Source of the DNA: Ostreibacterium oceani
Lineage (GTDB): Bacteria > Pseudomonadota > Gammaproteobacteria > Cardiobacteriales > Ostreibacteriaceae
NCBI RefSeq assembly: GCF_009362845.1
Contig: NZ_WHNW01000002.1
Span: 1 to 64,000, forward strand
Direction: 5' to 3'
DNA length: 64,000 nucleotides
The first letter of the stretch is position 1. Every line of letters starts with the position of its first letter. Shown piece after piece: positions 1 to 64,000 of the stretch. The translations under genes were made by a program, and so were the position numbers. The notes under the pieces were generated by a model. The model was not told the origin of the DNA. It saw only the letters and a program-made list of their open reading frames with translations, and ran no database searches.

Positions 1-573
1 GACCGCACACGGCTTTTTTCGTGGGACAATATCACCTGGCAAGTGCGCGCCGATGGGCAAGAGGAGGATGAAGAAGTTGATTTATCCGACCCTGAGGCCA
101 TCATCCCCGCCCACCCAGGCGAGGCGGGGAAACTAACCCTCGCGGGGATTGATAGCGATGGCGATGGGATTCGTGATGATTTGGAGTTGGCGATTTACGA
201 GCGATTCCCTGGTGAGCCGCTACGCGATTTGCGTTATGCGCTTTATCAACATGCCCAGATGTTACAAGAAACGTTACTGGCTACCGACAGCGGTGATACC
301 GATCGCATTGAAGCGGCGGGCGATCGACAGAGTTCATCAGGCAGCTGTTTATTCTATATGAGAGAAAAGGCGCTTGAGGCCGAGCTGATTGACCACGCAA
401 CACGTTTGGATATAAGACGTTGGTTACAAACACTGCTGATTGATACATCAGCGCGTGCGGCAGCTTATAGCGACTATAACCAATACTGGAGTGGACGTGT
501 ACTTTCTTTGCCACCCACGACTGGTCAGGATTATGAATATTGCGAGTTTGAATTAGAGGGGGAATATCAATGA
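1..573 (+). CDS. Hypothetical protein with calcium-binding-type loop (5' end outside window)
   Basis: The frame is open from the first base of the window, so the gene begins upstream and only about 190 C-terminal codons are visible. A strongly acidic stretch (QEEDEEVDLSDPE) is followed by DSDGDGIRDDLE, a DxDxDG loop of the thrombospondin type 3/dockerin-like kind that usually binds calcium in exported proteins. I do not recognise the rest. Its TGA stop overlaps the ATG of the next gene (ATGA at 570-573), which suggests translational coupling. An internal GTG at 43 could serve as a start, but no ribosome site marks it and the open upstream frame argues against it. The function is unknown. Confidence 0.6.
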   Translation, partial: DRTRLFSWDNITWQVRADGQEEDEEVDLSDPEAIIPAHPGEAGKLTLAGIDSDGDGIRDDLELAIYERFPGEPLRDLRYALYQHAQMLQETLLATDSGDTDRIEAAGDRQSSSGSCLFYMREKALEAELIDHATRLDIRRWLQTLLIDTSARAAAYSDYNQYWSGRVLSLPPTTGQDYEYCEFELEGEYQ

Positions 574-968
574 TTACGTTAAAAAAACGGTTACCCCTTA
601 TGCGAATGGCTTCGCGACGTTTTCTATCATCTACCCTGTTGGTTACGCTACTGTCTGTGGCGCTACCTAGCACTGCCAATGAAAATAATCATTGTGGGCA
701 AGCAATGACAATTTTCTTTGGTAATGGGGTTTGGAATTCACGTGAAGATGCTTATGATAGTTTGGATACGGTTAGAAATGTTTACAAGGACGCGTTAGCT
801 GAAGACTACCCCGATATAGCGTTTGACTTTGAACTTGCCTATAATCATAATCAGGGAACAGTGGCAGATCTCTGGGAAGTACTGCTTCAAAAAATCATCG
901 AAGACCCGAGAGTAGAAATAGGTAAAATGACTGCCGAGCAGTATGTCAACTACTACATTTCTACCTAG
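570..968 (+). CDS. Small exported hypothetical protein
   Basis: This 132-residue protein starts inside the stop codon of the preceding gene (ATGA). The N-terminus is basic (KKR, RMASRR) and followed by a hydrophobic stretch (FLSSTLLVTLLSVALPSTA) typical of a signal peptide, with likely cleavage near STA-NEN. The mature part is about 95 residues, acidic and mostly helical in character, with one cysteine. I recognise no family. Coupling to the calcium-loop protein upstream suggests the two act together outside the cytoplasm, but that is inference only. It is followed by a 96-bp gap in which I see no terminator. Confidence 0.6.
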   Translation: MITLKKRLPLMRMASRRFLSSTLLVTLLSVALPSTANENNHCGQAMTIFFGNGVWNSREDAYDSLDTVRNVYKDALAEDYPDIAFDFELAYNHNQGTVADLWEVLLQKIIEDPRVEIGKMTAEQYVNYYIST

Positions 969-1064
969 CTATGCGAATACAGGCTGTGAACGATAGGGCT
1001 ATTATCTGTGGCATTAATTCGATAGAATAGCCACTTGACCATTTGCAACACGTAAAGCACCCTA

Positions 1065-2363
1065 ATGAAAATCGCAGTTATTGGTACGGGCATTTCTGGG
1101 ATGGCAGTATCCTATTTACTCCATCCGCAGCACGATATAACGGTTTATGAGCAATCCGATTATATCGGCGGACATAGCCGAACACGCACAGTCCAACACG
1201 ATGGCCAGACGATTGCCGTTGATACGGGGTTTATCGTATTTAACGCACGTAATTACCCGCATTTATGCGCATTATTCAAACATCTAGACATTCCCACTGC
1301 CAGCAGTAATATGTCATTTGGCGTGAGTATCGATAACGGCTGGTTAGAATACGGCACCAACCAACTCCTCGGGCTATTGGCGCAAAAGAAAAACCTATGC
1401 CGCCCTAAATTTTATCGCTTGCTAGCTGATATTTTACGGTTTAATCGCCAAGCAAAACGCTACGTAGAAAAAAACCCACAAGCCAGCATGGCGCAATGCC
1501 TCACCGATTTACGGCTAAGTAATTGGTTTCGTGATTACTATTTACTGGCAATGGGAGGCGCAATCTGGAGCACCCCATCGACTGAGATGCTTGCCTTTCC
1601 AGCCAAAACGCTGATTCAATTTTTTGACAATCATGGATTGCTCACGGTCAACGACCAACCGCAATGGCATACAGTACTCGGCGGCAGCCAAACCTACATC
1701 AAAAAACTAACCGCTTCATTTTCGCATCGCATCCGCCTAAACACAGGCGTTAAGCGGGTCAAACGACTACCTGATGGCGTTGCGGTGATTGATTGCCTAG
1801 ACCAGACAGAACACTACGATCAGGTTATTTTTGCCTGCCATAGCGATCAAGCCCTTGCCATGATTGCGCAACCAACCGCAGCAGAAACGTCCGTACTTGG
1901 GCGCATTCGCTACCAACCGAATCAAGCCGTCCTGCATACGGATGCGCGATTGATGCCACATCACCAATCGGCTTGGTCAAGCTGGGTCTATTTATCCCGC
2001 TCGCAAACTAATCCGCAAACTAATCTGCAACCCACCTCACCAACGCACCCAGCCAACGGCGTTAGCCTCACGTATTGGATGAATAATTTACAACCGCTAG
2101 GCACGGCCAAACCGCTCTTTGTCACGCTAAACCCAGCCGAGCCACCCGATGCCCGCCTGATTTATGACACGCATACGTTTCATCACCCGCTGTTTGACGC
2201 CGATGCCATCGCCGCCCAACAAGCGCTCGCCAGCATACAAGGCACTGACAAGCTGTGGTTTTGTGGCGCTTGGCAACGCTACGGATTTCACGAAGATGGG
2301 CTATTAAGCGCGGTTAACCTCGCGCGTCAATTTGGGGTAACGCCGCCTTGGGAAGCGTTATGA
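1065..2363 (+). CDS. FAD-dependent amine-oxidase-like oxidoreductase (COG2907 type)
   Basis: The protein has 432 residues. It opens with a Rossmann dinucleotide-binding fingerprint, IAVIGTGISGMAVSYLL (GxGxxG), followed by YEQSDYIGGHSRTRTV, the flavin-binding GGH motif of amine-oxidase and phytoene-desaturase-like enzymes. A C-terminal motif, WFCGAWQRYGFHEDGLLSAV, resembles the second FAD contact of the family. Members of this group often sit beside a DUF1365 gene and a cyclopropane-fatty-acid-synthase-like methyltransferase, which implies lipid modification. Here only the DUF1365 gene follows, overlapping by 4 bases (ATGA at 2360). The substrate is unknown. The family is clear and the role is inferred from context. 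Confidence 0.85.
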   Translation: MKIAVIGTGISGMAVSYLLHPQHDITVYEQSDYIGGHSRTRTVQHDGQTIAVDTGFIVFNARNYPHLCALFKHLDIPTASSNMSFGVSIDNGWLEYGTNQLLGLLAQKKNLCRPKFYRLLADILRFNRQAKRYVEKNPQASMAQCLTDLRLSNWFRDYYLLAMGGAIWSTPSTEMLAFPAKTLIQFFDNHGLLTVNDQPQWHTVLGGSQTYIKKLTASFSHRIRLNTGVKRVKRLPDGVAVIDCLDQTEHYDQVIFACHSDQALAMIAQPTAAETSVLGRIRYQPNQAVLHTDARLMPHHQSAWSSWVYLSRSQTNPQTNLQPTSPTHPANGVSLTYWMNNLQPLGTAKPLFVTLNPAEPPDARLIYDTHTFHHPLFDADAIAAQQALASIQGTDKLWFCGAWQRYGFHEDGLLSAVNLARQFGVTPPWEAL

Positions 2364-3280
2364 AAGACGCTGCTGTGAAAGACGCTGCGGAAAACGCTGA
2401 AAAAGACAGCCCACTGACCGAGACGCTGACTACGCCCTGCCTTCAGTCGCCAAACGCTCAGTCGCCAAACGCTCAGTCACCAAACACTCAGTCGCCGTGC
2501 GCTCAGTTTTCCTGCCCTCAGTTACTCTCAGCGCGGGTAATGCACCAGCGCCTAGACCCCAAAAAAAATGGGTTTTCCTATGGCGTGTATTATATCGCCA
2601 TCCCGTTAGCCTCGATTGCAAATGGTCGCCTTGGCAAGATCATGCCCGTTAATCGCTTTGGATTACACAGCTTTTACAGCAAAGACCACGGCTACCGCGA
2701 CAACCGTTCGCTACAAACATGGATTGACGATAGATTATCCGAGCATGGCATCGCGTTACCCCATCAGGTAGTACTAATTACCATGCCACGTATTTTGGGC
2801 TATGTATTTAACCCCGTGAGTTTTTGGCTGTGTTACAATCAAAATAACGAACTTTACTGTACAGTAAACGAAGTAAACAATACGTTTGGCGAGACACACA
2901 GCTATCTGTGCCACCCCCAAAACGGGCAGCCCATCGACAAAAACCAGTGGATGCAAGCCGACAAACAATTCCACGTCTCACCGTTTTTACCGCGCGAAGG
3001 CTATTACTGGTTTCGCTACCACATCACCGCCAAACACGCCCAAATCCAAATCGATTATTATGGTAAAAATAACCAAAAAACCTTAATCACGACCGTCAAT
3101 GGCGCGTTTTCGCCGTTATCTCGGGCGAGCCTTCGCCGTGCTTGGTACAAAACACCGCTGCTTACGATTAAGGTGATAACACTGATTCATTACCAAGCCT
3201 TAAAAATCCTCGGCAAAAAAATTCGCCACATTAAAAAGCCCGACCCACACGACAGAAAAACCACCAAAAATCAGCGTTAA
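2360..3280 (+). CDS. DUF1365 family protein
   Basis: Conserved blocks of DUF1365 (COG3496) are visible: SARVMHQRLDPKKNGFSYGVYY, HGYRDNRSLQTWIDDRL, PRILGYVFNPVSFWLCY, and NEVNNTFGETHSYL. I place the start at the ATG at 2360, which overlaps the upstream stop (ATGA). A TTG at 2348 is also in frame but is less likely. Residues about 25 to 55 consist of repeated QSPNA-like pentapeptides encoded by a 15-bp tandem array, an insertion before the conserved domain. DUF1365 proteins are commonly paired with the FAD oxidoreductase found here, so the two probably act in one lipid-related pathway. No biochemical function is established from the sequence. Confidence 0.85.
   Translation: MKDAAVKDAAENAEKDSPLTETLTTPCLQSPNAQSPNAQSPNTQSPCAQFSCPQLLSARVMHQRLDPKKNGFSYGVYYIAIPLASIANGRLGKIMPVNRFGLHSFYSKDHGYRDNRSLQTWIDDRLSEHGIALPHQVVLITMPRILGYVFNPVSFWLCYNQNNELYCTVNEVNNTFGETHSYLCHPQNGQPIDKNQWMQADKQFHVSPFLPREGYYWFRYHITAKHAQIQIDYYGKNNQKTLITTVNGAFSPLSRASLRRAWYKTPLLTIKVITLIHYQALKILGKKIRHIKKPDPHDRKTTKNQR
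2441..2515 (+). repeat. 15-bp in-frame tandem repeat (5 units)
   Basis: Five units related to GCTCAGTCGCCAAAC lie inside the DUF1365 gene and encode QSPNA-type pentapeptides ahead of the conserved domain. The third to fifth units have diverged. The unit length is a multiple of three, so gain or loss of a unit keeps the frame. Confidence 0.9.
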
Positions 3281-3321
3281 CCGCATTAGTCGCGTTGGTT
3301 AACAACCGCTACAAACAAACG

Positions 3322-4758
3322 CTACGGCCAAATAATCCCAGCGCAAACACCCTCTTTCGTGTTCTTTAAATAGGCTTCACCGTCGTGTAATGACATGATT
3401 TCTCGAACAAAACTAAGACCCAGCCCTGTGCTTTTATGTAGACGATGATTTGATTGCAATGAAAAAAATCGTTCAAATGCCCTGTCAAGCACATAGTCTT
3501 CAAGCACTACGCCTTCATTAATCACCTGTAAATGATGGCGGTTATTATCCATCCGATAAGCCAGTATTATGTCGCCTTGATCAGGGGCATTCTCTAAGGC
3601 ATTATCTAGCAAATTAGCGATAGCTTGTCGAATCAACAGGCTATCACCTGAAACATTTTGTGTATCAGGCATTTCAACGGCAACGGCTAATCCATAATCC
3701 TGAATAATCGACGCCCTTTCAGACAATAACTGCTCAACGACTGCGGACAAATCAAAGGTATCGATTATATCGAGTTTATTTTTACTCTCCAATTTGGCCA
3801 AATCCAGCATTCGTTCTACCAACTTTTGCATCCGTTGATTCGATATTTGGATATTATTGATAAACCGCAGTTGCTCTGATTGAGGTACGCCTTCGGCCAA
3901 TAACTCAGCGGCAGCGCCAACCGCGGTTAGCGGCGTTTTTAATTCATGCGTCAAACCATGAATATAGTGCTCAACATATTCTTTACCATCTAATTCCTCG
4001 CGCATCTGTGTCATCGCCTTGGCGAGCTTATCAAACCGTTTATCCAAAAAACGAGGCGGCGGTGTTTTTTGGCCACGTGTCATCCTATTGGCATAATTAA
4101 CCAACCGCGAAATCGCGTGTGTAAACCCATAGCTAACTAAATACGCCAATACAATCGCAATAGTGACAAGCAATAACGCATAGTCTTTTAAGTTATCTAT
4201 TTCAACCGCCAGCAACTGCTCAAGCGGGCGAATCGGCTTGACAACACTCAACACACCGACGATTTCATTATCAATACGAATCGGCGCCGCTACAACCATG
4301 ATTTTTTCATCCCCTTCAGCGGTTTTATCGTCATAACGAAAACTACTGCGCGCGCCGTACTGCCCTTGTAATGTCAGATTGACATCGCGCCACTGCGAAA
4401 AATCTTTGCCTTCATTTCTATTGGTCGAATCATAGACAACAACCCCTTGACGATTGGTCACATAGATTTCCAAATCAATTTCATCTTTATAGAGACTGTA
4501 AATTGTTGCATTTAACCGACGTTTATAGCTGTCTTCAAATAACTGAGACATTTGCGCCGTGTCTAACACTTGATCACGAAATTCATGCTCTAAAAAGGTA
4601 GCCAGTAAGTTTGCCGTATCGACCAATACGGTCTCTGAGGATTGTTGAAATGCGGTTTTTAACTTGTCAGAAGCCTTATCTAAAATAAACCACGACAACC
4701 CACCTATCACGATAAAATAAACAACAAACGCACGAAAACTAAAGCTCATCTTCATCAT
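3322..4758 (-). CDS. creC: CreC-type sensor histidine kinase
   Basis: The protein has 478 residues, close to E. coli CreC. An N-terminal membrane segment (FVVYFIVIGGLSWFIL) leads to a periplasmic sensor region containing VVYDSTNRNEGKDFSQWRD and LTLQGQYGARSSF, which match CreC closely. A second membrane segment (YALLLVTIAIVLAYLVSYGF), a HAMP-like linker, a phosphoacceptor box (GLTHELKTPL) and an ATPase domain with N box (NLLDNALENA) and G box (STGLGLSFV) follow. Its start overlaps the creB stop (4755-4758), so the genes form one operon in the order creB-creC. In enteric bacteria CreBC responds to carbon source and envelope signals. Here it stands divergent to a sortase pair. An alternative identity is the kinase of the dedicated proteobacterial sortase system, but the length and sensor motifs fit CreC better. 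Confidence 0.85.
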   Translation of the reverse strand: MMKMSFSFRAFVVYFIVIGGLSWFILDKASDKLKTAFQQSSETVLVDTANLLATFLEHEFRDQVLDTAQMSQLFEDSYKRRLNATIYSLYKDEIDLEIYVTNRQGVVVYDSTNRNEGKDFSQWRDVNLTLQGQYGARSSFRYDDKTAEGDEKIMVVAAPIRIDNEIVGVLSVVKPIRPLEQLLAVEIDNLKDYALLLVTIAIVLAYLVSYGFTHAISRLVNYANRMTRGQKTPPPRFLDKRFDKLAKAMTQMREELDGKEYVEHYIHGLTHELKTPLTAVGAAAELLAEGVPQSEQLRFINNIQISNQRMQKLVERMLDLAKLESKNKLDIIDTFDLSAVVEQLLSERASIIQDYGLAVAVEMPDTQNVSGDSLLIRQAIANLLDNALENAPDQGDIILAYRMDNNRHHLQVINEGVVLEDYVLDRAFERFFSLQSNHRLHKSTGLGLSFVREIMSLHDGEAYLKNTKEGVCAGIIWP

Positions 4759-5483
4759 GAAGCCAACGAATAACCAAACCCGCGATGCGTCACAATCGGA
4801 ATGTCATCCGCATCAATGGATTTAAGCTTTTGTCGTAGGCTTTTGATATGCGTATCAATCACTCGGTCATCAGAAGGATGGTTTGATGTCCACACTTGTT
4901 CTATTAGCTGACGGCGTGAATAAATCCGCTTAGGGTACTTAATGAGCGTTGATAGCAACAAATATTCACTGCGAGTAAGCGCCAAATCATGCCCGCGGTA
5001 AGCGATTTTCATTAATTGTTCGTCTAGCAGAAAGGGGGTGTTTTTTGACCCCTCATCGGATGCCGCCATTGCCTGAGAAACCGCCTGAGTCGACAGCTCA
5101 GGAGCATTATCCATTGTTTGGCTGCGCTTTAGTATATTTCGCACCCTAGCAACGACTTCCCGAGGACTAAATGGTTTGGTCACATAATCATCCGCGCCGA
5201 TTTCTAGGCCAACAATTCGATCAATTTCTTCGGATCGCGCGGTCAAAAACATGGTTGGAATGTCATATTGCTGCCGTATGGTTTTAAATAGCTCAAAACC
5301 ACTGGCATCGGGCAAACCAACATCCAAAATAATAAATTCCGTTGGCGTTGATGCTAAATGCACTAACGCCGATTTAGCATCCATCACCCAAGTCGGGTGC
5401 ATGCCTTCGGCGGTTAAGGCATAAAGCAGTGTGTCGGCAATTTCTGCCTCATCTTCGATAATTAAAACCGTTGTTATCATCAC
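4755..5483 (-). CDS. creB: CreB-type response regulator
   Basis: This 242-residue OmpR/PhoB-family regulator has acidic-pocket residues D11-E12, phospho-acceptor D54 (IILDVGLPD), LTARSEEIDRIVGLEIGADD, and the switch lysine in VTKPFSPREV, all very like CreB. The C-terminal winged helix contains ALTRSEYLLLSTLIKYP and DDRVIDTHIKSLRQKLK. The linker between receiver and DNA-binding domain (about residues 120-150) is longer than in E. coli and rich in Ala/Ser. The gene is the promoter-proximal member of the creBC pair and is divergent from the sortase target gene across 280 bp, a layout in which CreB could control both sides. I found no clear TTCAC-N6-TTCAC cre tag in that gap. Confidence 0.85.
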   Translation of the reverse strand: MMITTVLIIEDEAEIADTLLYALTAEGMHPTWVMDAKSALVHLASTPTEFIILDVGLPDASGFELFKTIRQQYDIPTMFLTARSEEIDRIVGLEIGADDYVTKPFSPREVVARVRNILKRSQTMDNAPELSTQAVSQAMAASDEGSKNTPFLLDEQLMKIAYRGHDLALTRSEYLLLSTLIKYPKRIYSRRQLIEQVWTSNHPSDDRVIDTHIKSLRQKLKSIDADDIPIVTHRGFGYSLAS

Positions 5484-5763
5484 TATTGCGTCATTATTAT
5501 TGGGATGTTTTTGGAGCCAACAGTATACACAACCACCCTATCACTTGTCTATTTTTAAAATAATCAAAGTATTGGGCTGACAGCATGACGATGATAGCAT
5601 GGTAATGACATGCATGGTAATGGTCGCATAGTGATGGTCTTGTTATCTGTCGAATCTTCATCTAATTCACACATAAGGCACACATAAGGCACACACAGGG
5701 CACACAGATTTTACAAAATCATTTGCAACAATAATACCAACCAACCACTACTCGGAGACCATT

Positions 5764-7743
5764 ATGCAAATCAATCGAATTTTCATCAGAAGCACCTTGT
5801 TAATATCAAGCGTTATTATTCAGCTCACGCATGCAGCAAATAACGATAATATGACCGCTCGTTTAATGCTAGCAGACCAGTCCAATCAATTTAACCAACC
5901 TGCGTTATTATTGAATACCGAGATTAGCGGTGAAATAAACGGCATGATTGCGACAATGACGCTGACTCAGACATTTCAAAATACCAGCAATGAGTGGATG
6001 AATGGACAATATGAATTCCCACTATCAGACAAAGCCACCATTGACAGCCTAACGATGACAACAGACAATACGGTTATTCGTGGCATCGTCAAAGAAAAAG
6101 CACAAGCCAAACTCGCATTTGAAGCCGCTAAAGATAAAGGGAAAAAAGCTAGTCTATTAACACAAAGCCGTCCCAATCTATTTACTATGTCGCTAGCCAA
6201 CATCGCACCCAACGCCGAAGTCATCACCGAAATTACGTGGATTACCATGGTTGACTACCGCAATGGGCAGTTCTCTCTACGACTACCCACTACATTTACC
6301 CCACGTTATTCAGCACAGAGGCTAGACACTGGAGCGGGTGATTTTGCTTTTGCCACACACATGAATGAAACAGACACCCATCAATTTAGCCTCAACCTTC
6401 ATTTAGCACTTAATTTGCCTATAGAAAACATTCACAGCGCAACACACGACATTCGCGTTGATTCCATTGGTGACAGCCACCAAATCGAGCTGAGTAATGG
6501 GACAGAGCCGCTCAATCGCGATATGGTAATTCATTGGGAACCAATGGCAGGATTCAAGCCTAGCGCTGCTATCGCGTCTGAACAACAAGATGACGCTTAT
6601 TACTACGCTATGATGATTATGCCACCCGTGAAAAACATTGTTTCTACCCTGCCCAAAGCGGTGACGTTTATTATTGATACGTCAGGTTCAATGGCAGGTG
6701 ATTCAATACAACAAGCAAAACGCGGATTACTGGCGGGTTTAGATTCCTTATCAGGGCAAGATGTTTTCAACATTGTTGCGTTTGACAGCCATGCCACCCG
6801 CCTTTTTGACGAAGCACAAACCACAAACTCACACCATATGGCAACGGCCAGGCGTTTTGTCAACCAGCTACAAGCCGATGGCGGCACAGAAATGTTACCC
6901 GCTCTTCAATTAGCGTTTTCACAGCCTGAGAATCTCGGCTATCTACAACAGATTATCTTTATCACGGATGGTGCAGTTGCCAATGAAGCACAGCTATTTA
7001 ACTATCTATCCAAACACTTAGGCGATGGCCGTTTATTTACGGTGGGCATTGGGAGCGCACCCAATCAACATTTTATGTCTGGCGCCGCCAAATACGGACG
7101 TGGTAGCACGATTAATATCGCTAATTTAAACGAAGTCGATACCGAAATGACCGCCTTATTTGATAAAATTTCCCGCCCCATGATGCGCGATATCAGCATT
7201 GATTTACCTTTTAATGATTCCGTTGAAATCTATCCCAAAAAAATCCCCGACTTATACACAGCCGAACCGATTTTATTAACCCTTAAATCAGCAAACCCCA
7301 TTGATGTAGTGCGTATCAATGGCAAGCTTGGCGATGAAAATTGGGCAAGTGAAGTGAATACGGATAGCCCCAATAGCGGACAAACCAAAAACATCCATAA
7401 AATTTGGGCAAAAAACAAAATCGCGGATTTTAATGAACAATCCGTGCTTTACAGCCTACCCTTGGATGATTTCAAAGACGATATTATTCACATTGGTATC
7501 GCGCATCAGATAGTGACACCGTTTACTGCCTTCGTTGCCATAGAAGAAAAAATCTCAAAACCAACCAATGAAATGGCCAAATCCGAAACCATTGCCAATT
7601 TAGCACCGAAAAATAGTTTACTCTATGCCCCGTCAACCGCAACCAACGCAACATTGCAACTATTGATTGGACTATTATTTTTAACGCTGGCAATGATTTA
7701 TTATTTTAAAAACGCTGAAAAACAGGACAAGGTAGCGCCATGA
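5764..7743 (+). CDS. Sortase-target VIT/VWA domain surface protein
   Basis: The protein has 659 residues. A signal peptide (TLLISSVIIQLTHAAN) is followed by a VIT domain (about 40-170, with TFQNTSNEWMNGQYEFPL) and a von Willebrand A domain with the MIDAS motif D305-T-S307-G-S309. The C-terminus has a three-part sorting signal: A622-P-S-T625-A-T, a hydrophobic helix (about 631-650) and a charged tail (KNAEKQDK). This architecture matches the marine proteobacterial sortase target family. The first residue of the signal is Ala where Leu is usual. The stop overlaps the sortase start by 4 bases, so the two are co-translated. An AG-rich ribosome site (CGGAGA) lies 8-9 bases before the ATG. The likely role is a surface or periplasmic adhesin-like protein processed by the adjacent sortase. 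Confidence 0.85.
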   Translation: MQINRIFIRSTLLISSVIIQLTHAANNDNMTARLMLADQSNQFNQPALLLNTEISGEINGMIATMTLTQTFQNTSNEWMNGQYEFPLSDKATIDSLTMTTDNTVIRGIVKEKAQAKLAFEAAKDKGKKASLLTQSRPNLFTMSLANIAPNAEVITEITWITMVDYRNGQFSLRLPTTFTPRYSAQRLDTGAGDFAFATHMNETDTHQFSLNLHLALNLPIENIHSATHDIRVDSIGDSHQIELSNGTEPLNRDMVIHWEPMAGFKPSAAIASEQQDDAYYYAMMIMPPVKNIVSTLPKAVTFIIDTSGSMAGDSIQQAKRGLLAGLDSLSGQDVFNIVAFDSHATRLFDEAQTTNSHHMATARRFVNQLQADGGTEMLPALQLAFSQPENLGYLQQIIFITDGAVANEAQLFNYLSKHLGDGRLFTVGIGSAPNQHFMSGAAKYGRGSTINIANLNEVDTEMTALFDKISRPMMRDISIDLPFNDSVEIYPKKIPDLYTAEPILLTLKSANPIDVVRINGKLGDENWASEVNTDSPNSGQTKNIHKIWAKNKIADFNEQSVLYSLPLDDFKDDIIHIGIAHQIVTPFTAFVAIEEKISKPTNEMAKSETIANLAPKNSLLYAPSTATNATLQLLIGLLFLTLAMIYYFKNAEKQDKVAP

Positions 7744-8339
7744 AACGACGAAAAATTTTTGTCTTAGCCGTATTTGTTATTATGGGCATGTCACAGCTAG
7801 GCAGCGGCTTATACACTCAAGCCAAAGCACAAGTCGCCAACTGGTTAATTAGCGAGTCCTGGCAGGAACGTAATCATCATGAAGCCCCCCAAAAACCCTG
7901 GCCGTGGGCAGATACTTGGGTGGTCGCTCGCCTCAGTGTTCCACGCCTAGGCATCAATCAATTTGTCATGCAAGATGTCAGCGGTGAATCGCTGGCATTC
8001 GGGCCTGGCGCAACTGATAATATTCGCACAAATGGCTATAATATTTTAGCTGGTCACCGTGATACCCACTTTAATTATTTGGACGAGCTGCAAGTAGGCG
8101 ATTACCTTGAAATTGAAAATATCTCTGGGGAAACAATCATTTATCAAATGACGACAAGCCAAGTGATAGACGTCCGTGATGGTCCTTTACGCTTTGATGC
8201 TAACCGCACGGGGCTGTCATTAATTACTTGTTGGCCCATGGATGCCATCGTGCCTGGCGGGCCGCTACGGTATGTGGTATCTGGACAGCAAGTATCATCA
8301 ATCAGCCAAGTGACACCCCTACTGTCCTATTCCCGCTAA
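7740..8339 (+). CDS. Class GN (proteobacterial) sortase
   Basis: This 199-residue transpeptidase has an N-terminal membrane anchor (FVLAVFVIMGMSQLGSGLY). The catalytic triad is readable: H106 in LAGHRDTHF, C164 in SLITCWPMD and R177 in GGPLRYVV. Substrate-side motifs RLSVPRLGINQFV and GPGATD also fit. Class GN sortases in Gram-negatives are dedicated enzymes next to a single VIT/VWA substrate, exactly as here. It would act at the inner membrane facing the periplasm, cleaving the sorting signal of the upstream protein. ATGA overlap at 7740-7743 couples the two genes. No terminator with a T-run is seen before the convergent msbA. Confidence 0.9.
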   Translation: MKRRKIFVLAVFVIMGMSQLGSGLYTQAKAQVANWLISESWQERNHHEAPQKPWPWADTWVVARLSVPRLGINQFVMQDVSGESLAFGPGATDNIRTNGYNILAGHRDTHFNYLDELQVGDYLEIENISGETIIYQMTTSQVIDVRDGPLRFDANRTGLSLITCWPMDAIVPGGPLRYVVSGQQVSSISQVTPLLSYSR

Positions 8340-8416
8340 TTAGCTGATTAGATAGTCTTATGATTTTATTGATTAAAAAACGGGTTCACTTACGATAAAC
8401 CTTGGATGGCAGGCTA

Positions 8417-10180
8417 TCAATCAGCCTGCAAGGTTGCCTGTAATTGAAAATAACGCCCTTGCTGCTGCATCAACGCCTCATGCGAGCCTATCTCGACAAT
8501 TTTGCCATCCGCCAAGACCACAATGCGATCCGCGTGGCGCACCGTCGACAGTCGATGGGCAATAATAATCGCCGTGCGGTCTTTAAACAGCACATCCAAC
8601 GCCGATTGGATTGCGCGTTCTGATTGGGTATCTAGCGCCGAGGTTGCTTCGTCCATAATAATGATTGGCGCCGCTTTATAAAGCGCTCTCGCGATGGATA
8701 AGCGTTGTCGCTGCCCGCCCGATAGGCGTAGCCCAGATTCACCAATCAGCGTATCAAATCCTTGGGCTAATGTCTGGATAAAAGGCGTGGCTTGGGCTAA
8801 TTCCGCGACCTGCTCCACCCGTTTCCTATCGATTTTATCCAGTGGCTCACCGTAGGCAATGTTGGCTGCCACGGTATCATCAAACAAAACCACGTCTTGA
8901 CTCACATAGGCAATCTGTGCGCGCAAATTTTGCAACGACAATTGATGGATATCCACACCATCTAAATAAATATGCCCTGTACGCATCTCATAAAATCGCG
9001 GAATCAATGACACCAGTGACGATTTCCCGCTACCAGATGCACCGACCAATGCCACGGTTTCACCCGCTTCAATCGTTAGATTAAAGTCGTCTAATACCAA
9101 CGCATCCGCTTCCGCATCCGCATCCGAATAAGCAAAACTAACCTGCGAAAAAACAAGCCGGCCTAACACGTTATCAGGTAAGGTTGCCTGATGCGTGGCA
9201 TGAGCAGCATCTGTTTCTGTGGCTTCATCCAAATAGCAAAAAATACTCTCACTCGCGGCCAATCCGCGTTGAATTTCTTCGTTAATCCGCATGAGTTTTT
9301 TAATCGGTGACGGTAATAACCCCATCGCCCCGACAAACGCGAAAAACGCCCCAGGTGTGAGTTGGTTAGCCACGGTCTCGCGCGCCAACAGCCAGATGAT
9401 TAAAGACAACACACAAACGATAATCCATTCGATTATCGGTGTGCTTAACGCCGTGGCGACTTCGCTTTTAATCGATGCACGGCGAATGGCATGGATAGCT
9501 TGGGTGAATTTATTCACCTCTTGTGCTTGGCTACGGTAGATTTTGACAATTTTATGGCCTTTGATGTTTTCATCCAAAATATGGTTCATCGCGCCCATAT
9601 TGCCTTGGATACTTTGCGCCAACCGCCGCAATCGCTTGCTGACCAACACCACAATCCAGCCGACCAACGGCGCAATTACAAAAATAATCAACGTCATTTT
9701 CCAATTAACGTACAGCAAATACGACAAATACGCGATGACCATGACACCTTCTCGAACTAGCGTAATAATGGCGTTGGTGGCCGCCCCAGTGAGTTGCTGT
9801 ACATCATAATTAAATTTGGATAGCGTTTGCCCTGAATTCACACGATCATAGTAACGACTAGGGAGCTGGTGCAAATGCCCAAACATCTGTTGCCGAAAAT
9901 CAAATACAATTTGACTCGCAACCCAGCGCGAAGCATAACCGCTTAGAAAAAAACCAATCCCACGGACAAAGGTAATTAGTAATAAAAACCCAATCACGGC
10001 TTGAATTGCCCGCATGTCTTTACCAATTAATCCGTCGTCAATAATAGGCTGGATATTGGCGATATATAACGCATTCGTACTCGCATAAACGGCGGTTGCC
10101 AACAGCATTAGCGCGACCATCTTCCAGTAAGGCAATACATAGCCTAACAAGCGTTTATATAAAGTGACACTTTGTTTCAT
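8417..10180 (-). CDS. msbA: MsbA-type lipid A export ABC transporter
   Basis: This 587-residue half-transporter has six predicted membrane segments in residues 1 to about 310 and a C-terminal ATPase domain with Walker A (GASGSGKSSL), Q-loop (IAYVSQDVVLF), signature (LSGGQRQRLS), Walker B (IIIMDEATSALD) and H-loop (IIAHRLSTV). FRQQMFGHLHQLPSRYYDRVNSG and LVREGVMVIAYLSYLLYVNW are typical of MsbA, the inner-membrane flippase for lipid A-core. It is divergent from an LpxL/LpxM-type acyltransferase, a fitting lipid A context. The family is certain. Orthology to msbA is likely from sequence and neighbourhood. Confidence 0.92.
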   Translation of the reverse strand: MKQSVTLYKRLLGYVLPYWKMVALMLLATAVYASTNALYIANIQPIIDDGLIGKDMRAIQAVIGFLLLITFVRGIGFFLSGYASRWVASQIVFDFRQQMFGHLHQLPSRYYDRVNSGQTLSKFNYDVQQLTGAATNAIITLVREGVMVIAYLSYLLYVNWKMTLIIFVIAPLVGWIVVLVSKRLRRLAQSIQGNMGAMNHILDENIKGHKIVKIYRSQAQEVNKFTQAIHAIRRASIKSEVATALSTPIIEWIIVCVLSLIIWLLARETVANQLTPGAFFAFVGAMGLLPSPIKKLMRINEEIQRGLAASESIFCYLDEATETDAAHATHQATLPDNVLGRLVFSQVSFAYSDADAEADALVLDDFNLTIEAGETVALVGASGSGKSSLVSLIPRFYEMRTGHIYLDGVDIHQLSLQNLRAQIAYVSQDVVLFDDTVAANIAYGEPLDKIDRKRVEQVAELAQATPFIQTLAQGFDTLIGESGLRLSGGQRQRLSIARALYKAAPIIIMDEATSALDTQSERAIQSALDVLFKDRTAIIIAHRLSTVRHADRIVVLADGKIVEIGSHEALMQQQGRYFQLQATLQAD

Positions 10181-10330
10181 AAGCGGTGTTTTCGGGTGTT
10201 TCTAGTTGTTGACGAATTTTAACGGAGATTAACGTAAGCTGAAATATACCAAAATCAGTAAATCGGAGTTTATTATACAGATAATACTGGGTTTCGCATC
10301 ATCAGGTCATTCAATCACACAAGAAAATGG

Positions 10331-10336
10331 TATAAT
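10331..10336 (+). promoter_or_regulatory. Probable extended -10 promoter for the acyltransferase
   Basis: TGGTATAAT, a consensus extended -10 (TGnTATAAT), lies about 84 bp before the acyltransferase start. No good -35 is seen at 16-18 bp, which extended -10 promoters tolerate. It sits in the 239-bp divergent gap with msbA. I see no other clear element there. Confidence 0.45.
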
Positions 10337-10419
10337 CACGGTATAACCACGCGACGATGACCTTACTTGACCTCAGCCAAACAACTGCTCAGTCAAACAA
10401 CCGATAATGTTTTTAAGAA

Positions 10420-11295
10420 ATGATTAAAATCCTCTTTAACCTATTCTCCCATTTGCCGCACCGCGCTGCCAAACGACTGGCTGTGGTGCTAGGGCATTTG
10501 TTTTTTTGGCTACCAAATCGTGAAAAAAACATCGCCACCATCAACATCGCGCGGTGCTTCCCCGAGCTATCAAGCCAAGCGCAACAACAATTAGTCAAAC
10601 AAACGTTGATTGATAATGTCAACACGCTACTTGAGTTACCGCGCATTTTTACCAAAGGGGGCGACTATGCTTTGTCATTGATTCAATCCGTACACGGCCA
10701 ACAACACTACGATGCCGCACTGCAAAGTGGCAATGGCGTGATTTTACTGGCACCACATCTAGGTAATTGGGAAATTACCATCCATTATTTTAATCAGTTT
10801 TCTCCGATGACGGCGATGTTTGCACCACCCAAGCAGGCTTTTTTATATGATATTTTGCAACAAGCGAGAGAAAGCACAGGCGCAAAGCTAGTACCCACCA
10901 ATATTACGGGCATTCGTGCGCTAATGAAAACACTAAAAAACGGCGGCGCGATTGGCATTTTACCCGACCAGCAACCCAAAGCTGGCCAAGGCGGTGTGTT
11001 TGCCGATTTTATGGGGCATTCTGCCTTGACCATGACGTTGGTCAGCCAATTATTACAACGCCAATCAGCCACGGTGTTATTTGTCTTTGCCAAACGCGTC
11101 GCAAGCGGCTATGACATTCATATTTTGCCTGCGCCAGAGGGGCTAGACCACAAAGACGAACGCCTAGCCGCCACCGCGCTTAACCAAGGCGTAGCAGCAT
11201 GTGTCCACCTCGCCCCCAGTCAGTACCAATGGACTTATAAACGCTTTCACCGCCAGCCCAACGACGAGCAATCTCCCTATGAAAATGCCCCATAA
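10420..11295 (+). CDS. LpxL/LpxM-family lysophospholipid (lipid A) acyltransferase
   Basis: The protein has 291 residues, the usual size of the HtrB/LpxL family. The catalytic HxxxxE motif appears in LLAPHLGNWEITIHYF, and later family blocks include TNITGIRALMKTLKNGGAIG, ILPDQQPKAGQGGVFADFMG and a C-terminal YQWTYKRFHRQP, which matches the usual QYxWxYKRF signature. These enzymes transfer a secondary acyl chain to Kdo2-lipid IVA at the inner membrane. Its divergence from msbA supports a lipid A role. Sequence alone does not let me choose between lauroyl (LpxL) and myristoyl (LpxM) activity. Confidence 0.88.
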   Translation: MIKILFNLFSHLPHRAAKRLAVVLGHLFFWLPNREKNIATINIARCFPELSSQAQQQLVKQTLIDNVNTLLELPRIFTKGGDYALSLIQSVHGQQHYDAALQSGNGVILLAPHLGNWEITIHYFNQFSPMTAMFAPPKQAFLYDILQQARESTGAKLVPTNITGIRALMKTLKNGGAIGILPDQQPKAGQGGVFADFMGHSALTMTLVSQLLQRQSATVLFVFAKRVASGYDIHILPAPEGLDHKDERLAATALNQGVAACVHLAPSQYQWTYKRFHRQPNDEQSPYENAP

Positions 11296-11525
11296 AAATA
11301 CCCTGTGATTAATCTGATTGAGCTGCTTAATCTACTTAATCTGCCTAATCTGCTTTATGGCAAAGGCCTTGTTTAGCCTTATTGGGGCATGTTGGGGTTT
11401 GTTGGGGCATGCTGAGGTTTGCTGGGCTTTATTGAGCAAAGCAAACAAAGCAATCAAACTAGACTGATAGCACGAGGATATTTTAGGAAGAAAACCACTT
11501 GCTGAAAGAACAAAGATAATCACTG
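11296..11525. repeat. Low-complexity, imperfectly repeated intergenic DNA
   Basis: This 230-bp gap holds two degenerate tandem stretches: CTTAATCTRC-like units (about 11320-11350) and TTGGGGCATG/TTGGGGTTTG-like units (about 11390-11440). I see no convincing gene. A 63-codon minus-strand frame here is made of the repeats and I reject it. Confidence 0.5.
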
Positions 11526-11960
11526 CTAATAAGAAAGTGCCGAAATAGCAAATAGCACAAAAACAACAAACAAAAAAAAGAAAGCGCCGATTCTGACATG
11601 AGTCGATTCATGGTCTATCACATTAAACGGCCGGAATTGCAGTTTAAAAATAGCCCCCCATAGCTTAGGGATAATAATAAACCACTGAATATAGCCAATC
11701 GCAACAATAAAACACATAAAAACCAAACGCAATATAGTTTGGGCTATATCGTGATCGGAAGATAGGGTTTCTAGCATGGTTAAATTATCTAGATATTTTG
11801 CTGCTACAATCCCCAACGGAGCAGTTAAGCAAAACAGTGTAATATAAGTGAGAGCGAAACGAAACTCATCCGTCACATAAATTAAATCATATAGAAAAAC
11901 AGCGGTGGGCAATAAAAAATAACCTACCTTTAGGTAGGTTATTTTTTCAATGTTTAGCAT
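11526..11960 (-). CDS. Small integral membrane protein, unknown function
   Basis: The 144-residue protein has three or four hydrophobic segments (GYFLLPTAVFLYDLIYV, FALTYITLFCLTAPLGIVAA, LVFMCFIVAIGYIQWFII, IGAFFFLFVVFVLFAISAL). I recognise no family. The start is the ATG at 11958-11960, preceded by a GGAGACG ribosome site. Codons 4 to about 15 contain a perfect 15-bp inverted repeat with a 4-base loop and a following T-run, which looks like an intrinsic terminator in the gene's own direction. The gene may therefore be attenuated, or ribosomes may have to melt the hairpin for transcription to continue. Low-complexity DNA follows it. Confidence 0.6.
   Translation of the reverse strand: MLNIEKITYLKVGYFLLPTAVFLYDLIYVTDEFRFALTYITLFCLTAPLGIVAAKYLDNLTMLETLSSDHDIAQTILRLVFMCFIVAIGYIQWFIIIPKLWGAIFKLQFRPFNVIDHESTHVRIGAFFFLFVVFVLFAISALSY
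11914..11947 (-). terminator. Perfect 15-bp hairpin with T-run inside the start of a CDS
   Basis: On the minus strand, arms 11947-11933 (AAAAAATAACCTACC) and 11928-11914 (GGTAGGTTATTTTTT) are perfectly complementary around the loop TAAA, and end in a run of six T. This has the form of a factor-independent terminator and works in either direction because of the A/T arms. It covers roughly codons 4-15 of the membrane protein gene. Confidence 0.6.
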
Positions 11961-12037
11961 AAACGTCTCCTGTGATAGTATCGCAATCCGATTAACCCAA
12001 TTAATCCATTATCAACGAGCTATCTGCTAATCGCCAA

Positions 12038-14253
12038 TTACTGGGCACAAGCTGCGCCTTTTAGGTTGGCTAGCTTCACTAGGTTAAATGACTTGCTTCC
12101 ATCTTCGCCTGACAGGGTCGCACTGCCGCTATTGCAGTTATCAAACCTGATTTGCAGTGTACCCCAATTTCGAATACCACTATTGCCATCTGTCGGTGCG
12201 CTCGTAAACGTCCCGCCGTTACCCGCATACCCCGTATAAACCGGTATCGTATAGGTCTGACCAGGCACTACTGCTTCTACAGATAACGCATCCGATAATA
12301 GCCAATGCGTATTACCGTTTGCACCACTTTTATAGCCATAATAATACGCCAGCAACTGATTGTTCGTTGTGTTAATCACATTAAACCCAAGACCGCTTTC
12401 AGTCGTGTCGTACCACGTGCCGCTGATATTGAAAAACGGATTATTAGTAACTGCATCACCGCATTCAGCGCCTTTGACATTGGCGAGCTTAATCATCTCA
12501 AATGACTTGGTGCCATCTTCGCCAACCAAGGTCGCCGTCGCGGCATTGCAGCCAGTAAAGGTAAGCTCGACGTTGCCCCATTCGGTCAAGCCGCTTCTGT
12601 CCGTAGTCGGGGCGCTATCAAAGCGACCGCCATTGCCCACAAAACCCGTATAGACAGGTAGGGTGTAGGTTTTGCCCTGTTCAATTTGCGATACGGCCAA
12701 AGCGTCTGTCAATAACCACAGCGCATCGCCAGTAGTGTTGCCGTTAGTGTTGCCATCAGCATTCTCATAGCCATAAAAATACGCCACCAACTGGTCGTTC
12801 GCCGTTTGAATCATGTTAAACCCTAACCACTCTGGTTGCGGTCATACCACGTCCCGCTGATGTTGGATATGGTCTCGCCTAACTCTGCCACAAAAATATC
12901 GAACGCTTCATTGGTGTCATTAGGCACCAAGTTAGTAGCACTCGAACCAAATGCTACCGTTTGACCATCGGCTGATAAACTAGGGAACCCACTACCATTG
13001 TAGGGCCAACTATTGCCAAATTCATTATTTTCATCGAGCAAAGCAGCAATGACTTCAGTTTGCCCCGTCTCTTGGTCATAAATATAAATTCCATAAAAAG
13101 AAGGGCCGCATCCCAGAAAGTCGCATGCTTGGTATTCAGGTGAATAAGCAATATATCGCCCATCGGCAGATAATGATACACGATAATATACAGCACTGGA
13201 AATTTCTTCTTCATAAGGAATATCCGCGGTAATTCGTTTGATTTCTCCTGTCTCCAGATTACGCACAAAAACATCCCAGTTGTTATTCGTCGTATCACCC
13301 GCCACGAGGTTGTCTGCGCTCGATACAAACGCCACGTAGCGACCATCGCCTGAAATCGCTGGCGCAGAAAATTGGCTGTTTGCCTGCTCGCCTGCGCTAC
13401 CGACACTCACACGGGTGGTCTCGCCCGTCTCACGGTCGTGCACAAAAATATCTGTTCGATTATTCGTATCACCCGCCACGAGGTTATCTACCCATGATTC
13501 AAACGCCACATAGCGACCATCGGCTGAAATCGCTGGCGATTCAGACCCGCCGTTTGCTTGTGTCCCTGCACTACTGACACTCACACGGGTAGTCTCGTCC
13601 GTCTCACGGTCGTGCACAAAAATATCGCTTTCGTTATTCGTATCACCCGCCACGAGATTATCTGCCCATGATTCAAACGCCACGTACCGACCGTCAGCTG
13701 AAATCGCTGGCGAATAAGATCCGCTGGTTGCCTGCGTACCTGCGCTACCGACACTGACACGATTGGTCTCGCCTGTCTCGCGGTCGTGCACAAAAATATC
13801 TGATAGATTATTCGTATCACCCGCCACGAGGTTATCTGCGCCTGATATAAACGCCACGTACCGACCATCGCCTGAAATCGCTGGCGCAGAAAATTGGCTG
13901 TTTGCCTGCTCGCCTGCGCTACCGACACTCACACGGGTGGTCTCGCCTGTCTCGCGGTCGTGCACAAAAATATCATCGTCGCCATTCGTATCGCCCACTA
14001 CGAGGTTATCTGCGTCTGATACAAACGCCACATAGCGACCATCGGCTGAAATCGCTGGCCAATAAGACCCGCTGGCTGCCTGTTCGCCTGCGCTATTGAC
14101 ACTGACTGGCGTGACTTCTTGTGCATAAATGGTCATCGTACAAGCTAACCCCGATAACAAGCAGATGGCTTTTACCAACGGCTTGGCGCGGCTTGAAAAC
14201 ACCCCTGCAAATTGATGCATAATATGCTGATTTTGACAGTCAGAACGATACAT
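12038..14253 (-). pseudogene. Secreted beta-propeller protein with two C-terminal GTWYD domains, split by a frameshift
   Basis: Two adjacent frames make one protein. The first (14253-12823) has a signal peptide (LVKAICLLSGLACTMTIYA) and TolB/PD40-like propeller repeats of about 58 residues (SADGRYVAFVS, DIFVHDRETGETTRVSVGS), and ends ISGTWYDRNQSG-stop. The second (12814-12038) continues with GFNMIQTANDQLVAYFYGY and then a second complete copy beginning ISGTWYDTTESGLGFNVI. Aligning the two copies shows one missing base near 12825 (GGTTAGGG where GGTNTAGGG or similar is expected), which creates the TAG. With the frame restored the product would be about 740 residues with a propeller and two related domains of about 125 residues. 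The split could be a real mutation, a phase-variable state or a sequence error. Confidence 0.8.
13250..14090 (-). repeat. Near-identical 174-bp internal repeats (propeller blades)
   Basis: The anchor CACAAAAATATC recurs at 13441, 13615, 13789 and 13963, exactly 174 bp (58 codons) apart, with a more diverged copy 177 bp away at 13264. The units are highly similar at DNA level, so recombination or slippage could change blade number in frame. Confidence 0.85.
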
Positions 14254-14399
14254 GGTTTGCTTACTCCTTGTTAATTAATTCAAAGTCATCATAAAACGCA
14301 CGGATAACCTTGTCAATCTAAAACCATCCCTCAAGCAGCCAATTTAAAAAATCAGAAACAAATAAGCACCTTCGCCCCAGATTCACCTCAGATTCGGCT

Positions 14400-15782
14400 T
14401 CATTTTTTTGGACTTTTCACCAACAGCGCCATCGACTCCACGTGTGCCGTGTGGCTAAACATATCCATCACGCCTGCGTTTTCTAATTGGTAGCCATACT
14501 GATTGACTAGCATCTCCACATCTCGGGCAAGCGTCGCGGGGTGGCACGAGACATACAACACCTTTTCAGGGGCGAGATTGGCAATCAACGGCATGATTTC
14601 TAGGGCGCCGCTGCGTGGTGGATCGATCAGTATTTTGTTGTAACGATAGCCTTCTCGCCATTTCATCAATCGTGTTTCTTGGGTCAAATCGGCTTGGTAA
14701 AACGCCACATTATCGATTTGATTATTGTCTTTGTTGCGATTGGCCCAATCAACCAGTGGCTTAGCGCCTTCGACACCGACCACGTATTTTGCACGCTGTG
14801 CGATAGGCAAGGTGAAATTCCCTAACCCACAAAACAAATCCAACACCGTGTCGTTTTTATCAATCGCTAACCAGTCTAAGGCTTGCTTTAGCATCAACTG
14901 ATTCATTTCAAAATTAACTTGGGTGAAATGATACGGCAAAAAATCCATGACCAAAGGCGCAACATACTGCCCTGACTGTTGCTCTTGTGCCGTTTGTATA
15001 TCAATGTGGTACTGCAATACTTGATCATGCCCTAACCCATGCATGGTCGTCTCATTACCTGGCTGCAGATAAATCAACACATCGTGCGCCTCAGCAAACG
15101 ATTGCAATAACTGTAAATCCCCTTGCGTCAACGGGTCTAAATGACGAAAATTAAGCGCCAACGCATTATCACCCAGCGCCATTTCAACCTGCGGGATACG
15201 ATCAGGAATAGACAATTGTGCAACTAACGCCGAGATTGGCATCAACAAATCGGACAGCGCAGGCGCGAGTACTTCACACCGCGTCATATCGGCAATATAC
15301 GGACTATAACGCTCACGAAAGCCAACCAACACGCGACCCTTGCCCTTAACCTGTTTGATCCCCACGCGAGCACGGCGCCTATACCCCCAAGGACTGCCTT
15401 GCAAAGGCTCAACCAGCTGTTTAGGCAACGTTTTGGCCTGATGCGTCAGGTGATTGACTAATTGACTAGATTTAAACGCAATTTGTTTGGATGGCGCCAA
15501 ATGCTGCAAACTACACCCGCCACATACCGAAAAAGCCGCACATTTAGGGATGACGCGATCGGGGCTTGCGGTCGTGACGTTGGTCACCTGCCCTGCTAAC
15601 TGCTGTTTGCGTTTATTTTTATAGACAAAGCTAACCGTCTCATTCGGCAATGCACCCGTTATCATGACGGGCTTATCATTGGCATACGCCAAGCCGCGTC
15701 CATCAGTCAATAGCTCGGTAATCGTCGTGGTAAATTCGCCTTGTGGGAGCTTGGGCTTTCTGGTTCGTCGTTTATTGTTCAT
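14400..15782 (-). CDS. rlmD: 23S rRNA (uracil-1939-C5)-methyltransferase RlmD
   Basis: The 460-residue protein has an N-terminal TRAM domain (about 15-70). An iron-sulfur cysteine cluster follows (PKCAAFSVCGGCSLQHL, with a fourth Cys in MTRCEV). The C-terminal Rossmann methyltransferase domain contains VLDLFCGLGNFTLPIA, ILIDPPRSGA and the nucleophile region LYVSCHPATLARD. The order matches RlmD/RumA, which makes m5U1939 in 23S rRNA using S-adenosylmethionine. The start ATG overlaps the stop of the upstream PqiA-like gene by 4 bases, so they are co-translated. Regulation is not apparent. Confidence 0.9.
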   Translation of the reverse strand: MNNKRRTRKPKLPQGEFTTTITELLTDGRGLAYANDKPVMITGALPNETVSFVYKNKRKQQLAGQVTNVTTASPDRVIPKCAAFSVCGGCSLQHLAPSKQIAFKSSQLVNHLTHQAKTLPKQLVEPLQGSPWGYRRRARVGIKQVKGKGRVLVGFRERYSPYIADMTRCEVLAPALSDLLMPISALVAQLSIPDRIPQVEMALGDNALALNFRHLDPLTQGDLQLLQSFAEAHDVLIYLQPGNETTMHGLGHDQVLQYHIDIQTAQEQQSGQYVAPLVMDFLPYHFTQVNFEMNQLMLKQALDWLAIDKNDTVLDLFCGLGNFTLPIAQRAKYVVGVEGAKPLVDWANRNKDNNQIDNVAFYQADLTQETRLMKWREGYRYNKILIDPPRSGALEIMPLIANLAPEKVLYVSCHPATLARDVEMLVNQYGYQLENAGVMDMFSHTAHVESMALLVKSPKK

Positions 15783-16411
15783 GGGTTGCCTGATGGGTCG
15801 GGTGGGTCAGATGATTCAGATGATTCGGATAATTCGGATAATTCGGGTGGATTAAAGTCAGTTTGCATGGCGGTCTGCGTGGGCTTTACCGACTGCGTGG
15901 ACTGGCTAGACTGCATCGCATTCGGCGCAATGGTTTCAGCATCAGATTGACGCAGTTGTTTAATCCAAAAGCTCAACAAAATACTCGCTACAATCGAAAC
16001 CGTAAACACATAAAACCCAATATGTAACTGAACATCAACGAGCACGCGTAATTTTAGCAAAATAACCATTAACGCGATAACAAACACGTCCAGCATCGAA
16101 AAATGCCCCAGCGTCTCGACCACTTTTGTCATTTTGTTTTGCCAATTTCTGCACAAATGCCGAATCTGTAGCGCCATGGTCACGAGTTTTGCGACAGGAA
16201 AAATCACCGTAAATAACCCGATAATAATCAGCAAACTGGTGTTTTGTAGCGACGGTGTTTTGGCTAACAATAGCATTGAATTTACCAGGGAAAATTCATT
16301 CTCAAAAAAATAAAACTTTTTGACGGTCGCCATCGGCAGCAAGATTCCCCCCAGATAAGTCAGCACAACCAGTAGCCATAAAATGGACAGACCTATTTGT
16401 TTTGCACGCAT
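15779..16411 (-). CDS. PqiA-like (paraquat-inducible protein A domain) membrane protein
   Basis: The 210-residue protein has four predicted membrane helices and the PqiA-domain block ETLGHFSMLDVFVIALMVIL. It is a single PqiA domain, whereas E. coli PqiA carries two. PqiA proteins partner MCE-domain proteins in lipid transport across the envelope, but no MCE gene is next to it here. The C-terminal tail (about 165-210) is hydrophilic and ends in short Ser/Glu/Asp/Pro repeats (ELSELSESSESSDPPDP) encoded by 9-bp tandem DNA repeats around 15805-15850, so the tail length is probably variable. It overlaps rlmD by 4 bases. Confidence 0.75.
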   Translation of the reverse strand: MRAKQIGLSILWLLVVLTYLGGILLPMATVKKFYFFENEFSLVNSMLLLAKTPSLQNTSLLIIIGLFTVIFPVAKLVTMALQIRHLCRNWQNKMTKVVETLGHFSMLDVFVIALMVILLKLRVLVDVQLHIGFYVFTVSIVASILLSFWIKQLRQSDAETIAPNAMQSSQSTQSVKPTQTAMQTDFNPPELSELSESSESSDPPDPSGNP

Positions 16412-16493
16412 TGCTGGTTTGCCCTTATTTGGTTTGCCCTTAGCTTTGGCTTGCCCTTATTGCGGCTTTGCACTCGTATTAGCTTCATCGGTT

Positions 16494-17306
16494 TTACCCA
16501 TCGTTTCTACTACTAGTTTGGGCGCTAGTTTTGGCGCTAGCATCTAGGCATTGGGTTAATTTTTTAACCTCTGTGGTGGTTAATTCGACTGTTTTGCCTG
16601 GCGATAAGGTCTTAGGGATATCATAACTACCATAACGAACCCGTTTTAATCGGCTAACTTGGCACTCGACTGCCTCCCATAATCGACGGACTTCACGGTT
16701 ACGACCTTCGCGCAAACTGACTTTGAAAAAGTTATTTTTGACCTCCTCGTCAGGACTAATGGCAATGATTTGGTCGAAATGCGCCCAGCCATCATCTAGC
16801 TCGATACCACTTTCTAACTGCTGTAGCTTTGTCTCAGTAATTTCACCGAATACCCGCACGACATATTCACGCACGACTTCGTTACGTGGATGCATTAACG
16901 CATTAGCCAAGCCACCATCATTAGTAAAAAGGAGCAACCCTGAGGTATTGGCATCCAATCGCCCAATCATCACCCAACGACTATTTTTAATCGGCGGTAG
17001 GTCTTTAAACACGGTGGGACGGCCTTGGTCGTCTTTGCGTGTACATAACACGCCAACGGGCTTGTGATAGGCGATGACCCGTGTTTTGCGCTCGCTTTTG
17101 ACTTCGCTAAGCACGACGCGACGCCCTTTGATTTGAATTAATTCATTGCCTTGTAACGGCTGTCCGAGCGTCGCTGGCTTGTTATTCACTTTGACTTCAC
17201 CTGCTTCGATTAGGCGCTCAATTTCTCGCCGTGAGCCAAAGCCTAACGCCGCCAATTTTTTTTGGATGCGCTCGCCCGTTGCTTTTTTGGAAGGTGTTTT
17301 TGCCAT
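16494..17306 (-). CDS. rluB: 23S rRNA pseudouridine-2605 synthase RluB
   Basis: The 270-residue protein has an S4 RNA-binding domain (RIQKKLAALGFGSRREIERL) at the N-terminus, followed by a pseudouridine synthase domain. The catalytic aspartate is in MIGRLDANTSGLLLFTNDG. YHKPVGVLCTRKDDQGRPTVF and LMHPRNEVVREYVVRVFGE are typical of the RsuA/RluB/E/F group, and length and motifs fit RluB best. It modifies U2605 in 23S rRNA. The last 15 residues are low-complexity Ser/Thr/Ala. The 82-bp gap to the PqiA-like gene includes short TTTGCCCTTA-type repeats. Confidence 0.87.
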   Translation of the reverse strand: MAKTPSKKATGERIQKKLAALGFGSRREIERLIEAGEVKVNNKPATLGQPLQGNELIQIKGRRVVLSEVKSERKTRVIAYHKPVGVLCTRKDDQGRPTVFKDLPPIKNSRWVMIGRLDANTSGLLLFTNDGGLANALMHPRNEVVREYVVRVFGEITETKLQQLESGIELDDGWAHFDQIIAISPDEEVKNNFFKVSLREGRNREVRRLWEAVECQVSRLKRVRYGSYDIPKTLSPGKTVELTTTEVKKLTQCLDASAKTSAQTSSRNDG

Positions 17307-17360
17307 GAGTTAAGTGTCCTATGTAATTAAATGCTGTCGCGCTATCGCCTGTATTCGGAT

Positions 17361-18560
17361 TTATATTTTGTTCGAATCAGCAAAGCGCGATTCCAATATG
17401 GCAATCGCGGGAAGTTTTTTCCCTTCCATGTATTCCAAAAACGCGCCACCGCCTGTGGTGATATAAGAAATACCGTCGTGAACGTTAAATTGGTCGATGG
17501 CGGCAATCGTGTCACCACCACCTGCGATAGAAAACGCATCAGCGCCTGCAATCGTTTGTGCTAGTTTTTCTGTACCTTGCGTAAAATGCGCGAATTCAAA
17601 TACCCCTATTGGCCCGTTCCAAATCACGGTCTTGGACTGCTGGATTAATTTGGCATAATTTTTTGCGGTTTTCGGCCCAACATCTAATATCATATCATCT
17701 CGTGTGGTATCAATGATATCTTTGAATACACACTCGGCATGCTCATCAAAATGCTCCGCCGTTCCGACATCAATCGGCATCGGGATTAACGTATTTAAGC
17801 GGTGAGCTTTTTCGAGGATTTCATGACACACTGAAATCAAATCGGGCTCGTGCAGTGATTTACCCACGCGCGCGCCCGTTGCTGCTAAAAAAGTATTCGC
17901 AATACCGCCGCCGACAATCAACGTATCGACTTTTTCAATCAACGCATCTAGCAAGGCGAGTTTACTCGATACCTTAGAGCCACCGACAATCGCCACGATC
18001 GGGTGCTGTGCATTCGATAATGAACGTTCGATATTTTCAATTTCTCTGACCAGCAGCGGCCCACCACAAGCAATCGGTGCAAATTTAGCGACACCATAAG
18101 TTGATGCCTGCGCGCGATGGGCGGTGCCAAAAGCATCCATCACAAAGACATCCGCCAATTCGCCTAACTGCTTAGACAAGGCATCGTAACACTTTTTCTC
18201 ACCCACATTAAAACGCAAATTCTCTAATAGCACCACTTGGCCAGGCGCGACTGACACGCCATGCAGATAGTCATGTAATAACTCCACATTCTGCCGCAAA
18301 TGCTTTGTCAGCCAACTGGCAACAGGCGCCAAGGTTAGCTCGGGGTCAAATTTACCCTCGGCAGGTCGCCCCAAATGACTACCCAAAATCACCGCCGCGC
18401 CCTTGGCTAACGCAAGCTGAATCGTCTCTAATGCGGCCTGCAACCGTGCATCGTTTTGAATTTCGCCGTTTTTAATCGGCACGTTAAAGTCCTCACGAAT
18501 AAAGACTTTTTTACCTGACAAATCCAGGTCAGTCATTTTTAAAAAAGGCATTGTGGTCAT
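17361..18560 (-). CDS. pgk: Phosphoglycerate kinase
   Basis: The 399-residue protein is normal for the family. FIREDFNVPIKNGEI and ILGSHLGRPAEGKFDPELTL form the 3-phosphoglycerate site, DAFGTAHRAQAS is the conserved N-domain block, IVGGSKVSSKLALLDAL is the hinge and ADP region, and VIWNGPIGVFEF and GGGDTIAAI complete the nucleotide site. The enzyme makes ATP from 1,3-bisphosphoglycerate in glycolysis. No other glycolytic gene is adjacent. The start may be the first ATG or the fourth codon (MPFLKMTDLDL), both near the usual N-terminus. The upstream 597 bp is non-coding. Confidence 0.95.
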   Translation of the reverse strand: MTTMPFLKMTDLDLSGKKVFIREDFNVPIKNGEIQNDARLQAALETIQLALAKGAAVILGSHLGRPAEGKFDPELTLAPVASWLTKHLRQNVELLHDYLHGVSVAPGQVVLLENLRFNVGEKKCYDALSKQLGELADVFVMDAFGTAHRAQASTYGVAKFAPIACGGPLLVREIENIERSLSNAQHPIVAIVGGSKVSSKLALLDALIEKVDTLIVGGGIANTFLAATGARVGKSLHEPDLISVCHEILEKAHRLNTLIPMPIDVGTAEHFDEHAECVFKDIIDTTRDDMILDVGPKTAKNYAKLIQQSKTVIWNGPIGVFEFAHFTQGTEKLAQTIAGADAFSIAGGGDTIAAIDQFNVHDGISYITTGGGAFLEYMEGKKLPAIAILESRFADSNKI

Positions 18561-19157
18561 TGGATTCTATACTCTTGTCATCGTCAATACAGTTATCTAC
18601 TCGTTTCAGTAGGCGGCTTATCATATCAAAAAAACGGCCTAAAATCGTCTATTGATTCACATCTCTGGGTGACTCATCTACGCACCGCTGCTTTTCACCG
18701 ATAAATTAATACCCGCTGTCATGCTGGATGACGCATAAAATACCGCATAAAATGCCACACCAAATACCATGCCAAACCAACACGCAACAACATCAGACTA
18801 GCGCCCAACTAGCGCCCAACTAGCGGCCAACTAGCACTAGACTAGCACCAAACTAACACCAAATCATCGAAGACGTTCCAAATAGACGGCAAAGCGACCC
18901 ATTAAAAAAAATAGAATAATTGCGTTTTATGATTGGCAGACAGGGCGTAACCCATTAGAATATGTCCAATATGTCTCGATAACCTAACTCGACTTAGCAT
19001 CATTTGATTAATCTGTCAGTTTGCATCAATGTTTAGTCAGGTGTTTATCGTTCAGGTGTTTATCGTTCAGGCGTTTATACTTCAGGATGTTAGCGCGAGT
19101 ACTTAGTGCGGGCAGTTAACGCAAATTGATATCAGTCAATAAAACAGGCTAAAAACC
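18561..19157. other. Long intergenic region between divergent pgk and upp
   Basis: This 597-bp region has no convincing gene. It holds short degenerate tandem repeats: 11-bp CTAGCGCCCAA units around 18797-18835 and 15-bp GTTCAGGTGTTTATC units around 19035-19080. Promoters for the divergent pgk and upp genes must lie here, but I cannot place them with confidence. No tRNA-like cloverleaf was seen. Confidence 0.6.
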
Positions 19158-19790
19158 ATGTATTACGAAAGTCAAAACCGCGTCGTCAAACACTTAGTTA
19201 ATCGTTTACGCGACGTCAATACTGATTCATTTAATTTTCGCATGGCGCTAGAGGAGCTCACGCGCCTAATGGTCGCCGAAGCATTCGCGCAACTCCCCAC
19301 CAAACCCACAACGATTGACACGTGGCAAGGGCCGCTGGACGTTGAACGCATTGATGAGTCAGCGCTGGTTTTTATCCCGATTTTACGCGCGGGCGAACCA
19401 ATGCTTGCTGGCATACTCAAGGCACTACCCAACGCACGTAGTGGGTTTATCGCCATGAAACGTGATGAAGCTACCGCCAAAGCGGTTTTTTATTACGAAA
19501 ACATCCCTGACTTACAAGGGAAAACCGCGATTTTACTCGACCCAATGGTCGCTACAGGCGGCTCACTTATTGATAGCATTACCTTTATCAAAAGCAAACA
19601 ACCACAAGCCATTTATAGCATTAATATTATCGGCGCACACACAGGTGTTGAATTAGTCAACCAAACACACCCAGACATACACCTGCACATTGCGCAAATC
19701 GATCCAAAACTAAATGCGCAGCAATTTATCATCCCAGGACTAGGTGACGCGGGCGATCGCGCTTTTTTCACCCCACCAAATGATAACTAA
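19158..19790 (+). CDS. upp: Uracil phosphoribosyltransferase
   Basis: The 210-residue enzyme makes UMP from uracil and PRPP in pyrimidine salvage. The PRPP-binding loop ILLDPMVATGGSLIDSI and the uracil-binding C-terminal block IPGLGDAGDRAFF are diagnostic of Upp. FIPILRAGEPMLAGI matches the flexible-loop region. It is followed by ppiC after 71 bp with a good ribosome site, and the two may share a transcript. Confidence 0.95.
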   Translation: MYYESQNRVVKHLVNRLRDVNTDSFNFRMALEELTRLMVAEAFAQLPTKPTTIDTWQGPLDVERIDESALVFIPILRAGEPMLAGILKALPNARSGFIAMKRDEATAKAVFYYENIPDLQGKTAILLDPMVATGGSLIDSITFIKSKQPQAIYSINIIGAHTGVELVNQTHPDIHLHIAQIDPKLNAQQFIIPGLGDAGDRAFFTPPNDN

Positions 19791-19861
19791 CCAGATAACT
19801 GAAAAACAACCAACCGATATTGATTTTTTATTTTTTTTAAAACGCAACCCGGAGAAAGCTT

Positions 19862-20140
19862 ATGTTAGCAACGGCAAGACACATCCTCGTTAGTACCGAG
19901 GCACAAGCACAATCACTCAAAACCGAAATCGAGTCAGGCACCGATTTCGCTGAATTGGCAAAACAACATTCTAGCTGCCCATCAGGCGCTGCAGGTGGTG
20001 ACCTCGGTCAATTTGGTCGTGGCATGATGGTACCTGAATTTGACGCAGTCGTTTTTTCAGCACCTGTCAATACGGTACAAGGTCCAGTTAAAACACAATT
20101 TGGCTATCATTTGCTCGAAGTCACCAGCCGCTCAGAGTAA
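19862..20140 (+). CDS. ppiC: Parvulin peptidyl-prolyl isomerase PpiC
   Basis: The 92-residue protein is a single parvulin domain with no signal peptide or membrane anchor, the size of cytoplasmic PpiC. Family motifs include ARHILVSTEAQAQSL, GTDFAELAKQHSSCPSG, GGDLGQFGRGMMVPEF and a C-terminal TQFGYHLLEV. It catalyses cis-trans isomerisation of proline bonds. An AACCCGGAGAAAGC ribosome site precedes the ATG. Strong hairpins follow within 95 bp of the stop. Confidence 0.93.
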   Translation: MLATARHILVSTEAQAQSLKTEIESGTDFAELAKQHSSCPSGAAGGDLGQFGRGMMVPEFDAVVFSAPVNTVQGPVKTQFGYHLLEVTSRSE

Positions 20141-20149
20141 TGCTAGCAT

Positions 20150-20183
20150 GGCGTTAACATAACGTTAGCGTAACGTTAACGCC
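20150..20183 (+). repeat. Imperfect 34-bp palindrome after ppiC
   Basis: GGCGTTAAC (20150-20158) and GTTAACGCC (20175-20183) are perfect 9-bp inverted arms. Three AACGTTA or GTTAAC elements lie in and between them. It stands 7 bp before a second, nested hairpin. It could be RNA structure near the ppiC 3' end or a DNA-binding site. Confidence 0.5.
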
Positions 20184-20190
20184 ACTTTGC

Positions 20191-20233
20191 CTGGCAGTCC
20201 GTGCTAAGATAACCCCTTAGCACGTGCTGCCAG
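20191..20233 (+). terminator. Nested hairpin between ppiC and mgtE, possible terminator
   Basis: An outer stem CTGGCAG/CTGCCAG and an inner stem GTGCTAAG/CTTAGCAC, separated by a 3x3 internal loop, enclose a 7-base loop (ATAACCC). Only a weak TTTATCT follows, so termination efficiency is uncertain. It lies 51-93 bp after the ppiC stop and 155 bp before mgtE. Confidence 0.55.
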
Positions 20234-20387
20234 TTTATCTATGGGTTTATCTGTGGGTTTATCTGTCCATTGATGCCGATGTGCTCGAATACTAGGATAC
20301 TAGGCTGCACTGAATTGATTTAACCCCATTACGCCACTTAATCTCATTACGCCACTTACAACACTTACAACACAACCCAAACACACG

Positions 20388-21740
20388 ATGCAATTTCAAG
20401 TTACTCCCGAATTAATCGAGAAAATACAACACCTTGCTTCCGAACAATTGGATCAAGAGCTGCATCGTTACCTCAAAGATTTACACCACGCCGATATCGC
20501 CGAAATCATTGCGGCTATCCCGCCCGTAGACGCGGCGTACATTATCCGCTTGTTGGACAGCGAAAAAACGGCCGAAATTTTAATGGAGTTATACGAGGAT
20601 GATCGCGAACAAATCCTGCTCCAGCTTTCGCCGCAGGAGATTGCGGGCGAATTAGATATGATGGACACGGATGACGCGGCTGATTTTTTGGCCGAGCTAC
20701 CCGACGAAATCAAAGGCGAAGTCATCGACAATATCGAAGACGACGAACACGCCAAAGACCTACAAGAGCTCCTGCGCTACGATGAAGATTCCGCAGGTGG
20801 ATTAATGGCCAAAGAGCTGATTCGTGTACGAGAAGACTGGCCCGTGTCTGAATGCATTGATGAAATTCGCCGACAAGCTGAAAACGTCATCCGCGTGCAT
20901 TCGATTTATGTCGTTGACAAAGACGACAAACTCATCGGGCGGCTGTCCGTCAAAGACTTGCTAACCGTCAAAAGCCAAACCAAAATCGCAGAAATCTACA
21001 TCCCGCGCGTGGATTATGTGAATGTCCACACCGACGGCGATGAAGTCGCTAGAGTCATGCAAAAATACGACCTAGAAGCACTGCCAGTCGTGGATGAAAT
21101 CGGCAAATTGGTTGGTCGCATCACCATTGATGATATTGTTGACTTCATCAAAGAAGAAGCAGAAAAAGACTACCAACTCGCCGCAGGTATTTCCCAAGAC
21201 GTAGACACCAATGATAGCTTTATCAAACAAACTCGCGCCCGATTACCGTGGTTATTATTAGCCCTAGTCGGCAGCTTTGTCGCGGTGCTCGTGATTGGCG
21301 AGTTTGATACCGCATTGGAACGCTACAGTCGTTTATTTTTCTTTACGCCATTAATTGCCGCGATGGCTGGCAATGTCGGGGTTCAATCGTCTGCTATTAT
21401 TGTACAAAGTATTGCTAACAATACCTTGTCAGACTCTTTATCGACCCGCTTATTCAAAGAGTTATTACTCAGTTTTTCTAGCGGACTGTTGCTGTCTTTG
21501 TTGCTCCTTTTTGCCACACACTTTATCCTAAATTACCCTATCAGTCTTGCCATCACCATTGCCTTGTCGTTGATTATTGTGATGATTATTGCCTCGCTGG
21601 TTGGTACGTTTGTCCCTATCACCCTGCACCGAATGGGTATTGATCCTGCGCTTGCGACGGGCCCATTTATCACCACCAGCAATGATATTTTTGGTATTTT
21701 TATCTTTTTTTCTATTGCACGGGTTATCCTCGAATTCTAA
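20388..21740 (+). CDS. mgtE: Magnesium transporter MgtE
   Basis: The 450-residue protein has the full MgtE order: an N-terminal superhelical domain (about 1-130, with DMMDTDDAADFLAELPDE), two CBS domains (about 135-255, with SIYVVDKDDKLIGRLSVKDL and LPVVDEIGKLVGRITIDD) and five membrane helices (about 280-450) with PLIAAMAGNVGVQSSAI, the conserved pore region. It is a Mg2+-gated channel for magnesium uptake. The upstream gap of 247 bp contains the hairpins described above and short repeats ending in ACGCCACTTA-type units. I see no recognised magnesium riboswitch. Confidence 0.95.
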   Translation: MQFQVTPELIEKIQHLASEQLDQELHRYLKDLHHADIAEIIAAIPPVDAAYIIRLLDSEKTAEILMELYEDDREQILLQLSPQEIAGELDMMDTDDAADFLAELPDEIKGEVIDNIEDDEHAKDLQELLRYDEDSAGGLMAKELIRVREDWPVSECIDEIRRQAENVIRVHSIYVVDKDDKLIGRLSVKDLLTVKSQTKIAEIYIPRVDYVNVHTDGDEVARVMQKYDLEALPVVDEIGKLVGRITIDDIVDFIKEEAEKDYQLAAGISQDVDTNDSFIKQTRARLPWLLLALVGSFVAVLVIGEFDTALERYSRLFFFTPLIAAMAGNVGVQSSAIIVQSIANNTLSDSLSTRLFKELLLSFSSGLLLSLLLLFATHFILNYPISLAITIALSLIIVMIIASLVGTFVPITLHRMGIDPALATGPFITTSNDIFGIFIFFSIARVILEF

Positions 21741-22041
21741 CTGGCGACTTATCTGGCAACTTGTCTACCGACTTATCAGCCTACCCCCCTTGCCTTAACT
21801 GTCACCTTAATCGCTGACATCAAAATAAGCCATCAAAATAAGCCATCAAGCAGGCCATCAAAATGGACGACAAATATGCTATAGTAATTATCACAATGAC
21901 TAATAGCGTCAATAACTAACGGCGCCAATAACTAATGGCATCAGCGACTAATGGCATCGTATTAATGGCATCGCATCAATGTCATCACGTTAATCGACCA
22001 TGCATAACAACCCAGAACGCCTTACACAATCAGGAGAACCC
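21741..22041. other. Intergenic region with degenerate short repeats
   Basis: The 301-bp gap between mgtE and the methyltransferase contains GCCATCAAAATAA-type units (about 21825-21865) and ACTAATGGCATC-type units (about 21900-21990). I see no gene or RNA. The AGGAG at 22032-22036 marks the next start. Confidence 0.55.
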
Positions 22042-22617
22042 ATGCAACAGCCCATGCAACAATCCCAGCAACAATCTCAAGCCAACAACGCCATCGTGCT
22101 CAAATACATCAACACCCCTCTGGGCAAGATGATTGCTGGGGCGACCGATGACGGATTAGCGTGTTTGCTGTTTACCGATGTCGCCAAATTAAACGCCGTA
22201 CTCAAGCGTATCGGACAGCATACTGGCACAACGCCCTTATCGCAGCCCTTATCGCAATCCACTAGCACGCATCACCCCATCATCGAACGCACCGAACAGC
22301 AATTAGACGAATATTTTGCGGGCAAACGGACGGCATTTGATATCCCCTTAGCCGCGCTAGGCACGGATTTTCAGCAAGCGTCTTGGCAATACCTGCAAAG
22401 CATTCCGTATGGACATACCAGCACCTACCAAGCCCAAGCCAATGCATTAAACCGTTGCAAAGCCGTTCGCGCGGTTGCCAATGCCAACGCCAAAAATCCT
22501 ATTGGCATTATTGTGCCGTGTCACCGCGTCATTGGTAGCAATGGCAAACTCACTGGCTACGCGGGTGGTCTAGACCGCAAAGCAGCACTGCTAGAATTAG
22601 AAAGCGCCAACCAATAA
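22042..22617 (+). CDS. Methylated-DNA-protein-cysteine methyltransferase (Ogt type)
   Basis: The active-site block IIVPCHRVIGSNGKLTGYAGG contains the alkyl-accepting Cys, and FQQASWQYLQSIPYGHTSTY is the helix-turn-helix and tyrosine region of O6-alkylguanine transferases. The product repairs O6-methylguanine by irreversible transfer to itself. I chose the ATG at 22042 because AGGAG lies five bases before it, giving 191 residues. An upstream ATG at 22000 has no ribosome site. The first 13 residues are Gln-rich (MQQPMQQSQQQSQ). No Ada sensor domain is present. Confidence 0.9.
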   Translation: MQQPMQQSQQQSQANNAIVLKYINTPLGKMIAGATDDGLACLLFTDVAKLNAVLKRIGQHTGTTPLSQPLSQSTSTHHPIIERTEQQLDEYFAGKRTAFDIPLAALGTDFQQASWQYLQSIPYGHTSTYQAQANALNRCKAVRAVANANAKNPIGIIVPCHRVIGSNGKLTGYAGGLDRKAALLELESANQ

Positions 22618-22689
22618 ACCACACATCACATCACATCACAACACCATACAATCACAACACCATACAATCACAACACCACGAGGTAACCC

Positions 22690-23511
22690 ATGAAAAATCT
22701 TAACAAAAGCCTAATCCAACCAGCGACACCACTTACCGCATCGCCAATTAAGCTACCAACTAAGCTGCCAACCAAACTGGCCGCCATACTACTTGCCACG
22801 CTGGGTACCTGTAGCCTAGCACAGGCAAACAATATTGATTATGAAATTGATGGGCAAACGTACCAAGGCTATTACGCCGCACCTCAGGCAAACAGCAAAG
22901 GACAAGTCCTACTTATCCACGACTGGGATGGTATCGACGATTACGAAAAAAAACGTGCCGATATGCTGGCCGCTGATGGCTATGCCACCTTTGCGGTGGA
23001 TTTATATGGCAAAGACGTAAGACCCGATAAAATCGAGGATAAAAAAGCCGAAGTCGGCAAACTCTACAACGACCGCGATACCATGCGCCAACGTATCCAA
23101 GCAGGACTCACGCAGCTACGCGCCCACTCAGGACAGCAACCCACCGTGGTCATGGGCTATTGTTTTGGCGGTGGCGCAACACTAGAACTCGCGCGTTCAG
23201 GCGTTGATACCGATGTCGTTGGCTATGCTTCATTTCACGGCACACTGGCAACACCAGCGGGACAAAGCTACCCCACTGATACCGCACCGATTTTAACCCT
23301 ACACGGCGGTGCTGATACGGCCATCCCGATGCAAGACGTAGCGGCACTAGCCGAGACGCTCGAATCCGCAAGCGTTCCCTATGAAATCGCGGTGTATTCT
23401 GGCGCCCCCCATGCCTTTACCGTCTTTGACTCAGCACGCTACCAGCAAACCGCTGATGAAAAATCCTGGGCAGCGTTTTCTGACTTTTTAAACGAACAGT
23501 TCGGGAAGTAA
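22690..23511 (+). CDS. Exported dienelactone hydrolase family protein
   Basis: The 273-residue alpha/beta hydrolase has a signal peptide (KLAAILLATLGTCSLAQA) preceded by LPTKLPTK repeats. The nucleophile elbow is GYCFGG, with Cys as in dienelactone hydrolase, and candidate acid and base lie in LHGGADTAIP and APHAFTV. VLLIHDWDGIDDYEKKRAD is the oxyanion-side block. DLH-family proteins hydrolyse lactones or esters, and the natural substrate here is unknown. Upstream is a 16-bp AATCACAACACCATAC-type repeat. Downstream it converges on the tracrRNA terminator, whose hairpin can serve both strands. Confidence 0.87.
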   Translation: MKNLNKSLIQPATPLTASPIKLPTKLPTKLAAILLATLGTCSLAQANNIDYEIDGQTYQGYYAAPQANSKGQVLLIHDWDGIDDYEKKRADMLAADGYATFAVDLYGKDVRPDKIEDKKAEVGKLYNDRDTMRQRIQAGLTQLRAHSGQQPTVVMGYCFGGGATLELARSGVDTDVVGYASFHGTLATPAGQSYPTDTAPILTLHGGADTAIPMQDVAALAETLESASVPYEIAVYSGAPHAFTVFDSARYQQTADEKSWAAFSDFLNEQFGK

Positions 23512-23551
23512 TGAGTTGAAGTAGTGAGTTGAAAAATAAACACAATCAAAT

Positions 23552-23724
23552 AAAAAGGCGATGCATGCCAAATGGCATCACCGCTTTGAATGTTTTACTT
23601 ACTTCTTAATTATTTTATTTAGTGGTATTCGTGAAACATTTACATAAAAAACGAGGCAAACTTGCGAATGCCCCGTAGTAAATGTTTTCACAACGGAATA
23701 ATCCTTATTGTGAATTGCTTTCAA
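23552..23724 (-). ncRNA. tracrRNA of the type II-C CRISPR system
   Basis: On the minus strand, 23724-23707 reads TTGAAAGCAATTCACAAT, complementary over 18 nt (one G-U pair) to the first 18 nt of the CRISPR repeat in crRNA orientation. The anti-repeat runs into AATAAGGATTATTCC, very similar to the nexus region of known tracrRNAs. Two further structures follow: a long stem GTGAAAACATTTAC / GTAAATGTTTCAC enclosing GGGGCATTCGCAAGTTTGCC, and a terminal hairpin at 23557-23586 (ATGCCATTTGGCAT core) ended by TTTTTATTT at about 23548-23556. The 3' end is set by this terminator and the 5' end is predicted from the promoter. It pairs with crRNA and loads Cas9. The gene is divergent from cas9. Confidence 0.88.
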
Positions 23725-23729
23725 TTCAC

Positions 23730-23759
23730 ATAGTAACACGATATGGATTAAATTATCAA
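23730..23759 (-). promoter_or_regulatory. tracrRNA promoter with overlapping dyad
   Basis: On the minus strand, TTGATA (23759-23754), an 18-bp spacer and TACTAT (23735-23730) preceded by TGT form an extended -10 promoter. Transcription should begin about 23722-23724, at the anti-repeat itself. A perfect 9-bp inverted repeat (TGTGAATTG, AAAG, CAATTCACA; 23709-23730) overlaps the -10 end and start site and could be an operator. Confidence 0.6.
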
Positions 23760-23796
23760 TCCATAATTAATACATCAGGGGACAACAGAGGACTTT

Positions 23797-26700
23797 ATGA
23801 AAAAAATATTAGGATTAGATTTAGGGACTAATAGCATTGGCTGGGCGATGGTAGGCGAAGAAAGAGATGAAAACAATAAGTTGATCGATGCCGACATCAT
23901 CAAATTAGGTGTACGGGTAAATCCCCTTACCACCGATGAGCTAACTGATTTTGAAAAAGGCAAGCCGCTTTCTACCAATGCAGAAAGAACCCTGAAAAGA
24001 GGTGCTCGCAGGAATCTACAACGGTACAAACTGCGTAGAGAAAATTTAATGGAACTATTGGCTGCCGCTAACATAATTAAGGCAGGCATACCGCTGACGG
24101 AAGTTGGCTCTCAATCAACGCATCAAACACTACAACTACGTGCCAAGGCGGCTCGTCATCCAATAGAATTAAACGAATTGGCAAGAGTACTGCTCGCTAT
24201 CAACAAGAAACGAGGCTACAAAAGCAGTAGGAAAGCACAGTCAGAAGACGAAGGTATGGCAGTAGATGGCATGGCGGTAGCAAAACATTTGTACGACAAC
24301 CAACTAACGCCTGGGCAATACGTACTAGAATTGTTGCTAAAAGGAAAAAAATACATCCCAGATTTTTATCGATCTGATCTGAAAGCAGAATTTGATATTA
24401 TTTGGGAAGTTCAAAAAGCATTTCACCCTGAAATATTAGATGATGAATTATACAAGGCATTAAAAGACCAAGGGCAGCAAAATACGCGCAAAAGGTTTTT
24501 GGCGATAAAAGGCATCTATACTGCAGAAAATAAAGGCAAACGAGAACAGGTAAAGCTACAGGCCTATCAATGGCGTACCGATGCCATACAAAAACGAGTC
24601 CCCATAGCAGCAGTAGCCTATGTACTGACCGAAATCAACAACGACACCAATAAATCTAGTGGTTACCTTGGCAAGATCAGTGACCGCAGCAAAATCTTGT
24701 ATTCTGACGGGTTAACTGTTGGAGAATACCTCTACAACCAAATAAAATCGAATCCGCATACTTCTCTTAAAAATCAAGTTTTCTATAGACAAGACTATCT
24801 GGATGAATTTGAACAAATATGGGAAACTCAAGCAAAATATCACCCCGAATTGACTCCAGCGTTGAAAGAACAAATTCGCGATGTGGTTATTTTTTATCAA
24901 CGTAAATTAAAATCGCAAAAAGGACTCATCAGCCATTGTGTTTTTGAAAGCTGGGAAGAAGTACGCACGGACAAGGCGGGAAATACGGTGTACAACAAAT
25001 CAACCCATCAGCCCAAAATGCGTACCGTAGGTCATAGAGTAATCCCAAAATCCTCTCCACTTTTTCAGGAGTTCAAAATATGGTCGGTACTCAACAACCT
25101 TGAGATAAAATCACTTAAAGATAGTAACAAAGCTGACCTGCTAACAGAGCCCACAACTATTTTTGAAATCGATGAATCGCAGCGGGATTTACTCTTTGAA
25201 GAACTCAACCTAAGAGGGAAACTCACAGAAAAGCAAATACTAAACCTACTTGGCATATCGGCTAAGGAATTCAAAACCAATTACCCAGAGGGGCTAGAGG
25301 GCAATCGCACCAATGCTGCGCTTTTTAACATCTATCAAACCATTGCCGAGAATGAAGGCTATGGGCATGATTGGGAAAAGAAATCTGCCTCGGAAATAAC
25401 CACAGAACTAAAAGCCATTTTCCCAGAAATGGGCATAGAGGCAGGGATACTGGATTTTGATTCCAACCTAGAAGGCAATGATTTTGACAAGCAACCTGCT
25501 TATCAATTGTGGCATTTGCTCTATTCCGTAACGGATGATGATAAGGTTTCGGAAGAGGACAAAATCACCTATGGCAATAATGCAACTGCCTTAAAGAAGA
25601 AGCTTCATCTGAAATTTGGGTTCAAACCAGAATACACCAAACTATTGGCTGCCATAACGCTTTCAGATGATTATGGCAACTTATCGGCAAGAGCCATTCG
25701 CAAAATCATGCCTTTTCTTCAAAACGGCAATCGCTACGATGAGGCTTGCAAACTGGCTGGATACAATCATTCCAATTCATTGACCAAAGAGGAAAATGAA
25801 AAACGAGCGCTCAAAGACAAATTAGAAGTTTTAGCTAAAAATAGTTTACGAAATCCCGTGGTGGAGAAAATCCTCAACCAGATGGTGAATGTCGTCAATC
25901 AAGTTATAGATGAATATGGTAAACCCGATGAAATCCGTGTAGAACTGGCACGAGACCTTAAAAAATCTGCCAAAGAACGAGCCGAAGATATAAAGTTCAT
26001 CGCTGATAATACAAAAGCTAACGACGAGGTACGCCAAATCATTCAAAAAGATTTTGGATTCACCCCAACCCGAAATGATGTGATTCGCTATAAATTATGG
26101 TTAGAGTTGGGCAAGAATGGATACAAGGATATTTTTACCAATCAGCAAATTAAAAGAGAGCAAATATTTTCAAAAGAAATAGATATCGAACACATCATAC
26201 CTAAGGCGTTGCTTTTTGATGACTCTTTCTCCAACAAGACGTTAGCCTTTAGGCAAGTGAATCTCAAAAAAAGCAACCGTACTGCCGTCGATTTCATTTC
26301 CGACGAATATGGCGATGAAGGTCTAGCTCAATTCACGGCTCGTGTAGAGAGCTTATTTAAAAACAACGCCATCACCAAAGGCAAATACAAAAAACTATTG
26401 ATGACCCAAGACAAGCTGCCCGATGGTTTTATAGAAAGAGACCTGCGCAATAGCCAGTACATTGCCAAAAAAGCAACGGCGATGTTGCAGGAATTGGTGC
26501 GCCCTAAAGTAGTGGCCACCACTGGTAAGATTACGGATAGGTTACGTTCGGATTGGGACTTAATCAATGTGATGAAGGAGCTCAACCTACCTAAATACCG
26601 TGAGCTAGGACTGACCAAAATGCAAACAAGAAGGGACAATGGCCAAGAACAGGAAAAAGAAGTAGAGATTATTGAAGGCTGGACCAAGCGCAATGACCAC

Positions 26701-28011
26701 CGCCACCATGCCATGGATGCACTCACGGTAGCATTTACCCATCACAACCATATTCAATACATCAACAACCTAAATGCCAGGAAAAATGAGTTTCATAAAA
26801 AACACAGTAACATCATTGCCATTGAAAAGGTAATCACTGCAACTAAAAATAACAAGCGCTACTTTATCCCGCCTATGCCCAATTTTAGGCAAGAGGCCCA
26901 AAAGCATATAGAAGGCATTTTGATTTCTTTTAAGACAAAGAACAAGGTAGTCACCAAAAATATTAATAAAATCAAAAAGAAAAAAGGCTATACTGACAAA
27001 ACACAGCTCACACCCAGAGGACAATTGCACAAAGAGACCATCTATGGCAAAAGCAAACGCCCCATGGATAAGCCCACCAAACTTAGCAAGCGATTTACAA
27101 TGCAGCAAGCTCAGCTAATCATCGATGCAGAACAACGCAAGCTGGTGTTGGCGCATATGGCACAATTTGGCAACAATCCAGAAATTGCTTTAGATACTAA
27201 AACGCTTAAAAAACAACCTATTACTTGGAAAGATGAGCCACTGAAAGCGGTGCTTTGCTTTGAAGAGATCTTTACCATCCGCAAAGATATAAGCCCTGAC
27301 TTAACAGTGGACAAAGTGGTTGATGATAAGGTGCGAGCGATTTTGCAGCAGCGCATCAAAGACTATGGTAATGCTAAAGCCGCTTTTTCGGACATAGCGA
27401 AAGACCCAATATGGCTCAATAAAGACAAAGGTATCTCCATCAAACGAGTAACCATTACGGGCGTAAGCAATGCCGAGGCACTGCACACCAAAAAAGACCA
27501 TCTGGGCAATGAGATTCTGGATACTAACGGCAAGCCCATCCCTGTGGACTATGTAAGCACTGGCAACAACCACCATGTGGCCATATACCGCGATGCCGAT
27601 GGCAAGCTGCAAGAGCAGGTAGTGTCTTTTTATGAAGCCGTGGCTCGTGTACAGCAAGATCTTCCCATCATAGACAAAGCCTACAATACCGATTTAGGCT
27701 GGGAGTTTCTGTTCACGATGAAGCAAAATGAAATGTTTATTTTTCCTTCGGAAAAAGACAATTTTAACCCTGCACATATTGATTTGATGGATGTACACAA
27801 TGCGGCACTAATAAGCAAGCATTTGTTTAGGGTGCAGAAAATTGCAACGAAAAATTATTTTTTTAGACACCATCTAGAAACCACTGTTGAGAACCATAAG
27901 GAACTAAATGGAATAGCATATAAATCACAATTGGGTTTGAGCGCAATTGAAGGAATCATAAAGGTTCGGTTGAACCACCTTGGTAAAATTGTTCAAATCG
28001 GAGAATATTAA
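23797..28011 (+). CDS. cas9: Type II-C CRISPR endonuclease Cas9
   Basis: The 1404-residue protein is much longer than compact II-C enzymes of about 1000-1100 residues and like the long Bacteroidetes ones. RuvC-I is LGLDLGTNSIGW with D8. The arginine-rich bridge helix is RGARRNLQRYKLRREN (about 66-83). RuvC-II is EIRVELARD with E716. The HNH site has E798-H799 (DIEHIIP) and N827. RuvC-III is HRHHAMDALTVAF with H971 and D974. All catalytic residues are present, so it should cut both strands. The C-terminus has FRVQKIATKNYFFRHHLE, typical of Bacteroidetes Cas9. An AGAGGA ribosome site precedes the ATG. The gene looks AT-richer than its neighbours by eye, which suits horizontal transfer. It is divergent from tracrRNA and followed by cas1 after 15 bp. 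Confidence 0.97.
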   Translation: MKKILGLDLGTNSIGWAMVGEERDENNKLIDADIIKLGVRVNPLTTDELTDFEKGKPLSTNAERTLKRGARRNLQRYKLRRENLMELLAAANIIKAGIPLTEVGSQSTHQTLQLRAKAARHPIELNELARVLLAINKKRGYKSSRKAQSEDEGMAVDGMAVAKHLYDNQLTPGQYVLELLLKGKKYIPDFYRSDLKAEFDIIWEVQKAFHPEILDDELYKALKDQGQQNTRKRFLAIKGIYTAENKGKREQVKLQAYQWRTDAIQKRVPIAAVAYVLTEINNDTNKSSGYLGKISDRSKILYSDGLTVGEYLYNQIKSNPHTSLKNQVFYRQDYLDEFEQIWETQAKYHPELTPALKEQIRDVVIFYQRKLKSQKGLISHCVFESWEEVRTDKAGNTVYNKSTHQPKMRTVGHRVIPKSSPLFQEFKIWSVLNNLEIKSLKDSNKADLLTEPTTIFEIDESQRDLLFEELNLRGKLTEKQILNLLGISAKEFKTNYPEGLEGNRTNAALFNIYQTIAENEGYGHDWEKKSASEITTELKAIFPEMGIEAGILDFDSNLEGNDFDKQPAYQLWHLLYSVTDDDKVSEEDKITYGNNATALKKKLHLKFGFKPEYTKLLAAITLSDDYGNLSARAIRKIMPFLQNGNRYDEACKLAGYNHSNSLTKEENEKRALKDKLEVLAKNSLRNPVVEKILNQMVNVVNQVIDEYGKPDEIRVELARDLKKSAKERAEDIKFIADNTKANDEVRQIIQKDFGFTPTRNDVIRYKLWLELGKNGYKDIFTNQQIKREQIFSKEIDIEHIIPKALLFDDSFSNKTLAFRQVNLKKSNRTAVDFISDEYGDEGLAQFTARVESLFKNNAITKGKYKKLLMTQDKLPDGFIERDLRNSQYIAKKATAMLQELVRPKVVATTGKITDRLRSDWDLINVMKELNLPKYRELGLTKMQTRRDNGQEQEKEVEIIEGWTKRNDHRHHAMDALTVAFTHHNHIQYINNLNARKNEFHKKHSNIIAIEKVITATKNNKRYFIPPMPNFRQEAQKHIEGILISFKTKNKVVTKNINKIKKKKGYTDKTQLTPRGQLHKETIYGKSKRPMDKPTKLSKRFTMQQAQLIIDAEQRKLVLAHMAQFGNNPEIALDTKTLKKQPITWKDEPLKAVLCFEEIFTIRKDISPDLTVDKVVDDKVRAILQQRIKDYGNAKAAFSDIAKDPIWLNKDKGISIKRVTITGVSNAEALHTKKDHLGNEILDTNGKPIPVDYVSTGNNHHVAIYRDADGKLQEQVVSFYEAVARVQQDLPIIDKAYNTDLGWEFLFTMKQNEMFIFPSEKDNFNPAHIDLMDVHNAALISKHLFRVQKIATKNYFFRHHLETTVENHKELNGIAYKSQLGLSAIEGIIKVRLNHLGKIVQIGEY

Positions 28012-28026
28012 CCGTCTGAAATTCAA

Positions 28027-29267
<1,241 letters not shown>

Positions 29268-29300
29268 AAAAATTTACTTTTGCTGTCTAAAAAAATAAGG

Positions 29301-29334
29301 AAAACCAGACGATTATCATTAATCCTCTGGTTTT
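29301..29334 (-). terminator. Terminator between cas2 and CRISPR array
   Basis: On the minus strand AAAACCAGA-G-GATTA and TAATC-G-TCTGGTTTT pair over 14 bp with a single G/G mismatch and an ATGA loop. The tract CCTTATTTTTTT follows (29300-29289). It is placed to end transcripts leaving the array on the minus strand. On the plus strand the T-run is shorter (TTTTC), so termination of the cas operon is weaker. Confidence 0.75.
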
Positions 29335-29337
29335 CGG

Positions 29338-30020
29338 GTTGCTAATCATAGCAGTTTGAAAGCAATTCACAACTCCGAGGGGGTGGCGAATTTTTTGGCA
29401 TCCGTTGCTAATCATAGCAGTTTGAAAGCAATTCACAACCTCTATCTGATTCTGCCCAGTACCCAGTACGTTGCTAATCATAGCAGTTTGAAAGCAATTC
29501 ACAACAGACAACCGCTTTTGTAGTCACCCCGAAAAGTTGCTAATCATAGCAGTTTGAAAGCAATTCACAACCAGGGCTTTCTGTAAGACAATGGAAGCGG
29601 AGTTGCTAATCATAGCAGTTTGAAAGCAATTCACAACTAAAAAGCTATCTTGGAGACTTGTATAACGGTTGCTAATCATAGCAGTTTGAAAGCAATTCAC
29701 AACGAGTAAATAACAATGTTAAGTAATGAAGATGTTGCTAATCATAGCAGTTTGAAAGCAATTCACAACACGTAACGCTGACATTTGACACATTTAATCG
29801 TTGCTAATCATAGCAGTTTGAAAGCAATTCACAACGTAACGTCCATTACCCTATCAGGCCCTATGGTTGCTAATCATAGCAGTTTGAAAGCAATTCACAA
29901 CTAGTAACGTTGATTTTTTTAGGTTGCCTACGTTGCTAATCATAGCAGTTTGAAAGCAATTCACAACATTTGCCCGTGTTGCTTGATGGGGGGGGTCGGT
30001 TGCTAATCATAGCAGTTTGA
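29338..30020 (-). CRISPR. Type II-C CRISPR array, 10 full repeats plus one truncated, 10 spacers
   Basis: Full 36-bp repeats start at 29338, 29404, 29470, 29536, 29602, 29668, 29734, 29800, 29866 and 29932. On the plus strand each begins GTTGCTAATCATAGC and ends AGCAATTCACAAC, and the copies are identical. A truncated repeat at 29999-30020 keeps 22 bp. Spacers are 30 bp, and the last (29968-29998), containing a G-run, is 31 bp. The tracrRNA anti-repeat shows that crRNA is read from the minus strand, towards cas2. In that direction each repeat carries TTGTGA, a 16-bp gap and TGCTATGAT, a promoter that would start at the spacer's first base. No spacer was matched to a source or to this window. 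Confidence 0.97.
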
Positions 30021-30040
30021 GAATGGATTCCCTATCACAC

Positions 30041-30724
30041 CTATCGCCGTAGCAACTGGATCCAGCGTCCAATATTGAGCACACCAATCATTGCTTGGCT
30101 CACGTACGTCAGGGCACACGCCAGCAGTATTTTGCGTATGGCGCTTATATCCCCGTGACTGACGTAGTCGCCCTGCGTCAAAATCGGCAATGCTTTACCA
30201 AAAGAGGCATCAAATTCAACGGGTAAAGTGACCAAATGAATAATGGTCGAAAAAAACATCGAGGCAACGACCACCACCAGCAATAACCGCGCAAAAACCC
30301 CAGCGCCAGGCACCACCGACAACACAGGAATCGCAATCAGCGCGCCCGTTGCCAGCATTTCGACTAGCCTTGCTTGTTTGGCTAAAAAGGTTCGGGTGGT
30401 GAGGGGTTTGTACCTCGCATGATGCTGTAACGCATGGCCGAATTCATGAGCCGCAGTCGCCACTGCCGTCAGGCTTTTGCCATGATAGACTGGCTCGGTC
30501 AGGCGAATCGTCTTGCTAATCGGGTCATAATGATCGCCTGCCTCGGTTTGTTCTAGCGTGACGTCGGTTAATTCAAAGGCATCAATCAAGTGCTTAGCTA
30601 ATTGCCCACCGCTGCCTGGTAAATCCGCGCGATTTTTGCTGTGTTTGGCCAGCACACGTTTGACCCACCAACTCGGCCCCACCAACAAAGCCAACAACAT
30701 ACCGATTAACAATACCCAAACCAT
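30041..30724 (-). CDS. YugP-type membrane zinc metallopeptidase
   Basis: The 227-residue protein has an N-terminal membrane segment (VWVLLIGMLLALLVG), the zinc motif HEFGHALQHH (HExxH) at about residues 92-101, and further membrane segments (MLATGALIAIPVLSVV, LLLVVVVASMFFSTIIHLV). SGGQLAKHLIDAFELTDV and DHYDPISKTIRLTEPVYHG match the YugP-like neutral zinc peptidase family (Zn_peptidase_2). Its physiological substrate is unknown. Its stop lies only 20 bp from the truncated CRISPR repeat, and no terminator separates them, so its transcript may run into the array. Confidence 0.85.
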   Translation of the reverse strand: MVWVLLIGMLLALLVGPSWWVKRVLAKHSKNRADLPGSGGQLAKHLIDAFELTDVTLEQTEAGDHYDPISKTIRLTEPVYHGKSLTAVATAAHEFGHALQHHARYKPLTTRTFLAKQARLVEMLATGALIAIPVLSVVPGAGVFARLLLVVVVASMFFSTIIHLVTLPVEFDASFGKALPILTQGDYVSHGDISAIRKILLACALTYVSQAMIGVLNIGRWIQLLRR

Positions 30725-30792
30725 ACGAATCCGCTAGGCCAACACAACTTAACGATTATTCATCGCTGACTGTAACTGTTGTAAGTCAAGCA

Positions 30793-31278
30793 TTAACGAC
30801 AGCTACCTGGTAAATATTTTCGATCGATATTGGTTTTGCTCTCGCCGATATAATTCAGCCCGTCAATTTTTTTATCTTTGTCTATATACCCACATTTAAA
30901 AAATATCAAATCATTTGATAAGTCTTCGCTAATTACAGGGTGCAGTGTTAGCATCTTACCTGTCAATATCGGGTCTTTATCATTATAAGTGATATGAATC
31001 ACGCCATCGATAATCTCAACTTGCTTGGTATACGCCCCTTTTAATAAATCAGGAGCCTTTACCCCTGCAGCCACATTGTCTTTTGGAAAATCATGCGTAT
31101 AGCGATAATACTCCGCGATTTTTTGGCGTGCTACCGCAGATACCGTAAGCCCTTCCACTGACCTTGCACGGGTTTCATAACTCAGATAAGCAGGTGTCGA
31201 TACCGCAGCCAATACACCGATAATGGTAGCGACAAAAATAAATTCAAATAGTGTGTATCCCGCTGATTGTTTTTTCAT
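30793..31278 (-). CDS. Type IV pilin-like protein (divergent prepilin)
   Basis: The 161-residue protein starts with a short basic leader MKKQSAG and the prepilin segment YTLFEFIFVATIIGVLAAVS. Cleavage is expected after Gly7, and Glu5 of the mature form is kept although the usual F-TLIE is Y-TLFE. The C-terminal domain has two cysteines (FKCGY, PGSCR), consistent with a pilin D-loop disulfide. It lies 4 bp after the platform-like gene and forms a three-gene cassette with it and the next pilin. It could be a minor or alternative pilin. Confidence 0.8.
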   Translation of the reverse strand: MKKQSAGYTLFEFIFVATIIGVLAAVSTPAYLSYETRARSVEGLTVSAVARQKIAEYYRYTHDFPKDNVAAGVKAPDLLKGAYTKQVEIIDGVIHITYNDKDPILTGKMLTLHPVISEDLSNDLIFFKCGYIDKDKKIDGLNYIGESKTNIDRKYLPGSCR

Positions 31279-31282
31279 TTAA

Positions 31283-32233
31283 TTAACTCGCAATGTCTCC
31301 TAGCTGGAAAATAGGCAGATACATGGCATAAACTGGAATTACTGATAACGCAATAAAAATCAACAAAACAAAGATTGCCATTGTCCCTTCTGCCGCTTTG
31401 GTTTGCTGTAATAACTGACGAATAACGGCCTGTTTACGAAATAAAATTTCATTATCAATTGCACCCATCTCCTCCGCTATCGCCAAAAAAGCCTGCGTAT
31501 TCTGATTGATTTTGATTTTTGGTAGTGCTTTTTGTGCCACCTGTAGGGCTTTTCCCTCGCCAGCAAAGTGACCACAGTGCATATACATCAACAATAAATA
31601 CTGATGATAAGAACGAACAACAGGGTAGTAAAGTGGAATAAGCTTAAAATAACTGGGGATAGGTTTGAGTTGGCTCATATTTTTGCGCAGATGAATAGGC
31701 AATAAAAACGCCAACAGCAGTATAATCAAAAATGCAACCGTTGAAAACCAAAAGTAATGCCCATGAAGCATCCACTGCGTCACGGCGGGCAACTCTGCGC
31801 CAAAATCACCAAAAAAATCCTCAAACACTGGCAAAACTTTTATTCTTGATATCAAAGAAGAACCCACGGAGACAATCACCATCATGGCAAAATACCAATA
31901 CGCAACTGGATTTAGCTTATAAATCTCTGACAAATCCAATCTAGATTGCTCCAACCGATTATATTGTAACACGTACTGATTCAGGCTGATGTTGCCACAT
32001 TTTGCCAGATGGAATAACCCATGCCATAGCCCTAGCCCTTTGCTAGGCAGTTTGTTTATATTCCCAGCTAAAATCATTGATACCATTGACAACGATTTTT
32101 GGTATCGTGGGGCTAAATTCGATTGCAATTTTTCAAGCGTCGCTGGCTTGTCTTCTGCTGCCATAACTGTTCTAGAGACTTCATCTAGCTGCGTTTCGTT
32201 ATGATTAAAATAGTTAAAAAATATCTCTAGCAT
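31283..32233 (-). CDS. Short PilC/GspF-like inner-membrane platform protein
   Basis: The 316-residue protein has the features of a type II secretion F domain: about three membrane segments (WYFAMMVIVSVGSSLI, FWFSTVAFLIILLLAFLL, MAIFVLLIFIALSVIPVYAM), the block VFEDFFGDFGAELPAVTQWML before segment two, and a C-terminal YLPIFQLGD like the YxPIF end of PilC. It is about 90 residues shorter than usual PilC and diverged, and the N-terminal F domain looks incomplete. Flanking pilin genes on both sides suggest a dedicated assembly platform for them. No ATPase, peptidase or secretin gene is nearby. Confidence 0.7.
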   Translation of the reverse strand: MLEIFFNYFNHNETQLDEVSRTVMAAEDKPATLEKLQSNLAPRYQKSLSMVSMILAGNINKLPSKGLGLWHGLFHLAKCGNISLNQYVLQYNRLEQSRLDLSEIYKLNPVAYWYFAMMVIVSVGSSLISRIKVLPVFEDFFGDFGAELPAVTQWMLHGHYFWFSTVAFLIILLLAFLLPIHLRKNMSQLKPIPSYFKLIPLYYPVVRSYHQYLLLMYMHCGHFAGEGKALQVAQKALPKIKINQNTQAFLAIAEEMGAIDNEILFRKQAVIRQLLQQTKAAEGTMAIFVLLIFIALSVIPVYAMYLPIFQLGDIAS

Positions 32234-32273
32234 TTGAATTAGAATTTAAATTTGAATTCGTTATGGATGAGAT

Positions 32274-32756
32274 TCACAATCTACAGTTGATTGGAAGGTA
32301 GGTGTAAGGGATATCCGTTTTATTGCCCGCTGATGCCATCATCCCCTCAGGAATTGTCGCATTACCACATGCCCAAGACAACGGTGTCTTGGGGTAATCA
32401 GGGACATACAGCGGACGGATTGTCAGCGCTTTATCATGAAGCGATTTACTAACCCGTTGGCTTAATTTCACATAAAAAGCACCGTTTTTAACCGTCACAC
32501 TGGCAATTTCGTTACTGATTAGTTTATCTGGAGGCGGCAATCCCGCTGCTTCATTATCAGTGGGGAATTTTCCCATTGCTTTGTAGTATGACTCAATATC
32601 AGGCTGTAACTGTGAAATGAATTTTTCTACATTTTTTATCCTTGCTTCGACAGTCATTTGCAAATAAGCTGGTATGGAAAGAGACGCCAAAATACCTATG
32701 ATAGCAACGACAATCATCAATTCAATCAGGGTAAATCCTTTATTATATTTCTTCAT
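32274..32756 (-). CDS. Type IV major-type pilin (PilA/PilE-like)
   Basis: The 160-residue protein has a canonical prepilin N-terminus: leader MKKYNKG then FTLIELMIVVAIIGILASL, with Gly-1 and Glu5 for PilD processing. The C-terminal globular domain contains a cysteine pair (SWACGN, PINCRL) for the D-loop. It would be the structural pilin of the cassette. The spacing to bamE is 92 bp. Similar layout and length to the second pilin suggest duplication followed by divergence. Confidence 0.88.
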   Translation of the reverse strand: MKKYNKGFTLIELMIVVAIIGILASLSIPAYLQMTVEARIKNVEKFISQLQPDIESYYKAMGKFPTDNEAAGLPPPDKLISNEIASVTVKNGAFYVKLSQRVSKSLHDKALTIRPLYVPDYPKTPLSWACGNATIPEGMMASAGNKTDIPYTYLPINCRL

Positions 32757-32848
32757 TTTTATTCAATTAGTTATTTATTCAACTAGCGTATAGTAGTATT
32801 CATTGCAGACAAACAGGTGACAAAGCAGACACCATCCACCACACCGCA

Positions 32849-33226
32849 TCACTGCCCACGATCGCGCGTGCTATAATCTAATGGTTCGGGGGTAATCTCG
32901 TTAAATTGTTCGGCATCGATTTGGCTTAACAAGCCATTAGTAAAAAATAGCGATACGCGACCTGCTTGCAGTGCTTGCGAGTCGCCATCGCGAAATCGTT
33001 GTACGTAATCCCAGCGGTCTTGATTAAAGAAATCTTGTATCGCGGGCGTGCCGATAGCACGTTGTACCGCATCTTTGGTCATGCCCACACTGAGTCTATC
33101 GAGGTCAGTTTGGGTGATAAAATTACCTTGGTCAATATCGATACGATACGGAATTTTGCCGCACCCTGCGACAGTCAACGAAACCAAAGAAACCAACAAC
33201 GTAAGCACCTGCGAGAATTTTTTCAT
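32849..33226 (-). CDS. bamE: Outer-membrane protein assembly factor BamE
   Basis: The 125-residue lipoprotein has signal peptide and lipobox (SLTVAGC), so it is anchored in the outer membrane after lipidation at Cys22. The SmpA/OmlA domain is clear: LDRLSVGMTKDAVQRAIGTPAI and DRWDYVQRF. BamE stabilises the BAM complex that inserts beta-barrel proteins. It is preceded by a 12-bp tandem array of nearly nine units beginning 25 bp upstream of the start codon, which must lie in or near its promoter. Confidence 0.93.
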   Translation of the reverse strand: MKKFSQVLTLLVSLVSLTVAGCGKIPYRIDIDQGNFITQTDLDRLSVGMTKDAVQRAIGTPAIQDFFNQDRWDYVQRFRDGDSQALQAGRVSLFFTNGLLSQIDAEQFNEITPEPLDYSTRDRGQ

Positions 33227-33250
33227 CTTTTTTAACCAGTTAAATGAGAC

Positions 33251-33357
33251 ATTGAATTAGATATTGAGTTAGGTATTGAGTTAGGTATTGAGTTAGGTAT
33301 TGAGTTAGGTATTGAGTTAGGTATTGAGTTAGGTATTGAATTAGACATTGAGTTAAG
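33251..33357. repeat. 12-bp tandem array upstream of bamE (about 9 units)
   Basis: Units start at 33251 and every 12 bp to 33347. Six central units are identical ATTGAGTTAGGT, flanked by ATTGAATTAGAT and ATTGAATTAGAC variants. The variants sit at the edges and identical copies in the middle, as expected of recent slippage. The array occupies more than half of the 199-bp bamE-recN gap. Confidence 0.95.
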
Positions 33358-33425
33358 CCGTACATTGCGCATTAATTTGTGTCGTGAATTTAAACAAAAA
33401 TTAAGCACGTCAACGCTCCATTGCG

Positions 33426-35186
33426 TTAGGGTTTAAATTGTAACGCATTTTGACGCAAATGTTGCGCATGCTCCAAAGTTTTTTCATCCATCGCGATACC
33501 ACCGCTCATGCGCGCCAGCTCGGCGATTTTTTGCGCCTCGTCTAAATAGGCAAAATGCGTGGTGGTCATTGCGTCATTTACTTGCTTACTAATCAGGATA
33601 TGGTTATCCGCATAGGCGGCCACCTGCGCCAAGTGCGTCACACACAAAATCTGATTATACTGGGCGAGCGTTTTTAGCAATCGCCCAACGACCTCGGCTG
33701 TCGCGCCGCCAATCCCGCTATCGACCTCGTCAAAAATCAGCGTCGCATCGGTTTTTTGTGAAACACTGGCAACCTGAATGGCTAGGCTAATGCGAGACAA
33801 CTCACCACCTGATGCAATCTTATGCAGTGGTTTCGCAGCTTGCCCAGGGTTAGGGGCAAACATAAACAACACGTTATCCACGCCCGATGCCGTCGCGCGC
33901 GTCGCCGATATCGTAATATCAAACACCGCATTCACGAGGTTTAGCTCGTCCAACCGCGCATTAACCTGCTGTGCCAATTGTTTCGCTGCGAGCTGGCGGC
34001 TGTCACTGAGTGCTTGGGCGGCTTGTCTATACTGTTTTTCAGCTTCAGCAATCTGTTTGTCAATGTCCTGTAATTGCAAAAGGCTTTGGGTCAGTGCATC
34101 GCGCTCATCGGCGATGGCTTGGGTCAAATCCAACAAGGCATCGGGGCTGGTGTGGTGCTTTCTCGCGAGTTGGTGCAAGGCTGACATACGCGACTCAACC
34201 TCAGCCAGCTGCGCGGGGTCTAATTCGATACGGTTGATATAATGCGCTAATGCGCTATTGGCTTCATCGGCGTAAATCCTCGTTTGCGCGATAAAGTCGG
34301 CGATTTCCTGCGCGTCATCATCAGTGGCTTGTAATTTATCACACAGCGTATTCGCTCGTTGTAATACCGCTAACAACCCCTCGCCTTCGCCTTCGAAGTG
34401 CTGCTGTAGCTGCTGGCTCAGGTCTAGTCTTGCGCTTGCGCTTGCCAATTGTTTTTGCTGACTTTCTAGGGCTTCGAATTCATCGGGCTGCAAATTAAGC
34501 GCCGTTAATTCGTCTAATTGATAATCCAGTAGGTTTTTTTTATCAATCAAGCTTTGGTCATTGTCTTGGAGCTGTGTTTTCCGTTTTTCTAATTGTTGCC
34601 ACGTCGCATAGGCAGTTTGCGTCTGGGTCAATAAATCGTGATGCACTGCAAACCCGTCTAATAACTGGCGTTGCTGTTCTGGTGCAGTGAGAGATTGATG
34701 GGCGTGCTGACCATGAATATCAACCAATAATTCACCCAAGTGCTTGGTCATTCCGACAGTCACGGGAATGCCATTGATATAACATTGCGATTTACCGTTA
34801 CGGTTTAACGTACGGCGCAGGTGGCAAACGCTATCGACCGAAGCCGCACCGCCTAGCAATTCATCGCCTAGCAATTCATCGCCTAGCAATTCATCGCCTA
34901 GCAATTCATCGCCCAGCAATTCATCATCTAATAACTCATGGGCTAATAACCACTGGTAGGCAGCGCTACTAGGCGATAAAGTCAGGCTGGCTTGGATATC
35001 AGCGCGTGTTGCGCCATGGCGAATCCACGTCGCGTCAGCCCGATCACCTAGTTGTAAGCCCAATGCATCAATCAATATCGATTTCCCTGCACCCGTCTCG
35101 CCTGACAAGACATTTAACCCAGGCGCAAAGGTAACGGTTTGCTCGTCAACAATGGCGAAATTTTTTAGAAATAGTTGCGATAACAT
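33426..35186 (-). CDS. recN: DNA repair ATPase RecN
   Basis: The 586-residue SMC-like protein has Walker A GETGAGKS at residues 29-36, long coiled-coil arms (about 165-370), and a C-terminal head with IASGGELSRISLA (signature) and TLIFDEVDSGIGGATAEVVG (Walker B). RecN acts in recombinational repair of double-strand breaks. It is about 30 residues longer than E. coli RecN, and the excess is a DELLG repeat at about 84-112 inserted in the first lobe before VCHLRRTLNRNGKSQCY. A 13-bp tandem array lies just upstream of its start. Confidence 0.94.
   Translation of the reverse strand: MLSQLFLKNFAIVDEQTVTFAPGLNVLSGETGAGKSILIDALGLQLGDRADATWIRHGATRADIQASLTLSPSSAAYQWLLAHELLDDELLGDELLGDELLGDELLGDELLGGAASVDSVCHLRRTLNRNGKSQCYINGIPVTVGMTKHLGELLVDIHGQHAHQSLTAPEQQRQLLDGFAVHHDLLTQTQTAYATWQQLEKRKTQLQDNDQSLIDKKNLLDYQLDELTALNLQPDEFEALESQQKQLASASARLDLSQQLQQHFEGEGEGLLAVLQRANTLCDKLQATDDDAQEIADFIAQTRIYADEANSALAHYINRIELDPAQLAEVESRMSALHQLARKHHTSPDALLDLTQAIADERDALTQSLLQLQDIDKQIAEAEKQYRQAAQALSDSRQLAAKQLAQQVNARLDELNLVNAVFDITISATRATASGVDNVLFMFAPNPGQAAKPLHKIASGGELSRISLAIQVASVSQKTDATLIFDEVDSGIGGATAEVVGRLLKTLAQYNQILCVTHLAQVAAYADNHILISKQVNDAMTTTHFAYLDEAQKIAELARMSGGIAMDEKTLEHAQHLRQNALQFKP
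34851..34925 (-). repeat. 15-bp in-frame tandem repeat within recN (5 units)
   Basis: Units of GCCTAGCAATTCATC (plus strand) start at 34851, 34866, 34881, 34896 and 34911, followed by a degenerate sixth. They encode the DELLG pentapeptide on the minus strand. Four units are identical. Confidence 0.95.
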
Positions 35187-35218
35187 CTTATATTAACTCA
35201 TTTTTAACGACAAAACTG

Positions 35219-35281
35219 CTTACCCTAACTACTTACCCTAACTACTTACCCTAACTACTTACCCTAACTACTTACCCTAAC
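35219..35281. repeat. 13-bp tandem array between nadK and recN (about 5 units)
   Basis: Units of CTTACCCTAACTA repeat from 35219 with a period of 13, beginning 32 bp upstream of the recN start codon. The period is not a multiple of three, in contrast to the arrays inside genes. It sits where a recN promoter is expected, so copy number could alter promoter spacing. Confidence 0.93.
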
Positions 35282-35331
35282 TGCTCAAACGCTAAATCCC
35301 AAATACTGCCGACTATCGGTTCAGTATTTTA

Positions 35332-36258
35332 TTACGTATTTTGTGGCGCACTGCCCCAGCCCAATTTTTCTCGCAGGCGCTTTAACCCATCGTAATTTTG
35401 CGGATGGTAGATGTTTAACCGCTTTGCATGCTGGGTGATAAAAATTTTATCGCCTTTTTCCAACAACACTTCCTCTTGCCCATCGACGGTAATTTGAATG
35501 TTATTGTCGTTATTTTCACAGACTTCAATGCGCTGCATCGTCTCGGCGGCAATCACAATGGGGCGGTGTGTCAGTGTATGCGGTGAAATCGGCACCAAAA
35601 CCAACGAATTCAAATGCCCCTGCAAAATCGGCCCGCCCGACGATAAGGCATACGCCGTAGAGCCAGTCGGGCTAGAAATAATCAACCCATCAGCCCGATA
35701 CGATGACAAAAATAAGTCATCTAAATACACATCTAATTCTACCATCCGTGCCATGCGGCGTTTATGAATAACCACATCATTGATTGCGGTATGCGTCGAG
35801 ATAACCTCACCACCACGTTCAACCGCCGCAAACAAGACCGTTCTCGCCTCGTGTTGATACGCACCCAACAGCACTTGGTGTAGCACGGTCGGCACTTCCA
35901 AAGGCGATATATCGGTCAAAAACCCTAAGCGCCCCATATTAACCCCCGTAATCGGCTTATCCGCCGCCAACGCTGATCGCGCTGCCGCCAAAAATGAGCC
36001 GTCACCGCCAATCGTGATAATCAAATCTGACTGCACAACCAGCGACTCACGGCAGACAATATAGTGACGACTGTCTTGGCGATACTGCGGAAAAGAGGAT
36101 GCCGTTGCCGCATCTAAATAGATAATGCATTGCGTCAATTCCAGTACGGCGATGACTTGGCCAATAGTCTCCGAAATATCGCTTTCACCGAGTTTGCCAA
36201 TAATCCCGACGGCATTAAATGAACAATTTCCATCACCATTCGTTTGATTGTGAGTCAT
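35332..36258 (-). CDS. nadK: NAD kinase
   Basis: The 308-residue enzyme makes NADP from NAD and ATP. Diagnostic motifs are IITIGGDGSFLAAAR (GGDG), GVNMGRLGFLTD, INDVVIHKRRMARMVELDV and the Gly-rich block ADGLIISSPTGSTAYALSSGG. The C-terminal residues (GWGSAPQ) are unremarkable. The first 10 residues (MTHNQTNGDG) precede the usual start and may be an extension. It is divergent from lgt across 171 bp. Confidence 0.94.
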   Translation of the reverse strand: MTHNQTNGDGNCSFNAVGIIGKLGESDISETIGQVIAVLELTQCIIYLDAATASSFPQYRQDSRHYIVCRESLVVQSDLIITIGGDGSFLAAARSALAADKPITGVNMGRLGFLTDISPLEVPTVLHQVLLGAYQHEARTVLFAAVERGGEVISTHTAINDVVIHKRRMARMVELDVYLDDLFLSSYRADGLIISSPTGSTAYALSSGGPILQGHLNSLVLVPISPHTLTHRPIVIAAETMQRIEVCENNDNNIQITVDGQEEVLLEKGDKIFITQHAKRLNIYHPQNYDGLKRLREKLGWGSAPQNT

Positions 36259-36394
36259 GATATATCACTAGACGTTATCTAAATACAAACCCACATTGTA
36301 GCCTATTTACCCCATAAACCAAATAGCGTCCCGTATTTGCTGAGAATAATAAAAATTTTCATTGAGCCGACACAGACTTGCGCCCAATTTTGTG

Positions 36395-36400
36395 TATAAT
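36395..36400 (+). promoter_or_regulatory. Probable -10 element for lgt
   Basis: A perfect TATAAT lies 30 bp before the lgt start codon. I see no good -35 at normal spacing. It is the only strong -10 in the nadK-lgt gap on the plus strand. Confidence 0.4.
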
Positions 36401-36429
36401 TCGATACTTTGTTTGAATGACGTGCTGCG

Positions 36430-37257
36430 ATGATTGAATTACCGACTATATCCCCTTACCTGTTTACTATTGGCAATGTTGGCCCCACATGGTACGGTCT
36501 GATGTACGTGGTTGGTTTTTTGTTAGGTTATTGGTTTGCCAAGCGCCAAGCGCGACATATGCCCGACTGGACCCAAGACCAAGTCAGCGACTTACTCACC
36601 TATGCTATTTTGGGTGTTATTTTGGGCGGACGCATTGGCTATGTCTTATTTTATCAATTCGAGCGTTTTTTGGATAATCCGCTCTATTTATTCAAAATAA
36701 CCGAAGGCGGCATGTCGTTTCATGGCGGGCTATTGGGAGTAATGGTCGCGACTTTTTTATTCACTTATAAGCACAAAAAATCCTGGCTTTCGGTGACCGA
36801 TTTTGTCGCCCCTGTCTTTCCGATTGGGTTATTCTTTGGACGCATCGGTAATTTTATCAACCTCGAGCTATGGGGCAAGCCCACTAGTGTGCCTTGGGGT
36901 ATGGTCTTCCCAACCGCTGACGCACAACCCAGACACCCAACCCAACTCTACGAAGCAGGACTAGAAGGATTATTACTGTTTATTATTTTAGTCGCCTATA
37001 GTAAAATGAAGCCTGCCTTAGGCAAACTAAGCGGTGCATTCTTATGCGGCTATGGCGTGTTTCGTTTTTTTGTCGAGTTTTTCCGCGAACCCGATACGCA
37101 TATTGGTTACCTTGCATTCGATTGGTTTACACAGGGGCAATTATTAACCTTGCCCATGATTGCCATTGGCCTATATTTATTACTCAAACCAACACGCCCT
37201 AATCTACCTAACACAACCCCATCTAACATCAATCCATCTAGCGCTAATCGCAAATGA
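36430..37257 (+). CDS. lgt: Prolipoprotein diacylglyceryl transferase
   Basis: The 275-residue membrane protein has about seven membrane helices and the Lgt blocks [42 protein letters not shown] (essential His) and [15 protein letters not shown] (conserved Arg). It transfers diacylglycerol to the lipobox Cys of prolipoproteins such as the BamE and TPR lipoproteins encoded in this window. The last 20 residues are a hydrophilic Pro/Asn/Ser tail. The stop overlaps the thyA start (ATGA). Confidence 0.95.
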
Positions 37258-38048
37258 AACAATATCTTGATTTACTTAGTCATATTCTCGACAATGGCTG
37301 CGACAAAACTGACCGAACAGGCACAGGAACACGCAGTGTTTTTGGGTATCAAATGCGCTTTGATTTGGCACAAGGCTTTCCACTACTGACGACCAAAAAA
37401 CTCCATATCCGCTCGATTATCCATGAATTGATTTGGTTTTTAAACGGCGATACCAATATCGCCTACCTAACCGAAAACGGTGTCTCGATTTGGAACGAAT
37501 GGGCAGACGCCAACGGTGATTTAGGCCCTGTTTACGGACAACAATGGCGTAGCTGGCCAAACCCAGACGGCTCTACCATCGATCAAATCAGCCAAGTTAT
37601 CGAACAAATCAAACACACCCCTGATTCGCGGCGTATGATTGTCAGCGCATGGAATGTCTCAGCGATTGACGAGATGGCGTTGCCGCCTTGCCACCTGCTT
37701 TTTCAATTTTACGTAGCCAATGGCAAACTATCCTGTCAGCTCTATCAACGCTCGTGTGATGTGTTTTTGGGTGTGCCATTTAATATCGCGAGCTACGCCC
37801 TGCTCACACAGATGTTTGCAAACGTTTGCGGTCTCGAGCCAGGTGAATTTATTTGGACAGGTGGCGATGTGCATCTCTACAACAACCATCTCGAACAAGC
37901 CGAATTACAGCGTCAGCGCGCACCCAAAGCCTTACCTACGCTGCGTATTCTGCGCAAACCCGATAGCGTATTCGACTACCGATTCGAGGATTTTGCGATT
38001 GAAGATTATCAATCACACCCCCATATTAGCGCCCCTGTTGCCGTCTAG
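37254..38048 (+). CDS. thyA: Thymidylate synthase
   Basis: The 264-residue enzyme is the standard bacterial length. The catalytic Cys lies in [12 protein letters not shown], substrate motifs include [23 protein letters not shown] and GDVHLYNNH, and the N-terminal [15 protein letters not shown] is typical. It makes dTMP from dUMP with methylene-tetrahydrofolate. Translation is coupled to lgt (ATGA overlap), an adjacency seen in many proteobacteria. mrcB follows 14 bp later. No folA gene follows. Confidence 0.96.
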
Positions 38049-38062
38049 CTGAGCCGTCCATT

Positions 38063-40723
38063 ATGTTCTTTAAAAAGAAAAAAACAAAAGCCGACCGCGA
38101 CAAGACCACGCACAATAACGCCATGCACAATGAGGCTATACCGCCATCATCGGATAAGACAACGGATAAGCCCACGGACAAACCCACCCGTAACCAGCGC
38201 AAAAAAAACAACCCGACAAAACAACCTGACTTAAAAAAACAGCCCATGCTGATTAAGCTGTTTTATCTGTGTTTTTATTCGGGTGTTGCGTTATTTGCGG
38301 TGTTGTGTTTTGGCTTGTGGCTATATGCAATCGAACTAGACAAAGAATACAACCTCAGCGAAGACGCTTTTGCTGGCTCACTATGGGAGCTGCCCTCGCG
38401 CGTGTATGCACGCCCGTTGGATTTGTACCATTCGCGCGATTTAAAACTGGCCAATCTCGTCAAAGAACTCGGCTACTTGGGTTATACCGCCGATCCAGCG
38501 GTACGCACCGCAGGGACCTACCATATTGACGGCAATGAAATTTTAATCCATAAGCGTGCCTTTGGGTTTTGGGATGAAATAGAGCCTGAGCAGCTTATTC
38601 GCGTTCGTATTACCGACGATAAAATCACCGATTTAATCGACATGGATACCTTAGCCACCATCCCCATTACCCGTATCGAACCGCTGCTTATCGGCTCTAT
38701 CTACCCGACACATGGACAAGACCGTCGCCTAATTAGCTTAGATGAAACGCCTGAAATTCTGATTGACACACTTATTGCGACCGAAGATAGACGTTTTTGG
38801 TCGCACTTTGGCATAGACCCCAAGGGCATCATGCGCGCCGTCTTTGAAGCAGTCAAAAACAGGCAAGCCTCTCAAGGCGCAAGTACCCTCACCCAACAAT
38901 ACATCAAAAACCACTATCTAACCAGCGAAAGACGTATCTCGCGCAAGGTCAAAGAAGCCATCATGGCAATTATTTTGGAAAAAAACTACAGCAAGCAACA
39001 AATCCTCGAAGGCTACCTCAATGAGATTTACCTCGGCCAAGACGGCAAACGTGCCATTCATGGATTTGGACTGGCCGCAGAGCATTACTTTGGCAAACCA
39101 CTCAGCGAACTCGGCGTCCACCAAATCGCCATGCTCATCGGGCTCGTGCGCGAACCTGGCAGAGCCAACCCGTACCGCAACCCAGAATACGCGCAAAAAC
39201 GCCGCGAAATTATTTTAGATGTGATGGTAGGCCAAAACTTACTCGCTGAAAACGAAGCGACCCTAGCCAAAAGCTTACCCTTGGATATACTTGAGCGCAC
39301 GAAGCGCCGCGAAACCGACCGTTATTATAGTTTTTTACAGGTCGTCTACCGTGAAATTGACGAACAGTATAATAACCAACAACTGGCCTCAGGGTTAAAT
39401 ATTTTCACCACACTGGACCCGATTATCCAAGAAGAAGCCGAAAAATCAATCGCAGAAGGGTTAGATGCGTTAGAAGAACGCCACGGCATGGAACAAAACT
39501 TTTTGCAAGCAGCGTCTGTCATTGTCGACTCAATTACCGCTGAAGTCGTCGCCATTGTCGGTGACCGCAATAACGAAACTCGCGGTTTTAACCGTGCAAT
39601 ACAGGCCAAGCGCCAGCCTGGCTCACTGCTAAAACCAGTGGTTTATCTCGCAGCGCTTGAATACCCTGAGCGCTATAACCTCGCTACACCAATTGATGAT
39701 TCGCCGTTGACCTATCAAACGGGCGACTATACTTGGGAGCCGAAAAACTACACAGGAAAAAATCAAAACAATGTATTGCTGATTGATGGGCTAGTGCATT
39801 CGCATAATATCCCTACAGCACGTATCGCATTGGACATCGGCATTAACGACATTATCGGTCGCCTGCAAGACCTTGGCGCACGTCCTGGTCTGCCCGAATT
39901 CCCATCGATTGTCCTTGGCACCGTGGCAATGAGCCCTTTTGAAGTCGCACAAATTTATGAAACACTCGCCAATGGTGGGTATCGCATGCCCTTGCGTGTG
40001 ATTAGTAGCATCACTGATGCCTATGACCAACCGATTCGCCGCTTTCCGATGGAAAGCGTCAAAGTCATTTATGAAGCACCTCACTACCTCATTATCAAGG
40101 CCATGCAAGAGACCGTCACCCGAGGCACAGCGGTACGCTTGGCAGATAAAATCCCGCAAGAACTCAATATCGCTGGCAAGACAGGAACGACCGATGACTA
40201 CCGCGACAGCTGGTTTGCTGGTTTTTCTGGCAACTACCTCAACGTGGTTTGGGTCGGCAATGATGACAACAAACAAATGCGCCTATCGGGCAGCTCGGGG
40301 GCGATGCGCGTGTGGATGGACGTTATGAAAGACTTGCCACTAAAACCATTAAATATTACCGCACCCGATGGCATCGAATCCATTGAAGTTGACTTAAGTA
40401 ACGGGCTTCGCATGACGTCAGACTGCCGCGACAGCCGCAAATCGGCGACTTTACCCTTTTTATTTGGTAGCGAACCTACCACTTACACCAGCTGCTACCG
40501 CCCACCAGAACCACAAAATGACTTCGATGATGAATTTTTCACTGAGGGATTTGATTATCCAACACAATCAACGCCAAACTTAAACCAATCCCAGGGAAAT
40601 TCATGGTATAATCAGCCGCAAAATGAAACACAGCAAAACCCAAACAACAACCAACAAAATCGTCGCCAAACCCAGCAAAATTCAGAAAACTCGTTTAGAG
40701 GCCGTGGAGGATTCAATGATTAA
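38063..40723 (+). CDS. mrcB: Bifunctional penicillin-binding protein 1B
   Basis: The 886-residue protein has a cytoplasmic Lys-rich N-terminus (KKKKTKADRDK), a membrane anchor (LFYLCFYSGVALFAVLCFGLWL), a UB2H-like domain (about 105-195), a glycosyltransferase domain with E241 in ATEDRRFWSHFG, and a transpeptidase with S521 (SLLK), SHN (LVHSHNIP) and K706-TG. The UB2H region and LWELPSRVYARP are typical of PBP1B rather than PBP1A. It polymerises and crosslinks peptidoglycan at the inner membrane. The C-terminus is an unusual Asn/Gln-rich tail of about 50 residues. Its stop overlaps the start of a TPR lipoprotein gene by 8 bp. Confidence 0.94.
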   Translation: MFFKKKKTKADRDKTTHNNAMHNEAIPPSSDKTTDKPTDKPTRNQRKKNNPTKQPDLKKQPMLIKLFYLCFYSGVALFAVLCFGLWLYAIELDKEYNLSEDAFAGSLWELPSRVYARPLDLYHSRDLKLANLVKELGYLGYTADPAVRTAGTYHIDGNEILIHKRAFGFWDEIEPEQLIRVRITDDKITDLIDMDTLATIPITRIEPLLIGSIYPTHGQDRRLISLDETPEILIDTLIATEDRRFWSHFGIDPKGIMRAVFEAVKNRQASQGASTLTQQYIKNHYLTSERRISRKVKEAIMAIILEKNYSKQQILEGYLNEIYLGQDGKRAIHGFGLAAEHYFGKPLSELGVHQIAMLIGLVREPGRANPYRNPEYAQKRREIILDVMVGQNLLAENEATLAKSLPLDILERTKRRETDRYYSFLQVVYREIDEQYNNQQLASGLNIFTTLDPIIQEEAEKSIAEGLDALEERHGMEQNFLQAASVIVDSITAEVVAIVGDRNNETRGFNRAIQAKRQPGSLLKPVVYLAALEYPERYNLATPIDDSPLTYQTGDYTWEPKNYTGKNQNNVLLIDGLVHSHNIPTARIALDIGINDIIGRLQDLGARPGLPEFPSIVLGTVAMSPFEVAQIYETLANGGYRMPLRVISSITDAYDQPIRRFPMESVKVIYEAPHYLIIKAMQETVTRGTAVRLADKIPQELNIAGKTGTTDDYRDSWFAGFSGNYLNVVWVGNDDNKQMRLSGSSGAMRVWMDVMKDLPLKPLNITAPDGIESIEVDLSNGLRMTSDCRDSRKSATLPFLFGSEPTTYTSCYRPPEPQNDFDDEFFTEGFDYPTQSTPNLNQSQGNSWYNQPQNETQQNPNNNQQNRRQTQQNSENSFRGRGGFND

Positions 40724-41822
40724 ACACGTATCAATATTATTACTTACCAGCATCACTGCGTTGTCAGGTTGCTCACTATATGGCAATGCACAAGCACCTG
40801 TTTATTCGAGTGTCACACAAAAAACTGGCGGCAACACGACACCACCGGCATCGCTAAACCCCGCATCCACCGCGATTGAAAACCGCAACACAGGCAATGC
40901 CATAGAACAAGCAGGGAGCGGATTAAACAGTAGCCGTCAAAATCCTTATGGCAACCCCGTTAGACCGAGCAATACCAACGCTGCGCAAAATACCGCACAA
41001 AACGCCACGCAAGCGCTAAACCAAGCACAAAATCAAGCGCAAAACACGGCGAATCAATTGGGCAATCAAGTAAGTAACAGCGCCCAAAACGCAGCTAACA
41101 ACGCGACACAAAGCGCGACAAACGCAGCCATCAACGACCCTAGAGTCAGAACAGGTGCAGAAGCCCTAAGCCAATCGCAAAATGCAGTCGATGCCGCGCG
41201 CAATACGACCCAAAACACCGTAGACAATGCCGTTAATTCAGCCAATAATGTGACCAACACAGTGACAAATGCTGCGACCAACACGGCAACTAACACGGCA
41301 AACAATGCCGCTCAGGCAGCGACAAACAGGGTAAATGATGCAACAACCAATGCAACCTCTGCCGTCAATAACGCGGTATCAAACACGAATACGACTGGCA
41401 CGACAAATACCAGCGCCAACACGAGTAACACCCAATCGACTGACCAAGCCAGTGCAGCCGCAAATACCGCTGCAAATACCGCTGCAAATACCGCCCCACA
41501 GCGACCTGGATCCGCGATTAGAACCTTACTAGAGGATGCTCGTAACCAAGTCGATGCAGGCGAATATGACAAAGCAGCCGCTTCACTGGAACGCGCCCAT
41601 CGTATTGAGCCAAGCAATGCTAAAATTCTCTATGACATTGCCCAAATTCGTTACGCCCAAGGTCAGTACCGCCAAGCCGAATCATTTGCCAGCCGCGCTG
41701 CTAATACATCCAAATCGAATGAATTATCCAAAAAAATCTGGACATTACTAGCCAATGCTCGCAAGGCATCGGGTAACACGACGGGTGCAGAAGCGGCTGC
41801 AAAAAAAGCAGCGACTTTCTAA
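40716..41822 (+). CDS. TPR lipoprotein, candidate LpoP-type PBP1B activator
   Basis: I choose the ATG at 40716, which has GGAGGA six bases before it and gives a signal peptide with lipobox LSGC (ITALSGCSLYG). The 368-residue product has a very long Ala/Asn/Thr/Gln-rich region (about 85-260, motifs such as AQNTANQ and NTAANTAANTA). Two to three tetratricopeptide repeats end the protein (AGEYDKAAASLERAHRIEPSN, QGQYRQAESFASRAA). The gene overlaps mrcB. In Pseudomonas aeruginosa the activator of PBP1B, LpoP, is a TPR lipoprotein encoded next to the PBP1B gene, so the same role is a reasonable inference. The low-complexity segment may span the periplasm from the outer membrane to PBP1B. Confidence 0.8.
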   Translation: MIKHVSILLLTSITALSGCSLYGNAQAPVYSSVTQKTGGNTTPPASLNPASTAIENRNTGNAIEQAGSGLNSSRQNPYGNPVRPSNTNAAQNTAQNATQALNQAQNQAQNTANQLGNQVSNSAQNAANNATQSATNAAINDPRVRTGAEALSQSQNAVDAARNTTQNTVDNAVNSANNVTNTVTNAATNTATNTANNAAQAATNRVNDATTNATSAVNNAVSNTNTTGTTNTSANTSNTQSTDQASAAANTAANTAANTAPQRPGSAIRTLLEDARNQVDAGEYDKAAASLERAHRIEPSNAKILYDIAQIRYAQGQYRQAESFASRAANTSKSNELSKKIWTLLANARKASGNTTGAEAAAKKAATF

Positions 41823-41866
41823 CGCCTGCGTTATCACACCTGAGTTATCACACCTGAGTCATTACC

Positions 41867-43891
41867 TTGGTAACAAATGCCGCACAGCATTTTGCTCATT
41901 CGGGCAGCCTAGCGGCTGCCCTTTCGCATTTCGAAAAACGCGAAGGACAAATTGAGCTGGCCGCTGCAATCGAGCAAGCCATTAAGCAAAAAAACCACTT
42001 ACTCGCGGAGGCAGGCACTGGCATTGGCAAGACATTTGCCTATCTCATCCCAGCACTGCTTGCCGAAAAAAAGTGTTTAATCTCAACGGCAACAAAGCAT
42101 TTGCAAGACCAAGTTTTTTTCAAAGACTTGCCTGTCGTCGAAAAACTACTCAACCGTAAAATCGCCGTCTGCTTGCTAAAAGGGCGAAACAACTACTTAT
42201 GCCCTTATCGTTTTGAGCAAACCGCGCAAACCGCAACGGCGCTGAATAAAAAGCAATACCAGCAATTACAAACCATCCGTGAATGGTCAGAAAAAACAAC
42301 CAGCGGCGATTTAAGCGAAATTGTAACTTTTGCAGCCGATGATATCGGGCTACGCAGCCGAATCACGTCAACCGTTGACAACTGCCTAGGAAGCGAATGC
42401 CCTAAATATGACCGCTGCTTTGTCCAAAAAGTCAGAGAAAAAGCCAAAAAAAGTGATCTGGTTATCGCCAATCACGCGTTATTAATGGCGGATGCCGTTT
42501 TAAAAGAAACGGGGTTTGCTGAAATTCTCCCTGAAATCGACATTGTCGTGATTGACGAGGCGCACCACCTCAACAAAATCGCGACGGAGGCCTTTGCAGA
42601 GAAAATAACCTCCGCGCAACTCAATGAACTACTCAAGGATTTAAACGCAGCTTATAACCAATCAACCAAGACACAAGATACCTTTACGCAAGCCATCAAT
42701 AAACTAGATAATGCATTGCAAGCACTGACTGACGCACTCTGCACGACAGACAATACAGGGCAAATGTTGCTCGGACAGCTTAAGCAATCTAGCGCCAGCT
42801 ACGCCGCATTCAAAACGTTAATGCAAGATTTCAAAGCGTTGATGGATGAAGTCCAGACGCTATCAACCAAACACGAAGCACTACAGCCATTATTTGAACG
42901 GATGCAGCTTATTGCGCATCGCATCAAAATCGTTTTTGCAAACGGCAAGCAAACAGACCGCAAGCAAACAGAGCGCAACCAAACAGACCATAGCCAAACA
43001 GACCATAGCCAAACAGACCACAATCAAGCCACTAATGACACAGATCAAAGCCCTTCTGTCTCGCTGCTTGAATGGTTTCAACACGGATTCAGCGCCTCTA
43101 AAATGCCCATTCATCTAGGCAATCGTTTCCATCAGATGATGCAAAACTACGCCGATAGTTGGATTTTTGTGTCAGCAACGCTCTCCGTCAATGAGACTTT
43201 TGACTATTATCAAAATGCACTGGGGTTACCCCGCGACATCGCAACGCTGACGGTTCATTCACCGTTTGACTACGAAAATCATGCCGTTTTACATATTTTT
43301 GATGATTTACCCGAGCCACGGCAAGCGCAATACACCAGCGCATTTGTCACCGCTGCGCTGCCGATTATTACCGCCTTAAAGGGACGTACCTTCATGCTGT
43401 TTACCAGTTACCGCGCTTTGCACGAGGCAGCAGCGTTGTTTCAAACCAGTGATTTTAACGTCTTTGTCCAAGGGGATCAGCCCAAAACCCAATTAATCGA
43501 TGCGTTTATTCACAGCGATAATGCCGTCTTGCTCGGTACGATTAGTTTTTGGGAAGGCGTCGATATACAGGGCGCGGCCTTGTCATGCGTGATGCTAGAC
43601 AAAATTCCATTTCCTTCGCCTGCCGATCCGTTTGTCCAAGAACAAGCCAACTACATCAAAAATCAAGGCGGCAATGCTTTTGAGCAATGCTACATTCCAC
43701 GGGCTGCCACTCTGCTAAAGCAAGGCGCTGGTCGACTGATTCGTAGCCAGCAAGACAAAGGCGTGTTAATTATCGGCGATAGACGACTCGTGACACAATC
43801 CTATGGCAAACGTTTACGCGAATCATTGCCCCCAATTAAGGTCGTGGACCAGGCGGCACTCTATCAATTTATTTCAGAAAAACTCCATTAA
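41867..43891 (+). CDS. DinG-family (YoaA-like) ATP-dependent helicase
   Basis: The 674-residue protein is an XPD/DinG superfamily 2 helicase with Walker A AEAGTGIGKTFAYLIP, four-cysteine iron-sulfur region (LCPYRF, NCLGSECPKYDRC), DEAH box VVIDEAHH, and C-terminal motifs LLGTISFWEGVDIQGAAL and QGAGRLIRSQQDKG. YoaA/DinG helicases unwind damaged or RNA-paired DNA. The start is uncertain: a TTG at 41867 is the best frame-consistent codon I see, and no good ATG lies near. A 15-bp tandem array inserts NQTDHSQTDHSQTDH-like residues at about 362-386. It lies in the mrcB-tsaB run. Confidence 0.88.
   Translation: MVTNAAQHFAHSGSLAAALSHFEKREGQIELAAAIEQAIKQKNHLLAEAGTGIGKTFAYLIPALLAEKKCLISTATKHLQDQVFFKDLPVVEKLLNRKIAVCLLKGRNNYLCPYRFEQTAQTATALNKKQYQQLQTIREWSEKTTSGDLSEIVTFAADDIGLRSRITSTVDNCLGSECPKYDRCFVQKVREKAKKSDLVIANHALLMADAVLKETGFAEILPEIDIVVIDEAHHLNKIATEAFAEKITSAQLNELLKDLNAAYNQSTKTQDTFTQAINKLDNALQALTDALCTTDNTGQMLLGQLKQSSASYAAFKTLMQDFKALMDEVQTLSTKHEALQPLFERMQLIAHRIKIVFANGKQTDRKQTERNQTDHSQTDHSQTDHNQATNDTDQSPSVSLLEWFQHGFSASKMPIHLGNRFHQMMQNYADSWIFVSATLSVNETFDYYQNALGLPRDIATLTVHSPFDYENHAVLHIFDDLPEPRQAQYTSAFVTAALPIITALKGRTFMLFTSYRALHEAAALFQTSDFNVFVQGDQPKTQLIDAFIHSDNAVLLGTISFWEGVDIQGAALSCVMLDKIPFPSPADPFVQEQANYIKNQGGNAFEQCYIPRAATLLKQGAGRLIRSQQDKGVLIIGDRRLVTQSYGKRLRESLPPIKVVDQAALYQFISEKLH
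42950..43024 (+). repeat. 15-bp in-frame tandem repeat in the dinG-like gene (5 units)
   Basis: Units related to CAAACAGACCATAGC start at 42950, 42965, 42980, 42995 and 43010; the third and fourth are identical. They encode QTDHS-type pentapeptides between the DEAH box and the second helicase lobe. Confidence 0.93.
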
Positions 43892-43937
43892 ACCCCATTA
43901 CTCTAAACGGCTTATAAATCAACTTCCGAATCGGCTT

Positions 43938-44816
43938 ATGACACCAAACCCATCATTAAACGCAGCCACTATTCTTGCGATTGAAACGTGTACTTCTGCT
44001 TGCTCAGTGGCTTTATGGGCAAATAACACCCTATCATTTCAATTGATTGACACGCCACGCGGGCATAGCCAAGCACTCATTCCGATGATTGAAGCGTTAT
44101 TGGCAGAGGCCCAACTAACGGTCAATGACTTGGATTATGTGGCTATCAGCCAAGGTCCTGGCGCCTTTACTGGCATACGTATTGGCGCTGGCGTCGCCAA
44201 AGGTATTGCCTACGGACAAAACATTCCGATTATCCCCATTTGTTCGCTTAGCATTTTGGCGCAAGCCGTTTTTACCGACACTGCCGCAGAGCACGTCAGT
44301 GTTATGCTTGATGCGCGCATGGGCGAAATTTATGCAGCACAATTCAAACGTCGCACAGCAGCCATTAACACGCATATTGACACCCATATTAATGGCAATT
44401 TTGACACCAACAGAAATAGCGCTGCTACCGAAATAACACCTGATTTCATCATCACAACGCCCGCGCAAGTCTGCCGATTGGATGCCGGGACAAATGGCGA
44501 CACGCCCAATCATGAAACGCCAACTGACGAAAGCCTTGCTGGGAAAGAAGGCCTTGCTGGGAAAAGCGTTACCCGCATTTCAGAGAACACCGTTTCAGGG
44601 AACACCATTTCAGAGAAAACGATTTCAGGGCATACCATCGCGGGCACCGCGCTACTCGAATACGCCGAGGTGATTGCAGCAAACGGTGGCATCCCTTGCT
44701 CGATTATTTACCCACACGCAAAAGACCTTGTATTGCTTGCCAAAACAGGGCGTTACCCGACTGTTTCAGCGGCTGAATTTTCGCCCGTTTACCTTCGAAA
44801 CAACGTCACCTACTAA
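43938..44816 (+). CDS. tsaB: tRNA threonylcarbamoyladenosine biosynthesis protein TsaB
   Basis: I use the ATG at 43938, giving 292 residues beginning MTPNPSLNAATILAIETCTS. ILAIETCTSACSVALW, PRGHSQALIPMIEALL and ISQGPGAFTGIRIGAGVAKG are the TsaB ASKHA-fold motifs. TsaB forms a complex with TsaD and TsaE that makes t6A37 in tRNA. The protein is about 60 residues longer than E. coli TsaB. The extra residues lie in a low-complexity insert at about 175-235, which includes four 15-bp tandem units at 44577-44636 (TISEN/TVSGN type) and a GLAGKE duplication. It ends with a normal SPVYLRNNVTY C-terminus. Confidence 0.92.
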   Translation: MTPNPSLNAATILAIETCTSACSVALWANNTLSFQLIDTPRGHSQALIPMIEALLAEAQLTVNDLDYVAISQGPGAFTGIRIGAGVAKGIAYGQNIPIIPICSLSILAQAVFTDTAAEHVSVMLDARMGEIYAAQFKRRTAAINTHIDTHINGNFDTNRNSAATEITPDFIITTPAQVCRLDAGTNGDTPNHETPTDESLAGKEGLAGKSVTRISENTVSGNTISEKTISGHTIAGTALLEYAEVIAANGGIPCSIIYPHAKDLVLLAKTGRYPTVSAAEFSPVYLRNNVTY

Positions 44817-44875
44817 ATGCAAAAACAAATACCGCTTCAGGTAAAATTAAGCAAGCCACATGGGATCTAAACAGG

Positions 44876-45229
44876 CTAGCGCTTGTCTTTGTTTGACCGC
44901 GAATGAGGCCGAGAATGAGGCTGAGAACGAGATTGAGAACGGCGAAAACTCGGCAGCTTCATATCACCTAAACGGGCGGTAACAGCACCTTCGCAGAGCT
45001 TGAATACGACAAAACACCCCATCGCCAATAACCCGAGAAAAAGTAATTCAAACAGTTGTGCCAATGCACCAAGCTTTAACGCGAGCCAGCCATGTGCCGA
45101 AATAAACGCCCAATTGGCAGAAACCAGCTGAAACAGATTCACCGTCAACGCACCAAAACTAAGCCCCGCAAGGACTAATAAAACAAAGGCAATGACGACA
45201 TGCCGATATAAAAAGTCTTTAATTTTCAT
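44876..45229 (-). CDS. Small membrane protein with basic Ser/Arg tail
   Basis: The 117-residue protein has two strong membrane segments (VVIAFVLLVLAGLSFGALTV and LFELLFLGLLAMGCFVVFKL) and a C-terminal tail of RSQSRSQPHSRPHSRS-type repeats. I recognise no named family. It lies 33 bp after a TPR membrane protein gene on the same strand, and the two may work together. The tail is encoded by 12-bp-like direct repeats near 44890-44945. Confidence 0.6.
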   Translation of the reverse strand: MKIKDFLYRHVVIAFVLLVLAGLSFGALTVNLFQLVSANWAFISAHGWLALKLGALAQLFELLFLGLLAMGCFVVFKLCEGAVTARLGDMKLPSFRRSQSRSQPHSRPHSRSNKDKR

Positions 45230-45262
45230 CTTGTTTACCTTGCTGTTGATAATCAGCCCGCA

Positions 45263-45724
45263 TCAATGCAATCGATTATCACGCGTTTTATTACGCCCCG
45301 CTTTGCTGGCAATCTCTTGCAAATAGACCATTGCACCGTCTTTCCATAGTGGGTTGATTTTAATTACATTTTCAAAATGATTTCGCGCCGCCTCATAGTC
45401 ACCCGTATTGTAGTGCGCTAGCGCATAATACCAGTGGACATGGACACTATTGGGGTTATCGTCTAAGTACTGTTCACAGTATTCACTCAGGGTTTTGATT
45501 TCCCCTTTATCGAACAACCGATCGGCATAATCGACATTAAACTGCTCATTAGATGCCATTTCATCACGCTGAATACTCGCCTGCAAGCGATTAATCGACA
45601 ACGTATTTTTAAACAATGCATAACTGACAATCATCAACAAAATAATTGCCACCACGGCCATGATTTGCAGATTATTAAATACCGCACGTAACGCGGCGAT
45701 TTCTTGAATAGCTAATTCTGGCAT
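45263..45724 (-). CDS. Membrane-anchored TPR protein
   Basis: The 153-residue protein has one membrane segment (IMAVVAIILLMIVSYALF, about 22-39) and a C-terminal tetratricopeptide region with SVHVHWYYALAHYNTGDYEA and NHFENVIKINPLWKD. TPRs of this sort mediate protein contacts. No specific partner is evident. It is followed by a small membrane protein gene on the same strand. Confidence 0.7.
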   Translation of the reverse strand: MPELAIQEIAALRAVFNNLQIMAVVAIILLMIVSYALFKNTLSINRLQASIQRDEMASNEQFNVDYADRLFDKGEIKTLSEYCEQYLDDNPNSVHVHWYYALAHYNTGDYEAARNHFENVIKINPLWKDGAMVYLQEIASKAGRNKTRDNRLH

Positions 45725-45829
45725 AACAGATCACATATGAATTGGTTGATTAAAATTAAACCGCAGGATTGAGCCGCAGGATTGTTCCACATAGTCAGGG
45801 CAACTGGCATTAAATAAGGCAAACCTGAC

Positions 45830-46399
45830 TCAATCTGTAATCGCTGGCAAAGGCTCTAGCCATTCGCAAAAGTAGTGCAAAATAAAACTATGCGCCTCTT
45901 GAATACGCGCGGTTTCATAGGCTGGCACCACAATCGAGATATCCGCCACCGATGCCAATTGTCCACCATCACGGCCTAATAAAGCGATAGTCTGCATTTG
46001 CTTTTTCTTGGCGACTTCCACCGCTGCCATGATATTGGCTGAATGACCAGACGTAGAAATAGCAACCAACACATCACCAGATTTCGCAAGCCCATCAAGC
46101 TGCCGAGCAAACACCTGTGCATAACCATAGTCATTGGCAATCGCTGTTAATGCCGAGGTATCAACGGTTAAGGCAACCCCTGCATAAGCAGGTCTATCGA
46201 GGACATAACGCCCTGTCAGTTCTGCCGAAAAATGCTGTGCATCCGCCGCACTACCACCATTCCCACAGACAAACACTGTTTTTCCATCCAAACACGAGGT
46301 TTGAATCAATGCCGCCGCCGCATCAATCGGCTGTTCAATGGTCGCTAATTGCTCAAATACTGCAATATGCGATGCAATTTTTTCTTTTAGTGACAACAT
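45830..46399 (-). CDS. gmhA: Phosphoheptose isomerase GmhA
   Basis: I place the start at the ATG at 46397-46399, giving 189 residues beginning MLSLKEKIASH. The SIS domain has VCGNGGSAADAQHFSAELTG, LTVDTSALTAIANDYGY and a C-terminal IQEAHSFILHYFCEWLE, all characteristic of GmhA. It converts sedoheptulose 7-phosphate to heptose phosphate for lipopolysaccharide core. A DiaA-type role is an alternative for this family, but the catalytic residues fit GmhA. It starts 1 bp after the hemN stop, so the two are probably co-transcribed. Confidence 0.88.
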   Translation of the reverse strand: MLSLKEKIASHIAVFEQLATIEQPIDAAAALIQTSCLDGKTVFVCGNGGSAADAQHFSAELTGRYVLDRPAYAGVALTVDTSALTAIANDYGYAQVFARQLDGLAKSGDVLVAISTSGHSANIMAAVEVAKKKQMQTIALLGRDGGQLASVADISIVVPAYETARIQEAHSFILHYFCEWLEPLPAITD

Positions 46400-46400
46400 A

Positions 46401-47807
46401 TTAGATTGCTTTTGAAAAGGTTTTTTCTTGCGTATTTTCTTGTGTTTTCGGCAAATAGGCATCAAACACCATACAAATATTACGCACCAACAAACGCCCT
46501 GGCGGCAACACCACAAAACCATGCTCGGTTAGCGTGAGCAGACCATCCGCTGCCAAAGCGATTAACGCTTGTTTTTCCTGCGCAAAATACTGATTCGCAT
46601 CAATGCCAAACTGCGCACCAATGGCATCAAAATCTAGCCGCATATTGCACATAATTTCGGTAATGACTTTGCGTCGAATCACATCGTCTGTTGATAATTC
46701 GACCCCACGCACCGTCGGCAGCTGCCCTGCATCTAAGCGTTCGTAGTAACTGTCTTTATTTTTATCGTTTTGTGAATAGCTATTGCCGACCATCGAGATA
46801 GAACTCATACCAAACCCGAACAAATCACACTCAGAAAACGTCGAGTAGCCCTGAAAATTCCGATACAGGCGGCCCACTTTCTGGTCTAGCGCCATCGCAT
46901 CGTCAGGTTTAGCGAAGTGATCCAGCCCAATAAAAACATAGCCTGCATCTATCAGCTTTGTAATCGTCATTTCTAGTATCGCCAGTTTTTCGGCAGGGCT
47001 AGGTAAATTTTTGTCGAGAATTTGCTTTTGCCCTTTAAACAGGTGTGGCAAGTGCGCGTAGTTAAAAACCGCAATACGATCAGGCGATAGCCCGATAATT
47101 TTATCTACCGTTTTTTCAAAATTCTTAACATTCTGAAATGGCAAACCATAAATCAAGTCAACCGAAATCGAATGAAATCCATTGGTATACCCTGCTTCGA
47201 TGATGAGTTTGGTTGATTCGTAACTTTGAATTCGATTGACCGCGATTTGGACTTTGGGGTCAAAATCTTGGATACCAAACGACAATCGGTTAAAGCCCAT
47301 TTCGCGCAGGTCAGCAATGCTTTGCTCGGTCACCGTTCGTGGGTCAATTTCAATCGAAAACTCCCCTTCATCGTCTGTCGCAAAATTAAAATACTGGCGA
47401 AACATGTTCGTCAGACGCCATTGCTCCTCTGTCGTCAAAAAAGTCGGTGTACCGCCACCCCAATGCAATTGAACCACTTTACGATCAGCATCAATGAGTG
47501 ACGCAACGTGCTGCATTTCTTTTTCCACATAATCTAAATACGGCGCCGAATGGGTTTTGTTTTTGGTTATAATCTTATTACACGCACAAAAATAACAAAT
47601 CGTATCGCAAAACGGCACATGCACATAGAGCGACAAGTCGCGTTGACTGGCGTTACTCTCAATGGCGAGCGCGGTAAAGCGTTGATGATCAAAGGCTTCG
47701 GTAAATTCAACTGCCGTGGGGTATGAGGTATAGCGCGGTCCTTGTACGCTATACTTTTCGATTAATGACTGGTCAAAGACAGCAGTGCTTTCGTGGGGTG
47801 ATTTCAT
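46401..47807 (-). CDS. hemN: Oxygen-independent coproporphyrinogen III oxidase
   Basis: I use the ATG at 47807, giving 468 residues (HemN is usually about 457). The radical SAM CxxxCxxC motif is in VPFCDTICYFCACNKI, preceded by EKYSVQGPRYTSYPTA at the N-terminus. LHWGGGTPTFLT, IEIDPRTVT and GFNRLSFGIQDFDPKVQ are the further SAM-binding motifs. The enzyme decarboxylates coproporphyrinogen III without oxygen in haem synthesis. No convincing FNR box (TTGATNNNNATCAA) was found upstream. Confidence 0.94.
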   Translation of the reverse strand: MKSPHESTAVFDQSLIEKYSVQGPRYTSYPTAVEFTEAFDHQRFTALAIESNASQRDLSLYVHVPFCDTICYFCACNKIITKNKTHSAPYLDYVEKEMQHVASLIDADRKVVQLHWGGGTPTFLTTEEQWRLTNMFRQYFNFATDDEGEFSIEIDPRTVTEQSIADLREMGFNRLSFGIQDFDPKVQIAVNRIQSYESTKLIIEAGYTNGFHSISVDLIYGLPFQNVKNFEKTVDKIIGLSPDRIAVFNYAHLPHLFKGQKQILDKNLPSPAEKLAILEMTITKLIDAGYVFIGLDHFAKPDDAMALDQKVGRLYRNFQGYSTFSECDLFGFGMSSISMVGNSYSQNDKNKDSYYERLDAGQLPTVRGVELSTDDVIRRKVITEIMCNMRLDFDAIGAQFGIDANQYFAQEKQALIALAADGLLTLTEHGFVVLPPGRLLVRNICMVFDAYLPKTQENTQEKTFSKAI

Positions 47808-48179
47808 CGTAATTATGCCTATAATTTTTATTTTTCGTTTTTTGCTAAGCCATTTGCCCTGGACTGGCACTTGCGCTGGGCTAGACTATAATTTGCTATT
47901 TTAGCAGATTCGCGCTTGTTTTTTGTAACGATATTGCCATTGTCATCGGGAATTCATGCAATCGTATGCTATTTTTGCATTATTTCGCTATAATACATTC
48001 TGCTAAGTCAGGTTATCGTTCGGCACGGGTCGCCAACACTGCCACCAACACTGCCTTAAGCACTGTCTTGAAACGCTACCTTAATAAAGCCCCAGTAAAG
48101 ACACTAATACAAGACACTAATAAAGACCTAAAGTAGCCTAATAGTAGCCTAACAACAGCACAACTACACCAGAGAACGC
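47808..48179. other. Intergenic region between divergent hemN and apt
   Basis: The 372-bp gap holds no gene that I can support. A TATAAT at 47989-47994 may be the apt -10 but lacks a clear -35. From about 48040 to 48165 there are degenerate repeats (AACACTGCC, AGACACTAATA, TAGCCTAAYA types). Confidence 0.5.
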
Positions 48180-48719
48180 ATGCAAACAAAATTTTGGCAC
48201 GACTATATTTTACACATTCCCGATTACCCAAAGCCTGGCGTAGATTTCAAAGACATCACCCCCTTGATTGCTGATGCAGCTGCATACCAACAAGTCATTG
48301 ACGCCATGGCGGATTACTGCACCCAAAACAATCTACAGCCCGATCAACTGGTATGCCCAGAAGCCAGAGGATTTATGTTTGCCCCCGCGCTTGCGTATCG
48401 CTTAGGGGTGGGGTTTTTACCGCTTCGCAAACCAGGGAAATTACCGAGACAAACGGCTTTTACGCATTATGAACTCGAATATGGCACCGATGAATTGCAC
48501 ATCCACCGTGATGACATTGTCGCTGGTAAGCGTATCGTCATCGTGGATGACGTGCTTGCAACTGGTGGCACAGTCGCTGCAAGCGTGGCATTGTTGCAGT
48601 CGTTGGGTGCGAATGTGGTTGCGTGTTTATTTGTCATGTCAATTGATGCCTTGGGGGGACAACAACGAATCCAATCACAACACCCCAACACCATCGTCCA
48701 CGCGCTCAAACACTATTAA
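48180..48719 (+). CDS. apt: Adenine phosphoribosyltransferase
   Basis: The 179-residue purine salvage enzyme makes AMP from adenine and PRPP. The PRPP loop IVIVDDVLATGGTVAASV, the N-terminal DYPKPGVDFKDITPLIAD, and CPEARGFMFAPALAYRLG with LRKPGKLPRQT are diagnostic. It is followed after 30 bp by an RND adaptor gene on the same strand. Confidence 0.96.
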   Translation: MQTKFWHDYILHIPDYPKPGVDFKDITPLIADAAAYQQVIDAMADYCTQNNLQPDQLVCPEARGFMFAPALAYRLGVGFLPLRKPGKLPRQTAFTHYELEYGTDELHIHRDDIVAGKRIVIVDDVLATGGTVAASVALLQSLGANVVACLFVMSIDALGGQQRIQSQHPNTIVHALKHY

Positions 48720-48749
48720 ACCACCCTAAAAAACATCCTAAAAACACTT

Positions 48750-50051
48750 ATGACTGACTCGCCACCACCAACTCAACCGAAGTACCGCCCGAAACGACTC
48801 CCTTTTATTATTTTGGGGCTATTATTCGTTGTAGGCGCCATAATGGCAAGCAACTATATGATTAGTCAAAAAAAACCACCCGAATCTGTGGCAAAGCCAG
48901 CGCCTGTTATCTTTGTCGACAGCCTACCCGTGACCCTAACCGATAATGCGGTGACTATCGAGACACAAGGCTTTGTCCGCGCCAAAAATCGGGCGGTCAT
49001 CAGCGCCGAAGTCAGTGGCAAAATTGAACAAATCGCAGATACCTTAGCCATTGGTGAAATCGCCAAAACAGGACAACCCTTACTCACCATAGAGGAAACC
49101 AACTATCGTGCCGCCCTATTTGCCGCCAAAGCCGCATTAGCCAGCGCCGAACGCCAATATGCCGAAGAACGAGCGCGCGCCAAACAGGCCGAGCGTGATA
49201 TCAGTCGGCTTGGTATCACCGGTAATGAATTGGCCCAACGCAAACCCCAGCTTGCCCAAGCCCAAGCTGACATTGCTAATGCCAAAGCACAAATCAAACT
49301 TGCCGAGCGTAATCTCGCACGCACAAACGTCACCGCCCCCTTTGATGGCGTTATCACCGCTAAACACGCCAACCTTGGCGAAATCATCAATACTGGCACG
49401 GCACTCGCCGAACTGGTTGACACCAGTACCTTCACAGCGACTGCCGCACTCAATCCTGCGCAAATTCAACACATCGATGGCATAGGTAGCACGGCTAAAA
49501 TCACCGATACGGTCACTGGCGAAACCTTTAACGCCCAAATCGACCGTATCGCACCCGCATTTGATGCACAAAACCGCACCATTAATGTCTATCTGGATAT
49601 TGCCGCACCGTATGCAAACCCAACACCGCTACGCTTAGACAGCTTTGTCCACATGTCAATCGCGGGCAAACGCTACCCAGATACCGCATGGATACCAAAT
49701 ACCGCCATTGTCGACAATGCATTTGTTTGGCAAATAAAGCCCGACAGCCGTATTGACAAAGTACCTGTTCGTCTCATTTTTCAACAAAGCAACGACACGT
49801 TGGTTGCTTTCGAAGCACCAATAACACGATTGATTGCCTTGCCCAAAGATGCCTTTAGCGTTGACTTAGCGGTTGTCGATAATAATCCCGACAGCAGTGT
49901 CGATAACGATAATAACCCCGACAATCTGCAAACGAACTCGCCACTACCTGAGTCTAACCGCAAAGCACCAAACTCAGAACCAGACTCAGCAACCAACTCA
50001 GACCAACCCAATACGCCCGCTGATGGACAAACTACCCATGATACCCAGTAA
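48750..50051 (+). CDS. RND efflux periplasmic adaptor (membrane fusion protein)
   Basis: The 433-residue protein has a cytoplasmic tail, a membrane anchor (LPFIILGLLFVVGAIMASNY), a barrel-sandwich half (AEVSGKIEQIADTLAIGEI), an alpha-hairpin (about 125-185), and the second lipoyl half (RTNVTAPFDGVITAKHANLGEII). It would bridge the adjacent RND permease to an outer-membrane channel that is not encoded here. The last 65 residues are a low-complexity Asp/Asn/Pro/Ser tail (NNPDSSVDNDNNPDN), unusual for the family. The RND gene starts 39 bp later. Confidence 0.9.
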   Translation: MTDSPPPTQPKYRPKRLPFIILGLLFVVGAIMASNYMISQKKPPESVAKPAPVIFVDSLPVTLTDNAVTIETQGFVRAKNRAVISAEVSGKIEQIADTLAIGEIAKTGQPLLTIEETNYRAALFAAKAALASAERQYAEERARAKQAERDISRLGITGNELAQRKPQLAQAQADIANAKAQIKLAERNLARTNVTAPFDGVITAKHANLGEIINTGTALAELVDTSTFTATAALNPAQIQHIDGIGSTAKITDTVTGETFNAQIDRIAPAFDAQNRTINVYLDIAAPYANPTPLRLDSFVHMSIAGKRYPDTAWIPNTAIVDNAFVWQIKPDSRIDKVPVRLIFQQSNDTLVAFEAPITRLIALPKDAFSVDLAVVDNNPDSSVDNDNNPDNLQTNSPLPESNRKAPNSEPDSATNSDQPNTPADGQTTHDTQ

Positions 50052-50090
50052 CCGTGCTGTGCTATTCGTTATTTCAATGAACTATTCGTT

Positions 50091-53000
50091 ATGAAACCAC
50101 CTAACCGCTCCCCTAGCCAAGCCCCGAATCAAACCCCTAGCCAATTGCCACAGTCTCAGCAACAGCACCCCATTATTGCTTGGTTTATCAGCAACCCCGT
50201 ATCGGCTAATTTATTAATGCTCGGTATTTTGCTGACAGGATTATCGATGGTCGGTTTTTTTGGGCTATTCGGCATGACCACCCAACTGCGGTTAGAAGCA
50301 TTTCCTTCATTACCGCCAACGACAGTCACCATTACCGCCAGCATCAACGGCTCAACGCCTGAAGATGTAGAGGCAGGCATTACCAACAAAATCGAAGAGG
50401 CCATCGATACCGTTCAAGGCGTCGAAAAAACCACGTCAGTCAGCACATCAAGCAGCGCGATTATCACCGTAACCGCCGAGCTAAATTACGACATTGATGA
50501 GCTCTATGAGTCCCTCAAGTCTCGTGTTGATGCCATTAACGGCTTGCCAGCAGAGGTTGAAAACGTCATCGTCGCCAAAGAAGACTTCCAAAACCGTATT
50601 GTCTGGGTTAGCCTATATGGCGATGCGTCAGAACGCGTATTAAAAAGGGAGGCCGAGCGCTTAAAAGACCGTTTGTTAGAAAACCCCTACGTCAAAGGTA
50701 TTTCTCTACGCGGCAGTCGCGATGATGAAATCGCCATCGAAGTTAGCGAAACCACGCTCAAAGAATACCAACTCACACTGGCAGAAATTGCCAGTGCCAT
50801 TGCCAATAATTCATTTGACCTCGCGACAGGTCAAATCGACTCCAGCCAAGGTAGCGTCACTTTACGCATCCAAAATCAAGCCTACCAAGCGGACGATTTT
50901 GCCAATATTATCGTGCGCAGCAGCCCCGAAGGCGGCATGACCTACTTGCGTGACATCGCCCACATTAACGATGGATTTGTCGAACAAGATACGCTGTCGT
51001 TATTTAATGGTCAGCCGAGTATTTCGTTACGCGTCTTCAACGACCGCGACGGTAATGTCATCGAAGCGGATAAGGCCGTCAAAGCCATCACCGCAGATTT
51101 TGAGTCCACCCTACCACCCAATGTTAAAATGGGGCTTTGGAACAACCGCGTCGAGTACGTGCGGGACCGAATTGATTTATTTGTTCGCAACACTTTAACT
51201 GGCGTGTTGTTGGTCTTTTTATTGTTGACGCTATTTCTCAATCTGCGGCTTGCTTTTTGGGTCGCAGTTGGGATTCCTGTCTCGTTTTGTGGCGCGTTAA
51301 TCCTAATGCAATTATTTGATATTTCTATCAGCCTGCTTAGCCTGTTTGGCTTTATCCTCGTATTAGGCATTGTCGTTGATGATGCCATTATTATTGGAGA
51401 GAGTATTTATACACAAAAAAAACGTGAAAACAACACACCCTTTGCCACCATCAACGGTGTTTCGCGTGTCTCTACGGCAGCGACTTTTGGGGTGCTGACA
51501 ACGGTAGCCGCCTTTTTACCCCTTACCACTATCGACGGACGAATGGGGAATTTGCTCGGGCAAATCGCGTTTGTGGTGGTTTTCTGTCTGTTATTTTCGC
51601 TAGTGGAGTCTAAACTGATTTTGCCCGCGCACCTACACCCAATCCGTGTACCCACGAAGCCCGACAACAATCGACCCATTTGGGAACGTATCCAACAACG
51701 CACCGCACACGGCTTTGAGCAATTTATCGAAAAACTCTACCTACCACTACTCACCCATGCTTTAACCCACCGTTATTTTTGTCTCTTATTTTTTATTGCC
51801 CTGCTTATTCTGAGTATTGGACTCGTAAAAGGCGGGGTTATTCGCCAATCCTTTTTCCCTAATGTCGAGTCACAAACGATTAGTTTAACCGTCGAAATGG
51901 ATTCCAACACCAATGTCGACTATACCTTTGCCGCCATGCACAAAGCCAGCGAAGATTTACGCACCGCTGACCAACAGCTGGTCGACAGACTGGGATTAAG
52001 CGCGCCCAACGTCACTCGCATTTCTGCCTACAATCAAGGTGATACCACTTTTTCAATCTTTGCAGGGCTTGCAGGCAATGAAACCCGAACCATTGATGCA
52101 CAGACTATCGCGAATGAATGGCGCCAAGTCGTTGGCGCGATTGAAGGTGCCAAATCGATTAATTTTTCGGCACGCCAACGGTTTGGCAGCGCTGACATAG
52201 AAATTAACTTGATTGGCGAAGACGATACTGCCCTACGCACAGCCAGTGAGGCGCTTAGCGACAAACTAGCCACGTTTGTAGGCGTCGGTGATATTCGGTC
52301 TGATTTTGACACGGGCGACAAAGAAATCAAAATTGACCTAAAACCCGAAGCCGAAATCTATGGTATCAGCCGCGCACAAGTCGCCACCGCTGTCCGCGAT
52401 GCGTTTTTTGGCCGCGAAGCGCAACGCGTTCAGCGTGGTAAAGAAGAAACCCGTGTGGTTGTACGTTACCCGCGAGAAGCCCGTCGTAGCCTATCAGACC
52501 TTTACCATTTAAATATTCGCACGACCGATGGACGCCAAATCCCCATCGAACGTGTCGCCAGCCTATCATTTAGTAGTAGCCCCAGCAATATCGAACATAT
52601 CAACGGTCAACGCAAAGTCAGCATTTATGGTAATGTCGATAAATCGATTGCCAACACCGATGAGATTTTATCTTCACTTACGCTGGGTTTTCTACCCGAC
52701 TTAGTCGATCGTTATGGCCTGACTTACCAAATGGGCGGCGAAGGCGAAGAAAACGCAAAATCACAACAATCGATGCTCGTTGGTCTGATTGTCTCGCTTG
52801 TTTCTATCTATGTATTACTTGCTATCCCGCTTAAATCTTACAGTAAGCCATTCATTATCATGTCGGTCATTCCGTTTGGTATCATTGGTGCGATCTTAGG
52901 TCATTTGATTTTGGACATGAATTTATCAATGCTGTCAGGATTTGGAATCATTGCTTTATCGGGCGTTGTCGTTAATGATTCTTTATTGTTTATCAGCACG

Positions 53001-53339
53001 ATACAACTCTATCGCAGCGAGGGCGCTTCACTATATGAAGCCATTCGCATGACTGGCGTTCGGCGATTTCGCCCCATCATCCTCACTAGCGTCACGACTT
53101 GTGCGGGGCTATTACCGATGCTGCTTGAGACTTCTTTTCAGGCACAATTTTTAATCCCGATGGCGGTATCGCTCAGCTTTGGCATTATTTTTGCCACTAC
53201 AATTACGTTGATACTCGTGCCGACATTGTATTTTATTTTAAACGATGTCCGTCATTTATTTTTTGAAGCGAGCGAAAATACCCCGAAAGAACCAACAGCA
53301 GCACAACCAACAGCAGCACAATCAACGCCCCTTAAATAA
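50091..53339 (+). CDS. RND efflux permease (AcrB/HAE-type)
   Basis: The 1082-residue protein has the 12-helix RND layout with two large periplasmic loops. Conserved motifs include ISNPVSANLLMLGILLTG (first helix), FGFILVLGIVVDDAIIIGES with the proton-relay Asp pair of helix 4, and SGFGIIALSGVVVNDSLLF and RFRPIILTSVTTCAGLLPML in the C-terminal half. It would use proton motive force to export lipophilic compounds. It is translated after the adaptor with 39 bp between them. No outer-membrane factor or regulator is adjacent. The substrate cannot be told from sequence. The C-terminus ends with AAQPTAAQ repeats. Confidence 0.93.
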   Translation: MKPPNRSPSQAPNQTPSQLPQSQQQHPIIAWFISNPVSANLLMLGILLTGLSMVGFFGLFGMTTQLRLEAFPSLPPTTVTITASINGSTPEDVEAGITNKIEEAIDTVQGVEKTTSVSTSSSAIITVTAELNYDIDELYESLKSRVDAINGLPAEVENVIVAKEDFQNRIVWVSLYGDASERVLKREAERLKDRLLENPYVKGISLRGSRDDEIAIEVSETTLKEYQLTLAEIASAIANNSFDLATGQIDSSQGSVTLRIQNQAYQADDFANIIVRSSPEGGMTYLRDIAHINDGFVEQDTLSLFNGQPSISLRVFNDRDGNVIEADKAVKAITADFESTLPPNVKMGLWNNRVEYVRDRIDLFVRNTLTGVLLVFLLLTLFLNLRLAFWVAVGIPVSFCGALILMQLFDISISLLSLFGFILVLGIVVDDAIIIGESIYTQKKRENNTPFATINGVSRVSTAATFGVLTTVAAFLPLTTIDGRMGNLLGQIAFVVVFCLLFSLVESKLILPAHLHPIRVPTKPDNNRPIWERIQQRTAHGFEQFIEKLYLPLLTHALTHRYFCLLFFIALLILSIGLVKGGVIRQSFFPNVESQTISLTVEMDSNTNVDYTFAAMHKASEDLRTADQQLVDRLGLSAPNVTRISAYNQGDTTFSIFAGLAGNETRTIDAQTIANEWRQVVGAIEGAKSINFSARQRFGSADIEINLIGEDDTALRTASEALSDKLATFVGVGDIRSDFDTGDKEIKIDLKPEAEIYGISRAQVATAVRDAFFGREAQRVQRGKEETRVVVRYPREARRSLSDLYHLNIRTTDGRQIPIERVASLSFSSSPSNIEHINGQRKVSIYGNVDKSIANTDEILSSLTLGFLPDLVDRYGLTYQMGGEGEENAKSQQSMLVGLIVSLVSIYVLLAIPLKSYSKPFIIMSVIPFGIIGAILGHLILDMNLSMLSGFGIIALSGVVVNDSLLFISTIQLYRSEGASLYEAIRMTGVRRFRPIILTSVTTCAGLLPMLLETSFQAQFLIPMAVSLSFGIIFATTITLILVPTLYFILNDVRHLFFEASENTPKEPTAAQPTAAQSTPLK

Positions 53340-53428
53340 CACACCCTAGCAACAACCGCCCAATAAAGCGCCAATCTATAAAGCGCCAAAAAAGACCAAT
53401 ACGGCGACAGCGGTTACTACAGCGGTTA

Positions 53429-54292
53429 CTACAGGGGCTGATACATACCCTGTTGCAAGCGCAAGTAATCAGAATGTTCAGGCCCAATTAACCCGTGACG
53501 TATCGCAAAATCAATAATAACCACGGCACTATTGAATTTAAAATCCTGTGTACCCGCGACCCAATCCAGTAAATCGTGTATCGGCACACACATAAAAGAT
53601 TCGACCTCATCGTCGTTGACCGTTGGCACAAAATCCGCAGGCAGGCATAAGTCATAATTAAAAATCACATCGGGGCGCAGCCCAATAGGCAGATCATAGC
53701 GGTAGCTAATCGCTGAAGCAGGCACCGCTGTTTTAGCGAGCCATTCTGGGATGCTGGCTTCCTCTTGGCACTCTTTGATCATATTTTCCCAGACCGACAA
53801 ATCGTGCGGCTGACCACCTGCGGCGATTTGATCATACTTGCCAGGCGAGGTCGGTTTATTGCTAGCACGCTTTGCCACCCACATATGAATCCCGTCCGAC
53901 TTTTTTACATAGCCATTGACATGCACGCCATACCCAGTAATACCTAGATAAGACAAAGCCGCCCGCTCTAACAAAAACAAGGTGGGCGAACCATGACAAG
54001 CCTTAACCGCATAGCGTTCATCACGCCAGCCTGATAAGCCACGATGCGCAAAAAAATCCACAAAAAAATCCGCAAGCTCATCCTCAAACTGATGACAGGA
54101 TTCAGAGGCAAAGCTCATATTCACCGTTTTGAATGCGTTATCAATACAAAACAAAGGCGGTTTCAAGGCATCCAATAATTGCACATCAACCTGGCCGACT
54201 TTGGTGCCATTAACGAACAGCGGATAATATTGCCGTTTGGGGATACGGCGGTTCACCTCGTAGAGCCGATCAATTAATGCCATCAATATCAA
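53429..54292 (-). CDS. DUF4743-Nudix hydrolase
   Basis: The 287-residue protein has an N-terminal DUF4743 region (LIDRLYEVNRRIPKRQYYPLFV, about 1-120) and a Nudix domain whose box is GGQPHDLSVWENMIKECQEE (GX5EX7-like with the final EE). This two-domain form occurs in bacteria and in plant and fungal thiamine-diphosphate-related hydrolases. The family suggests hydrolysis of a damaged thiamine diphosphate or similar nucleoside diphosphate compound. The start may be the first or fourth codon (both Met). It converges on the RND operon. Confidence 0.85.
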   Translation of the reverse strand: MILMALIDRLYEVNRRIPKRQYYPLFVNGTKVGQVDVQLLDALKPPLFCIDNAFKTVNMSFASESCHQFEDELADFFVDFFAHRGLSGWRDERYAVKACHGSPTLFLLERAALSYLGITGYGVHVNGYVKKSDGIHMWVAKRASNKPTSPGKYDQIAAGGQPHDLSVWENMIKECQEEASIPEWLAKTAVPASAISYRYDLPIGLRPDVIFNYDLCLPADFVPTVNDDEVESFMCVPIHDLLDWVAGTQDFKFNSAVVIIDFAIRHGLIGPEHSDYLRLQQGMYQPL

Positions 54293-54401
54293 CCTGATGA
54301 ATCATTTTTTACCGACTGATTTTTTACCGACTGACATTTTAGCGAATCACTTTTTAGCGACTGACTTATCAACGACTGTGGATACCGAATCACGACCAAC
54401 C

Positions 54402-56762
54402 TCACCCATTCGTCGATTGTTGACAAAGTGCCTTTAGTCTATCGCTAGCTTTGACCAATACCGTATCGGTGTCGTGTGTTGTTTGATGCAAAAACTGCGC
54501 TTTACACGATAGCGAATCCGTCAAAATCGCAAAGGCATCAAGGATATGGTCAACCGCATAAATATGAAACCTGCCTTCGCGACACGCGCGCACAACATCA
54601 TCACGTAGCATCAACTCACCGACATTCGTGGCGGGGATAATCACCCCTTGATTCCCCGTTAATTCATCAAATTGGCAACAATCATAAAATCCTTCGATTT
54701 TTTCGTTAACGCCGCCAATCGCTTGTAGGTTGCCAAATTGGTCTATGGCTCCTGTGATGGAAAGGCTTTGTTTGATTGGCATATCGGTCAACGCCGACAG
54801 CAAACAGCACGCCTCGGCACCCGATGCAGAATCACCATCGATACCGCCGTAGCTTTGCTCGAATGCAATCGAGGCAGAAAAAGCAATCGCATGGTCAGGT
54901 TTTAGCAAATACCGCAGCAAACCACCCAAAATTTGCACGCCTTTGGTATGAATTTGGCCTGACAAATCGGCTTTTTCTTCGATATTAATAATACCGGCTT
55001 TGCCTGGTGCAATCGTTGTTGTAATTCGCGCAGGAAATCCATAAGAAATGCCGCCGCCCTTAGCCACGGCAAGCCCATTAATTTGACCGACGCGCTCACC
55101 CGCTGTTTCAATAATAATCGTACCACTGGATAGGTAGTCATAAAATCTTTTGGCGGGTGCATATTCGCGGTGTTTTTTGGCGCGAATGGCGGCGACAATG
55201 TGTTGCTTCGTAACCATATCCGCATCGGCTTTTTGGGCCAGATAGCTGGCTTCTCTTGCCGTATCCATCACGCGACCAAATCGCGCTGAAATTTTATCTT
55301 TGGATTGACTCAGACGCGCACCGTGCTCGACTAGCTGCGCAATCGCCGTTTTGTCAAAGTGCAGAAGCCCCTCTTGGTCAACGACTTTGCGAACGACTTG
55401 TGCGTACTGCAAAAAACTATCGGCCTGTCGGGTTAACGCGGTGTCTAAATCAACGAGCACTTTAAAATTATCAGAAAAGGTCGCTTCATACGCTTTTAAT
55501 TGATAAAAACGCTCATGAGAGCCAATCAAAATCACTTTGACATCGAGCGGAATCGGGTCAGGCCGAATAACGGCTGGACGGCCATTTAACTGATCTTCAA
55601 ATGCAATACTCAGCTTGCCTGAGTGGATAGTGCGCATAATCGTTGCCCACGTACCACTTTCAGCAAGCGCCTCATCGACCTCAATAATCAGAAATCCACC
55701 ATCCGCTTTTAACAACGAGCCTGCGCTAATACTGGCATATGGGGGGAGCTTTCCTTCGCTTTCCACCGAGCCCAATAAATTAGTTAGCGTTGGGCTGCTC
55801 TCAAAAATCACAGGTGCCACTTGGTTGCTTTCATGGCTACTCAAGATATTGACCCCATAAAGATTGGCGACATCTAGCGATTTGTTATTACTGTGCAAGA
55901 TATTTTGCACAAAATCATCAACAATCTCGTCTACATAGGCATCCACATCCGCGTGCGTGAATTTTTTAGAAATCGCGTCTAAATAGCCGCTTAATTGTTC
56001 GCGCGCAAATGTTGTATCAATTTGACGGATGTCGGCAAAACTGGCTTCAATTTCTTCGTTAGCTGCCTCAGCGGCTTGCATAAGCATCTCTTGATAACGG
56101 TCAATATTTTCGTTAAAACTGTCGACATCAGACTGGCTGATTTTTTTTTGCTGTAGTAGCTGGATAACCTCTTCATTAGAGACAATCTGACCTTCATAGG
56201 TCGGCGCAATCACCATGCGCATTTGACCATTTTGCTTAACATTGGCTAATGCCAAATCCACCGCCGCCAGTTTTTCTTCTAGTGGTCGGTAGATTTCAGC
56301 GACGCGTTGATTGGTCTTTTCCTCTACGGCTTTTCGTTGCTGACGGATGGCATCGCCATTGAATGTTTTGGGTAAATCATTCACCACATAATCGGCAAAG
56401 GCACACATCATTTGCTTAAATAACTTGCCGTAACCGCCCTCTAAAGTAATTAATCTCGGGGCATTCGGGTGTTGGAAATTATGCACATAACAGTAATCTT
56501 TGTAACGGCGTTTTCTAGGTTTTATCTCAGACAACACTTTTTTAACCAGCGTCTTGCGTCCTGCACCAGACAAACCGCGCACATAAGCATTAAACCCTGG
56601 CGCTTCACACTCAATCGCAAAGGCCAATGCAGATTTTGCCGTATCGTGACCGTAAACCTGCAAGGTTGGCTTGATATCTTTGGTCGTATTAAATGGAAAA
56701 TCTTCTGGATTAACCTGCCAATACAAGGCATCATCACTGACTCGAAAAGTTTCATGTTTCAT
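54402..56762 (-). CDS. Lon-like ATP-dependent protease (AAA_32/LonB type)
   Basis: I start at the ATG at 56762 (MKHETFRVSDDALYW), giving 786 residues. The ATPase portion has NAYVRGLSGAGRKTLVKKVL near the N-terminus, a Walker-type GSLLKADGGFLIIEVDEALAE, and a coiled-coil insertion. The C-terminal Lon protease domain has the Ser-Lys dyad in GGIDGDSASGAEACCLLSAL and GGVNEKIEGFYDCC. It resembles the YcbZ/LonB-like family without the N-terminal Lon domain. It overlaps the stop of the flavin reductase gene by 11 bp. The likely role is protein quality control. Confidence 0.9.
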   Translation of the reverse strand: MKHETFRVSDDALYWQVNPEDFPFNTTKDIKPTLQVYGHDTAKSALAFAIECEAPGFNAYVRGLSGAGRKTLVKKVLSEIKPRKRRYKDYCYVHNFQHPNAPRLITLEGGYGKLFKQMMCAFADYVVNDLPKTFNGDAIRQQRKAVEEKTNQRVAEIYRPLEEKLAAVDLALANVKQNGQMRMVIAPTYEGQIVSNEEVIQLLQQKKISQSDVDSFNENIDRYQEMLMQAAEAANEEIEASFADIRQIDTTFAREQLSGYLDAISKKFTHADVDAYVDEIVDDFVQNILHSNNKSLDVANLYGVNILSSHESNQVAPVIFESSPTLTNLLGSVESEGKLPPYASISAGSLLKADGGFLIIEVDEALAESGTWATIMRTIHSGKLSIAFEDQLNGRPAVIRPDPIPLDVKVILIGSHERFYQLKAYEATFSDNFKVLVDLDTALTRQADSFLQYAQVVRKVVDQEGLLHFDKTAIAQLVEHGARLSQSKDKISARFGRVMDTAREASYLAQKADADMVTKQHIVAAIRAKKHREYAPAKRFYDYLSSGTIIIETAGERVGQINGLAVAKGGGISYGFPARITTTIAPGKAGIINIEEKADLSGQIHTKGVQILGGLLRYLLKPDHAIAFSASIAFEQSYGGIDGDSASGAEACCLLSALTDMPIKQSLSITGAIDQFGNLQAIGGVNEKIEGFYDCCQFDELTGNQGVIIPATNVGELMLRDDVVRACREGRFHIYAVDHILDAFAILTDSLSCKAQFLHQTTHDTDTVLVKASDRLKALCQQSTNG

Positions 56763-57231
56763 AAATCGGCCCCTCACTCATGGTCGAACGATAATACAAA
56801 AGCGGTGCTTTTTGACTATCACCTAATACAATTTGCTGGACGTCACCGATCACGATATCGTGATCGCCTTCGGGATAGCTAGCCCCTTTAGCGCAAACCA
56901 GCACTGCCAATGCATCACGCACAGCAGGCAAGCCGTCAACGGTCATTAATTGTGATTCAATACCATCGCGGCTTTCACCAGCAAATTGATACGCCAGCAC
57001 CGTCTGTTCCGCTGTCAAAATCGAGATACTAAAACGATCAACTTGCTGGAATCGTTGCTGTGATTTGCCCTGATTACCCAGACAAAATAGTACTTTTTGT
57101 GGGGCTAGCGACAGCGAAGAAAAGGCGCTAATTGTCACGCCCTCAGCGACATCACCATCCAAAAAATTAACGACGCAAACCCCAGTTGCAAATCGCCCAA
57201 GTGCCTGCTTAAAAATCTCTGTTGTCATCAA
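56752..57231 (-). CDS. Flavin reductase domain protein
   Basis: The 159-residue protein is a single FMN-binding flavin reductase domain (HpaC/RutF-like): LGRFATGVCVVNFLDGD, GVTISAFSSLSLAPQKVLFCL and FSISILTAEQTVLAYQFAGE are the usual blocks, and HDIVIGDVQQIVLGD ends the fold. It supplies reduced flavin to a partner oxygenase or reduces flavins in general. No oxygenase is nearby. It is the first gene of an overlapping pair with the Lon-like protease. Confidence 0.88.
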   Translation of the reverse strand: MMTTEIFKQALGRFATGVCVVNFLDGDVAEGVTISAFSSLSLAPQKVLFCLGNQGKSQQRFQQVDRFSISILTAEQTVLAYQFAGESRDGIESQLMTVDGLPAVRDALAVLVCAKGASYPEGDHDIVIGDVQQIVLGDSQKAPLLYYRSTMSEGPIYET

Positions 57232-57597
57232 CCCGCCTATTTAAAATTCAGTCTCAAATTACCGTTAATTTTGTTGGGATTACACCAAGAAACTCAGACA
57301 TGCCGAATCACTTGGGTAAACGACCTTATCAACCCCAAAATATCTCTCTGTTGTATTTAGCGTTAACTAACGACTGAGATTATTTCCTCGTGTCGCTATT
57401 GTATCGAATTCGACCGTACACAACAACGCCAAAGTCACGTCAAAGCCAAATTTGTCCTTCATTCGCCCTTCATTTGACCATATTTTACTTTCATTTACCT
57501 TATTTCCCCTTGATTTTCGCACCCAAATCATATACCCTACAGGGGTATATAAAAAACCCAAAACCGACAACTAAAAAACCACACTAGAAACCACATC
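57232..57597. other. Intergenic region upstream of csoR
   Basis: This 366-bp divergent gap between the flavin reductase and csoR genes has no supported gene. Its clearest element is the CsoR-type operator at 57530-57550. The rest is unremarkable, with T/C-rich stretches around 57450-57520. Confidence 0.6.
57530..57550 (+). promoter_or_regulatory. CsoR-type operator overlapping the csoR promoter region
   Basis: ATATACCC (57530-57537) and GGGTATAT (57543-57550) are perfect 8-bp inverted arms around TACAG. This matches the TACCC-TA-GGGTA form of CsoR operators. TATATA at its right arm may be the -10 element. It lies 47 bp before the csoR ATG, so CsoR probably represses its own gene and the permease gene. 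Confidence 0.75.
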
Positions 57598-57933
57598 ATG
57601 CCAAACAAACACCCCGATCAGCACCCCCATCATCAGCCAGAGTATCAGCCCAGCTTAGCGCCGCAGCAACACCCTAGCCATCACGCGCAAATCCCCAAAC
57701 TCAACCGTGTAAGTGGTCAGGTCGATGCCATCAAGCGCATGATTTCAGACCAACGCTACTGTGTCGATATCATCACGCAGCTCAAAGCGGCAAGAAGTGC
57801 ACTCAAAAGCATTGAACTGACCATTTTATCCACCCACATGCGACAGTGCCTAGATAGCGCCTGCCAACAAGACGCAAACGATGTACAACAAAAGATTGAA
57901 GAGCTCATCATTCTGCTCAAAAAATACGAATAA
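57598..57933 (+). CDS. csoR: CsoR-family copper-responsive repressor
   Basis: The 111-residue protein has the four-helix DUF156 domain beginning KLNRVSGQVDAIKRMI. The ligand set is C55, H80 and C84, with the 25- and 4-residue spacing of Mycobacterium CsoR (C36, H61, C65), so Cu(I) is the expected effector rather than nickel (RcnR) or formaldehyde (FrmR). An extra N-terminal tail of about 32 residues is histidine-rich (NKHPDQHPHHQPEY, QQHPSHHAQ) and unusual for the family. The operator lies upstream and a permease gene follows after 43 bp. Confidence 0.9.
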   Translation: MPNKHPDQHPHHQPEYQPSLAPQQHPSHHAQIPKLNRVSGQVDAIKRMISDQRYCVDIITQLKAARSALKSIELTILSTHMRQCLDSACQQDANDVQQKIEELIILLKKYE

Positions 57934-57976
57934 CCCCATAAAAAAATAGACACATAAAACAAGACGAGGCATTACC

Positions 57977-59059
57977 ATGACTAACCATTCGTGCTGTCAT
58001 AGCAACAACAATAATTCAGGCAAAAAACCGTCAGGCATTAGGCGCTTTGATTTGTTATTTTGGTTCTCCCTCATTGCTGTTGGTACGCTTTATTTCCTCG
58101 GTATCTTGTTCCCCGATTTTGTTGCTAAATTTGACTGGCTAAATACGATGGCGCATACCGCACACCAAATGATCCATGCGATGTGGTGGGGGGTTGCCAT
58201 CGGTGCGATTTTTATTGGCATTTTATCTAAAGTTCCCCGTGAATTTGTTATGGCCATTCTCGGCCGAGGTGGCAGTGTTAGCGGCTTGTTTCGCGCAACC
58301 GCTGCGGGCGTTTTGCTTGATTTATGCTCGCATGGTATTTTGATGGTCGGTGTCAAACTCTACGAACGCGGCGCAAGCGCAGGGCAAGTCATGGCTTTTT
58401 TACTCGCCAGCCCTTGGAACTCGTTCTCGCTAACACTCATTTTGATTGGATTGATTGGTTTTAAATGGACGATGGTGTTTATTGCGCTATCGATGCTCAT
58501 TGGGTTTATTACTGGCTGGGTATTCGACCGCTTTGTTCACGCAGGCATTTTGCCCAAAAACCCTGCTGATGTGGTGTTACCCACCGATTTTAAGTTTTGG
58601 TCACAAGCCAAACGCCAGCTTCGACAAACCCAATTCAACGCCGATTTCTTCAAAACCCTATTGCTTAACGGTATCCGTGATTCTAAAATGGTCGTACGCT
58701 GGTTGTTATTTGGTGTTTTTCTAGCCGCCTTGCTTCGTGCACTATTCGACCCAACGCAATTTGAACGCTATTTTGGCCCGACACTTATTGGACTCATCAT
58801 TACCATCGCAGTCGCTACCGTCCTCGAAGTCTGCTCAGAAGGCTCGACCCCAATTGCCGCCGATATCGTTACCCGCGCCAATTCACCAGGTAATGGGTTC
58901 GCTTTTTTGATGGCAGGTGTCTCAACCGACTATACCGAAGTCATGATTTTAAAAGACACGACCAAAAGCTGGAAAATCGCCCTATTTTTACCGCTGATTA
59001 CGGTGCCACAGGTTGTCCTCGTTGCTTGGTTAATTAATGTCAGCTACGGCGGCGGTTAA
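57977..59059 (+). CDS. ArsP/SO_0444-type permease, probable copper/zinc efflux
   Basis: The 360-residue protein has about eight to nine membrane helices and a DUF318-like permease fold. FRATAAGVLLDLCSHGILMVGV and VLEVCSEGSTPIAADIV contain conserved Cys residues, the second motif repeating the first in inverted-repeat fashion. The N-terminus MTNHSCCHSNN carries Cys-Cys-His, a possible metal-binding hook. The SO_0444 group has been annotated as Cu/Zn efflux transporters. The copper-type CsoR upstream supports copper export, which is inference. A GST gene follows with its own promoter region. Confidence 0.83.
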   Translation: MTNHSCCHSNNNNSGKKPSGIRRFDLLFWFSLIAVGTLYFLGILFPDFVAKFDWLNTMAHTAHQMIHAMWWGVAIGAIFIGILSKVPREFVMAILGRGGSVSGLFRATAAGVLLDLCSHGILMVGVKLYERGASAGQVMAFLLASPWNSFSLTLILIGLIGFKWTMVFIALSMLIGFITGWVFDRFVHAGILPKNPADVVLPTDFKFWSQAKRQLRQTQFNADFFKTLLLNGIRDSKMVVRWLLFGVFLAALLRALFDPTQFERYFGPTLIGLIITIAVATVLEVCSEGSTPIAADIVTRANSPGNGFAFLMAGVSTDYTEVMILKDTTKSWKIALFLPLITVPQVVLVAWLINVSYGGG

Positions 59060-59208
59060 ATCTAACCCCTGCTTTTTACCAATCACGGGAATTGACGTGG
59101 ACAACATAAGTATTCGCATTATGCGCATTATGGGCATTACGATTATTACTATCCAGACAGATACGTTATAATGGTTTCCAAACACTATTCCTATCCAGCG
59201 AATTCACT

Positions 59209-59901
59209 ATGCAACCCATCCAAGTTATCGGCTACCCAATCTCCCCCTATGTAAAAAAAGTTCTCGCGGCACTCAACCTCATTGGGGTGGATTATGAGCT
59301 AGACCCACTCAATCCTTTTACTGAAAAAGCACGACTCACACCGATTAACGCGGCTGGCCAAGTCCCCGTCTTAGTCTACGATGGCAAAGTCATCACCGAA
59401 TCGCCTGAAATTTGTTTGTTCCTCCATCAGCATTACCCCGACTACGGATTATACCCCAGCAAATCGGACGATATTTATCGGATTAACAAGCTAGAAGCCT
59501 TTGCCGATAGTGCCATGATGATTGTCTTTGGCGCGAGACTATTGCATCAACGCGTCATCATTCCCACCTACACCCACGAACCCCCTAACCACGACATCGT
59601 CCATCCCGCATTACAAACCCATGGCCCACAAATTTGCGATACGCTTGAGGCAATTGCACCGCCACAAGGATTTTTATCACCTGACGGGCTTTCGATTGCA
59701 GACATTATGATTGGCGCCACTTTGCACGCTGGGCTGTTAGCAGGATTTTGTTTGGATGAAAACCGTTGGCCATTGTTATCTCGGTATATACAGCGCATCC
59801 TTAGCCACCGTGCGGTAGCGCCCATCATCGCGATGGAAGCACAATACCCAGAAATCAAACAAGCCAGAATCGAGTTTGCGTATCCTTTCCCGTCATTGTA
59901 A
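59209..59901 (+). CDS. Glutathione S-transferase family protein
   Basis: The 230-residue protein has a thioredoxin-like N-domain with QVIGYPISPYVKKVLAALNL, a SPYxxK motif with Ser in place of the usual catalytic Cys, followed by AAGQVPVLVYDGKVITESPEI, the glutathione-binding cis-Pro and ESxxI region. The C-domain is helical with GLSIADIMIGATLHAG, the N-capping box. The substrate is unknown. TATAAT at 59167-59172 is a likely -10 element 37 bp upstream. Confidence 0.85.
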   Translation: MQPIQVIGYPISPYVKKVLAALNLIGVDYELDPLNPFTEKARLTPINAAGQVPVLVYDGKVITESPEICLFLHQHYPDYGLYPSKSDDIYRINKLEAFADSAMMIVFGARLLHQRVIIPTYTHEPPNHDIVHPALQTHGPQICDTLEAIAPPQGFLSPDGLSIADIMIGATLHAGLLAGFCLDENRWPLLSRYIQRILSHRAVAPIIAMEAQYPEIKQARIEFAYPFPSL

Positions 59902-60060
59902 ACCGATCAATTTTAATCCTATATTATTACTATATTAATCCTATAATTTTTACTAAACTTTGTGTACTATAAATAGCGCATAGACTAACGTGCATAAACT
60001 AATACGAATAAACTAACGCGCCAGACTGACAGACAACGACTACTATCCCCACAGGACGCC

Positions 60061-62721
60061 ATGACACAACGCAAAAAAACACCACAAACGCAATACTTAG
60101 CCGATTACAAACGGGCTGATTTCACCATTGAACAAGTCACGCTCGATTTTTCGTTGTTTGATAACCAAACCATCGTCACCAGCAAAATAGTATTCAAAAA
60201 AACCAACAATCGTGTCAAAAACTTACACCTAACGGGAGAAGACCTCACGCTACTCAGTGTCAGCATTGACCAAAAAGAAACCAGTCACTACGAAGTCAGT
60301 GACACAGGCCTCACAATCAAGCAAGTACCCAACGAATTCACCCTGTCAACACAAGTACTCATCCACCCTGAGAAAAACACCCTGCTTTCTGGGCTTTATC
60401 GCTCCAACGCTATATTCTGCACGCAGTGCGAGGCCGAGGGGTTTAGACGCATCACCTATTTCTTAGATCGACCCGATGTGATGACCACCTATCAAGTTCG
60501 CATCGAAGCCGACAAAACCCAGTACCCCGTTTTATTATCCAACGGTAATTTAGTCGAACAAGGTGATGCTGGGCAGAACCGACACTTTGCGATGTGGCAT
60601 GACCCATTCCCCAAGCCCAGTTATTTATTTGCCTTAGTCGCTGGAGATTTGGCCTGCATCAACAAGACCACAACCACCCAATCAGGACGAGACGTTTTAT
60701 TAGAAATCTACACTGAAAAAGCCTTTATCAATCAAGCCGACTACGCGCTGGGCGCACTAGAACGCTCACTCAAGTGGGACGAGGAAACCTTTAACTTAGC
60801 CTACGACCTTGATCGCTATATGATTGTTGCGATTAGTGATTTTAATGCTGGCGCAATGGAAAACAAAGGCCTTAACCTATTTAATGCCAAATACGTCCTT
60901 GCCTCCCCCGAAACCGCCACCGATAAAGACTTTTTTAATATCGAAAACATCATTGGACACGAGTATTTTCACAACTGGAGTGGTAACCGAGTCACGTGCC
61001 GCGACTGGTTTCAACTATCCCTCAAAGAGGGGTTGACCGTTTTTCGCGATGCGTTATTCTCTGCTGACATGACAACAAAAGGCTACAAACGCCTAGAGGA
61101 AGTCCGCACCGTGCGCGACCACCAATTCATCGAAGACCAAGGGCCAATGAGCCACCCAGTGCGCCCCAGTAGCTACATAGAAATCAATAATTTTTACACC
61201 TTAACCGTGTACGAAAAGGGCGGTGAGATTATCCGTATGATGTATCAAATGATGGGGGCTGAGACGTTCAAGCGTGGATTAGCCTTATACTTTGAACGTC
61301 ACGATGGGCAGGCCGTCACCGTTGAAGATTTTGCGACCGCGATGTCGGATGCGTCAGGGATTGATTTGACAGGACAGTTTTTCCGTTGGTACACCCAGTC
61401 AGGCACACCCACCGTTCGTGTTAATAGTCTGTACGATGCGCAAAGCAAAACTTACAAGCTCACTTTCAGCCAACACCACCTACCCACCGCAGACCAAGCA
61501 AACCAAGCAGACAAACAGGATTTAGTGATACCCATTGCTTATCGCTTATTTGACGAGGCGGGGCAATCGCTTTGCGATGAACGCACGATTGTCTTAACCG
61601 AGTCTGAAAAAACCATCGAATTTGGTAGTTTGTCCAAACGTCCAGTGGCATCCATTTTGCGCAACTTCTCCGCACCCGTTCGTCTACATTTCGAACAATC
61701 CATAGACGACTTGCATACTTTGGTTCGTTTTGATGATGATTTATTTGTCCGCTACGATGCATTGCACCACATCCTTAAATCTGCTGTCAGCCAGCTCATT
61801 GGCCAACAGACAACACCCCAGAAAACACCCCAGAAAACACCCCAGTCAATACCCCAGTCAACGCTAACCCAGTTAGTCGGCACTTATGAGTACCTATTAA
61901 CAAAAGACAACACACCCGCCATAGAAAAAGCAGAACTACTCGCCCTACCCAGTTTGTCCGTATTTTTCAGCTTATTACCCGAACACCCTTTGGATGCGGT
62001 TGACCAAGCCGTTAAAACGCTAAGCGCGGCGCTTGCCCAGCAAATGAGCGAACCTTTGCAAGCCAGATTAAGCACGCCTTGCGAGCATGAGGAACACGAT
62101 TTATCCTTTGCCGCGGTTTCTGAGCGCAGCTACCGCAATGCGTGTTTGCAACTGTTATCGTATGCGGGCGATACCGACAGCATTGCACGCGCGAAAAACG
62201 CCTACGACCAAGCCCAAGGCATGACTAATCGCCTCGCCGCCTTAGAAGCACTTAACCAAACCCAAAGCCCCGAACGCGAAGCTGCCCTTAGCGATTTTTA
62301 TCAACGCTTTGAATCCGACCCACAAGCGCTAGATAAATGGTTTGCGGTACACGCCAGCGCCGATTTCCCTAATACCATCGACACCGTGAAATCACTCGCC
62401 ACACATCCTAAGTTTCAACTAACCAATCCCAATAAAGTCCGCGCACTTTATGGCACATTTTGTATGCGCAATTTAGCACAGTTTCACCACCCATCAGGGC
62501 AAGGCTACCGCCTATTGAGTGATTTAATCGCCACGCTCGATACGATTAACCCTAGCCTTGCAGCGCGCATGGCATCACCACTCACACAATGGCAGCGCTT
62601 TGACGACGCACGTCAAGACTTAATGAAAACGGCGTTAACGACCTTGGTTAACCTGCAACCCATTTCTGATGACTTGTATGAAATTATCAGCAAATCACTG
62701 GCAGTGGAGCAATCCGCCTAG
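60061..62721 (+). CDS. pepN: Aminopeptidase N
   Basis: The 886-residue M1 metallopeptidase is near the E. coli length. The exopeptidase motif G264-AMEN and the zinc site H300-E301-YF-H304 with E323 (SLKEGLTVFRD) are all present. The C-terminal superhelical domain (about 610-886) with ANPNKVRAL-like blocks is normal. It trims N-terminal residues from peptides in the cytoplasm. A low-complexity insert of TPQK/TPQS units at about 585-600 is encoded by a 12-bp tandem array between the third domain and the C-terminal domain. Confidence 0.95.
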   Translation: MTQRKKTPQTQYLADYKRADFTIEQVTLDFSLFDNQTIVTSKIVFKKTNNRVKNLHLTGEDLTLLSVSIDQKETSHYEVSDTGLTIKQVPNEFTLSTQVLIHPEKNTLLSGLYRSNAIFCTQCEAEGFRRITYFLDRPDVMTTYQVRIEADKTQYPVLLSNGNLVEQGDAGQNRHFAMWHDPFPKPSYLFALVAGDLACINKTTTTQSGRDVLLEIYTEKAFINQADYALGALERSLKWDEETFNLAYDLDRYMIVAISDFNAGAMENKGLNLFNAKYVLASPETATDKDFFNIENIIGHEYFHNWSGNRVTCRDWFQLSLKEGLTVFRDALFSADMTTKGYKRLEEVRTVRDHQFIEDQGPMSHPVRPSSYIEINNFYTLTVYEKGGEIIRMMYQMMGAETFKRGLALYFERHDGQAVTVEDFATAMSDASGIDLTGQFFRWYTQSGTPTVRVNSLYDAQSKTYKLTFSQHHLPTADQANQADKQDLVIPIAYRLFDEAGQSLCDERTIVLTESEKTIEFGSLSKRPVASILRNFSAPVRLHFEQSIDDLHTLVRFDDDLFVRYDALHHILKSAVSQLIGQQTTPQKTPQKTPQSIPQSTLTQLVGTYEYLLTKDNTPAIEKAELLALPSLSVFFSLLPEHPLDAVDQAVKTLSAALAQQMSEPLQARLSTPCEHEEHDLSFAAVSERSYRNACLQLLSYAGDTDSIARAKNAYDQAQGMTNRLAALEALNQTQSPEREAALSDFYQRFESDPQALDKWFAVHASADFPNTIDTVKSLATHPKFQLTNPNKVRALYGTFCMRNLAQFHHPSGQGYRLLSDLIATLDTINPSLAARMASPLTQWQRFDDARQDLMKTALTTLVNLQPISDDLYEIISKSLAVEQSA
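61813..61860 (+). repeat. 12-bp in-frame tandem repeat in pepN (4 units)
   Basis: Units ACACCCCAGAAA at 61813 and 61825, ACACCCCAGTCA at 61837 and ATACCCCAGTCA at 61849 encode TPQK and TPQS. They fall in a surface linker before the C-terminal domain. Confidence 0.93.
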
Positions 62722-63039
62722 CCCAATCCGCCTAACCCAATCCTAGCAACCTGAGCAATCCTATTGGCCACTATTAACCCACTTTCCCATCAAGCCAATT
62801 TCCCATTAACCCTCTTTCATTACAATTCATTAATATTGACAGTTAATATTGAAAAAACTGGCAAAAAGCGGTTATAATACCCAGCAATTTTTAACTCTAT
62901 TTAACTTAGGTCGCGCTACCATTCGGTTACGCTATTAGGTTGTATTAAGTTACGCCACCATCGGCAAACACCAGGAAAGCACTAGACAAACACTAGACAA
63001 AACCTATTGACAAACCACACTAAGCAACAGGGAAACGCA
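62722..63039. other. Intergenic region upstream of the anchored secreted protein
   Basis: This 318-bp gap contains short CAATCCGCCTA-type repeats just after pepN, a probable promoter at 62849-62878 and AAACACTAGAC-type repeats around 62980-63000. No gene is supported. Confidence 0.6.
62849..62878 (+). promoter_or_regulatory. Probable sigma-70 promoter
   Basis: TTGAAA (62849-62854), an 18-bp spacer and TATAAT (62873-62878) make a good promoter about 160 bp upstream of the next gene. TTAATATTGA occurs twice around it (62831-62841 and 62845-62853), a possible regulator site. Confidence 0.6.
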
Positions 63040-63942
63040 ATGAAAAACAACACAATCAAGCAATTACTCTCTCTTCAATGGGCAAAGCCTGCTACCCTAC
63101 TGGGGGCTTGCCTAGGCAGCCTGCTGTCAATCGCACAAGCTGATAATATTCTCGTTGTTGGTAACTCAACTGGACAAGCTACAACTGCTACCACAGGTAT
63201 CGAGGCTGCTCTGCTAGCTGATGGGCATACCGTCACTCGAATCAATTATCCTGCCCCATCTGCTGGTGCAGTCGCAACAGCACTGGGTGCCAACAACTAC
63301 GATCAAATCTATGTTTTCGAATATTGTTCTAATTGCACACACCTAGATGCCACCGATATTGCTGCGATTGCGACCTTTTGGCAAACCAAGCAGGCACTCG
63401 TTGTCGACACCAGAGCCTATACCTTTTATTCACTTGGTCCAGCGGCGACCGACCCACTCATGAACGCCTCAGAAACCGCCTTAGTGCAAAATATCGCCAG
63501 CGCCATGTCAACTGCGGGTGGTGGTGTCTATCTGGGTACCGACCACGCGACACAGTGGACGGGCATGACCAATGCAGTCCTTGGCGCGATGGGTGTCGAC
63601 CCTGTAACAGGGGCGACTAGTAATCCTGTCAACTTTGCTGACCCCAGCTCGGTATTGTTGCAAAACGTCACACCAGATGATTTGTCACTGGGAAGTATTG
63701 GAGAAGCCCCACTCGGTCCACAGCCCAATGGCATCGAGATGTTTATTCATTTCGGTCACGATGATGGTGCAGGCAACATTACCCCTTACATATCCGCTAG
63801 CTTCCCACTCAGTGGTCCTGTCGCCGCGATAAGCCACGTGCCTGTAAGCAGCCCGTGGACACTGGCATTAGCATTGGCGCTACTCGGCTGGCTGGGTCTC
63901 TCTGCCTCGCAAAGATTAAATACGAGAAAACTAAACGGGTAA
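63040..63942 (+). CDS. Secreted protein with IPTL-like C-terminal anchor
   Basis: I use the ATG at 63040, preceded by CAGGGAAA, giving 300 residues. The signal peptide ends near LGSLLSIAQADN. The mature N-terminus NILVVGNSTGQATTATTGI suggests a flavodoxin-like or glutamine-amidotransferase-like sandwich fold, and residues such as VFEYCSNCTHLD contain two cysteines. The C-terminus is a three-part sorting region: motif VPVSSPW, a hydrophobic helix (TLALALALLGWLGL) and basic residues (QRLNTRK), which resembles IPTL-CTERM-type signals. No function is recognised. Confidence 0.65.
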   Translation: MKNNTIKQLLSLQWAKPATLLGACLGSLLSIAQADNILVVGNSTGQATTATTGIEAALLADGHTVTRINYPAPSAGAVATALGANNYDQIYVFEYCSNCTHLDATDIAAIATFWQTKQALVVDTRAYTFYSLGPAATDPLMNASETALVQNIASAMSTAGGGVYLGTDHATQWTGMTNAVLGAMGVDPVTGATSNPVNFADPSSVLLQNVTPDDLSLGSIGEAPLGPQPNGIEMFIHFGHDDGAGNITPYISASFPLSGPVAAISHVPVSSPWTLALALALLGWLGLSASQRLNTRKLNG

Positions 63943-64000
63943 CAGGTAGCGGCTAACAATTACACGAATGGGCGATTGCGCGAACGGGTGAACGGGCGAA

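Follow-up and report, generated by a model that had tools for sequence, protein, structure and literature searches.

A putative promoter within each repeat of a type II-C CRISPR array of Ostreibacterium oceani, in a locus of apparent Bacteroidota ancestry

A type II-C CRISPR array in the gammaproteobacterium Ostreibacterium oceani raises the question of how its crRNAs are expressed, and whether the repeats themselves supply the promoters. We analysed the array and its surroundings within a stretch of 64,000 nucleotides (contig NZ_WHNW01000002.1, positions 1 to 64,000), referred to here as the window (Table 1). The explanation that we consider highly probable is that each repeat carries its own crRNA promoter, in a two-module II-C locus that was acquired from Bacteroidota. 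Repeat-embedded promoters are a known mechanism, with an experimental precedent in Campylobacter jejuni (PMC3656092); what is new here is a different register and a cross-phylum history.

Table 1. Features of the CRISPR locus, in coordinates of the window.
Feature	Position	Strand	Remarks
tracrRNA	23646–23724	−	Anti-repeat 23708–23724; body as in Bacteroidota relatives; terminator hairpin with T-run
Candidate tracrRNA promoter, sigma-70 type	23730–23759	−	TTGATA, 18 bp, TACTAT with TG
cas9 (1404 aa)	23797–28011	+	Type II-C; nested among Bacteroidota Cas9s
cas1	28027–28947	+	Family match
cas2	28926–29267	+	Family match
Terminator-like hairpin and U-run	29288–29335	−	Directly after the last repeat
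Ten perfect 36-nt repeats	29338–29967	−	crRNA sense GTTGTGAATTGCTTTCAAACTGCTATGATTAGCAAC; nine of the ten spacers lie between them
Repeat starts (plus coordinates)	29338, 29404, 29470, 29536, 29602, 29668, 29734, 29800, 29866, 29932		
Example of the putative repeat-embedded promoter (last repeat)	29345–29372	−	−35 TTGTGA 29372–29367, −10 TATGAT 29350–29345 with TG
Oldest spacer, 31 nt	29968–29998	−	Downstream of the −10 of the extra repeat
Extra (first, oldest) repeat, degenerate	29999–30034	−	Keeps repeat positions 15–36 with the extended −10
Zn_peptidase_2 gene	30041–30724	−	Points into the array; possible read-through source

The locus comprises cas9, cas1 and cas2 only (23797–29267) and, as type II-C loci do, lacks csn2 and cas4; no further ORF separates cas2 from the array. 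The perfect repeats run from 29338–29373 to 29932–29967 with a period of 66, and the nine spacers other than the oldest are 30 nt each. On the plus strand upstream of cas9, TTGTGAATTGCTTTCAA at 23708–23724 equals repeat positions 2–18 in minus sense, so that a minus-strand tracrRNA would pair with the 5′ half of the minus-sense repeat. All 17 bases of this anti-repeat match the repeat exactly. The tracrRNA then reads TAAGGATTATTCCGTTGTGAAAACATTT, a stretch that many Bacteroidota relatives share without change, and its end is a hairpin with six U; a search of Rfam gave no match. The array is opposite to the cas operon and has a degenerate repeat at its 5′ end, both typical of type II-C, and the hairpin after the last repeat (−20.1 kcal/mol, z −5.9) is followed by CUUAUUUUUUU. 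Anti-repeat, hairpin and opposite-running cas9-cas1-cas2 together form the type II-C layout, which points to the minus strand as the one that encodes the crRNAs. The anti-repeat and the hairpin thus lead to the same orientation as that given in the initial annotation. The end-palindromic repeat and the position of the degenerate repeat far from cas2 would have suited a plus-strand reading with a leader beside cas2, but that orientation is ruled out by the strand of the anti-repeat, by the terminator of the tracrRNA and by the hairpin that follows the last repeat.

The spacers gave no phage match, scans of viral contigs for exact spacers were empty, and the sole match in a plasmid search was a Persicobacter array, so that no PAM was derived. 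The motif CGTTAC occurs near the 3′ end (crRNA sense) of three successive spacers (29770–29931). Elsewhere in the window, the pentapeptide GDELL is tandemly repeated in a RecN-like ORF (33426–35186, minus strand).

In minus sense, each perfect repeat contains TTGTGA at positions 2–7, a 16-bp gap, TATGAT at 24–29 and TG at 21–22, exactly the letters that had first been read there. The arrangement recurs each 66 bp, as far as 29939–29966. The claim that every repeat carries such a promoter motif stands for the ten perfect repeats; the degenerate eleventh, whose identity to them is limited to 29999–30020, has lost the tracrRNA-pairing 5′ part together with the −35 and retains the extended −10 only. 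A consensus scan recovered all ten sites (9/12 matches, TG present), one sigma-70-like promoter within each repeat as in Neisseria and Campylobacter; shuffles of the whole 2.2-kb region gave 4.9 sites of any kind. TTGTGA-N16-TATGAT has only one further occurrence in the 2.18-Mb genome. With weights taken from approximate textbook frequencies, the repeat has a sigma-70 score of 11.5, which is reached by 0.26–0.32% of repeat shuffles, and its reverse strand scores 2.7. The weak points are a −35 with only 4/6 matches and a gap that is short of the ideal at 16 bp. Taken alone, the sigma-70 match of the repeat is better than chance but not overwhelming; the comparison with relatives below carries more weight. 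This modest single-locus significance (about 0.3% of shuffles) is what would allow an AT-rich repeat to resemble a promoter by coincidence, which we nonetheless judge to be extremely improbable: Bacteroidota and gammaproteobacterial II-C repeats each bear the promoter element of their own host at a fixed place.

The array had also been called leaderless. This is correct for the 5′ side of the transcript only; the cas2-proximal end, which is the acquisition end of type II-C arrays, has 70 bp with the strong terminator-like hairpin. Of 57 arrays, 36 (window included) have a hairpin with a T-rich tail in the 110 nt that follow the last repeat, compared with 15 of 285 shuffles; on the opposite strand there, the count is 20 of 57, partly because hairpins are symmetrical. 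Such a hairpin would end the crRNA transcripts and, as the putative promoter of the last repeat is aimed at cas2, would halt its outward transcription ahead of that gene and so prevent antisense RNA to the cas genes. In many Flavobacteriia (L012, L014, L021, L062 and others), a hairpin ATACC.GCC..AACAGGCTGGTAT followed by a T-rich stretch adjoins the last repeat, and this recurrent hairpin may be terminator and acquisition leader at once.

The close relatives of the window Cas9 are nearly all from Bacteroidota (48–65% identity, in data with one genome per species). In a Cas9 tree built with a quick method, it is sister to two Tenacibaculum proteins (L025 and L067; support 99) inside the Bacteroidota clade. 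Among the members of the host's own order in a class-wide sample, none had this Cas9, and a Cas1 match was present in 1 of 31 other members, with only 35% identity. The straightforward reading would be that a gammaproteobacterium acquired the II-C locus from Bacteroidota, a transfer whose direction and age we infer. The Cas1 belongs to this broad group as well, with a long branch (1.5). Its identity to the Bacteroidota relatives (28027–28947; about 40%) is lower than that of Cas9 (65%) and Cas2 (about 60%), and the 36-nt rather than 46-nt repeat may be linked with this divergent Cas1. The other 36-nt repeat among the clade relatives belongs to L017, where the Cas1 branch is likewise long.

Bacteroidota promoters are unlike sigma-70 promoters and consist of a −7 element, TAnnTTTG, and a weaker −33 motif (PMC7366714). 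In the flanks of the Bacteroidota loci, TAnnTTTG was found upstream of ORFs 52 times, compared with 19 ± 4.7 in shuffles and 35 on the antisense strand, and TATAAT was not enriched (33, compared with 47.1 in shuffles). A promoter in the 3′ half of the repeat should take the form TAnnTTTG in Bacteroidota, and this is what we found. Of 52 distinct Bacteroidota repeats, 40 have TAnnTTT[G/A] 18–21 bp after the TTG of repeat positions 2–4, whereas 2000 rounds of shuffling gave a mean of 0.6 and never more than 5; at least 5/6 element matches are present in 48 (shuffle mean 3.1). When the repeats were thinned at 75% identity to 28 dissimilar ones, the corresponding numbers were 20 (shuffle mean 0.3, maximum 3) and 25 (shuffle mean 1.6). 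The exact consensus with the final G occurs in 11/52, and reversing or reverse-complementing the variable half left 0–1 matches. An unanchored MAFFT alignment of the repeats blurred the element through indels, and the evidence is that of the position-restricted shuffles. The n positions of TAnnTTT vary freely, and the T, A and TTT hardly at all. Pairing with the anti-repeat does not explain the element, because in the relatives it usually reaches only repeat position 16–25. The element is missing in place from L059, L073, L076 and L084, and L049 and L069 have GATCTTTG instead. No published report of TAnnTTTG inside CRISPR repeats was found in a literature search that covered few subscription journals.

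The first repeat of a II-C array yields no useful crRNA, yet it must still drive spacer 1. It has been described as mutated in its first 15 nt, and a need to keep the promoter has been suggested (PMC12080349). By suffix analysis, a 5′-truncated extra repeat is present in 25 of the 46 arrays assessed, and the whole −7/−10 element is kept in 21 of these; about 15.5 of 25 would be expected with uniform cut points from 9 nt upward (p about 0.004 for 22 or more, a hand binomial estimate). As for the other truncated repeats, L062 keeps the element with a change at an n position, L039 lacks its first base, L072 keeps part of it, and the 9-nt match of L037 may be chance. Truncation could partly reflect decay of the oldest end of the array.

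The conserved 3′-half element might instead be a recognition or ruler site for spacer integration by Cas1-Cas2. Cas1-Cas2 act on repeats as their substrate, and the change to 36 nt accompanies an unusually divergent Cas1 (end branch 1.5). However, the extra repeat retains the element at the end that does not acquire spacers, and it also lies ahead of the tracrRNA, where no spacers are integrated. Moreover, the core of the element coincides exactly with the −7 consensus known from Bacteroidota and is plausibly spaced from TTG, and the window repeat has changed precisely to the sigma-70 consensus; we therefore regard an integration site as very improbable. Less remote, though still unlikely, is a read-through precursor that starts in the Zn_peptidase_2 gene or at a promoter further upstream and renders the repeat motif incidental. 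That gene shares the strand of the array, 21 bp separate its end from the conserved part of the extra repeat, a scan shows no terminator between them, and read-through would fit processing by tracrRNA and RNase III. On the other hand, the scan of the minus strand over 30020–31400 turns up no sigma-70-like site, the relatives have the motif conserved at its position and its type switches with the host, and extra repeats tend to retain the promoter half. Besides promoters within the repeats, read-through from 30041–30724 may be an additional source of transcripts.

At the place of the Bacteroidota element, the window repeat has TATGATTA, which matches at 4/6 positions and is not of the TAnnTTTG type. 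TATGAT is preceded there by TGC. None of 57 Bacteroidota repeats reaches the sigma-70 score of the window repeat, and its Bacteroidota-type score is among the lowest in the same comparison. Between the sister repeat of L025, TTGTATCTTTAG, and that of the window, CTGCTATGATTAG, there are two core substitutions and one inserted base, which gives rise to TGn. A parallel change is seen at the tracrRNA promoter. In 46 of 49 relatives, TAnnTTT[G/A] lies within 30 nt of the anti-repeat, and the window has a sigma-70 type there, with a score reached by 2 of the 49. The tracrRNA promoter thus underwent the same switch independently; the pairing and bound parts were kept, and both promoters changed. The comparison with some 57 relatives suggests that the start signal in the repeat was rewritten to suit the new host when the locus moved from Bacteroidota to a gammaproteobacterium, the host switch being a single event. 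We regard it as likely that the Bacteroidota II-C clade has a promoter for the primary sigma factor in each repeat, and that the repeat and tracrRNA promoters were both rewritten to sigma-70 upon transfer while the RNA-pairing parts stayed fixed.

The initial annotation had matched the array to those of Neisseria and Campylobacter. The working principle is indeed the same, but the arrangement differs, with the −10 at 24–29 as in the Bacteroidota relatives. In common with the II-C loci of C. jejuni and Neisseria meningitidis, the window has one sigma-70-type promoter per repeat, an array antisense to cas9-cas1-cas2, a tracrRNA with an anti-repeat, and a mutated extra repeat at the 5′ end of the transcript. 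In both of these, Neisseria as well as C. jejuni, the −10 is formed by the last six repeat bases, whereas the last six bases of the window repeat are AGCAAC and transcription is expected to start 5–7 nt earlier, in the repeat. C. jejuni has GGTAAAAT as its −10, and its transcripts start at spacer position 5 (PMC3656092). Applying the C. jejuni distance to a −10 at 24–29 places the predicted start at about repeat position 34–36. A crRNA should then consist of the whole spacer and one to three repeat bases, beginning in the last bases of the repeat and not in the spacer, so that the predicted crRNA 5′ ends differ from those of Neisseria and Campylobacter. Among gammaproteobacterial II-C arrays whose Cas9s are of other kinds, 18 of 18 have TAnnnT at the 3′ end of the repeat (about positions 31–36), a count that is partly built in, as these arrays were oriented by their repeat ends. 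The window Cas9 is of a different lineage from the gammaproteobacterial II-C Cas9s compared (22–32% identity).

The locus resembles CRISPR1 of Riemerella anatipestifer and its Bacteroidota relatives (Cas9 of about 1400 aa) in Cas9 (48–65%), tracrRNA body, 5′ half of the repeat and layout. Their repeats are 46–47 nt with TAnnTTTG, while that of the window is 36 nt with TATGAT. The Riemerella study reported no promoters in the repeats (PMC5006608); the Riemerella repeat (L010) contains TATCTTTG, which gives this array family a concrete −7 element. For the II-C arrays of Flavobacterium columnare and F. psychrophilum, within-array transcription towards the variable end has been suggested on the basis of a TTG motif and RNA-seq (PMC8092290, PMC10309648), but these papers name only the TTG in the repeat and no −7 element. 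L088, whose Cas9 is only 26% identical and whose 36-nt repeat is of another kind, does not have TAnnTTTG. The II-C locus on plasmid pPP11 of Persicobacter psychrovividus shares a 36-nt repeat with the same 5′ half, but TACCTTTC at 24–31 is of the Bacteroidota type and not sigma-70. On this Persicobacter plasmid (L137), cas9 and an array of 26 repeats of 36 nt were present, with no cas1 or cas2 nearby in an incomplete gene table.

The proposal of one promoter per repeat, and its placement, is backed by the sequence features, orientation, conservation and phylogeny described above, from which we infer transcription and its start sites. The 5′ half of the repeat (1–18) would pair with the tracrRNA and become the 3′ handle of the crRNA, and the 3′ half would be the promoter for the next spacer. 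In Bacteroidota, this promoter half would hold TAnnTTTG, the −7 element that belongs to the primary sigma factor of the phylum, and in this host a sigma-70 extended −10 (TGCTATGAT) that uses TTGTGA of the 5′ half as its −35. RNA polymerase would start at about the last one to three repeat bases and read through the spacer and the 5′ half of the next repeat, to which the tracrRNA would pair, and RNase III (or Cas9-bound trimming) would set the 3′ end of the crRNA.

The locus offers a natural experiment on repeat-embedded promoters: two phyla that differ in their sigma factors share the same RNA parts, and the difference lies in the promoter letters. If our reading is true, the repeats would be composite modules that evolve under two codes, and the promoter grammar of the repeat would be a barrier to the spread of type II-C systems between phyla. 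Such a barrier could be one cause of II-C arrays failing to work after a move from one phylum to another.
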